DNA of 41,413 nucleotides, from the NCBI GenBank assembly GCA_016933965.1, contig JAFGTS010000030.1, forward strand, positions 1 through 41,413. Direction: 5' to 3'. The notes under the pieces were generated by a model. It was not told the origin of the DNA, made no database searches, and saw nothing but the letters and a program-made list of their open reading frames with translations. The translations under genes were made by a program, and so were the position numbers. The stretch is from Deltaproteobacteria bacterium (GTDB lineage: Bacteria; Desulfobacterota; Syntrophia; Syntrophales; UBA2210). Every line of letters begins with the position of its first letter. Within the stretch, counting starts at the first letter, position 1. Shown piece after piece: positions 1 through 41,413 of the stretch.

Positions 1-2193
1 ACGCCCACGATCCTGACGATCCTGGGCGTGATCATGTATCTGAGGATCGGCTGGCTGGTCGGACACCTGGGGCTCTATCGCATTATCATCATCGTCATCC
101 TGGCCAACGCCATCACGTTGGTCACCACCCTCTCCTTCTCCTCTGTGGCAACCAATATACGGGTCGGTGTGGGCGGCGCCTATTACATCATATCCCGCAG
201 CCTTGGGCTGGAGATCGGCGGCGCCATCGGCCTGCCCCTCTATCTGTCGCAGGTCTTTTCCGTTACCCTCTACGCATACGGTCTTGCCGAATCCTTGCGG
301 TTCGTCTGGCCTGAGATTCCCGTGCAGACGGCCACCTTCGTGATCATTAGTGCCGTGGGTCTCCTGTCCATGGCGGGTGCCCGGCTCGCCCTGAAGGTGC
401 AGATCCCCGTCATGGTCCTGATCGGTGTATCGCTCCTGGCCCTTGCCGCCGGCACGCTGTCACAGGGGTGGGGGAAACCGTTCCCTCTCGATTATCATTC
501 CGGCGACCTGGGATTCTGGATCGGGTTCGCCATCTTCTTCCCGGCCGTCACGGGGGTGATGGCGGGCCTGGGCCTCTCGGGAGACCTGGAAGACCCCGGA
601 CGCTCCATCCCCATCGGGGCGATAGCGGCGGTACTGACCGGTTTTACTATATACCTCATCGTTCCCATTCTGCTTTTTATAGGTGTCGACGCAAAGGAGC
701 TCCGCGGTAACGTCCTCGTCTGGCTTTCCCTTGTCCCCCTTGGAGCCCTGCTGATACTGCCGGGCCTGTGGGGGGCCATCTTTTCGTCGGCGGTCGGTTC
801 CATGCTGGGTGCTCCCCGCACGCTCCAGGCCCTGGCAAAGGACCACCTGGCCCCCCGGTTCCTGGGGTGGACGACGGGGGACCGGCGGGAGTTGCTTCCG
901 GGACTCGTTCTTTCCCTGATGATCTCCCTGGGGGCCGTTTTTCTCGGCGACCTGAACGCCGTGGCGACGGTGGTCACCGTGTTTTTCCTGACCACCTACG
1001 GCATGATCAATATCGTGGCGGCCCTCGAGACCCTGAGCGGCGATACATCATGGCGCCCGAAACTGAAGGTTCCCTGGGCCGTCAATCTCGCCGGCGGGAT
1101 CGCCTGCATCGCCGTCATTTTTCTTATCAACGCCGTAGCGGGTGTCATTGCCATCATCTTTGAGCTGTTCCTCTGGCTTCTCCTGTCGAAACGGCATCAT
1201 ACCGCCCGGTGGGGGGACGCACGGCGGGGGATATACGAATCACTGATCCGCTGGGCCCTCCTGCGCCTTGCCGACCGGCCCATGAGCGCCCGGAACTGGC
1301 GGCCCCACGTCCTTGTCTTCGTGTCCGATCCCGTCGCGCACCTCGACCTGGTCAGGTTCGGCAACTGGTTCAGCCAGGACCGGGGTATCGTGACCGTCTG
1401 CCACCTGATGGTGGGAGACCTGCTCCAGGATGACGTCGACATTATGGAAAAGCAGCAGGAGATCCAGAGGCTGCTCAGCGGCGAGGGGCTTTCCGTCTTC
1501 GCGGAATTCCATGTCATGGAGAACATCGTGGAAGGTATCACCGATGTTTCCCAGGCGAACGGAATGGCTGGTATCGAGAGCAATACCATTCTCGTGGGAT
1601 GGCCGAAGGAGCGCCCGTTGTTCATCGATTTTCTCAAGGTGATGCGCCGCCTTGAAAAACTGAAAAAATCCTTCATCATCGGTCGGATCAAGCCGCGGTA
1701 CCTGTTCCCCCGCGAAGGGGTGGAACGGACGATCCATGTGTGGTGGGGCGGCCTCAAACAGAACGGGGACCTCATGCTGCTGCTCGGGTATCTGCTCACC
1801 CTCAATCCGGAGTGGGATGATGCGCGGATACGGGTCCTGAGCGTTGCCTCCAGCGAACTGGCAAAGACCAACACTGAGCGGTACCTGGAGAAACTGCTGC
1901 CCGAGATCCGGATCAAGGCGGAAGCGCAGGTCTTTCTGCGGTCACCGGAGAAAAGCATCCGTGATCTGATCCATCAGGAAAGCGCCAATGCCGAGGTCGT
2001 CATCTTCGGCCTCGCCATGCCGGCGCCCGGGGAAGAGGACGCTTACGCCCAGCGTCTGGAAGATCTGGCGGGTGACCTGCCGGTCGTGTTCTTCGTAAAA
2101 AATTCAAGTGTTTTTATCGGAGAACTCCTGCAGCCGAACGGCGAAGAAGAGGATGAGAAAAAAGGAATCGCCGCCGTGGAACCGGAGCGGTGA
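1..2193 (+). CDS. SLC12-like cation-chloride cotransporter / APC-superfamily permease (5' end outside window)
   Basis: The frame is open from base 1, so the true start lies upstream; the first in-window start (GTG at 28) falls inside the first helix. The opening residues TILGVIMYLRIGWLVG and the following GGAYYIISRSLGLEIGGAIG stretch match TM1 to TM3 of the SLC12 cation-chloride cotransporter family, and LNAVATVVTVFFLTTYGMIN matches a later SLC12 helix. Roughly bases 1-1190 encode about 12 hydrophobic segments of an inner-membrane transporter. Bases 1200-2193 encode a soluble C-terminal domain of about 330 residues, as in eukaryotic NKCC/KCC proteins. Ion specificity (Na, K, Cl or amino acids) cannot be read from sequence. 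It converges on typA with a 39-nt gap. Family assignment is firm; substrate is inference. Confidence 0.85.
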   Translation, partial: TPTILTILGVIMYLRIGWLVGHLGLYRIIIIVILANAITLVTTLSFSSVATNIRVGVGGAYYIISRSLGLEIGGAIGLPLYLSQVFSVTLYAYGLAESLRFVWPEIPVQTATFVIISAVGLLSMAGARLALKVQIPVMVLIGVSLLALAAGTLSQGWGKPFPLDYHSGDLGFWIGFAIFFPAVTGVMAGLGLSGDLEDPGRSIPIGAIAAVLTGFTIYLIVPILLFIGVDAKELRGNVLVWLSLVPLGALLILPGLWGAIFSSAVGSMLGAPRTLQALAKDHLAPRFLGWTTGDRRELLPGLVLSLMISLGAVFLGDLNAVATVVTVFFLTTYGMINIVAALETLSGDTSWRPKLKVPWAVNLAGGIACIAVIFLINAVAGVIAIIFELFLWLLLSKRHHTARWGDARRGIYESLIRWALLRLADRPMSARNWRPHVLVFVSDPVAHLDLVRFGNWFSQDRGIVTVCHLMVGDLLQDDVDIMEKQQEIQRLLSGEGLSVFAEFHVMENIVEGITDVSQANGMAGIESNTILVGWPKERPLFIDFLKVMRRLEKLKKSFIIGRIKPRYLFPREGVERTIHVWWGGLKQNGDLMLLLGYLLTLNPEWDDARIRVLSVASSELAKTNTERYLEKLLPEIRIKAEAQVFLRSPEKSIRDLIHQESANAEVVIFGLAMPAPGEEDAYAQRLEDLAGDLPVVFFVKNSSVFIGELLQPNGEEEDEKKGIAAVEPER

Positions 2194-2232
2194 CCGGGAG
2201 ACCGGCCCGGCATTCCCCGGGACAGGTTCATT

Positions 2233-4056
2233 CTATTCCCTGCCACCCGGATTCTGTTTCATCGGCCGCCTGTTCTTGTCAAGCTCCATTTTCCGCAGGC
2301 GGATGTTCAGGGGTGTTACTTCCAGGAGCTCATCCTCGGCGATGAACTCGATGCACTGGTCCAGCGACAGGCGGCGCGGCGGCCGCAGTGAGACGGTGGC
2401 CTCCGCCGTGGAACTTCGCACGTTGGACAGATGTTTTTCCTTCGTGATGTTCACGTTCAGGTCGCCGCTCCGGTTCCGCTCACCGATGATCATGCCGCCG
2501 TACACCTCCGTGCCCACATCCACGAAAAGCTCGCCCCTGTCGGCCATGGCGATGCTGGCATAGGTGGTCACCCTGCCGGCCCGGTCGGCGACCAGGGCGC
2601 CGTTCGCCCGCTGGGGAATAGGCCCGAACCAGCGCTGATAGCCGTCGAATATCGTGTTCATGACGCCGGCGCCCTTGGTGTCGGTCAGGAAATGACTGCG
2701 GAAGCCGATCAGGCCCCGTGACGGTATGATGAATTCCAGCTTCGCCCGCCCGCTTCCCTTGTTGATCAGGTTGGTCATGCGACCCTTTCGCTCCGCCAGT
2801 TTCTCCGTGACGATACCGATGAACTCTTCCGGAATGTCGACCAGCAGCCGTTCCGTCGGCTCAAGGATCGTTCCCCCCTCTTCCCTGACGATCACCTGCG
2901 GCTTGGAGACCATGAATTCATACCCTTCTCTGCGCATGGTTTCGATAAGGACCGCCATCTGCAGTTCTCCGCGGCCGCAGACCTCGAACATGTCCCTGCG
3001 GGAGAGGGTCCTGATCCTCAGCGCCACGTTGCGCAGCGCCTCACGTTCAAGGCGTTCCCGCAGGTGGCGCGAGGTCAGGAATTTTCCTTCCCTGCCCGCG
3101 GGGGGACTGTTGTTCACATAAAAGATCATGGATACCGTGGGTTCGTCGATGGAAATGCGGGAAAGCGGGCGGGGGGACTCCGCCGATGAGATGGTGTCGC
3201 CGATGGCCATGGCCGCCACTCCCGCCACGGCGATGATGTCTCCCGCCTCGACACGGTCGACGGATACCCGCTTCAGACCGTTGAAACTGTATAGGGCCGA
3301 AAATGTTATTCCCGGAATGATCTCCTCCGCGCCGCACAGGGCATAGGTCCTGTTCATCTCAAGGGTCCCGTTCGTCAGGCGGCCGATGGCGAGTTGCCCC
3401 ACGTACGGGTCATAGTCAAGATTGGTGATCAGAAATTGAGGGACCTCGGAATCATCCGCCTCGGGCGCCGGAATGGCGGCAAGGATGCTCTCGAACAGGG
3501 GCCGCAGGTCATCGGCACCGTCGTCCGGATCGCGATGGGCCACCCCCGTTTTTGCGTTCGTGTAAAGGATCGGGAATTCTATCTGTTCTTCGCTCGCATC
3601 GAGGTCGATGAAAAGGTCGTAGATTTCGTTCACCACCTCGCCGATCCGGGCGTCGGGGCGGTCTATTTTATTAACGACCACGATGATGGGAAGCTTTCTG
3701 GCGAGGGCCTTGCGCAGGACGAAACGCGTCTGGGGAAGGGGACCCTCGCTTGCGTCGACGAGCAGCAGGACCCCGTCAACGAGGTTCAGACTGCGTTCGA
3801 CCTCGCCGCCGAAATCGGCGTGACCGGGGGTATCGACGATATTTATTTTCACGCCGCCGTACCAGATGGCCGTGTTCTTGGCCATGATGGTGATCCCGCG
3901 TTCCCTTTCGAGGTCCATGGAATCCATGACCCGCTCCATAACATCCTGATTTTCCCGGAAAATACCGCTCTGCTTCAGCATTCCGTCCACCAGGGTGGTC
4001 TTCCCGTGATCCACATGGGCGATGATCGCGATATTTCGAAAGGTTTCTTTGCGCAT
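2233..4056 (-). CDS. typA: Ribosome-associated GTPase TypA/BipA
   Basis: A 607-residue translational GTPase, the usual length for TypA. It starts [21 protein letters not shown], with the P-loop AHVDHGKTT at about residues 12-20, DTPGHADF (G3), NKIDRPDAR (G4 region) and EF-G-like domains III and V. The C-terminal TypA-specific domain is present ([20 protein letters not shown]). The reading frame extends 40 codons further upstream, but that stretch is basic low-complexity sequence and is not conserved in the family. The ATG at 4056 is preceded by AAAAAGGA. TypA binds the 70S ribosome and helps 50S assembly and stress or cold adaptation. It is monocistronic, diverging from the MBL hydrolase gene across 272 nt. 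Confidence 0.96.
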
Positions 4057-4328
4057 GTCCTTTTTCCGTTTCTTTCGCCGGCACCGGCCGGATCGAAAGA
4101 CGCCTTGTAGCAGAAAGCGGGGGGAATAACCACTCGTTTTTTTACTCGACCGGGGTGATGATGAGACCCGCCGCAAAGAACGGTGCTCCCCGTAGCGGCT
4201 TCAAACGTGCGTTTCCCCCCGTTACGGGCAACCGGTTGTTGACAAATGTCCGGATCAGTGCGACAGTGCTCGGGGTTTACCGGGATGTGATCCACCATGA
4301 TTTTTCATTGCGAGGCGAAGGAACAATA

Positions 4329-5276
4329 ATGGGCGGGACCGTTCATTATGCTGATGTTCAGGGGATCACCGTTGTTTTCGCCGAAAGCCACCTCTGGCCG
4401 AATCCGGCGAATCTTTTTGTCATCCCCGATACAAACGGGTTTTCCATGATCGATGTGGGAGGAGGAGGAACGTCGGGGCGGGACCACCTTCATGCCGCCC
4501 TCGAAACACTGCACCTTTGTCTTGAAGACCTCCATACGGTCGTCCTTTCTCATGCGCACCCCGATCATATGGGCGCGATGAAATATGTGCTCGAGGCGGC
4601 CGCGCCGCGGGTGTACGTTCACACCCGGGATGTTGGATCATGCCGGGACCCCTCGAAATTGCATTATTCCTTCGATATTCCCCTTGCAAAGGATGTCTAC
4701 GCACAGCGGGATCAGCACCAGGACTTTGATCTCTTTCGTTTTTTTGATGACTTCGGCTGTTCCATGTGCGCCGCTGACGAGGTCGAGGGAATACACGAAG
4801 GGGACATTCTCCGGTTGGGTGATCTCGCCTTTGAGGTGCTCCTGACACCCGGCCATGCACCGGGCCATATCTCCCTGTTTGAAAAAAATACCGGGATCCT
4901 GCTTCCCGGTGATCTGGTCGGAATAAGCCCGGCCTGGTATACGCCCTCATCGGGCGGACTGACGGCATATCTGGCAAGCCTCGATGCAATGGAATCGAAA
5001 CACGCATCGCTTCTGATCCCCTCCCATGGACCGGTCATGGAAAGAGCCTCGCACAGCATCGGCCGGATCCGCGATAAGCTGATGAAACGGGAGGCGATCC
5101 TGCTTGAAGCCCTTTCAACGGGGTCGAAGACGTTCCTGGAATTGAACGCCGCCCTCTTCCGGGATGAGATCCTTCACTTTTTTCCCGGCTGCGGCATCAT
5201 CGAGAGCCACCTTATCAAGCTCGAAGGAGAAGATCGAATAGAGCGGAACGGGCTGGGGCCGATACGGCTGCGGTAA
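4329..5276 (+). CDS. Metallo-beta-lactamase-fold hydrolase
   Basis: A 315-residue MBL-fold protein. The metal-binding motif SHAHPDHMG is present (His75, His77, Asp79, His80), followed by GHAPGHIS and IPSHGP, which supply the remaining ligands of a binuclear site. A C-terminal helical region of about 70 residues resembles the winged-helix tail of glyoxalase-II/LACTB2-like hydrolases. No signal peptide, so probably cytoplasmic. The ATG at 4329 was chosen because GAAGGAA lies six bases upstream; the open frame extends to 4155 but that part is not MBL-like. The substrate is unknown: a thioester, lactone or nucleic acid are all possible. Single gene. Confidence 0.85.
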   Translation: MGGTVHYADVQGITVVFAESHLWPNPANLFVIPDTNGFSMIDVGGGGTSGRDHLHAALETLHLCLEDLHTVVLSHAHPDHMGAMKYVLEAAAPRVYVHTRDVGSCRDPSKLHYSFDIPLAKDVYAQRDQHQDFDLFRFFDDFGCSMCAADEVEGIHEGDILRLGDLAFEVLLTPGHAPGHISLFEKNTGILLPGDLVGISPAWYTPSSGGLTAYLASLDAMESKHASLLIPSHGPVMERASHSIGRIRDKLMKREAILLEALSTGSKTFLELNAALFRDEILHFFPGCGIIESHLIKLEGEDRIERNGLGPIRLR

Positions 5277-5300
5277 AGAAATTCGTGACGCCGATCTAAC

Positions 5301-5360
5301 GGATTATGGATTATGGATTACGGATTACGGGTTAATAGGATTAAGGGATTGCGGGATTAT
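5301..5360. repeat. Degenerate GGATTA heptad array between converging genes
   Basis: Four exact-period units (GGATTAT at 5301 and 5308, GGATTAC at 5315 and 5322) are followed by decaying units: GGGTTAA at 5329, GGATTAA at 5338, GGGATTG at 5345 and GGATTAT at 5354. The array occupies most of the 88-nt gap between two converging stop codons. There are no spacers and no dyad symmetry, so it is neither CRISPR nor a hairpin terminator. Confidence 0.9.
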
Positions 5361-5364
5361 GGGG

Positions 5365-6693
5365 TCAGCGGTAGCGCCGGACCAGTTCGTACATGGCCCG
5401 CGTTCCGAATTCCAGCGCGTCGATAGGTATGCGTTCATCGGCGGCGTGTATCTTTTCAAAGAAGTTGAAATCGGGGGAAAGGTTCATGGGGGTGAACCCG
5501 TAGGTTTGAATGCCGAGCCGGCCGAAGAAACGTCCGTCCGTCACGGCGGGCAGCAGCATGGGAAGGGGTGTTCCGTCAGGGTCCGCGTCGCGCAGGATCT
5601 GTCCGAGGGTATCGAAGAGCCCCATGTCGATCGTGTCGGGACCGGGTTCGAAGGAGACCACCTTGATATCCATGTCGGTTCCCGCTATGTGCCGGAACTC
5701 TTCGAACATGTCCCCGGGAGTGAATCCTGGCAGGAGCCGGCAATCCAGATCGATGAATATCTCACTGGGGATGACATTGTGCTTGTTCCCGCCGTGGATC
5801 ATTACGGCGCTGACCGTGTTTCGCAGCAGCGGGCAGAGGAACTGGCGCTTCTCGCCGAGGAGGTTCAGTATCACGTTCGTCATCGGGGGATGGAGCAATT
5901 GCTTCAGCACAAGATTTTTCGGAAATGGGAGGGCCGATACGATCGTTTCTATCATGCTCCGTGTCACGGGTGTCACGTGTACCGGAAGCATGTGCCGGTC
6001 AAGAGCATCGAGCAGCCGGGCCGCTTTCGCCATGGCCCCGCCTCTGATGGGACGGGCGCCGTGACCGCCGGGGCCGTGGAGCGTCACCCGGATATGGCAG
6101 GATTGCTTTTCCGAGACCTGGACCGGATAAAGTTTCCTGCCGCCGATGTACAGGGAAGCGCCGCCGAACTCTCCGATGGCGTACCTGATGTTCTCAAAAT
6201 AGTCTCCGTGGTGTTCAACCAGATATCGTGCCCCGTAATGTCCGCCCGCTTCTTCATCGCTCAGAACGGCGAGAACCACGTCCCCGGCGGGCGTGAATCC
6301 CTCGGCTGCCGACCTGAGAAGGGCGCAGAGCATCATAACAACAGCGCATTTCATGTCGAGCGCGCCGCGACCCCAGACCGCCCCGTCGGCTACCGTTCCC
6401 TCAAAGGGAGGGTGGGTCCATTTCTGGCCTTCCGTTGTGACCACATCCACATGGCCGTACAGCATGAGAGGCGGGGAATCGCCCCTTCCCTTCAGCCGCG
6501 TGAGCAGGTTGGGCCGGTTCTCATCCTTTCCCACGAGCCGGGTGGAGAACCCGGCGCCGGTGAGCAGTGCGTCGATATGGTCAACGCAGGCCTTTTCGTT
6601 TCCCGGGGGGTTGGTGGTGTCGAAACGGATGAGGTCCCGCAGCAGAGCGGCGGGCTGTTCCCAGATGTCCTGCCTGTTTCTGAAGGAAACCAT
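5365..6693 (-). CDS. M20 family metallopeptidase / deacylase
   Basis: A 442-residue member of the M20 (ArgE/DapE/carboxypeptidase G2) family of di-zinc amidohydrolases. Visible motifs are LYGHVDVV (first His ligand and adjacent Asp), WGRGALDMK (bridging Asp) and SDEEAGGHYG (catalytic Glu plus ligand Glu). A dimerisation domain is inserted at about residues 205-315 (GPGGHGARP) and a late His sits near the C-terminus. No signal peptide. The start ATG at 6693 has GGAAAGGTGG upstream. It lies 18 nt downstream of the unknown gene at 6712-7443 and is probably cotranscribed with it. It likely removes an acyl or aminoacyl group from a small peptide or N-acyl amino acid; the substrate cannot be told. 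Confidence 0.88.
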   Translation of the reverse strand: MVSFRNRQDIWEQPAALLRDLIRFDTTNPPGNEKACVDHIDALLTGAGFSTRLVGKDENRPNLLTRLKGRGDSPPLMLYGHVDVVTTEGQKWTHPPFEGTVADGAVWGRGALDMKCAVVMMLCALLRSAAEGFTPAGDVVLAVLSDEEAGGHYGARYLVEHHGDYFENIRYAIGEFGGASLYIGGRKLYPVQVSEKQSCHIRVTLHGPGGHGARPIRGGAMAKAARLLDALDRHMLPVHVTPVTRSMIETIVSALPFPKNLVLKQLLHPPMTNVILNLLGEKRQFLCPLLRNTVSAVMIHGGNKHNVIPSEIFIDLDCRLLPGFTPGDMFEEFRHIAGTDMDIKVVSFEPGPDTIDMGLFDTLGQILRDADPDGTPLPMLLPAVTDGRFFGRLGIQTYGFTPMNLSPDFNFFEKIHAADERIPIDALEFGTRAMYELVRRYR

Positions 6694-6711
6694 GAAAAAC
6701 GGCCACCTTTC

Positions 6712-7443
6712 CTATCGTAATCCTGCCGGTATGAACATGGACTGCCCGTCCCGGTCGACGCACTTGACGCGGCATTTGCTTCCTACCACCGGAGGATCGG
6801 TGCGGATGACCGTGATGGTCCCCGGTTCATTCCGGACGGTCATTGACTGGTCGAAGGCTTCTTCGTTCCACCGGGTGTCCAGAAAAATGTAATGCTGTTT
6901 CTCTTCGTGGCACCGGCCTACGAAACGGCTCGCCAGATACCGGGCGGCGACATCGTATTCGGCCAGCGAATCCAGGTACCGGGACCGGTCGATACCCTTT
7001 TCCTCCATCATCCGGAGCGCAATGTACTGCGGGCAGATATAGGTCAGTCCCGCTGTCTGGAACCATTTCGGGAACAGTTCAAAAGGACGTACAATGCCGC
7101 CGGACCACTCCTGAAAACTGTTATCAACCAGAAAATGCAGGGTGAATCCCCGTTCCACAAGTTCCCCCGTGAACACGGCGGCACTCGCTTCGAGGAACTG
7201 GAACAGGGCGTCATCGACGACAACGATCTCGCGATTCGCCGCCTTGTAAAGTTCATCCACCATAATGGAGGCAAGGGCGGCGAGATGTTCGTCACTGAGG
7301 TCGGCCGTGTGAAGCACGACGGCTGCCCTGATGGCCGACAGTTCCAGGTCCCGTTCGGAGGGCCTGTGTCTGGCCAGTTCGCGGGAACGGCGGTACACGG
7401 CATCTTCCCTCTGGTCCCAGTATGCGAGGAGAAATTCCGACAC
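6712..7443 (-). CDS. Conserved-looking protein of unknown function
   Basis: I do not recognise this 243-residue protein. The frame opens with an ATG at 7500, but the GTG at 7443 is preceded by GGAAGGAA at ideal spacing while the ATG has no ribosome site, so I place the start at 7443. No signal peptide or membrane segments. The N-terminal half is mostly helical with many acidic and aromatic residues. The middle (WSGGIVRPFELFPKWFQ) and a Tyr/Cys-rich stretch (TYICPQYIALR) look like a folded enzyme or ligand-binding core. The end is beta-like, with VGSKCRVKCVDRDG. It is probably the first gene of a two-gene unit with the M20 peptidase, so a role beside that hydrolase is possible. Confidence 0.72.
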   Translation of the reverse strand: MSEFLLAYWDQREDAVYRRSRELARHRPSERDLELSAIRAAVVLHTADLSDEHLAALASIMVDELYKAANREIVVVDDALFQFLEASAAVFTGELVERGFTLHFLVDNSFQEWSGGIVRPFELFPKWFQTAGLTYICPQYIALRMMEEKGIDRSRYLDSLAEYDVAARYLASRFVGRCHEEKQHYIFLDTRWNEEAFDQSMTVRNEPGTITVIRTDPPVVGSKCRVKCVDRDGQSMFIPAGLR

Positions 7444-7582
7444 CGCTGTCTTCCTTCCCTGCGCCGCGCGGCAGGACCCGACCCGCCGCGGTTTTAACAT
7501 TGCCGTTCATGACCACATATACAGGAGTCTTTCCTTCTGTCAATGTCGAAGTGGCCGTTCCTTCCGGCGCCGTCGATCACTT

Positions 7583-7611
7583 TTGTGTCGCCCCGCGTCC
7601 TGATTTATGCT
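7583..7611 (+). promoter_or_regulatory. Candidate sigma-70-type promoter of satP
   Basis: TTGTGT (7583-7588) and TATGCT (7606-7611) are separated by 17 bp and sit 33 nt upstream of the satP start. The -10 lies in a 13-mer (7601-7613) that recurs at 12421-12433, upstream of the alpha/beta hydrolase gene. Confidence 0.45.
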
Positions 7612-7644
7612 ATTAGGCGTGAAAATACAAAAGGAGGGTGTTTT

Positions 7645-8208
7645 ATGTCTGAAACGAAATTGGGGAATCCCGCGGTCGTGGGGCTCGCGGGGTTCGGTCT
7701 GACAACGCTCGTGTTGCAGTTTCACAATGTGGGGTGGTGCGGTGCCGGTCCGGTCGTTGCCCTGGGGCTGATCTTCGGGGGGTTGGCGCAGATGATCGCC
7801 GGATTGCAGGAAATGAAAACGGGTAATAATTTCGGCTACAGCGCTTTCACCACGTACGGAGCCTTCTGGATATCGCTTGCCGTTATTCTCCTTTTGAACC
7901 ACTTTGAGATCTACAAGGCGAACACCACCGATGTGGGATGGTTCCTGGTGGCCTTTACCATCTATACGGCGATCATGTGGATCGGCTCGATGAGGATAAA
8001 TGGGGCCCTCGCCATTACCTTCACGCTCCTGCTGATCGGGTTCATCCTTCTTGATTTCGCCCACTTCGGGCATCCGTCCCTTACGAAGATCGCCGGTTAC
8101 GAACTGATGGCCTGCGCCCTGATGGCCTGGTACACAATGGCGCACATTATCCTGGGCGATGTCTTCGGGAGAGATGTCCTCCCGGCGGGCAAACCCTGGT
8201 TGAACTGA
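7645..8208 (+). CDS. satP: Acetate/succinate transporter, GPR1/FUN34/YaaH family
   Basis: A 187-residue membrane protein, almost exactly the length of E. coli SatP (188). It carries the family signature near the N-terminus (LGNPAVVGLAGFGLTTLVLQ, including the NPA box), FGGLAQMIAGLQE in helix 2 and FTTYGAFWIS in helix 3, and six hydrophobic helices in all. The family forms hexameric channels that move acetate and other short monocarboxylates with protons. The ATG at 7645 follows a strong AAGGAGGG site; the frame upstream of it is not family-like. A 17-bp-spaced promoter precedes it and an intrinsic terminator follows, so it is an independent transcription unit. Acetate exchange would fit a fermentative or syntrophic lifestyle (inference). 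Confidence 0.93.
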   Translation: MSETKLGNPAVVGLAGFGLTTLVLQFHNVGWCGAGPVVALGLIFGGLAQMIAGLQEMKTGNNFGYSAFTTYGAFWISLAVILLLNHFEIYKANTTDVGWFLVAFTIYTAIMWIGSMRINGALAITFTLLLIGFILLDFAHFGHPSLTKIAGYELMACALMAWYTMAHIILGDVFGRDVLPAGKPWLN

Positions 8209-8220
8209 TAAAGTGCCGGA

Positions 8221-8260
8221 AAAGGCCCGCGGGCATACATCGGCGGGCCTTTTTCTTTTT
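8221..8260 (+). terminator. Intrinsic terminator after satP
   Basis: A perfect 10-bp stem (AAAGGCCCGC at 8221-8230 with GCGGGCCTTT at 8243-8252) closes a 12-nt loop and runs into a U-tract broken by a single C. It begins 13 nt after the satP stop and ends just before the trehalase ribosome site. Confidence 0.92.
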
Positions 8261-8273
8261 GAGGAGGCGGGTT

Positions 8274-9833
8274 ATGTTATTGAAAAAGATCCTGATCGTG
8301 TCGGCGGCAGTGCTTGCCTGCCTGTGTTTTTCCGGGCCGGCGGCGGCGGCGGAGATACAACCGGCGGAAGAATTCGGGAGTCTTTTTGATGCCGTGGAGA
8401 TGGAACGGGTCTTCCAGGATTCGAAAGCATTTTGCGACAGTCAGCCGAAGTACCCGCCCCGTGAGATCATGCAGAGTTACCGCCTGCTCCTGGAAATATT
8501 CGTAACGAAGCATTTTGATGTTCCCTCCGATGTTCCGGGAACGTTCAAAAGCGACCCTGCCATGCCGGTGGAGGAGCATATCGGCCGCCTCTGGCCGTTT
8601 TTGACCCGGCAGCTTGAAACGAAGGATGGGTCATCGCTCATTTCACTTCCTCACCCCCACATCGTGCCGGCGGGGCGATTTCGAGAGGCCTATTATTGGG
8701 ACAGTTATTTCATCATGCTCGGCCTGCAGGCCCAGCGGCGCGTCGACATGATGGAAAACATGGTTGACAATTTCGCGTACCTGATCGATATGATCGGCTT
8801 TATTCCCAGCGGCAACCGCAGTTATTACAAAAGTCGCTCACAACCGCCCTTTTTCTCCCTCATGGTGTCGCTTCTCGCCGAAGAGCGCGGAGATGCCGTC
8901 TATGAAAAATATCTTCCCTTTCTTGAAAAGGAGTACCGCTTCTGGATGGACGGTGCTGAAAAACTGGGTCGTTCGAACAGGGAGGAACGCCGGGTGGTGC
9001 TGATGCCCGACGGCGGGATCCTGAACCGTTACTGGGATGACGATCCATCGCCGCGGCCGGAATCATATTATCAGGATGTCATGCGCGCACGTGACAGCGA
9101 TCTCGACCCGCGGGAACTCTACCGGAACATCCGCGCGGCCGCGGAATCGGGGTGGGATTGCAGTAATCGATGGCTTGCCGCCGGCTCCGGGCTTGACACC
9201 ATCCATACCACCCATATTATCCCGGTGGACCTGAACGCGCTTCTCTACAATCTTGAGATGACCCTCTCCAAGGCCCACGGTATCGCGGGCGACCGCAAGA
9301 AGGAACAGTATTACCGGTATATGGCGGAGCAGCGGATGTCGGCGGTAAACACCTATTGCTGGGACAAGGAAGACGAGTTTTACCGGGACTATGATTTCAG
9401 GTTGGAAAAACAGACCCCCGTTCTCTCCCTGGCCGGCATGTTTCCCCTGTTTTTCAGAATGGCCGACGAGGACCAGGCGGAGGCCGTCGCCGATCGGATC
9501 GAGGACGAGTTCCTGGGTGCGGGGGGGCTGGTAACGACGCTGGCCCTCGGGTCCCGGCAGCAGTGGGATGCTCCCTACGGCTGGGCGCCGCTCCAGTGGA
9601 TCAGTGTTCAGGGCCTGCGGAACTATGATCACAAGAAACTGGCCGGCACGATCGTAAAGCGCTGGGTGGAGCTCAATCGAAAGGTATATAAAAATACCGG
9701 GAGAATGATGGAAAAGTACAACGTTATCGATACGACGCTCGCCGACGGGGGCGGTGAGTATCCTGATCAGGACGGCTTCGGCTGGACCAACGGCGTGTTC
9801 CTGAAAATGGTGTCGGAGGGGACGGGCAAATGA
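8274..9833 (+). CDS. treA: Periplasmic trehalase (GH37)
   Basis: A 519-residue glycoside hydrolase family 37 enzyme that splits trehalose into two glucose molecules by inversion. Both family signatures are visible: PAGRFREAYYWDSYF (residues about 134-148) and QWDAPYGWAPLQ near the C-terminus. The usual general acid lies in the GWDCSNRW region. An N-terminal signal peptide (hydrophobic core after MLLKK, cleavage after AAAA, about residue 25) indicates export to the periplasm, as for E. coli TreA rather than cytosolic TreF. The ATG at 8274 is chosen because GAGGAGG lies just upstream. No trehalose uptake or synthesis genes lie nearby, so the role is probably scavenging of external trehalose or osmolyte turnover. 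Confidence 0.95.
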   Translation: MLLKKILIVSAAVLACLCFSGPAAAAEIQPAEEFGSLFDAVEMERVFQDSKAFCDSQPKYPPREIMQSYRLLLEIFVTKHFDVPSDVPGTFKSDPAMPVEEHIGRLWPFLTRQLETKDGSSLISLPHPHIVPAGRFREAYYWDSYFIMLGLQAQRRVDMMENMVDNFAYLIDMIGFIPSGNRSYYKSRSQPPFFSLMVSLLAEERGDAVYEKYLPFLEKEYRFWMDGAEKLGRSNREERRVVLMPDGGILNRYWDDDPSPRPESYYQDVMRARDSDLDPRELYRNIRAAAESGWDCSNRWLAAGSGLDTIHTTHIIPVDLNALLYNLEMTLSKAHGIAGDRKKEQYYRYMAEQRMSAVNTYCWDKEDEFYRDYDFRLEKQTPVLSLAGMFPLFFRMADEDQAEAVADRIEDEFLGAGGLVTTLALGSRQQWDAPYGWAPLQWISVQGLRNYDHKKLAGTIVKRWVELNRKVYKNTGRMMEKYNVIDTTLADGGGEYPDQDGFGWTNGVFLKMVSEGTGK

Positions 9834-9861
9834 TCAACTGGTGGTGTGTTTCCCGGTTTCG

Positions 9862-10452
9862 CTACCAGTAGCGTATGTTCCCCGTGTCGATGTGGACAAA
9901 GTGATTGCGCCGGTAATAGCCGACGCCTCCCGACCTCAACTGTACCGCCTTCTTGCGCAGGGTGGAGAGCGCGACATCAGGCAGGTACACATCAACAGCC
10001 TTCCCGGCTATATGGAGGCTGTTCCGGGCCACCTTCCGGCCGATCTTCCGCAAATATTCGTTCGTTTCACGGGTCCGATATGCCGAGACAACATGATAGG
10101 CTTCCTTTGTCTGCACGCCTGATTGGATTGCGTGAAGCAGGTCGAAAAGTTCCGGATCGATGCGCGTGACCTCCCCGGTCCGGTAGTCGCGAAGTATGCG
10201 GTTGAGCATCTCCAGGGATTCCGGCAGGTAGATACCCCGGGACCGGTAGACATCCTTGAAAAACTCTCCCGTATGGGTGTTGTAAATGTAGAGAAAGCAG
10301 TCCTTCTGCGATGACGGGGCCGTCGTTACGGCCGAAAGGACGGGACGTGGTATGTGAAGGATTGCGGCCGCCAGAAGCGTTGTCTTGAGAAAAGAACGGC
10401 GGCTGCACGGCTCGAAAAATGCCGCTACATCATTAAAGGTGCCGTTTTTCAC
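9862..10452 (-). CDS. mepK: MepK/YcbK-like murein endopeptidase (DUF882, M15 family), Tat-exported
   Basis: About 196 residues. The N-terminal SRRSFLKTTLLAAAI is a twin-arginine export signal, as in E. coli MepK. The mature part carries YNTHTGE, the FRDYRTGEV block, SAYRT, the first metal cluster HIAGKAVDV and the final HFVHIDTG, i.e. the His, Asp, His zinc set of M15-type peptidases in DUF882. E. coli MepK cuts mDap-mDap (3-3) crosslinks, the bond made by LdtD, whose homologue is encoded just upstream. There is no ATG: GTG at 10452 and TTG at 10467 are both possible; I take the GTG, which has a weak AAGAAGAG upstream. The pairing of crosslink maker and cutter mirrors E. coli ycbB-ycbK. Confidence 0.88.
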   Translation of the reverse strand: MKNGTFNDVAAFFEPCSRRSFLKTTLLAAAILHIPRPVLSAVTTAPSSQKDCFLYIYNTHTGEFFKDVYRSRGIYLPESLEMLNRILRDYRTGEVTRIDPELFDLLHAIQSGVQTKEAYHVVSAYRTRETNEYLRKIGRKVARNSLHIAGKAVDVYLPDVALSTLRKKAVQLRSGGVGYYRRNHFVHIDTGNIRYW

Positions 10453-10524
10453 CGGTCTCTTCTTCAAGTCAGCAGAATACCCTTACATTTCAAATAGTTA
10501 CATCACTTCAGGCGCATGGTTCCG

Positions 10525-10566
10525 AATCGATCGGTTGCGTTCTTATAACAGAAAAACCGACCGATT
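10525..10566. repeat. Inverted repeat between ldtD and mepK
   Basis: AATCGATCGGTT (10525-10536) and AACCGACCGATT (10555-10566) form a 12-bp dyad with one mismatch and an 18-nt loop, inside the 154-nt gap. There is no clean T-tract on the minus strand, so it may be an operator or an mRNA hairpin rather than a strong terminator. Confidence 0.6.
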
Positions 10567-10606
10567 ACAAGAGTTTATATTGAGGGTACAAAGGAAAAGA
10601 ATACGA

Positions 10607-12283
10607 TCAGAATCCGGGTGGTTTTTCATGGAGGGCGGCGCTGAGAATGGTGTCCCGTTCATAGATGTCCTCCCGGAAATTCACCTGTCCGTTGTCATCC
10701 ACCCAGGCCGTCCAGTAGAGAAGGTGAACGGGCACCTGTTTTTTCAGTTTGATCTCACGGCGTTTTCCGGAAGCGATGGTTTCTTCTATTGTTTTGCGGT
10801 TCCACGCGGGCTCTTCACAGAGAAGAAACTCTGCCAGATCCACGGCCTTTTCGATACGGATACACCCGGAACTGAATCCCCGCCGTATGTTTTCGAAGAG
10901 CTCCTTCTGCGGGGTATCGTGCAGGTACACGTCGAATTTATTGGGGATCATGAACTTGATTCGTCCCAGAGGATTCAGGGGACCCGGATCCTGTTTCAGA
11001 AGGTAGGGGAAGTTGTATGCCTGATAGGTTTCCCAGTTCACCGTGGCGGGATCGATCTCAGGAGCATCGTGCCGCCAGCTTTCCAGGACATGAATATTTC
11101 TGTCGGCAAGGTAGCGGGGGTTCCGCAATATCTGGGGGATGATGTCTTCGACGGCGATCGTTGCTGGCACGTACCAGGCGGGATTCAGTATGACCGATGT
11201 TATGACGCTGCTGAAAATTGGGGTCCGCCGGTAATTGGTTCCCACAATGACCCGCATGGCACGTTCCACCACCCGATCCCGGTATGCCTGCAGGGTAAAA
11301 TCGGCGATATTGACCATGATGTATTCTTCACCAAAGTCTTCGGGGAGCCACCGCCAGCGCTCCATGTTCAGGATGATCTTTACCACCAGGTCTTCTGCCG
11401 GGATATTGAGGCGTGCCGTCGTCACCGGACCGATGACGCCGTCTTCCAGAATACCGTGGCGTTTTTGATAACGCCGGAGGGCCTGCTCGAACTCCTTGTC
11501 GAACACGGTCGGGTCTGCGGGATCGTTGAGCTCCAGGTCCCCCGTCCGGAGCAGGTGCTCCCTGATCGACGGAACGCGTTCGTCCCGGTCTCCCCGTTTC
11601 AGTGCGGGACCGGCGGGAACGGGCGGCCAGCCACCGCCAATGACGATCTCCCGGTATCGCGCCAGGGCCGTTCGCAGGAGCCGATACCCCTCATGGGGAG
11701 GGTTCATGCTGTCCAGGGTCGATTCGACATCGAAGGATCCGATGGCGGTGTTCAGAAGATGCACGGGATCAGCCTCGCGGGTCGATCCGTTCCAGATGAT
11801 ATATGTGATCTCGGGACTGACCCTGCCGGAGAGAAGGTTCGACGCGCAGGCGAAGAAGGCGTCCGTCAGCAGGATGTCAAGGTCCACGAAGAGATCGTAA
11901 CTGCTGACCAGGGATTCGCTGTCATGAACGAGCGAGAGAAGCTCCTCGATGCGGGCTATGTGGTAATCATCAGGCCGCAGGCCGTCCCCGGACACCCTTC
12001 GTATCCTCGCGATCAGGGCGTCTGCCTGCGTGGAGATCCCCGTCTGGTCGAACCAGGCCGGCCTGAAGTCCCGTTCCTTGTAAAAACGGTGAAGAAGAAG
12101 GGGGTCACACAGGATCGCCGCATTGCCTGCGATTTCAGGAGAGAGCACGGGCCTGTCGAGCCGGGTTTGCAGGCCGTCCCGCAGGTGTGCCAGAAAATAC
12201 CCGGCGACGGCATCACCGCCGTACAGCAGAAATGCGGCGCTCAGTATGATCACCGCCGCTCGAAATCGCCCGATACCCGTCAC
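10607..12283 (-). CDS. ldtD: L,D-transpeptidase, YcbB/LdtD type
   Basis: A 558-residue envelope enzyme that forms 3-3 (mDap-mDap) peptidoglycan crosslinks and is beta-lactam tolerant in E. coli. An N-terminal hydrophobic anchor or signal (AAVIILSAAFLLYGG) is followed by the long scaffold domain of the YcbB family (DGLRPDDYH region). A peptidoglycan-binding domain follows (RRYQKRHGILEDGVIGPVT, about 265-295), then the YkuD catalytic domain with its large capping subdomain. The catalytic motif is SSGCIRIE with Cys474, preceded by YLHDTP. The start is a GTG at 12283 with AAAGGA upstream; no ATG fits. It is transcribed toward mepK across a 154-nt gap holding a dyad. Length and domain order match the family. 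Confidence 0.95.
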   Translation of the reverse strand: MTGIGRFRAAVIILSAAFLLYGGDAVAGYFLAHLRDGLQTRLDRPVLSPEIAGNAAILCDPLLLHRFYKERDFRPAWFDQTGISTQADALIARIRRVSGDGLRPDDYHIARIEELLSLVHDSESLVSSYDLFVDLDILLTDAFFACASNLLSGRVSPEITYIIWNGSTREADPVHLLNTAIGSFDVESTLDSMNPPHEGYRLLRTALARYREIVIGGGWPPVPAGPALKRGDRDERVPSIREHLLRTGDLELNDPADPTVFDKEFEQALRRYQKRHGILEDGVIGPVTTARLNIPAEDLVVKIILNMERWRWLPEDFGEEYIMVNIADFTLQAYRDRVVERAMRVIVGTNYRRTPIFSSVITSVILNPAWYVPATIAVEDIIPQILRNPRYLADRNIHVLESWRHDAPEIDPATVNWETYQAYNFPYLLKQDPGPLNPLGRIKFMIPNKFDVYLHDTPQKELFENIRRGFSSGCIRIEKAVDLAEFLLCEEPAWNRKTIEETIASGKRREIKLKKQVPVHLLYWTAWVDDNGQVNFREDIYERDTILSAALHEKPPGF

Positions 12284-12420
12284 AGATAGTCCTTTTCCCC
12301 TCTCGTCATCGGTGCCGATAACGCTTTGTCGGTCGTGCCGGTGCAGGTTAGCATAGTCGGGAGCCCTTCTTCAAGCGGAGTCACCAGGCGCGGGAGGAAA
12401 CAACCGGTAGGCTCCGGGCG

Positions 12421-12433
12421 TGATTTATGCTAT
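12421..12433 (+). promoter_or_regulatory. Candidate -10 region upstream of the alpha/beta hydrolase
   Basis: TGATTTATGCTAT is identical to 7601-7613 in front of satP. Here no recognisable -35 hexamer stands 16-18 bp upstream, so the call rests on the shared 13-mer and its position 61 nt before the start codon. Confidence 0.25.
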
Positions 12434-12493
12434 GAAAGGGGCACCGCCCGGATCCCTCAGTGGACAGGGGGGCATGCTACGGTGGGAGAGATC

Positions 12494-13120
12494 ATGATGA
12501 AGGAAGGATCCGTTTTTTTCAATGCCGGGACCATCAAACTCGAGGGGCTGATGGGCGTTGCCGGAACCGTAAAGGGGGCCGTTGTCACCCATCCCCATTC
12601 GCAGATGGGAGGCAGCATGGCCAACAACGTGGTCTCCGCCATGGTCGCCGCGTTTCAAGGCAAAGAGTACCGGACGCTTCGGTTCAACTTCCGGGGGGTC
12701 GGCCGGAGCGGGGGCTTTTTTGATAACGGCATCGGTGAACAGGACGATGTGGCGGCGGCCTGTGCCGCTCTCCGGAAGACGGGGGCCACGGAACTCGTTC
12801 TCTCGGGATATTCCTTCGGGGCCTGGGTGAACGCCCGGTTACTCGGTTCACAAGGGGGAGACTTTTCCGATGTTATCGTGGTCTCACCGCCGATCGATTT
12901 CATGGAATTCGATTTTTCTCCCCTGGCGGGCCGCTGCGGACTCATCATCTGCGGAGACCGGGACCAGTTCTGTCCTCTTGGCCCGTTGAAGGAGGCCGCG
13001 GGCGGCGTCGGTGCCCGCCTCGAGATCATACGAGGTGCAGACCATTTCTACTTCGGACATGAGCGGGCGATCTGCGAGTATCTTTCGGACTATCTGGAGA
13101 ACAGTGCCCCCGCTCACTGA
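12494..13120 (+). CDS. Alpha/beta hydrolase (COG2945-type)
   Basis: A 208-residue cytoplasmic alpha/beta hydrolase. Visible elements are THPHSQMGGSM near residue 32, the FNFRGVGRSGG oxyanion-loop block (64-74), the nucleophile elbow SGYSFGAW with Ser107, the acid CGDRDQFCP with Asp157 and the base GADHFYFG with His184. These match the small esterases of COG2945, which have no lid domain. ATGs at 12494 and 12497 both follow GGTGGGAG; I use the first. The reading frame extends to 12326, but this extension overlaps the promoter region and is not family-like. Its 3' end overlaps the converging crotonase gene by 7 bp. Substrate unknown; thioesterase or esterase activity is plausible. Confidence 0.85.
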   Translation: MMKEGSVFFNAGTIKLEGLMGVAGTVKGAVVTHPHSQMGGSMANNVVSAMVAAFQGKEYRTLRFNFRGVGRSGGFFDNGIGEQDDVAAACAALRKTGATELVLSGYSFGAWVNARLLGSQGGDFSDVIVVSPPIDFMEFDFSPLAGRCGLIICGDRDQFCPLGPLKEAAGGVGARLEIIRGADHFYFGHERAICEYLSDYLENSAPAH

Positions 13121-13833
13121 TACCAGAGTTTTCCACCTTCTATGAACGGCGGGTCCTCCTCGTCGATGACGCGGATGATGGTGCGGTTCATCCGCCGTTT
13201 CATTTCACCGAAGACCGCGCGGTTCTTGTTCATCGACCGGGCGAACCGGAACACCTCCTCAAGGAGATGCTCCTCCGTGTCGCAGGCCTTTGTAATGACA
13301 TGATGTTCCTCGAGGACCGCCGCCGTCATCCTGATGCCCGTATATTTCAGTTCTTCAAAGAGGTGACGCGGGACGGCCTTTGCCGTTATCTCGATCATTC
13401 CCGGCAGGAAGGGAATACCCAGATCGACCTCGGGGAACCGGGCGAATCCCCGGTCTTTCCGCATGAACCTGAAATCGCAGGCGCAGGCGAGCACCAGGCC
13501 GTTCGCCGCCACATGTCCGTTTATGGCGGCGATGACAGGCAGCGGATAGACGAGCATGGTTTTGAAAAGCTCATTGAGCGCGTAGAGAAACTCCCGGACC
13601 GAGCCCTGATCTCCTTCGGACAGCCGCTCCGCCACCCAGTCGACATCGACGCCGACCGACCAGTAGCAGGCGTCACTTGAGGTGAGAACAACGGAGGTGA
13701 CCGCCGGGTCCCCGAGGATCTCGTCGAAAGTACCGCACATGTGCCGGGCGAAGGCAAGGTTGTGCCGGTTCTCACCCCGGGTCATGGTGACGACAGCGAC
13801 GGTGCCGTTCCGCTCCCATATCGCTGTTTTCAT
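13114..13833 (-). CDS. Enoyl-CoA hydratase/isomerase family protein (ECI-like)
   Basis: A 239-residue crotonase-fold protein, slightly short for the family (about 260). The CoA-binding and oxyanion elements are DACYWSVGVDVDW (about 54-66) and AAINGHVAANGLVLA (103-117). In the second, the classic GGG of hydratases is replaced by AANG, closer to the GHASAAG form of plant-type delta3-delta2-enoyl-CoA isomerases. The region FPEVDLGIPF keeps one acidic residue (Glu135), while the two-Glu pattern of true hydratases is not evident. Isomerase or another crotonase reaction is therefore more likely than hydration (inference). It overlaps the upstream amidohydrolase gene by ATGA, implying coupled translation as the last gene of the CoA-transferase operon. 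Confidence 0.85.
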   Translation of the reverse strand: MKTAIWERNGTVAVVTMTRGENRHNLAFARHMCGTFDEILGDPAVTSVVLTSSDACYWSVGVDVDWVAERLSEGDQGSVREFLYALNELFKTMLVYPLPVIAAINGHVAANGLVLACACDFRFMRKDRGFARFPEVDLGIPFLPGMIEITAKAVPRHLFEELKYTGIRMTAAVLEEHHVITKACDTEEHLLEEVFRFARSMNKNRAVFGEMKRRMNRTIIRVIDEEDPPFIEGGKLWYQ

Positions 13834-14813
13834 TGGCCGTCGTCCTTTTCGACGCCGAAAAGCCGGGCGGCGTTCCTATAGAGCCACTTGTCCTTGACCT
13901 CTTCCTTCAGGGGAAGCTCCCTGACGCCGTCCGCCAGTTCCTTGATGCTTGCCCCCATGAACAGCCACGTGGAAGCAAAGAGGATCCGGTCCTGGAGAAT
14001 GGAATTCCCGAACTTCATGAGCGGTTCCCAGCCGCTTCCCGGCATGGCCAGGTATTTCGGGATATAGGAGGCTATGTCAATGTATATGTTGGAGTTTCTC
14101 CATGCCACGGCCACCATTTCATTTACCCAGGGCCATCCCCCGTGCCCCGCGATGATCTTCAGCTCGGGGAAGTCCTGGGCGACGAGATCGAGATAGATGG
14201 GCCGTTCCACTTCCATGGTGTTAGTGGAATAATTGATGGAAAGGTGAAACCACACGGGGATGTCCAGTTCGACGCAGGTCGCATAGAGCGGGTACATTTT
14301 CGCGTGATGGGGAGGGATGCCGAACATGAAGGGGCGAACGGCGATGCCCCGGAGCCCCAGGTCGTAACTTCTCCTGATCTCCCGCACCGCGGCCATTCCC
14401 TTGAGGGGGTCGATGCCGGCGATGCCGATGAATCTGTCGGGATAGTTCCGGACCACCTCTGCGTAATAGTCGTTGGGCAGCCCGGGGATGCCGCTGGGGG
14501 TTTCCTCGTCGAGCTTGAAGATGACGGCGCGCTCGACACCCATGGTGTCGAGCTGCTCAACGAAGGCATCGACGGACATGGTAAGCGGCCGCATCTTCGG
14601 TGCGATCGCCTTTCTCAGCTCGTCCACCGTGAGGGACACTTTCATGTCGTAGAGTTCCGCGGCCTCCATCCCCAGCAGGGGACCGACCCGCGGCCCGAAA
14701 ATATCCTTGAGGTAGCGTGCCATCTGGGGAGGCAGGGAGACGACCAGGTCCACCATGACCTCTTCCGTCGGGAGATAGCAGAGCGCGTCGATGATCCGGT
14801 ATGATCCTGCCAT
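13830..14813 (-). CDS. Amidohydrolase_2-fold protein (COG2159) lacking several metal ligands
   Basis: A 327-residue TIM-barrel protein of the ACMSD/amidohydrolase_2 type, recognised by the blocks DRFIGIAGIDPLKG, LGLRGIAVRPF, IPVWFHLS (His190), KIIAGHGGWPW (His224) and DRILFASTWLF followed by NAARLFGV. Family decarboxylases and hydrolases open with an HxH metal motif and end the barrel with an Asp. Here the N-terminal motif reads IDALCYL and the Asp position is Thr282 (FASTW). Two or three ligands are thus missing, and the mononuclear zinc site may be absent or rebuilt. The start ATG at 14813 is 2 nt past the CoA-transferase B stop and the 3' end overlaps the crotonase gene (ATGA). It may be a C-C hydrolase, a decarboxylase with another mechanism, or a binding subunit. 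Confidence 0.85.
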   Translation of the reverse strand: MAGSYRIIDALCYLPTEEVMVDLVVSLPPQMARYLKDIFGPRVGPLLGMEAAELYDMKVSLTVDELRKAIAPKMRPLTMSVDAFVEQLDTMGVERAVIFKLDEETPSGIPGLPNDYYAEVVRNYPDRFIGIAGIDPLKGMAAVREIRRSYDLGLRGIAVRPFMFGIPPHHAKMYPLYATCVELDIPVWFHLSINYSTNTMEVERPIYLDLVAQDFPELKIIAGHGGWPWVNEMVAVAWRNSNIYIDIASYIPKYLAMPGSGWEPLMKFGNSILQDRILFASTWLFMGASIKELADGVRELPLKEEVKDKWLYRNAARLFGVEKDDGQ

Positions 14814-14815
14814 GG

Positions 14816-15643
14816 CTACTTCCCTCCCGCGGCTTCCGAGAGGACCCGCATGACCCGGGTGACCACCGTCTCGATCTGGAGCTGCCGTCCCATGGATATT
14901 TCCGGGGCAAAGGTCCTGATGATCTCAAGCTCCCTTTCGCCGGGGAGTTCCGTTATTTCCAGTTCGTCGGCCACGGGGATGTCCCAGGGGATGTCCGCAA
15001 GCACATCATCGATGGTGACCCCTGGGTGAAGGCCGGCGAGGTACATTTCCTTCGTGTCGGCGGCATACTTGAAGACCCCCTTTGTGGTGATGAGAGCGCT
15101 GGGACCGGACCCCTCGGGCATACCGGCCTCATACCGGCTGGTGCCACCCGTTACATAGCCCGGTGTTGTGAAGTAATCGAGCTTCTCCACGAACTCTCCG
15201 CCGCGCATCGTTTGAACACCTCTCATGGCGTAACCGGCGAACTCGGGCGCCCCCCCGGCCCCCATCATGCGCATTTCGAAATCCTCGGGATCGCCGATGT
15301 AACTGCTGTTCATGTTGCCGAAGCGGTCAATCTGCCCCACGCCCAGGAAGGCCACGTCGGCGTACCCGTGGTTCATGATGGTCGAAAAGATGTCTATCAT
15401 GTCGCACCCGTATGTGTATCCGCGCGTGCAGCTCGGGTCGGCGATATGAAGCGGAACCTTGAAGGGGTCGATTCCCACCATCCCCGCTTCGGTCAGGATG
15501 ATCGTGTTCGGTGCGTGGGTTCTCTGCGCCAGCACCCCGGCGGCCATGGGGATTCCCTGGCCGATGACCACCATCTCTCCGTCGTTGATCTCCTGTGACG
15601 CCCGGTATACGATCAGTTCGTCGATAGTATATCTGATAGTCAT
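14816..15643 (-). CDS. CoA-transferase subunit B (GctB/IpdB-like)
   Basis: A 275-residue family I CoA-transferase beta subunit. The segment ILTEAGMVGID places Glu52 where the catalytic, thioester-forming glutamate of glutaconate CoA-transferase B lies, so real CoA transfer is possible. The mycobacterial IpdB paralogue, by contrast, works in a hydrolase. Other family blocks are VAFLGVGQIDRFGNMN, GAGGAPEFA and LITTKGVF. Cytoplasmic. It follows subunit A by 27 nt and precedes the amidohydrolase by 2 nt, so A-B-amidohydrolase-crotonase is one transcript. The ATG at 15643 has AAAAGGAGCG upstream. The substrate is unknown; a dicarboxylic or cyclic acid is suggested by the neighbours. Confidence 0.9.
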   Translation of the reverse strand: MTIRYTIDELIVYRASQEINDGEMVVIGQGIPMAAGVLAQRTHAPNTIILTEAGMVGIDPFKVPLHIADPSCTRGYTYGCDMIDIFSTIMNHGYADVAFLGVGQIDRFGNMNSSYIGDPEDFEMRMMGAGGAPEFAGYAMRGVQTMRGGEFVEKLDYFTTPGYVTGGTSRYEAGMPEGSGPSALITTKGVFKYAADTKEMYLAGLHPGVTIDDVLADIPWDIPVADELEITELPGERELEIIRTFAPEISMGRQLQIETVVTRVMRVLSEAAGGK

Positions 15644-15670
15644 GATAATGCGCTCCTTTTCGTGGATTCC

Positions 15671-16726
15671 TTATCCTTCAAGCAAGACGCCCCGCTCGTC
15701 GAGCATCTTGAGAAATTCCGCCATGTTCACTCCCAGTTTTTCAGAATATCCCTGGTCATCCCATTCCCGAGTGAAGGGGAAGCCGTAATCCGCCGGTACG
15801 CTGGGGAACGGTTGTGCCAGCAGGCGGTCCATCTGTTTTTTTCCGAATTTCTCGAGGTAATGGGATACATATTCAGGCCGGCCGGGGATGTTGTAGATCC
15901 ACTCGTCCATCCAGGCCTTCATCGCATCCGGTGAGCCCACCGAGGCATAGAAGAGGGCACGGAAGATCAGGTCATAATCATAGTATCCTGCCACTTCGGA
16001 GGGGTGGGCCCCCCAGGGACATTCCACGACGGCGCAGACCTTGTGGGCCGGTGCAATGGTCAGGTGAGGCGCGGACTGAATGACCTCCCGTTCCACGATC
16101 TTTTCCGTTGAGAGAATGATCTTCTTCGCCGCCAGGGCCGCCCACTTGCTGTTTATCATGGCGCCCCAGAGCTGGCCGTTGCCGGCCCGGTCGGCGCGCT
16201 GGACATGCATCAGGGCGCAGTCCGGATTGTATCCCTTCACGACGAGGACCGATTCGCCGTTGAAGGGGTCCCGCACTTCGCCGAAACAGTCATCTCCCAG
16301 GAGCCCTTTTCGTTTCACCACGTCCGTCACCCTGATGCCGGGCAGGACGGGGATGAAGTTATACCCCATGGCGCCGGCTTTCATCATGCTGAGCAGGGTG
16401 AAATTGGTCATTTCCTGGACGCGCACACGTTTTTCCTTCAAGGCCCGGTCAAGCGGCGGTGTCAGCCGCTTGCCGCCGACCCTGAAATTGTAGGCCAGCA
16501 CCAGCCGGTCAATGATCCCTGCTTCGACCATGAGATCGATCTCCTCGATCCCGCCCTGCTGAAAGACCATGAGGTTCCGTTTGCCCGCCCTGATCACTTC
16601 ATGCACCAGTGCCAGGGGCATCGCGGTGAGACAATTGGCAAAGACCAGTGAATCGCCGTCGGTGATGAATCGGTTGACGGCCTCCGTCGCCGTCATGACC
16701 TTGTCGCGTTCCATGTACTTTTCCAT
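15671..16726 (-). CDS. CoA-transferase subunit A (GctA/IpdA-like)
   Basis: A 351-residue family I CoA-transferase alpha subunit, longer than AtoD-type subunits and in the range of GctA/IpdA. Recognisable parts are ITDGDSLVFANCLTAMPLAL, NLMVFQQGGIEEIDLMVEAG, GMINSKWAALAAKKII-like text near residue 200 and APAHKVCAVVECPWGAHPS. Two starts compete: GTG at 16735 and ATG at 16726. The ATG has GAGAGGTGA six bases upstream, so I use it. It is the first gene of the four-gene operon and pairs with subunit B to form the active oligomer. The WGAHPSEVAGYYDYD segment is typical of the IpdA/GctA group and favours an acyl-CoA substrate with a carboxylate, but this is inference. Confidence 0.9.
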   Translation of the reverse strand: MEKYMERDKVMTATEAVNRFITDGDSLVFANCLTAMPLALVHEVIRAGKRNLMVFQQGGIEEIDLMVEAGIIDRLVLAYNFRVGGKRLTPPLDRALKEKRVRVQEMTNFTLLSMMKAGAMGYNFIPVLPGIRVTDVVKRKGLLGDDCFGEVRDPFNGESVLVVKGYNPDCALMHVQRADRAGNGQLWGAMINSKWAALAAKKIILSTEKIVEREVIQSAPHLTIAPAHKVCAVVECPWGAHPSEVAGYYDYDLIFRALFYASVGSPDAMKAWMDEWIYNIPGRPEYVSHYLEKFGKKQMDRLLAQPFPSVPADYGFPFTREWDDQGYSEKLGVNMAEFLKMLDERGVLLEG

Positions 16727-16762
16727 ACCGGTCACCTCTCGTGCATCGTTGCCTGTTCGATT

Positions 16763-16790
16763 GTTGTATTGATTGCCGGGTCCGTTGCAA
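16763..16790 (-). promoter_or_regulatory. Candidate promoter of the CoA-transferase operon
   Basis: On the minus strand TTGCAA (16790-16785) and TACAAC (16768-16763) are 16 bp apart, 37 nt before the ATG at 16726. The match is moderate; no operator is evident. Confidence 0.35.
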
Positions 16791-16844
16791 GCTCGATCCC
16801 TGGTGAATAACTCTGCACGAAAGCCGCACCCGAGTCAAGACCGG

Positions 16845-16867
16845 ATGCGGTCCGGCCCGCATTTTTT
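16845..16867 (+). terminator. Terminator-like hairpin with no plus-strand gene upstream
   Basis: ATGCGG (16845-16850) and CCGCAT (16857-16862) form a perfect 6-bp stem with a 6-nt loop, followed by six T residues (16862-16867). It faces plus, while every gene for 4 kb on its left is minus, so it would end antisense transcription or be a relic. Confidence 0.5.
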
Positions 16868-17115
16868 CTTGACCGGGATCGGTATGCACGACAACGGGTC
16901 ATGAGATTTCTTGACAGAATCAGGCGGGGAGGTGACGAACCGGACGACAAGACCCCGTCGGGCCTGTGGCCTTCGGATCACACGGGTGTTTTCGGGATTT
17001 TGACCATCTCTCTCTTTTCAAGGTAACGAACAGACTGGAGCAGGAGAAGATTCGCTGTGAAAACCTCCTCCTGCCCGTTTAAGCGATTCAATACATTTAC
17101 CGGTGGGTTTCGACC

Positions 17116-17772
17116 TCAGCTGTCCGGCCCGACCCATTTGTCCGGTTTTCCATAGAGGAGAAAAAAGGCGGGATTTGCTATGTCGAAATTCCAGGCGAGA
17201 CACCCAACCCCGAGATAGAGCCGGTCGTTTATCTTCCTGATCTCATCGCGCATGGAATGGTTCAGCCCTTCATTATACGCGGCATAAACGAGGTGAAAGG
17301 ACTCATTCATGTCAAATCGGGAGGGACCGATGAAGGTGTCCATCTTCATCGTTCTCACCGTTGCGGCATTATACCCCTCGCCGACGGTGAAAACATTGTA
17401 TCCCCATCCGGACTTTGATCCCGTGGGAATGAACGCCTTGGCCTCCCAGTGACCAGGTCCCATCATGTGGTGTGCATAAAATTCATTCATGAAGGCCTGG
17501 GTCCCTATATGGATGAGTTTTGCCCGGTATTCGCCCCGCATGCTCTTGAAATCGGGAGCCGGTGCCGCGAGAAAGAGCTGCGAGATTTCTGATTTTGGAA
17601 GAGCTTCTATATCCTCAACAGTGGCTGCCTCGGGGGATTTTTTCAAGATCCGTTCCATTGACCTGCCGTCATACCCGCCGACCCCGTTCTCAAGGATGTT
17701 GATCCCCGTCAGTACCAGATGCAGTATGATCAGCACCGCAACAAGAATCAGAATGTTTTTTACGATCTTCAT
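17116..17772 (-). CDS. Membrane-anchored protein of unknown function
   Basis: A 218-residue protein that I cannot assign. An N-terminal hydrophobic segment (NILILVAVLIILHLVLTGIN, about residues 6-25) is either an uncleaved anchor or a signal, placing the rest in the periplasm. The core has aromatic-rich beta-like stretches: MGPGHWEAKAFIPTG, GWGYNVFTVGEGYN and NDRLYLGVGCLAWNF, ending FFLLYGKPDKWVGPD. This could be a lipocalin-like barrel, but no family motif is certain. The ATG at 17772 follows a strong AAGGAGGGAG. It lies 25 nt downstream of the M48 lipoprotein protease and is almost surely cotranscribed, suggesting a shared envelope role. Confidence 0.75.
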   Translation of the reverse strand: MKIVKNILILVAVLIILHLVLTGINILENGVGGYDGRSMERILKKSPEAATVEDIEALPKSEISQLFLAAPAPDFKSMRGEYRAKLIHIGTQAFMNEFYAHHMMGPGHWEAKAFIPTGSKSGWGYNVFTVGEGYNAATVRTMKMDTFIGPSRFDMNESFHLVYAAYNEGLNHSMRDEIRKINDRLYLGVGCLAWNFDIANPAFFLLYGKPDKWVGPDS

Positions 17773-17797
17773 GAAACTCCCTCCTTTATACCAACAT

Positions 17798-18619
17798 CTA
17801 TCCTTTTGTCTTTGCTTGTTCGTAGTACGGCATCACCTGGGGAATAAGGGCCTTAATATTTCTGATCCTGGTCTGGTCAGAGGGATGGGTGCTGATGAAT
17901 TCCGGTGGTGATTTTCCGCCCTGTTTTTCCGACATCCGTTCCCAGAACGAAACGGCGCCGTTCGGGTCGTAGCCCGCCATGGCCATGAAAGTCAGGCCGA
18001 GTCGGTCCGCCTCGTTTTCCTGGAGACGACTGTACGGCAGGATGAATCCTACCTGGGAACCGAGACCGAATGCTATCATCCAGAGCTTTTTCGTTTCCTC
18101 CGGCTTGTCCGAGAGAGCGACGGAGAGTGCCATGCCGCCCAGTTGAACGGCCAGCATCTGGCTCATCCGTTCACTGCCGTGCTGGGCGACTGCATGACCG
18201 ATCTCATGGCCCATGACGACGGCAAGCCCCTGTTCATCCTGGGTATAAGGAAGAATGCCCGTGTATACCACGACCTTACCGCCGGGCATGCACCAGGCAT
18301 TGATCTCCTCGCTCTCTATGAGGTTGAATTCCCATTCGAATTCCTTCAGTGTGGAGGACATTCGGTTCTCGGTAAAATATTGTTCCACCGCTGCCTTGAC
18401 GCGGCCCCCCACCTTGTTGACCAGCGCCGTCTGCTGTTCATCGGTACTCACGGTGTGTGCCTTAAGGAATTCGTCATATTGCTGGAGGCTCAGAGACAGC
18501 ATGGTCTGTGCTGGTATCAGGTTGAGCTGTTTTCGTCCGGTTATGGGGACGGTGGTGCAGGCGAACAGAAAGAATGAAACAATGATGAACACACAGATAA
18601 TCCGGGCTCGTTTTGTCAT
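17798..18619 (-). CDS. M48 family zinc metalloprotease, lipoprotein
   Basis: A 273-residue lipoprotein peptidase. The signal peptide ends in a lipobox (FLFAC, Cys21) followed by TTVPITGRKQLNLIP, a hallmark of the LoiP/YggG and BepA-like M48 group. The zinc site is GHEIGHAVAQH (His138, Glu139, His142) with the third ligand Glu203 in ENEADRLGL. The segment INAWCMPGGKVVVYTGIL is the conserved strand next to the active site. There is no TPR tail, so it resembles LoiP more than BepA. It probably sits on the inner leaflet of the outer membrane and degrades or assists misfolded envelope proteins. It is the first gene of a two-gene unit, with a good promoter upstream. Confidence 0.93.
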   Translation of the reverse strand: MTKRARIICVFIIVSFFLFACTTVPITGRKQLNLIPAQTMLSLSLQQYDEFLKAHTVSTDEQQTALVNKVGGRVKAAVEQYFTENRMSSTLKEFEWEFNLIESEEINAWCMPGGKVVVYTGILPYTQDEQGLAVVMGHEIGHAVAQHGSERMSQMLAVQLGGMALSVALSDKPEETKKLWMIAFGLGSQVGFILPYSRLQENEADRLGLTFMAMAGYDPNGAVSFWERMSEKQGGKSPPEFISTHPSDQTRIRNIKALIPQVMPYYEQAKTKG

Positions 18620-18664
18620 ATCATGCCCCTTTCATGGTGTGATCCACCGTCAGGTGCTGTTCGT

Positions 18665-18719
18665 AATGTCCATGTAGGAACTTTTATACCATCTTTCCGG
18701 TCATTTTGTAATGGACATT
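18665..18719. repeat. Widely spaced inverted repeat flanking the M48 promoter
   Basis: AATGTCCAT (18665-18673) and ATGGACATT (18711-18719) are a perfect 9-bp dyad, 37 nt apart. One arm abuts the -35 hexamer and the other lies just downstream of the -10. A second imperfect dyad, TATACCATC (18685-18693) and GACGGTATA (18726-18734), interleaves with it. Confidence 0.6.
18683..18711 (-). promoter_or_regulatory. Candidate promoter of the M48 protease unit
   Basis: Minus strand: TTACAA (18711-18706), 17-bp spacer, TATAAA (18688-18683), 63 nt before the M48 start codon. The -10 matches consensus at five of six bases. Confidence 0.5.
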
Positions 18720-18783
18720 CTTTTCGACGGTATATGGTGACGGTCCGGGTTGAACATTTCATCGGCGGGTGACCCTCCTTCTC

Positions 18784-19632
18784 TTACGAGCGCTTCAGGT
18801 GCAGGATCGACGAAAGGGCCGTGACCACCAGGTACACCAGGCCGGCAATGACGATCGTCGTGGCCCCCGCCGGCAGGTCCGGGCCATAGCTGCAGGCGAG
18901 TCCGGCGGTGGTGAAGAACACGGTCAGCAATCCCGATATGATCATCATGTGCCAGAGTTTTTTTGAGAAATGACCGGCCACGGCGGCGGGCAGGGTAATA
19001 AGGGCGATGACCAGGACGATCCCCACAACGGTTACCAGCAGGACCACCGTGAGCGCCGTGAGACAGAGCAGCATGAGATAGTATGCATCCACGTTCAGTC
19101 CTCGAAGGCGGGCGAACTCTTCGTCGAAGCACACGGCGAGAAGCTGATTGTAAAAGAAGAGCCCGACGATGATAATGATGACGTCAAGGCCCGCGATAAG
19201 CCGCAGGTCGTCGGCGGAAACGAGGAGGATGTTGCCGAAGAGATAGCTCATGAGGTTCTCGTTATAGCCGGGTGTCCGGAAGATGAACAGGATGCCCAGC
19301 GCCATACCGACGGCCCAGACGGCACCGATGATCGTGTCCTCCCGCTGTTTCGCCCTGAGGCTGACGGCACCGATGACGAGCGCCGAGATGATTGCCGCCG
19401 CCATGGCTCCAATGAGCGGATCAAACCATTCCCAGTGGTACACCACCTGGCAGTACCGCGCGAACCCGAGACCGGCCAGCACGCTGTGGGCGATGCTTCC
19501 GGCAATGTAGGTTATCCGCCGGGTGACCACGTAACTGCCGATGACACCGCAGGCTACGCTTGCCAGGATGCCCGTCAGAAGGGCATACTGGAGAAACGTC
19601 TGCCGGCCGAGATCCGTCAGAAATTCAGACAT
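18784..19632 (-). CDS. znuB: Zinc/manganese ABC transporter permease (ZnuB)
   Basis: A 282-residue inner-membrane permease of the ABC-3 family with eight or nine hydrophobic helices. Typical blocks are YVVTRRITYIAGSIAHSVLA near residue 35, containing the family SHAxLPG-equivalent region as AHSVLAGLG, then REDTIIGAVWAVGMALGILF and VVGIVLVIALITLPAAVA. It is the last gene of the zur-znuACB operon and overlaps znuC by 8 bp, implying coupled translation. It forms the homodimeric channel through which metal from ZnuA enters the cytoplasm. Zinc rather than manganese is inferred from the Zur-type regulator in the same operon. Confidence 0.93.
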   Translation of the reverse strand: MSEFLTDLGRQTFLQYALLTGILASVACGVIGSYVVTRRITYIAGSIAHSVLAGLGFARYCQVVYHWEWFDPLIGAMAAAIISALVIGAVSLRAKQREDTIIGAVWAVGMALGILFIFRTPGYNENLMSYLFGNILLVSADDLRLIAGLDVIIIIVGLFFYNQLLAVCFDEEFARLRGLNVDAYYLMLLCLTALTVVLLVTVVGIVLVIALITLPAAVAGHFSKKLWHMMIISGLLTVFFTTAGLACSYGPDLPAGATTIVIAGLVYLVVTALSSILHLKRS

Positions 19633-20383
19633 CGCATATCCTCTTCATGGTATCGCTGTCGTGTCGCACCATTCTGACATCGGTGCCGTAGATCTCATTG
19701 ATCATTTCTCCCGATATCTCGCTGGTCGGATGGACCACCACTTTCCGGTTGACGCAGGCGACGTGCTTCACGTACTGGGAGACGAACCCGATGTCATGGG
19801 TGACCAGGACGATGGTGATCTTTCTGTTCATGTGGCTCAGCATATCGAACAGTTCCGTTTCCACGGCGATATCGATGTTCGAGGTCGGCTCATCAAGGAG
19901 CAGGATGTCGGGGCTTGAGACCAGGGCCCGGGCGATGAGGACGCGCTGGCGCTGCCCGCCGGAAAGTGCCGCGAAGGAACGTTTCGTCAGCTGGTCCATT
20001 TCGACCTCTCTCAGCGCCTTCATTGCCGCCTCCCGGTCTCCCTTTTTGAAGAACCCCATCCCTCCTCTCATGCCGAGGCGGCCCATGAGGACCACGTCAA
20101 GAACACTGACGGGGAACAGGGGATCAAGAGCGGTATGCTGGGGCATATAGCCGATCCGGTGACGGGCTTTCTCGGGGATCTGCCCGAACACCTTGACGGT
20201 CCCGCGGGATGGTTTGAGGAGGCCGAGGATCAGCTTGAGGAGGGTTGTCTTCCCCCCGGCGTTGGGACCGACAATGGAAAGAAAGTCGTATTCCATGACG
20301 GTGAGGTCCACCCGATCCAGAACGGGGAACCCGTCATAGGTGAACGAGACGTTCCGAACTTCTATAACCGGCTGATCTGTCAT
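19625..20383 (-). CDS. znuC: Zinc ABC transporter ATP-binding protein (ZnuC)
   Basis: A 252-residue ABC ATPase. Walker A is GPNAGGKTT (39-47), with the Ala typical of the metal-uptake subgroup. The Q-loop region is MPQHTALDPLFPVSVLDVV, the signature LSGGQRQR (140-147), Walker B ILLLDEPTSNID (160-171) and the switch His is in VLVTHDIGF. The loop with DPLFPVSVLDVV is characteristic of Zn/Mn importers. It lies 15 nt after znuA with AAGGAGG before its ATG, and overlaps znuB. It energises uptake as a dimer on the cytoplasmic face. No unusual residue is seen. Confidence 0.94.
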   Translation of the reverse strand: MTDQPVIEVRNVSFTYDGFPVLDRVDLTVMEYDFLSIVGPNAGGKTTLLKLILGLLKPSRGTVKVFGQIPEKARHRIGYMPQHTALDPLFPVSVLDVVLMGRLGMRGGMGFFKKGDREAAMKALREVEMDQLTKRSFAALSGGQRQRVLIARALVSSPDILLLDEPTSNIDIAVETELFDMLSHMNRKITIVLVTHDIGFVSQYVKHVACVNRKVVVHPTSEISGEMINEIYGTDVRMVRHDSDTMKRICDV

Positions 20384-20398
20384 GTTACCGCATCCTCC

Positions 20399-21283
20399 TT
20401 ATTCCCGCTGCCGGTTCAGCGATGTCCTGATGAGCGCGGCCATCTCCTTCAGGTTCTGCAGGTAATCCCCGGAAAGAGGATCGAGGGGAACGACGGCGCC
20501 GCCGATCTCGCGGGCGATGGTCTCGGCGCCCTTTCGAGAAAACTGGGGCTGTACAAAGATGATCCGTACTCCCTCCTGCCGCGCCCTTGATATCAGTCCT
20601 GACAATTGCCGGGGTGTCGGTTCCTTTCCCTCGATCTCCACAGCCTCCTGGACCAGGCCGTAAGAGTCACAGAAGTAGCCGAAAGCGGGGTGAAAGACAT
20701 ATATTTTCTGTCCCCGGTAGGGTTCGAGGACCGTTGCGATCTCGGCGTCGATGCGATCAAGGTCTTCCTGGAAGGCACGGAGATTATTGGAATAGTGCTC
20801 GCTGTCGGCGGGATCGATGGCGCAAAGCGCCCGGCAGATGGTCGCCGCCTGGATCTTCACCCGTTTTGGATCAAGCCAGATATGCGGATCCGGTTCCTCC
20901 GCTTCGCCGTGGTGCCTGAAGTACAGCAGCGGCACCCCTTTCCGGGTGTCGACGATCTCCAGTTTCTTGAAATTCCTCCATATTTTCTCGATGAATCCTG
21001 TTTCGAAGGGTGTCCCTATCCGGAAATACACGCGGGAAACACCAAGGTTCGCCATCTGTTTCGGCGTCGGTTCATAGGTGGCCGGTGACTGGCCGGGACC
21101 GACGAGCACGTTGACATCGACCTTATCGGTGCCGATCCGTTCAACGAAATACGCCTGGGGCAGAATGCTGACAAATATCCTGACCGGGGTCGCCTCCGCC
21201 CGTGCCGCTCCCGGCATGCCCAGGAGGATCAGCGCCGCCATAAATATCATTGATCTCCGAGCTGTTACAAAAAAGTCGCTCAT
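20399..21283 (-). CDS. znuA: Zinc ABC transporter substrate-binding protein (ZnuA)
   Basis: A 294-residue periplasmic binding protein with a signal peptide (AALILLGMPGAARA, cleavage near residue 30). The start is the ATG at 21283, which overlaps the zur stop as ATGA; longer versions of the frame run inside zur. Cluster A-I features are VSILPQAYFVERIG, GPGQSPATYEPTPKQM, DPHIWLDPK and VFHPAFGYFCDSYGL. Two metal His (His134, His198) and the late Asp (VPLDPLSGD) are present. The first His, normally in SPHxYEP, is Ala68 here. The His-rich loop of many ZnuAs is reduced to RHHGEAEEPD. It captures zinc, possibly manganese, for ZnuBC. Confidence 0.93.
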   Translation of the reverse strand: MSDFFVTARRSMIFMAALILLGMPGAARAEATPVRIFVSILPQAYFVERIGTDKVDVNVLVGPGQSPATYEPTPKQMANLGVSRVYFRIGTPFETGFIEKIWRNFKKLEIVDTRKGVPLLYFRHHGEAEEPDPHIWLDPKRVKIQAATICRALCAIDPADSEHYSNNLRAFQEDLDRIDAEIATVLEPYRGQKIYVFHPAFGYFCDSYGLVQEAVEIEGKEPTPRQLSGLISRARQEGVRIIFVQPQFSRKGAETIAREIGGAVVPLDPLSGDYLQNLKEMAALIRTSLNRQRE

Positions 21284-21762
21284 GTCCGTTCCTTGCCCGA
21301 TGCCGGTCTTCCCCGCCCGGAACGGTAACGGGATCGGCATTGTTCGCACAATCCCGTGATACTGATACTGACCGTTTCGACCCGGGAAGCCGCCAGTTCT
21401 TTCCATATGTCCCCGTCGCCGAAGATGTCCTGCGCTTCGAGACAGGTCATTTTCTTACAGAGCCTGCAATAGAAATGAGGGTGCGGGGGGTTGTGGACAC
21501 AGGCCATTTCGTAGAAATTGACCCCGTCGCCCGTGGGGATTTCCCTGATAATGCCCTTTTCTTTCAATGTCGTTACCGTGCGATACACGGTTACCTTATT
21601 TATGCTTTGAACATTGTTGAGTTTTTCCATCATGTGCCCGGCCGTCAGGGGCCTTTCGGCGTCGATGAGCATTCCGAGAACGATCAAACGCTGTTTCGTC
21701 AGGTTCAGCCCCGCCCGTCGAAGGCTCGAAGCGGCATCGCACTGTCCGTTATTGCCGTTCAT
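21280..21762 (-). CDS. zur: Fur-family regulator, probably Zur
   Basis: A 160-residue Fur-family repressor. The winged helix carries LTKQRLIVLGML, HMMEKL and INKVTVYRTVTTLKEKGII (about 54-72). The hinge and metal region has MACVHNPPHPHFYCRLCKKM, and a structural zinc site uses Cys99, Cys102, Cys139 and Cys142. Cotranscription with znuACB (ATGA overlap with znuA) and the HPHFYC motif argue for Zur rather than Fur or PerR. The ATG at 21760-21762 stands only eight bases past a perfect TATAAT, with no ribosome site between, so the message may be leaderless. Downstream alternative starts would remove the DNA-binding helix. It probably represses its own operon when zinc is plentiful. Confidence 0.92.
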   Translation of the reverse strand: MNGNNGQCDAASSLRRAGLNLTKQRLIVLGMLIDAERPLTAGHMMEKLNNVQSINKVTVYRTVTTLKEKGIIREIPTGDGVNFYEMACVHNPPHPHFYCRLCKKMTCLEAQDIFGDGDIWKELAASRVETVSISITGLCEQCRSRYRSGRGRPASGKERT

Positions 21763-21770
21763 GATGGCCT

Positions 21771-21799
21771 ATTATACGTTTATTGCAACTCGTTTGCAA
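21771..21799 (-). promoter_or_regulatory. zur-znu promoter with overlapping Zur-box candidate
   Basis: Minus strand: TTGCAA (21799-21794), exact 17-bp spacer, perfect TATAAT (21776-21771). A second TTGCAA at 21783-21788 gives two copies of the self-complementary hexamer 11 bp apart (21783-21799), about one helical turn, covering the -35 and spacer. This is the expected layout for an autorepressing Fur-family operator. Confidence 0.7.
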
Positions 21800-21843
21800 A
21801 AAGAAAAATGAGCACCCCGTTCGGCGGGTGACGAAAAAAATCT

Positions 21844-21872
21844 TTGTTCTTGCCCTGGCTTTGGGTTATGGT
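21844..21872 (+). promoter_or_regulatory. Candidate promoter of the PLD / LpoA-like / surE unit
   Basis: TTGTTC (21844-21849) and TATGGT (21867-21872) are separated by 17 bp, 29 nt before the ATG at 21902. It faces away from the zur promoter, and the Zur-box candidate lies 45 bp upstream of it. Confidence 0.4.
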
Positions 21873-21901
21873 TTCAGCATTCACCGGATGCGGGGGGCGT
21901 C

Positions 21902-22474
21902 ATGAGCGATTCCAGGGCGGATGACATGACCGTGAAAAGGAGGATATGGTTTCTCTTCCTGCTTCTTCTGACCTTCTGTGTTCCGGTGGAGACATACGGT
22001 GACGGCTGTGAGTGCCGGCATGTGAAGGTTCTTGCCGATGGTGAGTATTACCCGGCCTTGATCGATGCCATCGATGGGGCGCAGCGAACTATTACCATGG
22101 CTTTTTTCCTTTTCAAGACGAGCGGTTACGAGAAAAGTTATCCTGATACGGTCGTCCGGCACCTGATCGAGGCGGTCCGGCGGGACGTCCGGGTAACGGT
22201 CATCCTGGAGCAGGACAGCGATGCCCGTTCGTCGGTAACCGCTGATAACCGGGAAACGGCTGAACGCCTGGAAAAAGGTAATGTAACGGTCCGGTTCGAC
22301 GGTCCCGGCAGGACGACGCATGCCAAGGTCGTCGTTTTTGACGACCGTTATGTCCTTTTGGGGAGCCATAACCTGACGAACTCGGCCTTGAAATACAATC
22401 ACGAAATGTCCCTTTTCATCGATTCTCCCGCCGTGGCCGGCGAGGTGTTGCGGTATCTCGGGGCACTTCATTGA
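21902..22474 (+). CDS. Secreted phospholipase D-like protein with one HKD motif
   Basis: A 190-residue protein with an N-terminal signal (VKRRIWFLFLLLLTFCVPV) and a single PLD/nuclease domain. The HKD motif THAKVVVFDDRYVLLGSHNL has His140, Lys142 and Asp147, followed by the conserved SHN and N-terminal AIDGAQRTITMAFFLFKT. Single-HKD proteins such as Nuc and PLD6 work as dimers, with one His from each chain. A periplasmic nuclease or phosphodiesterase is therefore likely; cardiolipin-type chemistry needs two motifs or dimerisation. The first ATG (21902) has only a G-rich upstream; the ATG at 21926 fits a signal peptide equally well. It is followed 55 nt later by the LpoA-like gene, probably in one transcript. 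Confidence 0.85.
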   Translation: MSDSRADDMTVKRRIWFLFLLLLTFCVPVETYGDGCECRHVKVLADGEYYPALIDAIDGAQRTITMAFFLFKTSGYEKSYPDTVVRHLIEAVRRDVRVTVILEQDSDARSSVTADNRETAERLEKGNVTVRFDGPGRTTHAKVVVFDDRYVLLGSHNLTNSALKYNHEMSLFIDSPAVAGEVLRYLGALH

Positions 22475-22529
22475 ACCTGAACCCGTCGTATCCATTACCA
22501 TTGTGCGACGTTTCGCGAGGACATCGACC

Positions 22530-24476
22530 TTGAGAGGAACCCATACGCGACGGTCCCTGTCGACCATGCGGGGCGGAACATACGGTGCCTTCGGAATAAT
22601 AGTGATACTGCTGCTGGTGATCAGCAGCTGTGCCACCCTGTTCCCGGCCAAAGAAGAAGCGCCGATCCTTCTGCCTGGAGAGGTGCCTGAATCGGTGCGG
22701 CCCCTCTTCATCATGGCCGAGGACGCGCTGGAGGGGAAGCAGTACGACGCGGCCCTTGTTCTCTATGGTGAACTGGCGGCGCAGGTCGAGGGAGGAAAGG
22801 TCCTGTGGTGGGCCTTCCTGAGAAAGGGCCAGATCTATCTTCACCAGGGGGAATACGGCAAGGCCCTGCGCGAGCTCGACCGCGTTCCGAAACGCCGTGA
22901 AGGTGATCCGCTGTACAATGAAGCACGCTATTTCCGTGCCTTGGCGTACAAGGAGCGGGGCATGCTCGATGCGGCGGAGTCGCTGACGAAAGAACTTCTG
23001 AAAGAACCCCTGACCTCCCGTCGTAAGGCCGAGCTCGAATACCTGCGGGGCGATCTTTTCATGGAACGGGAAGCCTATGACAGGGCACTGGAGGCGTACG
23101 TGGAGGCTCTTGCCGAACCCGCGTCCGGCGAGCTTGCAGGCACCCTCAGGGGAAGGATCGAGGATATCGTCAGGAACCGCCTGACCGTGAAGCAGCGGGA
23201 AGCGGCCCTGTCCCGGTATCAGCGCGATTATCCGTCGGACATCATTCTTCTTTCACTGGCACGCTCCTACCTTGCCGCCGATGACCTTGAAAAGGCACGC
23301 CGGGCCGTTGAGACCTTTCTTTCCCGGCATGAAGGTCATCCCTTCTTTGAAGAAGGAAGGATATTGAAGGAGGAAATAGAAGCGCGGGCCTCCGTCCGTC
23401 CCTTTACCATCGGGTGCATACTTCCCCTCACCGGCGAATATGCCGCCTACGGTATCCGGGCCCTCGACGCCATCGTATTCGCGGCCGGCATCTTTGAGCC
23501 TTCGCAAAAAAGTCGCGTTACCCTGATCTTCGAGGATTCAGGGAGCGACCCCGGCAGTGCCGCCGCGGCCGTCGACAGACTTGCCGCCGACAATGTGATC
23601 GGCATTATCGGTCCACTCGGAAGCGCTCCTTCCCTTGCTGCGGCCGAGCGCGCCCAGGAGGCGCACGTGCCGATCCTTACGCTGACCCAGCTCGACACCG
23701 TTGCGGAGACCGGTGATTATGTGTTCCGCAATTCAATGACGCCGAGGATGCAGATACAGACGCTCGTCGCCTATGCCGTCGACAACCTCGGCATGAAAAG
23801 TTTTGCCGTTCTTTACCCCGACGATCCTTCCGGGATCGGAATGGTTCATCTCTTCTGGGACGAGATCGACCGCCGGGGAGGCAGGATCAGGGGGATCGAG
23901 GGGTATGCCGTGGACCAGACCGATTTTGGAGAGGAGATCAAGGCGCTGACCGGGCTTAATGTTCTTGAAGAGGGGATCGCGGCCGGCGAAGAGGTGGAGC
24001 CGATCATCGATTTCGACGCCCTCTTCGTTCCCGATACGGCGGAACGCGTTTCAATGATCGCTCCCCAGCTTGCCTTTTACGATGTTACGGCGGTCCAGCT
24101 TCTGGGGACCAGTGAATGGAACGACGCGGAACGCCTGACAGCCGCCGGCGATTACCTCGAGGGGGCCGTATTCACCGATGGGTTCTTTGCAAACAGCAGC
24201 AAACCCGAAGTGCTTGATTTTATAGATGGATTCTATGCCGCCTTCGGGAGGGAACCGGTGACGCTGGAGGCGCTGGCCTTCGATGCGACCCGCATAATGA
24301 TCCGGGTCATCGAGGATCGTTCCGTCAGGTCCAGAAGTGAACTGAAGGATGCCTTGCTCAACCTGGAACGGTTTGAGGGTGTCACCGGCGTGACGAGAAT
24401 GACGCCCACGGGGGATACTGAAAAGACCCTCTCCATTCTCAGGGTTCACAATGATGAGATCGTACAGGTCCACTGA
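22530..24476 (+). CDS. TPR plus periplasmic-binding-fold lipoprotein (LpoA-like / branched-chain-binding type)
   Basis: About 648 residues. A signal with lipobox VISSC (Cys34 from this start) is followed by a helical TPR-like region (about 55-280, with repeats such as YDAALVLYGELAAQ and YDRALEAYVEALAE). A type I periplasmic-binding fold follows from residue 291 (FTIGCILPLTGEYAAYGIRA to the end). This order is that of E. coli LpoA, the outer-membrane activator of PBP1A. Starts are uncertain: TTG 22530 has GAGGA at good spacing, GTG 22503 and ATG 22566 have none. Role as a peptidoglycan synthase activator is inference; binding of an amino acid is an alternative. It lies between a PLD protein and surE, all plus. 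Confidence 0.85.
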   Translation: MRGTHTRRSLSTMRGGTYGAFGIIVILLLVISSCATLFPAKEEAPILLPGEVPESVRPLFIMAEDALEGKQYDAALVLYGELAAQVEGGKVLWWAFLRKGQIYLHQGEYGKALRELDRVPKRREGDPLYNEARYFRALAYKERGMLDAAESLTKELLKEPLTSRRKAELEYLRGDLFMEREAYDRALEAYVEALAEPASGELAGTLRGRIEDIVRNRLTVKQREAALSRYQRDYPSDIILLSLARSYLAADDLEKARRAVETFLSRHEGHPFFEEGRILKEEIEARASVRPFTIGCILPLTGEYAAYGIRALDAIVFAAGIFEPSQKSRVTLIFEDSGSDPGSAAAAVDRLAADNVIGIIGPLGSAPSLAAAERAQEAHVPILTLTQLDTVAETGDYVFRNSMTPRMQIQTLVAYAVDNLGMKSFAVLYPDDPSGIGMVHLFWDEIDRRGGRIRGIEGYAVDQTDFGEEIKALTGLNVLEEGIAAGEEVEPIIDFDALFVPDTAERVSMIAPQLAFYDVTAVQLLGTSEWNDAERLTAAGDYLEGAVFTDGFFANSSKPEVLDFIDGFYAAFGREPVTLEALAFDATRIMIRVIEDRSVRSRSELKDALLNLERFEGVTGVTRMTPTGDTEKTLSILRVHNDEIVQVH

Positions 24477-24496
24477 AATGATGACGGGTGATGCCG

Positions 24497-25273
24497 ATGC
24501 GGGTTCTTCTGACGAATGATGATGGAATTTACGCCGATGGGCTGCGCTCTCTGTTTAATGAACTGTCGAAGGACGCGGACTGTCTGATCGTCGCCCCGGA
24601 GACGGAACAGAGCGCCGTCGGTCACGCGATCACCCTCGCCCGGCCGCTGATGGTGAGGAAGGTGAAGCGCAACGGGCGCTTTTACGGGTATGCCGTGGCC
24701 GGAACGCCGGCGGACTGCGTCAAGCTGGGCGTCAAGGAGCTGTCTGAAAAACCGGTGGATCTTGTTGTGTCGGGGATCAACGTCGGTGCCAACGTCGGCA
24801 TCAATGTCATTTATTCCGGCACCGTATCGGCGGCGACGGAAGGAGCCATCCTCGGTATCCCCTCCATGGCAGTATCCCTTGACACGAGAACGGAAACGGC
24901 CGACTTCGCCGTGGCCGCCCGGTGGGCCCGGAAGCTGGTGTCGTTACTCATGGAGAACAGCTTCACCCGGATGGTGACACTGAACGTCAACATCCCCGCC
25001 CTGCCCGAAGACCGGATCAAAGGAGTGGTCGTTACGCGCCAGGGGCGGGCCCGTCTGGTCGAGGCCTTTGAACCCCGGGAGGACCCCCGGAACAATCTCT
25101 ATTACTGGCTGGCGGGGGAAACGCTCCTTTCCGAGGGCGAGGACGAACACTCCGATGCCAGCGCTCTCGCGCAGGGATTCATATCAATCACGCCAATCCA
25201 GTTCGACCTGACCCGTCTGGAGGTGCTGGATGAACTGAAGGATCGGATCGGGGCCTTTCTCTCTACCGAATGA
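24497..25273 (+). CDS. surE: 5'/3'-nucleotidase SurE
   Basis: A 258-residue SurE with the N-terminal metal motif MRVLLTNDDGIYADG (Asp8, Asp9). Other blocks are APETEQSAVGHAIT, GTPADCVKLG, VSGINVGANVGINVIYSGTV and SAATEGAILG. It dephosphorylates nucleoside 5'- and 3'-monophosphates and acts in the cytoplasm as a dimer or tetramer. The ATG at 24497 gives the canonical family start; an in-frame GTG (24488) and ATG (24491) lie just upstream. It begins 20 nt after the LpoA-like stop and is probably cotranscribed. Its last 11 bases overlap the converging universal stress gene. The usual partners pcm and rpoS are not here. Confidence 0.96.
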   Translation: MRVLLTNDDGIYADGLRSLFNELSKDADCLIVAPETEQSAVGHAITLARPLMVRKVKRNGRFYGYAVAGTPADCVKLGVKELSEKPVDLVVSGINVGANVGINVIYSGTVSAATEGAILGIPSMAVSLDTRTETADFAVAARWARKLVSLLMENSFTRMVTLNVNIPALPEDRIKGVVVTRQGRARLVEAFEPREDPRNNLYYWLAGETLLSEGEDEHSDASALAQGFISITPIQFDLTRLEVLDELKDRIGAFLSTE

Positions 25274-26102
25274 GCAGAACGGGAATGGTGCTGTTCCTGA
25301 TGACGTAGGATGTGGTGCTTCCCAGGATCAGTTCCCTGATCCTGCTGTGTCCGTATGCTCCCATGATCAGCATGTCCACGCCGGGAGTTTCCGTGAACGA
25401 GATGATCTCCTGTTCCTCCTTGCCGTCCCGGATGGTGACGGTATAGGCGGTTTCACCGCCGGAAAGGGCGGCATCGATCCGAGCCTGCAGGTCCCTGGTA
25501 TGGTCAGGGTCGCCCGATATGGAAATGACTGACAGGGGCCATCCCGCTGTCCCTGCCATGTCGGCAGCAATGTCCAGGGCCCGTTCCGCGGCCCCGCTTC
25601 CGTCGTAGGCAAGCCCCAGCCCCCTGATCTCCCTGTACTCGAGAGGTGTTATGATGACCGGCTTGCCCGACATGCGGACGACCGATTCCGACGTGGAGCC
25701 GAGAAGGCCGCGGCGGATGAACGCCGTATGCTCACCCCGCTGGGCCATCAGTATGCAGTCGGCTCCCTCGGCTTCTTCGACGATGATCTCACTGACGATG
25801 CCCGTCCGTTTTATTGTTTCCGCCTCCACTCCACCGCTTCCGCAGCGGTCATGGAAGCTTTTCAGGATCGCGTCCGCCCGTTCATTCAGGCTTTTCTCGA
25901 TGAGCAGGACGACGTCCTGTGAAGTGGAGATCCCCGTGAACCCTGATATATCGTCGAGGAGCGGTCCCTGGATGACCTTGATGTCGATGATACAGAGCCC
26001 CCTGATCCGGGCACCGATAGCCCGGGCGAGGTGTATGCCGTATTCCAGGGAGATCGTGCTGTATTCCGACCCGTCAGTGGGTATCAGTACCGTTTTGTCC
26101 AT
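25263..26102 (-). CDS. Tandem universal stress protein (two UspA domains)
   Basis: A 279-residue cytoplasmic protein made of two UspA domains. Domain one starts VLIPTDGSEYS and ends MAQRGEHTAFIRRGLLGSTS; domain two starts LGLAYDGSGAAERAL and ends with GAYGHSRIRELILGSTTSYV. Both carry the ATP-binding pattern Gx2Gx9GS, complete in domain two and slightly altered (QRGEH) in domain one. The ATG at 26102 has AGGGGTGA upstream; a GTG at 26108 is the alternative. It behaves as a pseudo-homodimer that binds ATP or AMP under starvation or stress. Single gene, converging on surE with an 11-bp overlap. Confidence 0.93.
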   Translation of the reverse strand: MDKTVLIPTDGSEYSTISLEYGIHLARAIGARIRGLCIIDIKVIQGPLLDDISGFTGISTSQDVVLLIEKSLNERADAILKSFHDRCGSGGVEAETIKRTGIVSEIIVEEAEGADCILMAQRGEHTAFIRRGLLGSTSESVVRMSGKPVIITPLEYREIRGLGLAYDGSGAAERALDIAADMAGTAGWPLSVISISGDPDHTRDLQARIDAALSGGETAYTVTIRDGKEEQEIISFTETPGVDMLIMGAYGHSRIRELILGSTTSYVIRNSTIPVLLIR

Positions 26103-26213
26103 ACTCACCCCTTTCTCCGGCGGCCGGGCACAGATGCCGGCAAAAGCAGAGCCATTTCAAACACATGGGTTACTCTACCATGAGTTTTTTTCTGAATCCA
26201 CCGTTTTTGTACC

Positions 26214-26247
26214 ACAAAAAAACGGTTTTCCTTGCGGGAAAACCGTT
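26214..26247 (-). terminator. Intrinsic terminator of the cytidylate-kinase-like gene
   Basis: AACGGTTTTCC (26221-26231) and GGAAAACCGTT (26237-26247) form a perfect 11-bp stem with a 5-nt loop. On the minus strand a run of seven T (complement of 26216-26222) follows, 43 nt past the stop at 26291. Confidence 0.93.
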
Positions 26248-26290
26248 CTTCACGTTCCGTGGGACCGGCGGCCCTCCGCCCCCGCCGGGC

Positions 26291-27013
26291 TTATTCGCTC
26301 TTTGCGTCGGTCGTGCGCCGTGAGGGGAGTTTCTTCTGCTTCATAGTGGCCTTCACTATGTCGATGATCGCGTTCATGCCTACATACTGTGTGTTGATGA
26401 TCAGGTCGTAATGAATGGGGTCGTCGATATCGACCTTGAAAAGTTTCTTGATGAACGCCTTCCGTTCGGCCTCCATCTGGATCACTTTCCGCTCCGCTTC
26501 CTTTACAGAGATTTTGAGCCCCTCGGAGAGGTTCTGTATCTTTACTTCCATGGGGGCGATGAGCCGTATCCGGAGCGTTTCATCGGGAGGGAGGATCAGA
26601 TTGGCCCCGCGGCCGATGATGACGGCACCCCCGTGCCTTCCCGCCGTGCCGATGACCTTTGTCAGGTGAAAGAGATACTTGTCCGCCATCATCCAGCGGG
26701 TGGTTTTCAGGAACTGGATCCAGTTGTCGAGAGTGCTCCGCATCTTTTCGTCCAGGGAAGCGATCACCTTTTCGCTCATGCGGGCGCTTTCGGCCACTTC
26801 ATCGATTATTTTGTCGTCAAAGAGGTCGATTTCGAATTCCTCGGCGATGAGCGGGGCGATCAGGTGGGAACCGCTGCCCGGTTGGCGGGAAATGGTGATC
26901 ACCGGTTTCGGGAGCTTTCCCCGTTTTTTGCGCGCGCTCTTCTCCAATTCCCACTTTCGAACCTGCTCCTCAATAAGTTTGTCTGTCCGTTGCTGCGTGT
27001 GCTCGGTAATCAT
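26291..27013 (-). CDS. Cytidylate kinase-like protein (AAA/P-loop)
   Basis: A 240-residue P-loop protein of the cytidylate-kinase-like family (PF13189 type). A charged helical N-terminus (about 1-35, KLIEEQVRKWELEKSARKKR) precedes VITISRQPGSGSHLIAPLIA. There the P-loop is the family's GSGSH variant, followed by FDDKIIDEVAESARMS, VIIGRGANLILPPDETLRIRLIAP and a C-terminal helix ending in basic residues. These proteins resemble CMP kinase, but their substrate is not established. The ATG at 27013 is preceded by AAGGAG; the frame runs 39 codons upstream through the promoter region and is not family-like. It lies 121 nt after the Gate protein gene, with its own promoter candidate and a strong terminator, so it is probably monocistronic. 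Confidence 0.88.
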   Translation of the reverse strand: MITEHTQQRTDKLIEEQVRKWELEKSARKKRGKLPKPVITISRQPGSGSHLIAPLIAEEFEIDLFDDKIIDEVAESARMSEKVIASLDEKMRSTLDNWIQFLKTTRWMMADKYLFHLTKVIGTAGRHGGAVIIGRGANLILPPDETLRIRLIAPMEVKIQNLSEGLKISVKEAERKVIQMEAERKAFIKKLFKVDIDDPIHYDLIINTQYVGMNAIIDIVKATMKQKKLPSRRTTDAKSE

Positions 27014-27105
27014 GGCAACTCCTTGTTGTTCGCGTTTGTCGAGACAAAAGGTGGATGTGCTGAGAAACCCCGCTGACCTATCACTCAATCCTATGGTGCC
27101 ATGGT

Positions 27106-27130
27106 AGTATACTCCCCGAGATGTTGTCAA
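27106..27130 (-). promoter_or_regulatory. Weak promoter candidate for the cytidylate-kinase-like gene
   Basis: Minus strand: perfect TTGACA (27130-27125) with TATACT (27111-27106) only 13 bp away. That spacing is too short for normal sigma-70 use, so an activator or another -10 (TACTAC, 15 bp) would be needed. Confidence 0.3.
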
Positions 27131-27134
27131 TAGC

Positions 27135-28115
27135 TTAATTGGACGGGTTTCCGTCCGGGCCGCCGGTCACGCCGGTGACCCTCGCTCGCAACCGGTACCA
27201 CAGGGTCAGGAGCCTGACCGCTGCCAGCGCCATTACAAAGCGCGGCACCCAGAGCCAGAAGGCGCCGATGCCCAAAGGGAGGAAAAGGGTCGGGTCCTCG
27301 ATCATGGAATGGTTGATGCCGATGGAAAGATGGAGCTCACGGAGCTCCTCTCTCGTGATATTGCCGGCGCGGGCCTCCTCGACGATGACGGCCCCGCCGT
27401 AAGAGAGTCCGAAAATGACCGCCGTCATCCAGAGGACGGCCACCTGCCGGCTGAGACCCATGATCTTCAGGAGCGGGGTGAAGGCGCGGACGATGTGGTC
27501 TGTCCAGCCCAGGGCCTTCAGGATCTCCAGGCTGGTGAGGATCCCCATGATGATCCCGAATATCTGGATGCTGAGGACCAGGGTCGTTCCCGCCCATTCG
27601 GTGAGCGCGTCCCGCAGAGAATGCTCGACCGTTTCCGCCGCCGCTACCGGTACCCCCGTTCCCGCTCCCTCCATCCCGAGAAAGGGTGCCACGATAAGGA
27701 CGGTAACGGTGGCGAAACAGAGACGGAAAATAAGCGCCACGAAGGGATTCACCCCCGATTTGCCTTGAATGATACTTTCCTGGATAAGGTTATGGGCGAT
27801 GAGCAGAAAGATGGCAATGAGGGTCATTTCTTCCGTGGTGAAGGGCAGGACGGCCATGGAGGCGATACCGCCGTAGATGCCGGTCAGCATGCCGATGAGC
27901 AGTGGCAGGGCCGCCGCCGACGGCAGGTGAAGCACGTTCATGGCGGGGCCGATGAGGGGATTCAAACGTTCGAGCACGCCGCTCCATGCCAGGAGCATCG
28001 TCAGGAACGAAACGGGGATGATGATCTTCATCATCCACAGAAAACCCGACCACCCCTTGCGCACACCTTCGGTGAGAGCTTCCCGTAATTGCATCAGCCG
28101 ATTATTGTCACGCAT
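27135..28115 (-). CDS. Nucleoside-recognition (Gate) domain membrane protein
   Basis: A 326-residue inner-membrane protein with two copies of the Gate/nucleoside-recognition fold. The first covers about 20-135 (WMMKIIIPVSFLTMLLAWSG, LIGMLTGIYGGIASM) and the second about 185-300 (TTLVLSIQIFGIIMGILTSL, TAVIFGLSYGGAVI). The middle is AHNLIQESIIQGKSG, and IGINHSMIEDP near 265 is a second AHN/H-type motif. The fold occurs in nucleoside transporters, FeoB and spore maturation proteins; substrate unknown. The ATG at 28115 has no Shine-Dalgarno sequence and begins 12 nt after the 36-residue gene, so its translation may depend on reinitiation from that gene. Confidence 0.88.
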   Translation of the reverse strand: MRDNNRLMQLREALTEGVRKGWSGFLWMMKIIIPVSFLTMLLAWSGVLERLNPLIGPAMNVLHLPSAAALPLLIGMLTGIYGGIASMAVLPFTTEEMTLIAIFLLIAHNLIQESIIQGKSGVNPFVALIFRLCFATVTVLIVAPFLGMEGAGTGVPVAAAETVEHSLRDALTEWAGTTLVLSIQIFGIIMGILTSLEILKALGWTDHIVRAFTPLLKIMGLSRQVAVLWMTAVIFGLSYGGAVIVEEARAGNITREELRELHLSIGINHSMIEDPTLFLPLGIGAFWLWVPRFVMALAAVRLLTLWYRLRARVTGVTGGPDGNPSN

Positions 28116-28127
28116 GAAGGGGGATGG

Positions 28128-28238
28128 TTATGTTCTTGATCCGGGTTTCTGTTCTTTTCCCCGTAATTTGATCCTCTTTTTCCGTCGTCTCCGCCGACGG
28201 TCCAGTTCTTTCTTCCGCTCGATCTTTTTGTGCGCCAT
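28128..28238 (-). CDS. Small Arg/Lys-rich protein of 36 residues
   Basis: A 36-codon frame starting MAHKKIERKKELDRRRRRRK and ending KEQKPGSRT. GGGAG lies 5 nt before the ATG, and TTGACA/TATACA stands upstream at 18-bp spacing. About half the residues are Lys or Arg, with the centre ELDRRRRRRKKRIKLR predicted to be a single amphipathic basic helix. I recall similar short proteins of the form xKKIERKKELDRRRRRR in delta-proteobacterial genomes, which supports a real gene, but I could not check. Such basic peptides could bind RNA, ribosomes or DNA (inference). It precedes the Gate protein gene by 12 nt. Too short for default ORF callers. Confidence 0.75.
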   Translation of the reverse strand: MAHKKIERKKELDRRRRRRKKRIKLRGKEQKPGSRT

Positions 28239-28298
28239 AGCCTCTCCCGCGATTTATTACTGTTCTCTCGCTTCGGGACCTCCGTGAACAGTGTTTCA

Positions 28299-28328
28299 TG
28301 TATACACGAATGTTTCACATGGTGTCAA
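28299..28328 (-). promoter_or_regulatory. Promoter of the small basic protein and Gate protein genes
   Basis: Minus strand: perfect TTGACA (28328-28323), 18-bp spacer, TATACA (28304-28299), 61 nt before the ATG at 28238. Two direct repeats of TGTTTCA on the plus strand (28292-28298 and 28311-28317, period 19) straddle the -10 and may be a regulator site. Confidence 0.6.
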
Positions 28329-28362
28329 TCGACCTTTCTTAACGGCTTCTTTCCCGCATCCC

Positions 28363-28385
28363 CAATCCCCCGTAATCCGTAATCC
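28363..28385. repeat. Short relative of the GGATTA array
   Basis: CAATCCC (28363), GTAATCC (28372) and GTAATCC (28379) are the complement of the GGATTAC unit seen at 5315-5328. The two GTAATCC copies are exactly tandem. It lies in the 256-nt divergent gap between the small basic gene and the flavoprotein gene. Confidence 0.75.
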
Positions 28386-28494
28386 TCGCCTTGAATGTGC
28401 CTTTCAACGCCGGGGAGAGTGTGGTACTATACGGCGCGCTTTTGAAGCGGAGACGGGGGTTGCGGGCAGCCCCGAAACGGGAGGATGAGGCAGC

Positions 28495-29637
28495 ATGTAC
28501 GACCTGGCGATAGTCGGCGGCGGACCCGCGGGTTCCTCGGCGGGACGGACGGCCGCCCTTCGGGGGCTTCGAACCCTTATCCTTGAGAAGACCCATTTCC
28601 CCCGGTACAAGGCCTGCGCGGGCGGTCTTTCGCTTCGGATCCTCCGCCATCTCGACTTTTCCCTCCCTCCCGAACTTTGTGAAAAGAATATCACCGGCGG
28701 GTTTATTCATATCCGGGGCCGAAAGCTCGAAGGACGAGGGAAAATGCCGCTGGCCACGATGGTGACGAGAAGCGCCTTTGATGCCTTCCTTCTTGAAAAG
28801 GCCCGGGAAGCCGGCGCCGAGATCAGAATGGGTCAGCGGGTCATCGATGTGGAGGAACGCGGAAACTGCGTCGAGTTGAGCACGACGGGCGGGGCCTGCC
28901 GGGCGCGGTTCGTCGTGATCGCCGAGGGTGCGCAGGGACGTTTGAAAGAGCGTGTTCGAAGGCGTGATCGGAGGAACGAATACGGTATCTGTCTTGTAAC
29001 TGAAATATCCGAGAGGAATGACGTCATCGACGACCGTCTCCCCGGCATGGTGGAGATCCACTTCGACGCCGTGTCGAACGGATACGGCTGGATATTTCCT
29101 CATGACGGGTATTATTCCGTGGGCATCGGCTCTCTGGCAGCCATTCTCCCGCGGCCGCAGAGAACAATGGCGGGATTTCTTCACGACCGCGGCTTTGAAA
29201 GTGCCTGCCGCGTGCGGGGCCATGTCATTCCCGCCGGCGGTATCAGGCGCAGGGTTGTTCGTTCCCGGGTAATGCTCTGCGGGGACGCGGCGGGTTTTGT
29301 CGATCCCCTGACCGGAGAAGGGCTCCCTTACGCGATCCGGTCCGGGCAGATCGCGGCATCCGTTGCGGCAGACACCCTGGCCGGGTCAGGTGAACCCGGT
29401 CCGGCACGAAGATATGAACGCCTGTGCCGCGGCGAATTCGGCGGCAATCTTCGGTACGCGCTCCTGTCCGCGAAGATCATTTACGGGACCCCGTCCCTTT
29501 TTTACCGGGTCCTGACGGGAACCGCGGGGTCCCTCGAAAAATATCTGGAAACATCCCTTGAAGAAGGACAGTACGCCTCCTATCTTCGCTGGCTCGTTCC
29601 CCGCCTCCCCGCTCGTATTTTCTCGCGGGGCCGCTGA
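28495..29637 (+). CDS. Geranylgeranyl reductase family FAD-dependent oxidoreductase
   Basis: A 380-residue flavoprotein. The FAD dinucleotide fold is MYDLAIVGGGPAGSSAG, followed by KTHFPRYKACAGGLS, the PRYKxCGG-type block of geranylgeranyl reductases. The second signature is YGWIFPHDGYYSVGIG and the C-terminal FAD block is LCGDAAGFVDPLTGEGLPYA. These place it in the TIGR02032-like group, whose members reduce isoprenoid double bonds (archaeal lipids, chlorophyll, menaquinone side chains). In a bacterium without phototrophy, saturation of a menaquinone tail is the easiest guess. ATG at 28495 with GGAGGATGAGG upstream. It precedes the symporter gene by 69 nt, same strand. Confidence 0.9.
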   Translation: MYDLAIVGGGPAGSSAGRTAALRGLRTLILEKTHFPRYKACAGGLSLRILRHLDFSLPPELCEKNITGGFIHIRGRKLEGRGKMPLATMVTRSAFDAFLLEKAREAGAEIRMGQRVIDVEERGNCVELSTTGGACRARFVVIAEGAQGRLKERVRRRDRRNEYGICLVTEISERNDVIDDRLPGMVEIHFDAVSNGYGWIFPHDGYYSVGIGSLAAILPRPQRTMAGFLHDRGFESACRVRGHVIPAGGIRRRVVRSRVMLCGDAAGFVDPLTGEGLPYAIRSGQIAASVAADTLAGSGEPGPARRYERLCRGEFGGNLRYALLSAKIIYGTPSLFYRVLTGTAGSLEKYLETSLEEGQYASYLRWLVPRLPARIFSRGR

Positions 29638-29706
29638 ACAGGTTGACCCTTCCGGAGCATCTGTGATACCCAACAGTTCGTATTCGAGAGAACAACGGGG
29701 TTCTGA

Positions 29707-31080
29707 ATGAACAGCGTTATCGTCATAGTCTTTTTCCTGGGGATGATCCTCGTGGGCGTCCTCAGCATGCGACGCATCACAAGTGCCGACAGTTACTATG
29801 TGGCCGACCGCGGGGGCGGAACGGCGGCCATTACCGGATCATTGCTGGCCACCACCGTAGGAGGCTCCAGTACGATCGGCCTCGCCGGTCTCGGCTACCA
29901 GAAAGGTCTGGTCGGCGCCTGGTGGATGCTGGCGGGCGTCGTGGGCCTGACCGTTCTGTCATTGTGGCTCGCGGGACGGGTCCGGGAAAGCGGGGTCTAT
30001 ACCCTTCCCGGTATTCTCGAGCAGCAGTACGGGGAGCGGGGAACAAAAATAGCCGCCTCGGTCCTGATCGTGACGGCCTGGCTGGGGATCATCGCGGGAC
30101 AGATCGTCGCGGCGGGAAAGATCATGGCCGTCCTCTGGCCGGAGAACCTCACGATGCTCATGGGCATCGCCGCCGCCGTTTTCATCCTGTATACCGTTCT
30201 GGGCGGCCAGTATTCCATCCTGCGGACCGACGGGATCCAGGCGCTTATCATCGGCGCGGGGACTCTGGTCTGCTTCGTTGCGAGCCTGCGCGCCGCAGGT
30301 ACGGCGGGCATCGCGTACCACCTGCCCCGTTCCTTTTTTTCCTTTCCCGTCAATCCCGGCTTCGGCTGGATCGACCTCCTGGTCTTCCTCCTGTTCGTGG
30401 GGTCAACCTTCCTGGTGGGGCCCGATATCTATTCCCGGGTGCTTTGTTCGAGGGATACCCGGACGGCCCGCAGGGCGCTTCTGCTGACGGCCGCCGTCAT
30501 GATACCCCTGGCGTTCCTGATCACCGCCATCGGCATGTCGGCGCGGGTGCTCTTTCCGGAAATAGCCCCGGAGAGCGCCTTCCCCGTCCTGATCGGAACG
30601 GTCGTCCCGGCAGGGTTCAACGGCCTTGTCATCGCGGCGCTGCTGGCGGCGGTCATGTCATCGGCGGACACATGCCTGCTGACGACGGGGACCATCATCG
30701 CCGTTGACGTCGTCGATCCCCTGTCCCGGTCCCGCATCAGCGGGGAGCGTCTCCTGTCCATCTCACGGGTGGCGATCATCCTGATCGGCCTGCTGTCCCT
30801 CTTTATCGCCCTGAAGCTGCGGGGGGTCATCGCTTCCCTGCTGCTCGGATATACGGTCTTTTCAGCGGGTCTGCTCATGCCCGTTCTGTTCGGTTTTTAC
30901 AAGGATCGCTTTGCGTTGCGCGCCGCCGGGGTGTATGTGTCCATAGCCGGCTGCGGGGGGCTCGCCCTGGCTCTGAAGCTGGCGGGCTGTGACCGGGCGA
31001 TCCTCATTACTCTTCCCCTTTCGGTGCTGCTGCTTTTTGCCGGGAGCCGCCTGGGCCGCCGATGGGAGGAAAGGACATAG
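29707..31080 (+). CDS. Sodium:solute symporter (SSF family)
   Basis: A 457-residue inner-membrane protein with about 12-13 hydrophobic helices. Family features are the N-terminal SADSYYVADRGGGTAAI, LLATTVGGSSTIGLAGLGYQ (helix 1-2 sodium-site region), YTVLGGQYSILRTDGIQA near residue 165, and AALLAAVMSSADTCLLTTGT in the later half, which carries the second sodium-site serines. The SSF family moves sugars, amino acids, acetate or proline with Na+; the substrate cannot be told. The ATG at 29707 has a weak GGGG upstream. Only 13 nt separate its stop from the RNase D start, so the two share a message. Confidence 0.92.
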   Translation: MNSVIVIVFFLGMILVGVLSMRRITSADSYYVADRGGGTAAITGSLLATTVGGSSTIGLAGLGYQKGLVGAWWMLAGVVGLTVLSLWLAGRVRESGVYTLPGILEQQYGERGTKIAASVLIVTAWLGIIAGQIVAAGKIMAVLWPENLTMLMGIAAAVFILYTVLGGQYSILRTDGIQALIIGAGTLVCFVASLRAAGTAGIAYHLPRSFFSFPVNPGFGWIDLLVFLLFVGSTFLVGPDIYSRVLCSRDTRTARRALLLTAAVMIPLAFLITAIGMSARVLFPEIAPESAFPVLIGTVVPAGFNGLVIAALLAAVMSSADTCLLTTGTIIAVDVVDPLSRSRISGERLLSISRVAIILIGLLSLFIALKLRGVIASLLLGYTVFSAGLLMPVLFGFYKDRFALRAAGVYVSIAGCGGLALALKLAGCDRAILITLPLSVLLLFAGSRLGRRWEERT

Positions 31081-31093
31081 AAGGCGCGGATAT

Positions 31094-31975
31094 ATGTGTG
31101 ATCGGTGGATATGGGTGGACAAAACGAAAGAACTGGAACGAGCGCGAGCGCATATCGGGAACGCATCGATCATTGCCGTGGATACCGAATACGATTCGTT
31201 TCGATATTTTCGGGAAAAACTGTGCCTGATACAGATACGGGCCGAATCGGTCACCTATCTCGTTGATCCTCTTGCCGACATCGATATGGCGATGCTTCGG
31301 GAGCCCTTCGGAGATCCCCGCATCCTGAAGGTCATGCATGCCGGGGATAACGATATCCGCCTGCTGGGCCGTGATTACGGGTTCACGGTAAACCCGGTGT
31401 TCGACACGCACCGGGCGGCATCACTTCTGGGAAACTCCCACCTGGCCCTTTCTTCGATCGTGGCCGATTACCTGGGTGCGGAGCTGATAAAAACAAAGCG
31501 GCTGCAGCGGTCACGATGGGATCAGCGCCCCCTGTCGGATGAACAGATACATTATGCCGTGCGGGACACGATTTTTCTCATCGATCTTTACCGGGTGCTC
31601 GAAACCCGTCTGCGTGAAGAAGGTCTGGATGAAAAGGCCCGGGAAACCTTCACGGCCATGACGAAACTGCGCTGGAATGAAAAAACCTTTGATCCCGATG
31701 GATATTACAGGATACCGGGCGTTGAGGAACTGGACGGGGACCAGTGTGAACGGCTGCGGAAACTGTATCACTGGCGGTTTGAAACGGCTGAAAGGACGAA
31801 CCGCTCGCGGTTCATGATATTCAGCGATCAGGAACTGCTCGCACTGGCGCTCCTGCCGGCCGGATCGCCGGATGACCGGGACCTCCGGCACATCCTTACG
31901 CCGCGGAAGATCGCCGAATACGGCGATGAGCTTGCCGAGATCCTTGGAGCAGCGGTTGTGGAGGGGCGGGGATGA
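31094..31975 (+). CDS. rnd: Ribonuclease D, short form
   Basis: A 293-residue DEDD-type 3'-5' exoribonuclease. Exo I is AVDTEYDS (Asp30, Glu32), Exo II HAGDNDIRLL and VFDTHRAASLLG, Exo III HYAVRDTIFLIDLY, preceded by SRWDQRPLSDEQ. The catalytic fold is complete. E. coli RNase D has 375 residues with two HRDC domains; here only about 85 residues follow the exonuclease domain, with room for one HRDC-like helical domain. The start is ATG 31094 with AAGGCG upstream; the longer frame to 30989 lies inside the symporter gene. It probably trims tRNA and other stable RNA 3' ends. Confidence 0.93.
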   Translation: MCDRWIWVDKTKELERARAHIGNASIIAVDTEYDSFRYFREKLCLIQIRAESVTYLVDPLADIDMAMLREPFGDPRILKVMHAGDNDIRLLGRDYGFTVNPVFDTHRAASLLGNSHLALSSIVADYLGAELIKTKRLQRSRWDQRPLSDEQIHYAVRDTIFLIDLYRVLETRLREEGLDEKARETFTAMTKLRWNEKTFDPDGYYRIPGVEELDGDQCERLRKLYHWRFETAERTNRSRFMIFSDQELLALALLPAGSPDDRDLRHILTPRKIAEYGDELAEILGAAVVEGRG

Positions 31976-31988
31976 AAGCCCCCCGCGG

Positions 31989-32204
31989 TTACTCGAGAAC
32001 GATCAGGAGTTGGTCCACCTCGACCTTTTCCTTCGGGCTGACAAGAATTTCCTTCACCACGCCCGCCGAGGGCGCGCACACGGGATTTTCCATTTTCATC
32101 GCTTCAAGAATGAGAAGCTCGTCGTCTTCCTCTACCTCATCTCCCACAGCCACCAGGATCTCCACGATACTGCCCGGCATGGGGGCCCTGATCTCTTCCG
32201 CCAT
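31989..32204 (-). CDS. Stand-alone biotin carboxyl carrier domain protein
   Basis: A 71-residue biotinyl domain with nothing else. EAMKMEN carries the biotinylated Lys37, flanked by IRAPMPGSIVEILVAVGDEV and APSAGVVKEILVSPKEKVEV, the two halves of the barrel. Start ATG at 32204 with GGAGGTG upstream; the frame to 32243 has no support. It has no carboxylase, transcarboxylase or decarboxylase neighbour, so it must serve a biotin enzyme encoded elsewhere: acyl-CoA carboxylase, methylmalonyl-CoA or glutaconyl-CoA decarboxylase, for example. It converges on rnd with a 13-nt gap. Length and lack of an N-terminal linker resemble the gamma (MmdC/GcdC) type rather than AccB. Confidence 0.9.
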   Translation of the reverse strand: MAEEIRAPMPGSIVEILVAVGDEVEEDDELLILEAMKMENPVCAPSAGVVKEILVSPKEKVEVDQLLIVLE

Positions 32205-32418
32205 GCTGTCCACCTCCAAAAAATTTTTCAACGGCCGCTTCAAAAAGGACCCGATTCGGGAGAAGGGCCGTCACGCGATGATTACATACCATGACGCCGT
32301 CGTTAAGAAAACTGTTTTTCCATGCCGGCCGGTCTTTGAAGAATTATCTGACGGATCATGATGGATGGGTAAAAACGGAGGAATTCCGTGGTGGTGGACT
32401 GTGCGCCGTTTTATCTGT

Positions 32419-32447
32419 TGTCAAGGAAAATGAAATAATATATACAA
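32419..32447 (+). promoter_or_regulatory. glmM promoter
   Basis: TTGTCA (32419-32424) and TATACA (32442-32447) are 17 bp apart, 49 nt before the glmM ATG. The surrounding A+T-rich sequence stands out from the 292-nt gap. An overlapping TACAAT (32444-32449) has 19-bp spacing. Confidence 0.6.
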
Positions 32448-32496
32448 TCCACTTTTTGAGGGAGAATCTTCGAAACGCAAAAGGAGTGAAACAATT

Positions 32497-33846
32497 ATGG
32501 GTAAACTTTTCGGTACCGACGGTGTCAGGGGAGTCGCGAACGAATATCCCATGACCGCTGACATGGCGTTGCGGATCGGCATGGCCGTGGCCCATCTTTT
32601 CAAGCGTGCCGGGCATCAGCCGAGGATCATTATTGGAAAGGACACGCGGCTTTCCTGTTACATGCTCGAGCATGCCCTTGTTTCCGGTATCTGCTCCATG
32701 GGAGTGGACGCTTTCCTGGTCGGTCCCATGCCCACGCCGGGGGTTGCCTTTCTGACGGGCAGCATGCGGGCCGACGCGGGCATCGTCATATCGGCGTCCC
32801 ACAACCCTTTTCAGGACAACGGGATCAAGATCTTTTCCGGGGACGGCTACAAGCTGCCCGATGAAAAAGAGATGGAGATCGAAGAACTGATTCTTTCGAA
32901 CGACATGGGGGGGCTTCATCCATCACCGCGGGAACTTGGCAAGGCTTATAATATCGAAGGAGCCCGGGGGCGCTACATCGTGTTCGCCAAGAACACCTTT
33001 CCGAAGGAAGTAACCCTCGAGGGCATAAAGATCGTGCTTGATACCTCGAACGGCGCCACGTACCGGGTGGCCCCGAGCACCTTTTTCGAGATGGGGGCCG
33101 ACGTGCATACCATCTTTTCCGATCCCGACGGGGAGAACATCAATGACCGGTGCGGGTCCCAGCACCCGGAAGTGCTGGCCGCCGAGGTGGTTGAAAAAGG
33201 TGCCGACGCGGGCTTCGCCTTTGACGGCGATGGTGACCGGTGCATTGCCGTCGATGAGAAGGGGACCGTCCTGACGGGAGACCAGATCATGGCCATCTGC
33301 GCGAAGATGATGAAGGATGAGGGATCGCTCAAGAACAACCTGGTGGTTGAGACGGTCATGAGCAATATCGGGTTCGGCCAGGCCCTGAAACAGCTCGGCA
33401 TCGAGAAGGCGACGGCGCCGGTGGGTGACCGGTATGTCCTTGAAATGATGAAGGAACGGGGATCGGTTCTTGGTGGAGAAGACTCGGGGCATGTCATTTT
33501 CCTCAACCATCACACCACCGGGGACGGCATCATAACGGCGATCCAGGTCCTCAGGGCAATGAAACGCGAGGGGAAGCCGCTTTCCGAACTGGCGAAGATC
33601 ATGAAGGTGTTCCCCCAGAAACTGATAAACATCGACGTACGATCGAAACCGGACATCAAGACGGTCCCGGAGATCATGCAGGTGATCGGCGACGTTGAGA
33701 ACAAGCTTGGCGACAAGGGACGGGTCCTTGTCCGGTATTCCGGCACCCAGAACATGTGCCGGGTCATGGTGGAAGGCCCCTCCGACGAGGAGACGGAGCG
33801 GTATTGCAAGCAGATAGCTGACGTAGTGAAGGAACGGATCGGATAA
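32497..33846 (+). CDS. glmM: Phosphoglucosamine mutase GlmM
   Basis: A 449-residue phosphohexomutase that turns glucosamine-6-phosphate into glucosamine-1-phosphate for UDP-GlcNAc, peptidoglycan and LPS. Motifs: LFGTDGVRGVANE at the start, the phosphoserine loop ISASHNPFQDNGIKIF (Ser101), the metal loop AFDGDGDRCIAVD, the sugar loop GGEDSGHVIF and the phosphate loop RYSGTQNMCRVMVEG. Length is the GlmM norm. It has a promoter 50 nt upstream and AAGGAG 10 nt before the ATG. It heads a plus-strand run with the NagB-like gene, PurL and PurQ, linking amino sugar and purine supply in one region. Confidence 0.97.
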   Translation: MGKLFGTDGVRGVANEYPMTADMALRIGMAVAHLFKRAGHQPRIIIGKDTRLSCYMLEHALVSGICSMGVDAFLVGPMPTPGVAFLTGSMRADAGIVISASHNPFQDNGIKIFSGDGYKLPDEKEMEIEELILSNDMGGLHPSPRELGKAYNIEGARGRYIVFAKNTFPKEVTLEGIKIVLDTSNGATYRVAPSTFFEMGADVHTIFSDPDGENINDRCGSQHPEVLAAEVVEKGADAGFAFDGDGDRCIAVDEKGTVLTGDQIMAICAKMMKDEGSLKNNLVVETVMSNIGFGQALKQLGIEKATAPVGDRYVLEMMKERGSVLGGEDSGHVIFLNHHTTGDGIITAIQVLRAMKREGKPLSELAKIMKVFPQKLINIDVRSKPDIKTVPEIMQVIGDVENKLGDKGRVLVRYSGTQNMCRVMVEGPSDEETERYCKQIADVVKERIG

Positions 33847-33892
33847 CCGCCGGGGTGGCGATGCTGTCGGCGATCATGAAGGAGCCTCTGTC

Positions 33893-34918
33893 ATGTTCAG
33901 AGTGATCATTACGAGAGATTTCGATCATATGAGCGAAGTGGCCGCGCGCCTGGTTCTCGATGATATCAGGAAACGATGTGACGGGCAGGAGCGCTATGTG
34001 CTGGGCCTCGCGACGGGGAACAGTCCCACGGGACTGTACAAGCATTTCGCGAAGGCGGCGAACGCTGGTCATGTGGACAGCTCGAAGATAGAAAGTTTCA
34101 ATCTTGACGAATATGTGGGGCTTCCCGGAGAGAACGCCCAGCAGCGGGCGCTGCATCCCGAGAGTTACAGTTTTTTCATGGTCCAGGAACTCTTCGGCCT
34201 GCTTCGAAAGAAGTTCCGCGAGACGAACGTCCCCTGGGGTACGCTGATCGATCAGGAGAAGCTGATGGCGGAACTGGAGGCGAACCCCGATGACTGGGCG
34301 GAACAGGGGGCCGACAAGGGGAAGGCCATCGTGATCAGGAAAGACGCCCGCTCCGGGTACCTCCGGTGGGTGCGGAACGACATTCTTGATGCCTACGCGG
34401 CGAAGATAAAGGAACGGGGCGGCATCGATCTCCACGTCATCGGCGTCGGCGGCCGCGGTCACGTTGCCTTTCACGAAGCGGGGATCCCCTTTGAAGGCAA
34501 CGAGATACTCCTGGTGAAGCTTGACGATAACACCGTTTCCAATGCCGTAAGCGACGGACACTTCGCGAGCATCGAGGAAAGCCCCCGCTACGCCATATCC
34601 ATGGGTGCCGAACTCGTATACCGGGCCCGCACGGTCCTGCTTCTGGCCAACGGGCCGCGGAAAGCGGAACCCGTGGCGGCGTCCCTGCTGGAAGAGCCGT
34701 CACCGGCGGTGCCCATATCCTACGGCCAGAAGTTGGCGAAGCAGGGCGGCACCATGCTGTATGTCATTGACCGGGCCGCCGCCGAGCAGGTCATCGGCCA
34801 TCGGGAGATCATTGAGGACCGGGGTGTCGTCATCGAGGACATCAGCGGTGAACGGCCGGAACGGATGGTCGCCGACCTCCGGTTTTCCAGGAATCCCGAG
34901 ACCTGCCTCATGGAATGA
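33893..34918 (+). CDS. nagB: NagB-like glucosamine-6-phosphate isomerase/deaminase homologue
   Basis: A 341-residue protein of the glucosamine-6-phosphate isomerase fold; E. coli NagB has 266. The phosphate loop GLATGNSPTGLYKHF (38-52) and ESFNLDEYVGLP with the catalytic base Asp72 are standard. The second catalytic block reads VGGRGHVAFHEAG (185-197): His190 and Glu195 remain, but E. coli Asp141 is replaced by Arg188. An insertion of roughly 50 residues (about 110-160) lies between these blocks. Whether it deaminates GlcN6P, runs the reverse amination, or uses another sugar phosphate is open; its place right after glmM (46 nt, AAGGAG present) argues for amino sugar work. Confidence 0.85.
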   Translation: MFRVIITRDFDHMSEVAARLVLDDIRKRCDGQERYVLGLATGNSPTGLYKHFAKAANAGHVDSSKIESFNLDEYVGLPGENAQQRALHPESYSFFMVQELFGLLRKKFRETNVPWGTLIDQEKLMAELEANPDDWAEQGADKGKAIVIRKDARSGYLRWVRNDILDAYAAKIKERGGIDLHVIGVGGRGHVAFHEAGIPFEGNEILLVKLDDNTVSNAVSDGHFASIEESPRYAISMGAELVYRARTVLLLANGPRKAEPVAASLLEEPSPAVPISYGQKLAKQGGTMLYVIDRAAAEQVIGHREIIEDRGVVIEDISGERPERMVADLRFSRNPETCLME

Positions 34919-34945
34919 AGGATCACCAGTTAAGGCGTGAGATCC

Positions 34946-37918
34946 ATGATCCACAGAATTGAAGTAGGTTTCAAGGACGGCATCCGGGATGCCATCGGTG
35001 AAAAGACAAAGCGAAAGATCATCGAGCACCTGGGTATCACCGTCGAGGAAGTGAAAACCATAGAGGTGTACACCGTCGAGGGAGACCTGTCCCCGGCGCA
35101 GCTGGAAGAACTGGCCGGCGGCCCTTTTTCCGACCCGGTGATCCAGCGTTTTTCCATAGATGCATGCATCGCCCGGTCCTTCGACTGGCTTGTCGAGGTC
35201 GGGTTCCGGCCGGGTGTCACCGACAACGTGGGGAAGACGGCCACCGAGGCGGCCCGGCTCCTGTTCAACGGTGCCGGGACCGTTCACGTCTACACATCAC
35301 GACAGTATGTCATCTCCGGCGACCTTTCACGGCATGAGGCGGAACAGATCGCATCGGGACTTCTGGCAAACGACCTCATCCAGCGTTACGAGATCTGCGA
35401 CGGGCATGAATGGGACCCCCGGACGGGGATCAGGCCCTATGTTCCCCGGGTGGTCATCGATGACGAGCCCACCACCGATGAGATAGACCTGAACGTCGGG
35501 GACGATGAGCTCCAGGCGATCAGCAATACCCGGGTCCTGGCCCTGACCATCGACGAAATGAAGGTCATCAGGGATTATTTCAGTGATCCCCGGGTCGTGG
35601 AGCGCCGGAACCGGGTGGGCCTCGGCGAAAAGGTCACCGATGTGGAGCTGGAATCACTCGCCCAGACCTGGTCCGAGCACTGTAAACATAAGATATTCAA
35701 CAGTTTCATCACCTATCGGGACGAACAGGGGGGTGTGGAGCAGATCGATTCCCTGTTCAAGAGCTGCATCAAGGCAGCGACAAAACATATCAGGGGAGAC
35801 CTCGGCGACCGGGACTGGTGCCTTTCCGTGTTCGTGGACAATGCCGGTGTCATCGCCTTCAACGACGACCACAATCTGGTGTTCAAGGTGGAGACCCACA
35901 ATTCTCCATCCGCCCTTGATCCCTACGGCGGGGCCCTGACGGGCATCGTCGGCGTGAACCGCGATCCCTTTGGAACAGGCCGGGGCTCGCGGCTCATCTT
36001 CAATACCGATGTCTTCTGTTTCGCCTCTCCCTATTACGCCGAGCCCCTGCCGAAACGCATCCTGCACCCGCGGCGCATCTTCGAAGGTGTCCGCGAGGGT
36101 GTCGAGCACGGGGGCAACAAGAGCGGCATCCCGACCGTCAACGGCTGCATCGTCTTTGACGATCGCTTCCTCGGCAAGCCCCTTGTCTACTGCGGGACGG
36201 GCGGGATCATGCCGGCCCGTATCGATGGGGTGCCGACCCATACCAAGGAGATCATCCCCGGTGACATCATCGTCATGACCGGGGGCAGGATCGGAAAAGA
36301 CGGGATCCACGGCGCCACCTTTTCTTCCGAGGAGCTTCACGAAGGCTCCCCGGTAACGGCCGTCCAGATCGGTGACCCCATAACACAGAAAAAAATGACG
36401 GATTTTCTCCTCATCGCCCGGGATCGCGGCATGTACCGCGCCATCACCGATAACGGCGCCGGCGGGCTCTCCTCGTCGGTGGGGGAGATGGCCACCCTCT
36501 GCGGCGGGTGTGATCTGGACCTGGAGAAGGCGCCCCTGAAATACGCCGGCCTCAAGCCCTGGGAGATCCTTATATCCGAGGCCCAGGAGCGGATGAGCCT
36601 GGCCGTACCTCCCGAAAACATAAAGGAATTCATGCGCCTGGCGGCCGAGATGGATGTGGAGGCAACGATCCTCGGTGCCTTCACCGACTCGGGCATGTTC
36701 CACATCCGCTATGGCGACCGGACCGTTGCCTACCTGGAGATGGCCTTCCTCCATGAAGGCCTGCCCCAGATGCGCCTCGATGCGCGATGGTTGCCCCCCG
36801 TCCATGAAGAACCGGATTTCCCGGAACCCGACGACCCGGGAAGATCGCTCCGCGGGATGCTCGGACGGCTCAACATATGCAGCAAGGAATCCGTTGTCCG
36901 GCAGTACGATCACGAGGTCCAGGGAGGCAGCGTGATAAAACCCCTGGTAGGGATTGCCAACGACGGCCCCGGCGACGCGGCGGTCATCCGTCCCGTCCTC
37001 GAGTCCTTCGAGGGTATCGTCGTCGCGAACGGTATCTGCCCCCGCTACGGTGATATCGACACCTATCACATGGCAGCCTGCGCCATCGACGAAGCCATCC
37101 GGAACACCATCGCCGTCGGTGGGTCGCTCGACCGGACGGCCGGCATCGACAACTTCTGCTGGTGTGATCCCGTTGCGTCCGAAAAGAACCCCGACGGCCC
37201 CTACAAGCTGGCGCAACTGGTCCGCGCGAACCGCGCCCTGTACGATTATACGGTCCTCTTCGGTGTTCCCTGCATATCGGGAAAAGACAGCATGAAGAAC
37301 GACTATATCATCGGGGGGACGAAGATATCCATTCCCCCGACACTGCTTTTTTCCACCCTGGGAAAGATCGATGACGTACGAAAGGCCGTCACCATGGACG
37401 TCAAGCAGGCAGGGGACCTGGTGTACGTTCTGGGAATGACCTTCAACGAACTGGGAGGGTCGGAGTGGTTCGCCTCGAAAGGGTATGTGGGAAACACCGT
37501 ACCGAAGGTGAACGGCCCGGCTGCCCGCCGGCGTTACGAGGCGCTTGCCGAGGCCATGCGGCAGGGGTTGGTCGCTTCCTGTCATGACTGTTCGGACGGC
37601 GGCCTCGGCGTGTCGCTGGCGGAGACCTCCTTCGCCGGTGGCCTGGGTATGACGGTCGATCTTTCAAAGGTCCCTGCAGATGGCGTGGCAAGAGATGACC
37701 TTCTCCTCTTTTCGGAATCACAGAGCCGGTTCGTCGTGACCGTCAGTCCTGAAAACCGTGAGCGTTTTGAGGCAGTTATGGCAGATACGGTCTGCGCCGC
37801 CGTGGGCGTCGTTGATAGTGGCGACAGGTTCCGCGTCATCGGCATCGGCGGTAATGAGATCATTAACGAAACCATTCATGACCTGAAGCGGGCCTGGCAG
37901 GAACCGCTCAATTTTTAA
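34946..37918 (+). CDS. purL: Phosphoribosylformylglycinamidine synthase, PurS-PurS-PurL fusion
   Basis: A 990-residue purine biosynthesis enzyme, much larger than the usual small PurL (about 740). The N-terminus holds two PurS-like repeats: residues about 3-71 (IEVGFKDGIRDAIGEKT to VIQRFSI) and 82-150 (VEVGFRPGVTDNVGKTA to LIQRYEI). The PurL body follows, with TWSEHCKHKIF, KVETHNSPSALDPYGGA, GGRIGKDGIHGATFSSEE, GNKSGIPTVNG and a second AIR-synthase half (CISGKDSMKNDY, SCHDCSDGGLGVSLAE). The glutaminase is a separate gene (purQ, 8 nt on). The ATG at 34946 is taken over the GTG at 34937 because AAGGCGTGA lies upstream. It converts FGAR to FGAM with ATP and glutamine-derived ammonia. Confidence 0.95.
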   Translation: MIHRIEVGFKDGIRDAIGEKTKRKIIEHLGITVEEVKTIEVYTVEGDLSPAQLEELAGGPFSDPVIQRFSIDACIARSFDWLVEVGFRPGVTDNVGKTATEAARLLFNGAGTVHVYTSRQYVISGDLSRHEAEQIASGLLANDLIQRYEICDGHEWDPRTGIRPYVPRVVIDDEPTTDEIDLNVGDDELQAISNTRVLALTIDEMKVIRDYFSDPRVVERRNRVGLGEKVTDVELESLAQTWSEHCKHKIFNSFITYRDEQGGVEQIDSLFKSCIKAATKHIRGDLGDRDWCLSVFVDNAGVIAFNDDHNLVFKVETHNSPSALDPYGGALTGIVGVNRDPFGTGRGSRLIFNTDVFCFASPYYAEPLPKRILHPRRIFEGVREGVEHGGNKSGIPTVNGCIVFDDRFLGKPLVYCGTGGIMPARIDGVPTHTKEIIPGDIIVMTGGRIGKDGIHGATFSSEELHEGSPVTAVQIGDPITQKKMTDFLLIARDRGMYRAITDNGAGGLSSSVGEMATLCGGCDLDLEKAPLKYAGLKPWEILISEAQERMSLAVPPENIKEFMRLAAEMDVEATILGAFTDSGMFHIRYGDRTVAYLEMAFLHEGLPQMRLDARWLPPVHEEPDFPEPDDPGRSLRGMLGRLNICSKESVVRQYDHEVQGGSVIKPLVGIANDGPGDAAVIRPVLESFEGIVVANGICPRYGDIDTYHMAACAIDEAIRNTIAVGGSLDRTAGIDNFCWCDPVASEKNPDGPYKLAQLVRANRALYDYTVLFGVPCISGKDSMKNDYIIGGTKISIPPTLLFSTLGKIDDVRKAVTMDVKQAGDLVYVLGMTFNELGGSEWFASKGYVGNTVPKVNGPAARRRYEALAEAMRQGLVASCHDCSDGGLGVSLAETSFAGGLGMTVDLSKVPADGVARDDLLLFSESQSRFVVTVSPENRERFEAVMADTVCAAVGVVDSGDRFRVIGIGGNEIINETIHDLKRAWQEPLNF

Positions 37919-37926
37919 AGGATGCG

Positions 37927-38751
37927 ATGATACAGAACGTACGATCGATCGTCATTACGGGAAACGGCACCAACTGCGAGCGCGAGATGGCCCATGCGTG
38001 CAGACTCGCCGGCTCGGATCAGGTCGATATCGTCTACATCAGCCAGCTTCTGTCGGGGGAAAAGAAACTTGATGAGTATCATTTGCTCAACCTGCCCGGC
38101 GGGTTTCTTGACGGGGACGACCTCGGGTCGGCAAAGGCCGGCGCCCACCGGATCATGCACGCCTTCGTGAAAGGCGACGGTGAGAGGCTCCACGAGCAGC
38201 TCATGAAATTCATTCACGAGGGGAAACTGATCATCGGTGTCTGCAACGGGTTCCAGCTCATGGTCAAACTGGGGCTGTTGCCCGCCTTTGACGGTGATTA
38301 TCACCGGCAGGCCGTCACGCTCACCTTCAACGACGAGGGACGTTTCGAAGACCGGTGGGTCTATCTCAAGGTGAACGACGGATCACCCTGCGTGTTCACA
38401 AAAGGTCTCGATGGCCTCTACCTGCCGGTACGGCATGGCGAGGGGAAATTTGTCGTCGCCGATGAAGCGCTCCGGCAGCGCCTCGCCGCGAGCGGCCAGA
38501 TCGCCCTTCAGTACAGCGATGCCTCCTGCCGCACCGCGGTGATGGAATATCCCCTGAACCCCAACGGTTCCGAAGATGCCGTGGCGGGTATCTGCGATCC
38601 AACGGGACGTATCTTCGGCCTCATGCCGCATCCCGAAGCCTACCTCCACTACACGAACCATCCGCGCTGGACCCGGGAGAACCTTCCCGAAGAAGGCATG
38701 GGCCTGCGCCTTTTCAGGAACGCCGTCGATTTTATCAGGAAGGATCTCTGA
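37927..38751 (+). CDS. purQ: Phosphoribosylformylglycinamidine synthase glutaminase subunit PurQ
   Basis: A 274-residue class I glutamine amidotransferase, longer than B. subtilis PurQ (227). The catalytic Cys106 is in LIIGVCNGFQLMVKLG and the His-Glu pair in GLMPHPEAYLHYTNHPRW. The N-terminus VRSIVITGNGTNCEREMAHA and LLNLPGGFLDGDDLGSAKAG are PurQ-type. It starts 8 nt after purL and is certainly cotranscribed; together they form the FGAM synthase complex, with the PurS role covered by the PurL N-terminus. A repeat array follows the stop at once. Confidence 0.95.
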   Translation: MIQNVRSIVITGNGTNCEREMAHACRLAGSDQVDIVYISQLLSGEKKLDEYHLLNLPGGFLDGDDLGSAKAGAHRIMHAFVKGDGERLHEQLMKFIHEGKLIIGVCNGFQLMVKLGLLPAFDGDYHRQAVTLTFNDEGRFEDRWVYLKVNDGSPCVFTKGLDGLYLPVRHGEGKFVVADEALRQRLAASGQIALQYSDASCRTAVMEYPLNPNGSEDAVAGICDPTGRIFGLMPHPEAYLHYTNHPRWTRENLPEEGMGLRLFRNAVDFIRKDL

Positions 38752-38783
38752 ACCCTGTAACCCTTGACCCCTTGAAACCTGAA
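38752..38783. repeat. Degenerate ACCCTTGA-type octad array after purQ
   Basis: Starting right after the purQ stop codon, units of about 8 bp (AACCCTGT, AACCCTTG, ACCCCTTG, AAACCTGA) run through 38783. They lie between the converging purQ and dehydrogenase stops. The sequence differs from GGATTA but the location and size are alike. Confidence 0.65.
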
Positions 38784-38805
38784 AAAGACAGCACCTTTTC
38801 CGTTT

Positions 38806-39747
38806 TTAAACCGGTTGAAACGCGTTCATGTCTTCCAGATGGTCCAGCACACTGAGGTACAGTCGATCACGCTTATTAAGGATCTCTTCCTCGCTTCTCC
38901 CGTTATAGTCGTAAACACCCTTTGATGTCTTCGCGCCCAGGTGACCCCGCTTTACCTTTTGCTCGATGAACGTATTGTTCACCCCGTGACTCTTCATGAC
39001 GTCCAGGACCAGATCGAGACCCGTGAAATCCATGTTCTGAACGACACCGACGATGGGCAGCCTGATACCCAGACTGGTTTTTACCGCCTGATCGATATCC
39101 TCGGCGGTCGCCCATCCATTTTCCAGTATTTCAAAATACGCGATGGCCATATAGTTCTGGATCCGGTTCACAATGAAGGAACGGACGAATTCCTTCATTA
39201 CTACCGGTTTTTTGCCCAGCCGCTTCATCAGGTCTGCGGTAACCTGAACAGCCTCCGGAGCGGTTTTCGGCCCGGGAACGACCTCGACGAGCGGTATGAT
39301 ATGCGCCGGGGCGAACCAGTGGGCCACGACCAGCCTCTCCGGTCTTTTGATCTCCGCGAAGCTGAAGACATCCAGTCCCGAGGTGTTGCTTGCAATGATC
39401 GCATCTTCGGGGATTAGGCCGGCCAGCTCTGAGAAGACCTTCTTTTTTACATCTTCGACCTCAACGACCACTTCCATGGCAAAATCGACGTTTTGGGCTG
39501 AAGATTCGAGGTCTGTGGAAACCTGTATCCGGTCGATGATCGAAGGGATCTCGTCACCGGCGATGCTTCCATGGTCTGCCAGCGTGTTCAGACTTGACCG
39601 TATGAGCTTCAGTGCGCGGTCGAGGGTCTTTTTATTCACATCCACGAGGGCGACCTCAATACCGGCCTTTGCGAAGCTCAGGGCAATGGAGTTGCCCATT
39701 ACGCCCGCTCCGACGACGATCGTTTTTTTAATATCCTCTGATCTCAT
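38806..39747 (-). CDS. 3-hydroxyacyl-CoA dehydrogenase (single-domain type)
   Basis: A 313-residue NAD-dependent dehydrogenase. The Rossmann motif is VVGAGVMGNSIALSFAKAG, with the NAD-specific acidic residue in ALVDVNKK. The active-site block is VVAHWFAPAHIIPLVEVVPG (His in AHW), and SNTSGLDVFSFA is the conserved NTS motif. The C-terminal domain carries FIVNRIQNYMAIAYFEILENG. The usual HFFNP is here HWFAP, seen in divergent members such as carnitine or hydroxybutyrate dehydrogenases, so a substrate other than fatty acyl-CoA is possible. Starts at 39747 (GGAG nine bases upstream) and 39762 compete. It lies 27 nt after the DUF362 stop (12 nt if the earlier start is used), in one operon. Confidence 0.9.
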   Translation of the reverse strand: MRSEDIKKTIVVGAGVMGNSIALSFAKAGIEVALVDVNKKTLDRALKLIRSSLNTLADHGSIAGDEIPSIIDRIQVSTDLESSAQNVDFAMEVVVEVEDVKKKVFSELAGLIPEDAIIASNTSGLDVFSFAEIKRPERLVVAHWFAPAHIIPLVEVVPGPKTAPEAVQVTADLMKRLGKKPVVMKEFVRSFIVNRIQNYMAIAYFEILENGWATAEDIDQAVKTSLGIRLPIVGVVQNMDFTGLDLVLDVMKSHGVNNTFIEQKVKRGHLGAKTSKGVYDYNGRSEEEILNKRDRLYLSVLDHLEDMNAFQPV

Positions 39748-39774
39748 ATTGATATTCTCCATATTACCAGCATT

Positions 39775-41064
39775 TTATTGGCTGTTGTGTCGTTTGTCCC
39801 ATTCAGCCTTGAGCTTTTTCATGTGTTCGATCAATGAAGGTGCTTCCTCGTCCATCCTGGCCCTGGCAATTTTGAATATCTCAGGATCGGTTATATCAAT
39901 TTCCTCCGCCGATATTGCCATCCGGTCCACGATAGCCCAGTGAGGGGCCGGTTCACCCGGCGGACAGCCCTCCACGTGAATGCCTTTCTTTCTGAACTTT
40001 TTCAGGCAATCGCCAATGAGAATAAGCTTATCTGGCGGAATATCTTCAGGAATTTCCTTTTTTCGACCGACCAGGATCGTCACGTCACTGTTGTCTTCAT
40101 ATTGACCGAGTGACCTCAGCTTTTCCATGGTCAGGCCGACCAGGGCCAGGCAACTGCTGCAGGCTCCCGTAGTGTCGATCGTATATTCCGGGTATTTGTC
40201 AAAACCTTCCAGGTAAGGGAACCACAGGACCCGTCTGGTTTCTTCGATAGTGCGTCCCCGGATCTCGATCTGATCTTCCCTGAAATTTCCGATGCCGCGC
40301 TCGTGGGCAGGGCCGAAATAGGGCACGTTATCCAGGTCCAGGCCGGTCAACCTGCATGCCGTGGCGTCTACCGCCACCGGGTCTTTACCGGCGAGAACAC
40401 ACCCGAGATCAGTGGGCATGGTAAAATGCGGGCCGAACCCTTCGGCCGGACGGATCATATCCACAATGTTCAGATCGGCTTTGATGACCGACCAGATGTC
40501 CATCATGGCTTCCGCCAGATTTGTCTGATGCATCTGGTAGTGAACCTTATCCTGAACCACCCCTTTCATGTTTTTCAAGGCACAGGTAAACACCATGCTG
40601 CAGTGGGATTTGAAGATCGGCAGATTCACGATATGCTCAGCTTCAAGCAGGAACCGGGGAAGCAGGACCCGTTGAATATCTGATCTGGCATCCCTGATGG
40701 GTATCTTGATCAGGTCTTTGTCTTTTTTGATATCAATGATCTCATCCACCCCGGCCTCAAGAGCGGCCTTTTTTATCCCGCTTGTTTCCAGGCACTCCAT
40801 CGTGTCGCAGCCGATGGCGGCCGCTTCGGCCAGAATGATCTTCCCGGGGTCCGCCTTCCGAATGATCTTGATCACTGCCGATACGAAATCCGGGCTGGTG
40901 TTTATGGACGTTTCGGCAGGTCCGGGATGACCGGCGTTTGGCTTTAAGACCACCGTTGAGCCTTTTTTGATCAAAGAGGTGACACCGCCCAGATGATCCA
41001 GAACGGTTTCGACCATCTTCACGGGGTCATCTCCCTTTACGATTGAAACGATTGATTTCGCCAT
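39775..41064 (-). CDS. DUF362 domain protein
   Basis: A 429-residue member of the DUF362 family (KxxGDDP and KKGSTVVLKPNAGHPGPAET at the N-terminus, IVNLPIFKSHCSMVFTCALK, NMKGVV and ADLNIVDMIRPAEGFGPHF). Family members often carry iron-sulfur clusters; here Cys pairs are seen in TGACSSCLALVG and GDCLKK with VEGCPPGEP near the C-terminus, which could bind one. No signal peptide. The function of the family is unsettled. Start ATG 41064 with GAGGGAG upstream, 19 nt after the M24 peptidase stop; the dehydrogenase follows. The three genes form a minus-strand operon that may handle an amino acid- or betaine-derived CoA ester (inference). Confidence 0.88.
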   Translation of the reverse strand: MAKSIVSIVKGDDPVKMVETVLDHLGGVTSLIKKGSTVVLKPNAGHPGPAETSINTSPDFVSAVIKIIRKADPGKIILAEAAAIGCDTMECLETSGIKKAALEAGVDEIIDIKKDKDLIKIPIRDARSDIQRVLLPRFLLEAEHIVNLPIFKSHCSMVFTCALKNMKGVVQDKVHYQMHQTNLAEAMMDIWSVIKADLNIVDMIRPAEGFGPHFTMPTDLGCVLAGKDPVAVDATACRLTGLDLDNVPYFGPAHERGIGNFREDQIEIRGRTIEETRRVLWFPYLEGFDKYPEYTIDTTGACSSCLALVGLTMEKLRSLGQYEDNSDVTILVGRKKEIPEDIPPDKLILIGDCLKKFRKKGIHVEGCPPGEPAPHWAIVDRMAISAEEIDITDPEIFKIARARMDEEAPSLIEHMKKLKAEWDKRHNSQ

Positions 41065-41083
41065 ATTACTTCTCCCTCTTTTT

Positions 41084-41413
41084 TTAATTGTACGGGATCC
41101 AGCACTCCATCAGTTCTTTGATCGGCCAGCGCGACAGGACCTCGTACCCGTCTTTCGTGACCAGAACATCCTCTTCCAGCCTGACACCGTGCTTTCCGCC
41201 TTTATGACCGGCATAGGTTTCCAGAGCCAGGATCATTCCCTCTTTCAGCTCAATTGGAGGCATGCCCATGGCTTTGGCATACGCGCTGATACCAGGGGGG
41301 TCGTGGAGCGTTAATCCCAGGCCGTGACCGACCGCATATGGCATCACCTCAGCCCAGTTACTGAAACCCCAATACTCCGGAGATTTCGGCCATTTTGTCA
41401 GCACATCGTGATC
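41084..41413 (-). CDS. M24 metallopeptidase (Xaa-Pro aminopeptidase/creatinase fold), 5' end outside window
   Basis: Only the last 109 codons are present; the frame is open to the window edge. AVGHGLGLTLHDPPG carries a metal His, EGMILALETYAG a metal Glu and GVRLEEDVLVT the final Glu, the usual pita-bread metal set of M24 enzymes. The sequence resembles the creatinase/Xaa-Pro dipeptidase branch (ALETYAGHKGGKHGVRLEED). It is upstream of, and probably cotranscribed with, the DUF362 protein and the dehydrogenase. Peptidase or C-N hydrolase activity on a small substrate cannot be told from this part. Confidence 0.88.
   Translation of the reverse strand, partial: DHDVLTKWPKSPEYWGFSNWAEVMPYAVGHGLGLTLHDPPGISAYAKAMGMPPIELKEGMILALETYAGHKGGKHGVRLEEDVLVTKDGYEVLSRWPIKELMECWIPYN

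Follow-up and report, generated by a model that had tools for sequence, protein, structure and literature searches.

A conserved CoA-transferase and amidohydrolase-fold gene set in Desulfobacterota and a predicted selenoprotein encoded beside it in sister genomes

Several described systems share folds with the locus analysed here. GctAB of Acidaminococcus fermentans (1poi) is a two-subunit class I CoA-transferase whose substrates are C5 dicarboxylates, and AibAB, the 3-methylglutaconyl-CoA decarboxylase of Myxococcus, is a CoA-transferase-fold heteromer that acts without CoA transfer. IpdAB and EchA20, which take part in the opening of steroid rings C and D in actinobacteria, pair a CoA-transferase-fold heteromer with a crotonase, and IpdB lacks the catalytic Glu, with Gly57 there (PMC5380842). 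For anaerobic naphthalene degradation, ThnN has been called the best remaining candidate for ring opening; it belongs to the amidohydrolase superfamily, is encoded close to a CoA-transferase and crotonases, and has in Geobacter a homologue of unknown function, BamU (PMC12016498).

We examined a stretch of 41,413 nucleotides from a Deltaproteobacteria bacterium (contig JAFGTS010000030.1; hereafter the window), in which ctA, ctB, amh and ech form a single minus-strand unit with junctions of 27 nt, 2 nt and a 4-nt ATGA overlap, a layout reported in an earlier note on this DNA and matched exactly by the open reading frame coordinates. The unit has the folds of IpdAB–EchA20 and, compared by description only, resembles the ThnN–ThnP set in that an amidohydrolase-superfamily protein, a CoA-transferase and crotonases are encoded in one anaerobic cluster. 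However, ThnN is described as metal-dependent whereas Amh lacks the ligands, and ThnP is a single gene whereas CtAB is a two-subunit class I enzyme. A literature search found no description of the gene set.

The CoA-transferase pair

The gene ctA (15671..16726, minus strand) encodes a GctA-like class I CoA-transferase alpha subunit of 351 residues. The open reading frame call (15671-16735) nominally begins at GTG 16735, but we set the start at ATG 16726 because this codon is preceded by a ribosome-binding site (GAGAGGTG) and fits the N-terminus conserved in orthologues, MEKYMxxDK. The GctB-like beta subunit, of 275 residues, is encoded by ctB (14816..15643, minus strand). Both tandem subunits carry the CoA_trans domain (PF01144; 8e-22 for CtA and 3.5e-19 for CtB), and GctAB is the best solved-structure match for each (1poi_A, 1.1e-27; 1poi_B, 4.8e-36).

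The glutamate that the earlier note had placed at the catalytic position of CtB, Glu52 (codon 15488..15490, minus strand), aligns with the catalytic Glu54 of GctB (VESG in 1poi_B) and is present in 13/13 members of its own clade, the window included, and in 14/14 of the sister clade. In a tree of the A subunit only, with a single GctA reference (GctA_1poi) and a long branch, CtA forms its own clade with support of 100/100, apart from GctA, IpdA and AibA and outside the group that holds GctA_1poi; CtB was set against GctB, IpdB and AibB by alignment rather than by tree placement. Judged by sequence, CtAB sides with glutaconate CoA-transferase, and the true transfer step that the earlier note had entertained is likely, given its family membership. 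The pair nevertheless differs from GctAB in its longer CtA, in this separate, strongly supported clade and in having amh as a recurring partner.

The conserved Glu52 speaks against the earlier suggestion that the operon could be an anaerobic counterpart of IpdAB–EchA20. CtB keeps the Glu where IpdB has Gly57, which rules out CtAB as a member of the IpdAB group; Ech is ECI-like, and the IpdAB-like genes found in this study are a separate, Glu-lacking pair with a predicted selenocysteine (Sec). At the IpdA glutamate mutated in 6coj, CtA reads EMT-N-FTLL in alignments, without that Glu. CtAB is also unlike AibAB, as CtB has Glu where AibB has Ser and CtA falls in a separate clade; AibAB provides a model for the second pair instead.

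Recurrence of the gene set

The earlier note had proposed a genome search for the four-gene order and trees of both transferase subunits. The search found ctA, ctB and amh side by side in one orientation in 11 Desulfobacterota genomes, which represent at least six families, with ech as the next gene in four of the 11, and the tree placed CtA outside the characterized GctA, IpdA and AibA clades for the A subunit. In the sister clade of CoA-transferases, amh adjoins the transferase genes in none of the 14 members. Because the three genes are contiguous in 11 genomes and the ctA clade is supported at 100/100, the set is more than a chance association, and the additional amidohydrolase homologue is a real, recurring part of it. 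With CtA outside the characterized clades and amh recurring, the locus does not, on this evidence, look like a known GctAB or IpdAB system with a chance neighbour. We regard ctA-ctB-amh(-ech) as a conserved, uncharacterized catabolic unit across Desulfobacterota. The hosts of the gene set include many uncultured bacteria that dwell in mud and groundwater.

The association is not strict. One genome (L210) has ctAB without amh beside it, and amh occurs without ctAB in some bacteria and in Lokiarchaeia, where its homologues have 71-78% identity. Several loci lack ech, so that it may be non-essential to the step. The surroundings of amh homologues also feature CoA-activating enzymes of other, unrelated kinds. 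L029 and L030 have a gene for a PaaK-type ligase immediately upstream, and L031 and L174 combine a member of that ligase family with an amino-acid permease. Class III transferases, which look CaiB-like when their sequences are inspected, lie nearby in L033 and L063, and in Lokiarchaeia AMP-forming ligases are encoded at a distance of 2-5 kb. Matches to AtuA (PF07287) revealed no cluster with a ThnN-like gene, save for one AtuA-like gene adjoining an amh-like gene in G180.

Amh, Ech and a proposed function for the operon

The 327-residue product of amh (13830..14813, minus strand) is an Amidohydro_2-fold protein (PF04909, 3.9e-36) without most canonical metal ligands. Its predicted structure (pLDDT 94.4, pTM 0.92) has as its closest fold, by a clear margin, the uncharacterized TIM barrel 3irs (BB4693 of Bordetella bronchiseptica; Z 29.3, 268 residues, 27% identity), from which the Amh clade is distinguished by a conserved PTEEV...SLPPQMARYLK segment. 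Of the structural neighbours that rank below 3irs and have a named function, most are decarboxylases (5-carboxyvanillate, dihydroxybenzoate, ACMSD and isoorotate; Z 20-22); the hydratase LigJ and the C–C hydrolase LigY are also among these neighbours.

We judged the metal site and pocket from sequence conservation. Leu11-Cys12-Tyr13 (codons 14775..14783, minus strand) stands in place of the beta-1 HxH, with Leu11 and Tyr13 replacing it in 22/22 close homologues, and Thr282 (13968..13970, minus strand) replaces the beta-8 Asp in 21 of the 22; His190 and His224 are retained. A paralogue in the same genome (L003) reads D-A-H-C-H at beta-1. Because the HxH and the beta-8 Asp are lost, Amh is not expected to be a normal metal hydrolase, and with replacements at three of the five metal-site positions, the earlier note's amidohydrolase label fits the PF04909 fold but misleads as a name for the protein, which does not have the site of a metal-dependent hydrolase. 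At the same time, D9, R160, H190, N194, H224, W227, W229, E232 and D246 are conserved in all 22 close homologues; because these residues are kept while the HxH is replaced throughout, the pocket appears to be under selection rather than in decay. In-frame TGA and TAA flags on amh paralogues were considered as selenocysteine and rejected, as the aligned stops were the natural terminal codon or lay outside the aligned stretch.

The last gene, ech (13114..13833, minus strand), encodes a crotonase-fold protein of 239 residues (PF00378, 1e-25). In phmmer alignments to 2ppy and 8zru, Glu135 (codon 13429..13431, minus strand; FPEVDLG), which aligns with the second catalytic Glu of enoyl-CoA hydratase, is kept, and the first catalytic Glu is Val114; the motif FPEVDLGIPF occurs in 4/4 orthologues. 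With its best NCBIfam score at 74.8 bits, where the cut-off is 300, Ech falls far under the cut-off for every crotonase model among the best 25 matches. We regard it as ECI-like, its sole putative catalytic Glu being that of delta3-delta2-enoyl-CoA isomerases.

Gene order, conservation and active-site residues are seen directly, and our tentative reading, to which we give a probability of roughly 45%, is that the operon is an acid-activation and catabolism module initiated by CoA transfer. CtAB would move CoA from a donor acyl-CoA to a carboxylic acid, probably one that is unsaturated or cyclic and bears a second polar group, through an acyl anhydride at Glu52. We infer the two later steps only weakly: the TIM barrel of Amh might perform a metal-independent acid–base step of a lyase, hydratase or C–C cleaving type on the acid or its CoA ester, and Ech might move a double bond from position 3 to position 2 and thereby pass the product on to beta-oxidation. 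In favour of this module we count the contiguity of ctA-ctB-amh in 11 genomes against 0/14 in the sister clade, Glu52 in 13/13 CtB sequences, the pocket residues kept in all 22 close Amh homologues, the isomerase-type Glu as the only one in Ech, the unrelated CoA-activating enzymes near amh homologues, and decarboxylases, LigJ and LigY among the structural neighbours of Amh; against it, the loci without ech, amh without ctAB, and ctAB without amh in L210. Solving the operon would give a function to PF04909 proteins that are now misleadingly annotated as metal-dependent hydrolases.

Alternatively, the operon could be a hydrolytic ring-opening module, in which a cyclic beta-oxoacyl-CoA is opened by Amh in the way suggested for ThnN, CtAB relocates CoA between two carboxylates as ThnP does, Ech moves a double bond and, in relatives, the IpdAB-like Sec pair opens a second ring. 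The setting of ThnN near a CoA-transferase and crotonases (PMC12016498), the linkage of the IpdAB-like pair to the operon in four genomes and the SCP2-like and crotonase genes upstream in L169 are consistent with such a module. We nonetheless consider it unlikely, as the metal ligands and the water-activating beta-8 Asp are missing from Amh, and genes of the benzoyl-CoA or naphthoyl-CoA type were not observed adjoining the operon. The decarboxylases near Amh in structure, together with the action of GctAB on C5 dicarboxylates, would fit a decarboxylation module, with a dicarboxylic acid activated by CtAB and decarboxylated, as such or as its CoA ester, by Amh without the help of a metal. This is improbable, as those decarboxylases are metal-dependent, Amh has neither HxH nor beta-8 Asp, and no function is known for 3irs, the closest structure. 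Amh could also be a catalytically inactive pseudo-enzyme whose task is to bind or sense acyl-CoA or to serve as a scaffold for CtAB and Ech, as the loss of canonical catalytic residues throughout its close clade would allow; this is quite improbable for a protein that is found alone in several genomes and in which 106 of 327 positions, many polar residues and Trp among them, show no variation from bacteria to archaea. Finally, an ordinary glutaconate or 2-hydroxyglutarate CoA-transferase that serves in amino-acid fermentation and has unrelated genes next to it accounts for the best structural scores of both subunits but is very improbable, given the separate CtA clade, amh as the next gene in 11 genomes and the absence of any recognized hydroxyglutaryl-CoA dehydratase, glutaconyl-CoA decarboxylase or other glutamate-fermentation gene adjoining the operon.

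An IpdAB-like pair with an in-frame TGA

The second, IpdAB-like pair joins the operon in four sister genomes and lies on another contig in the window's own genome. Codon 102 of the gene for its A subunit is an in-frame TGA, at the position of the mutated glutamate of IpdA. This TGA is present, with homology on both sides, in 36 searched genomes that include the window's own and at 38-85% identity to the query, itself one of the 36. Other homologues have Glu there, save for a single one with Cys (L228; TGT, 39% identity). Just downstream lies a conserved, SECIS-like hairpin with 91.4% of cells paired and compensatory changes (10 cells changed on both sides against 3.4 when shuffled, 0/500). SelB is encoded in the window's own genome (C18:32547, 365 bits); as a discriminator selB was set aside as uninformative, being present in nearly all relatives.

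From these sequence features, the A subunit looks like a previously unlisted selenoprotein family. If confirmed, it would bring CoA-transferase-fold enzymes among the known selenoproteins and raise the question of why a hydrolase-like active site needs selenium. Both the function of the Sec pair and its link to the window operon are matters we infer, and it is doubtful, though conceivable, that the two form one undescribed anaerobic pathway of CoA transfer, a metal-free Amh-type step, double-bond isomerization and a C–C or C–O cleavage in which Sec replaces the catalytic glutamate of IpdA. Such a pathway would place a selenoprotein in a non-redox role, that of an acyl-CoA hydrolase or lyase.

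Structure and recurrence of the ctA–ctB–amh–ech unit

The genes for the two class I CoA-transferase subunits (ctA and ctB), an Amidohydro_2-fold protein (amh) and an ECI-like, crotonase-fold protein (ech) form a single minus-strand unit, and the window ORFs bear out the junctions described in the earlier note (27 and 2 nt between genes, then four shared nucleotides, ATGA). We place the start of ctA probably at ATG 16726 rather than GTG 16735, because the former is preceded by GAGAGGTG and matches the N-termini of orthologues. CtA and CtB belong to PF01144, Amh to PF04909 and Ech to PF00378, and none of the four reaches an NCBIfam cut-off among the models listed. As promoter and terminator scans of the unit gave no gain over shuffled sequence, the case for an operon is built on gene spacing and conservation.

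Contiguous ctA–ctB–amh genes occur in 11 genomes: the window, L007 (G001), L008 (G185), L013, L014 (G417), L017, L026 (G039), L093 (G020), L094 (G024), L169 (G204) and L170 (G155). The G004 locus ends at a contig edge, and G549 (L210) has ctAB with amh not adjacent. In four loci (window, L007, L014 and L017), ech follows amh. The sister clade of CoA-transferases was checked at 14 of its loci, and no amh lies within the roughly 1.5 kb seen at any of them. We consider ctA–ctB–amh–ech a real, conserved and uncharacterised module. A protein of ~163 residues, common to L210 (3259-3753, after ctB) and L016 (1692-2183, after amh), links ctB and amh indirectly. At 12326-13120 of the window, a plus-strand alpha/beta hydrolase gene converges on ech, and the two overlap by a few bases at the ech end; a gene that looks similar lies near amh in L031.

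CoA transfer or hydrolysis by CtAB

In a tree of A subunits only, with some long branches, CtA forms its own clade (support 100/100) on the GctA side; its sister clade is likewise uncharacterised, and IpdA and AibA fall elsewhere. Glu52 of CtB, to which the earlier note had drawn attention, lines up with the glutamate of GctB, and 13 of 13 clade members keep it. IpdB lacks this residue and IpdAB gave no CoA transfer (PMC5380842), whereas CtB carries it, which speaks against CtAB as an anaerobic IpdAB counterpart. Because Glu52 is kept, CtAB is best read from sequence as a true CoA-transferase rather than an IpdAB-type hydrolase. The sister GctAB-like clade (L079-L092), also uncharacterised, keeps the glutamate and is widespread in the same order; in several of its loci, SDR and 3-hydroxyacyl-CoA dehydrogenase-like genes come next.

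Amh and Ech

The predicted structure of Amh is confident (pLDDT 94.4, pTM 0.92). Its best structural match, 3irs (Z 29.3), is itself an uncharacterised TIM barrel, followed by further amidohydrolase-fold proteins that include metal-dependent decarboxylases and LigJ/LigY (Z 20-22), and Foldseek agrees. The beta-1 HxH is replaced by Leu11/Tyr13 in 22 of 22 close homologues and the beta-8 Asp by Thr in 21 of 22, while His190 and His224 persist; D-A-H-C-H is intact in L003, a paralogue from the same genome. These losses and retentions, together with 106 of 327 positions invariant in the close clade, argue for an active site retained but altered, and Amh may function without metal. In Ech, Glu135 (FPEVDLG) falls where enoyl-CoA hydratase has its second glutamate in the alignment, and Val114 occupies the position of the first, the pattern of delta3-delta2-enoyl-CoA isomerases; we assign Ech to neither EchA20 nor BadI.

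The nearest functional precedent found comes from anaerobic naphthalene degradation: in the thn cluster, ThnN, of the amidohydrolase superfamily, is the best remaining ring-opening candidate and ThnP moves CoA between carboxylates (PMC12016498). Amh could conceivably play a ThnN-like role, but metal ligands are missing from it.

In a scan of named genome contigs, Amh homologues of 71-81% identity occurred in Deltaproteobacteria MAGs and Lokiarchaeia. Several unrelated kinds of CoA-activating enzyme lie near Amh homologues, which ties Amh to acid activation. The Lokiarchaeal copies (L009, L010, L011, L018, L020, L022, L024, L025 and L027; 71-78% identical) share a conserved neighbourhood that includes a DNA polymerase B-like gene and, for the majority, genes for AMP-forming acyl-CoA ligases; no close ctB was found in the Lokiarchaeal genomes searched. 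As they form a single clade near the bacterial copies (91/95), they are consistent with a single transfer of amh between domains. A crotonase, an SCP2-like protein and a class III aminotransferase are encoded upstream of ctAB-amh in L169 (1543-4564) and of amh in L173 (10450-13819), and homologues of 45-51% identity adjoin an APC-type amino-acid permease in L031, L032, L034 and L174, with a PaaK-type ligase in all but L032. These neighbourhoods point to no single substrate. In L176 (6822-9324; G180), an AtuA-like gene lies immediately 3' of a 45% homologue.

A probable selenoprotein in the linked pair

More surprising than the module itself is what lies beside it. A second, IpdAB-like CoA-transferase-fold pair directly follows the operon in L014, L026 and L093, and lies a few genes on in L094. 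The loop that carries the glutamate is absent from the B subunit of this pair, and codon 102 of the A-subunit gene is an in-frame TGA (L014:9875-10705, L026:9107-9943, L093:10266-11102, L094:13366-14205 and others). This TGA is found in 36 genomes (19 of 197 relatives and 17 more from a phylum sample), including the window's own (L109; L128:9910-10740, equivalent to G000:C22:127409-128239), and protein homology (38-85%) extends to either side of the codon.

A conserved SECIS-like hairpin with compensatory changes lies ~15 nt downstream of the TGA. In the alignment, 91.4% of cells are paired and 10 are changed on both sides, against 3.4 in shuffles (0/500); this covariation is supporting but not conclusive, because the same bases are under coding constraint and the sequences are related. 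The TGA position is Cys in one homologue (L228) and Glu in others; it aligns with Glu in the IpdA entry 6co6 and with Ala in 6coj, which we take to be the E105A variant. The TGA-bearing sequences are monophyletic in the A-subunit tree (100/99). On these sequence features, they probably constitute a selenoprotein family. No such family is listed in two reviews on the selenoproteomes of prokaryotes or in the deep-Sep paper, an absence from these sources that does not prove it new. In the window's own genome, the pair sits on a separate contig from the operon, among genes for an acyl-CoA dehydrogenase, a 2,4-dienoyl-CoA-reductase-like flavoprotein and AMP ligases.
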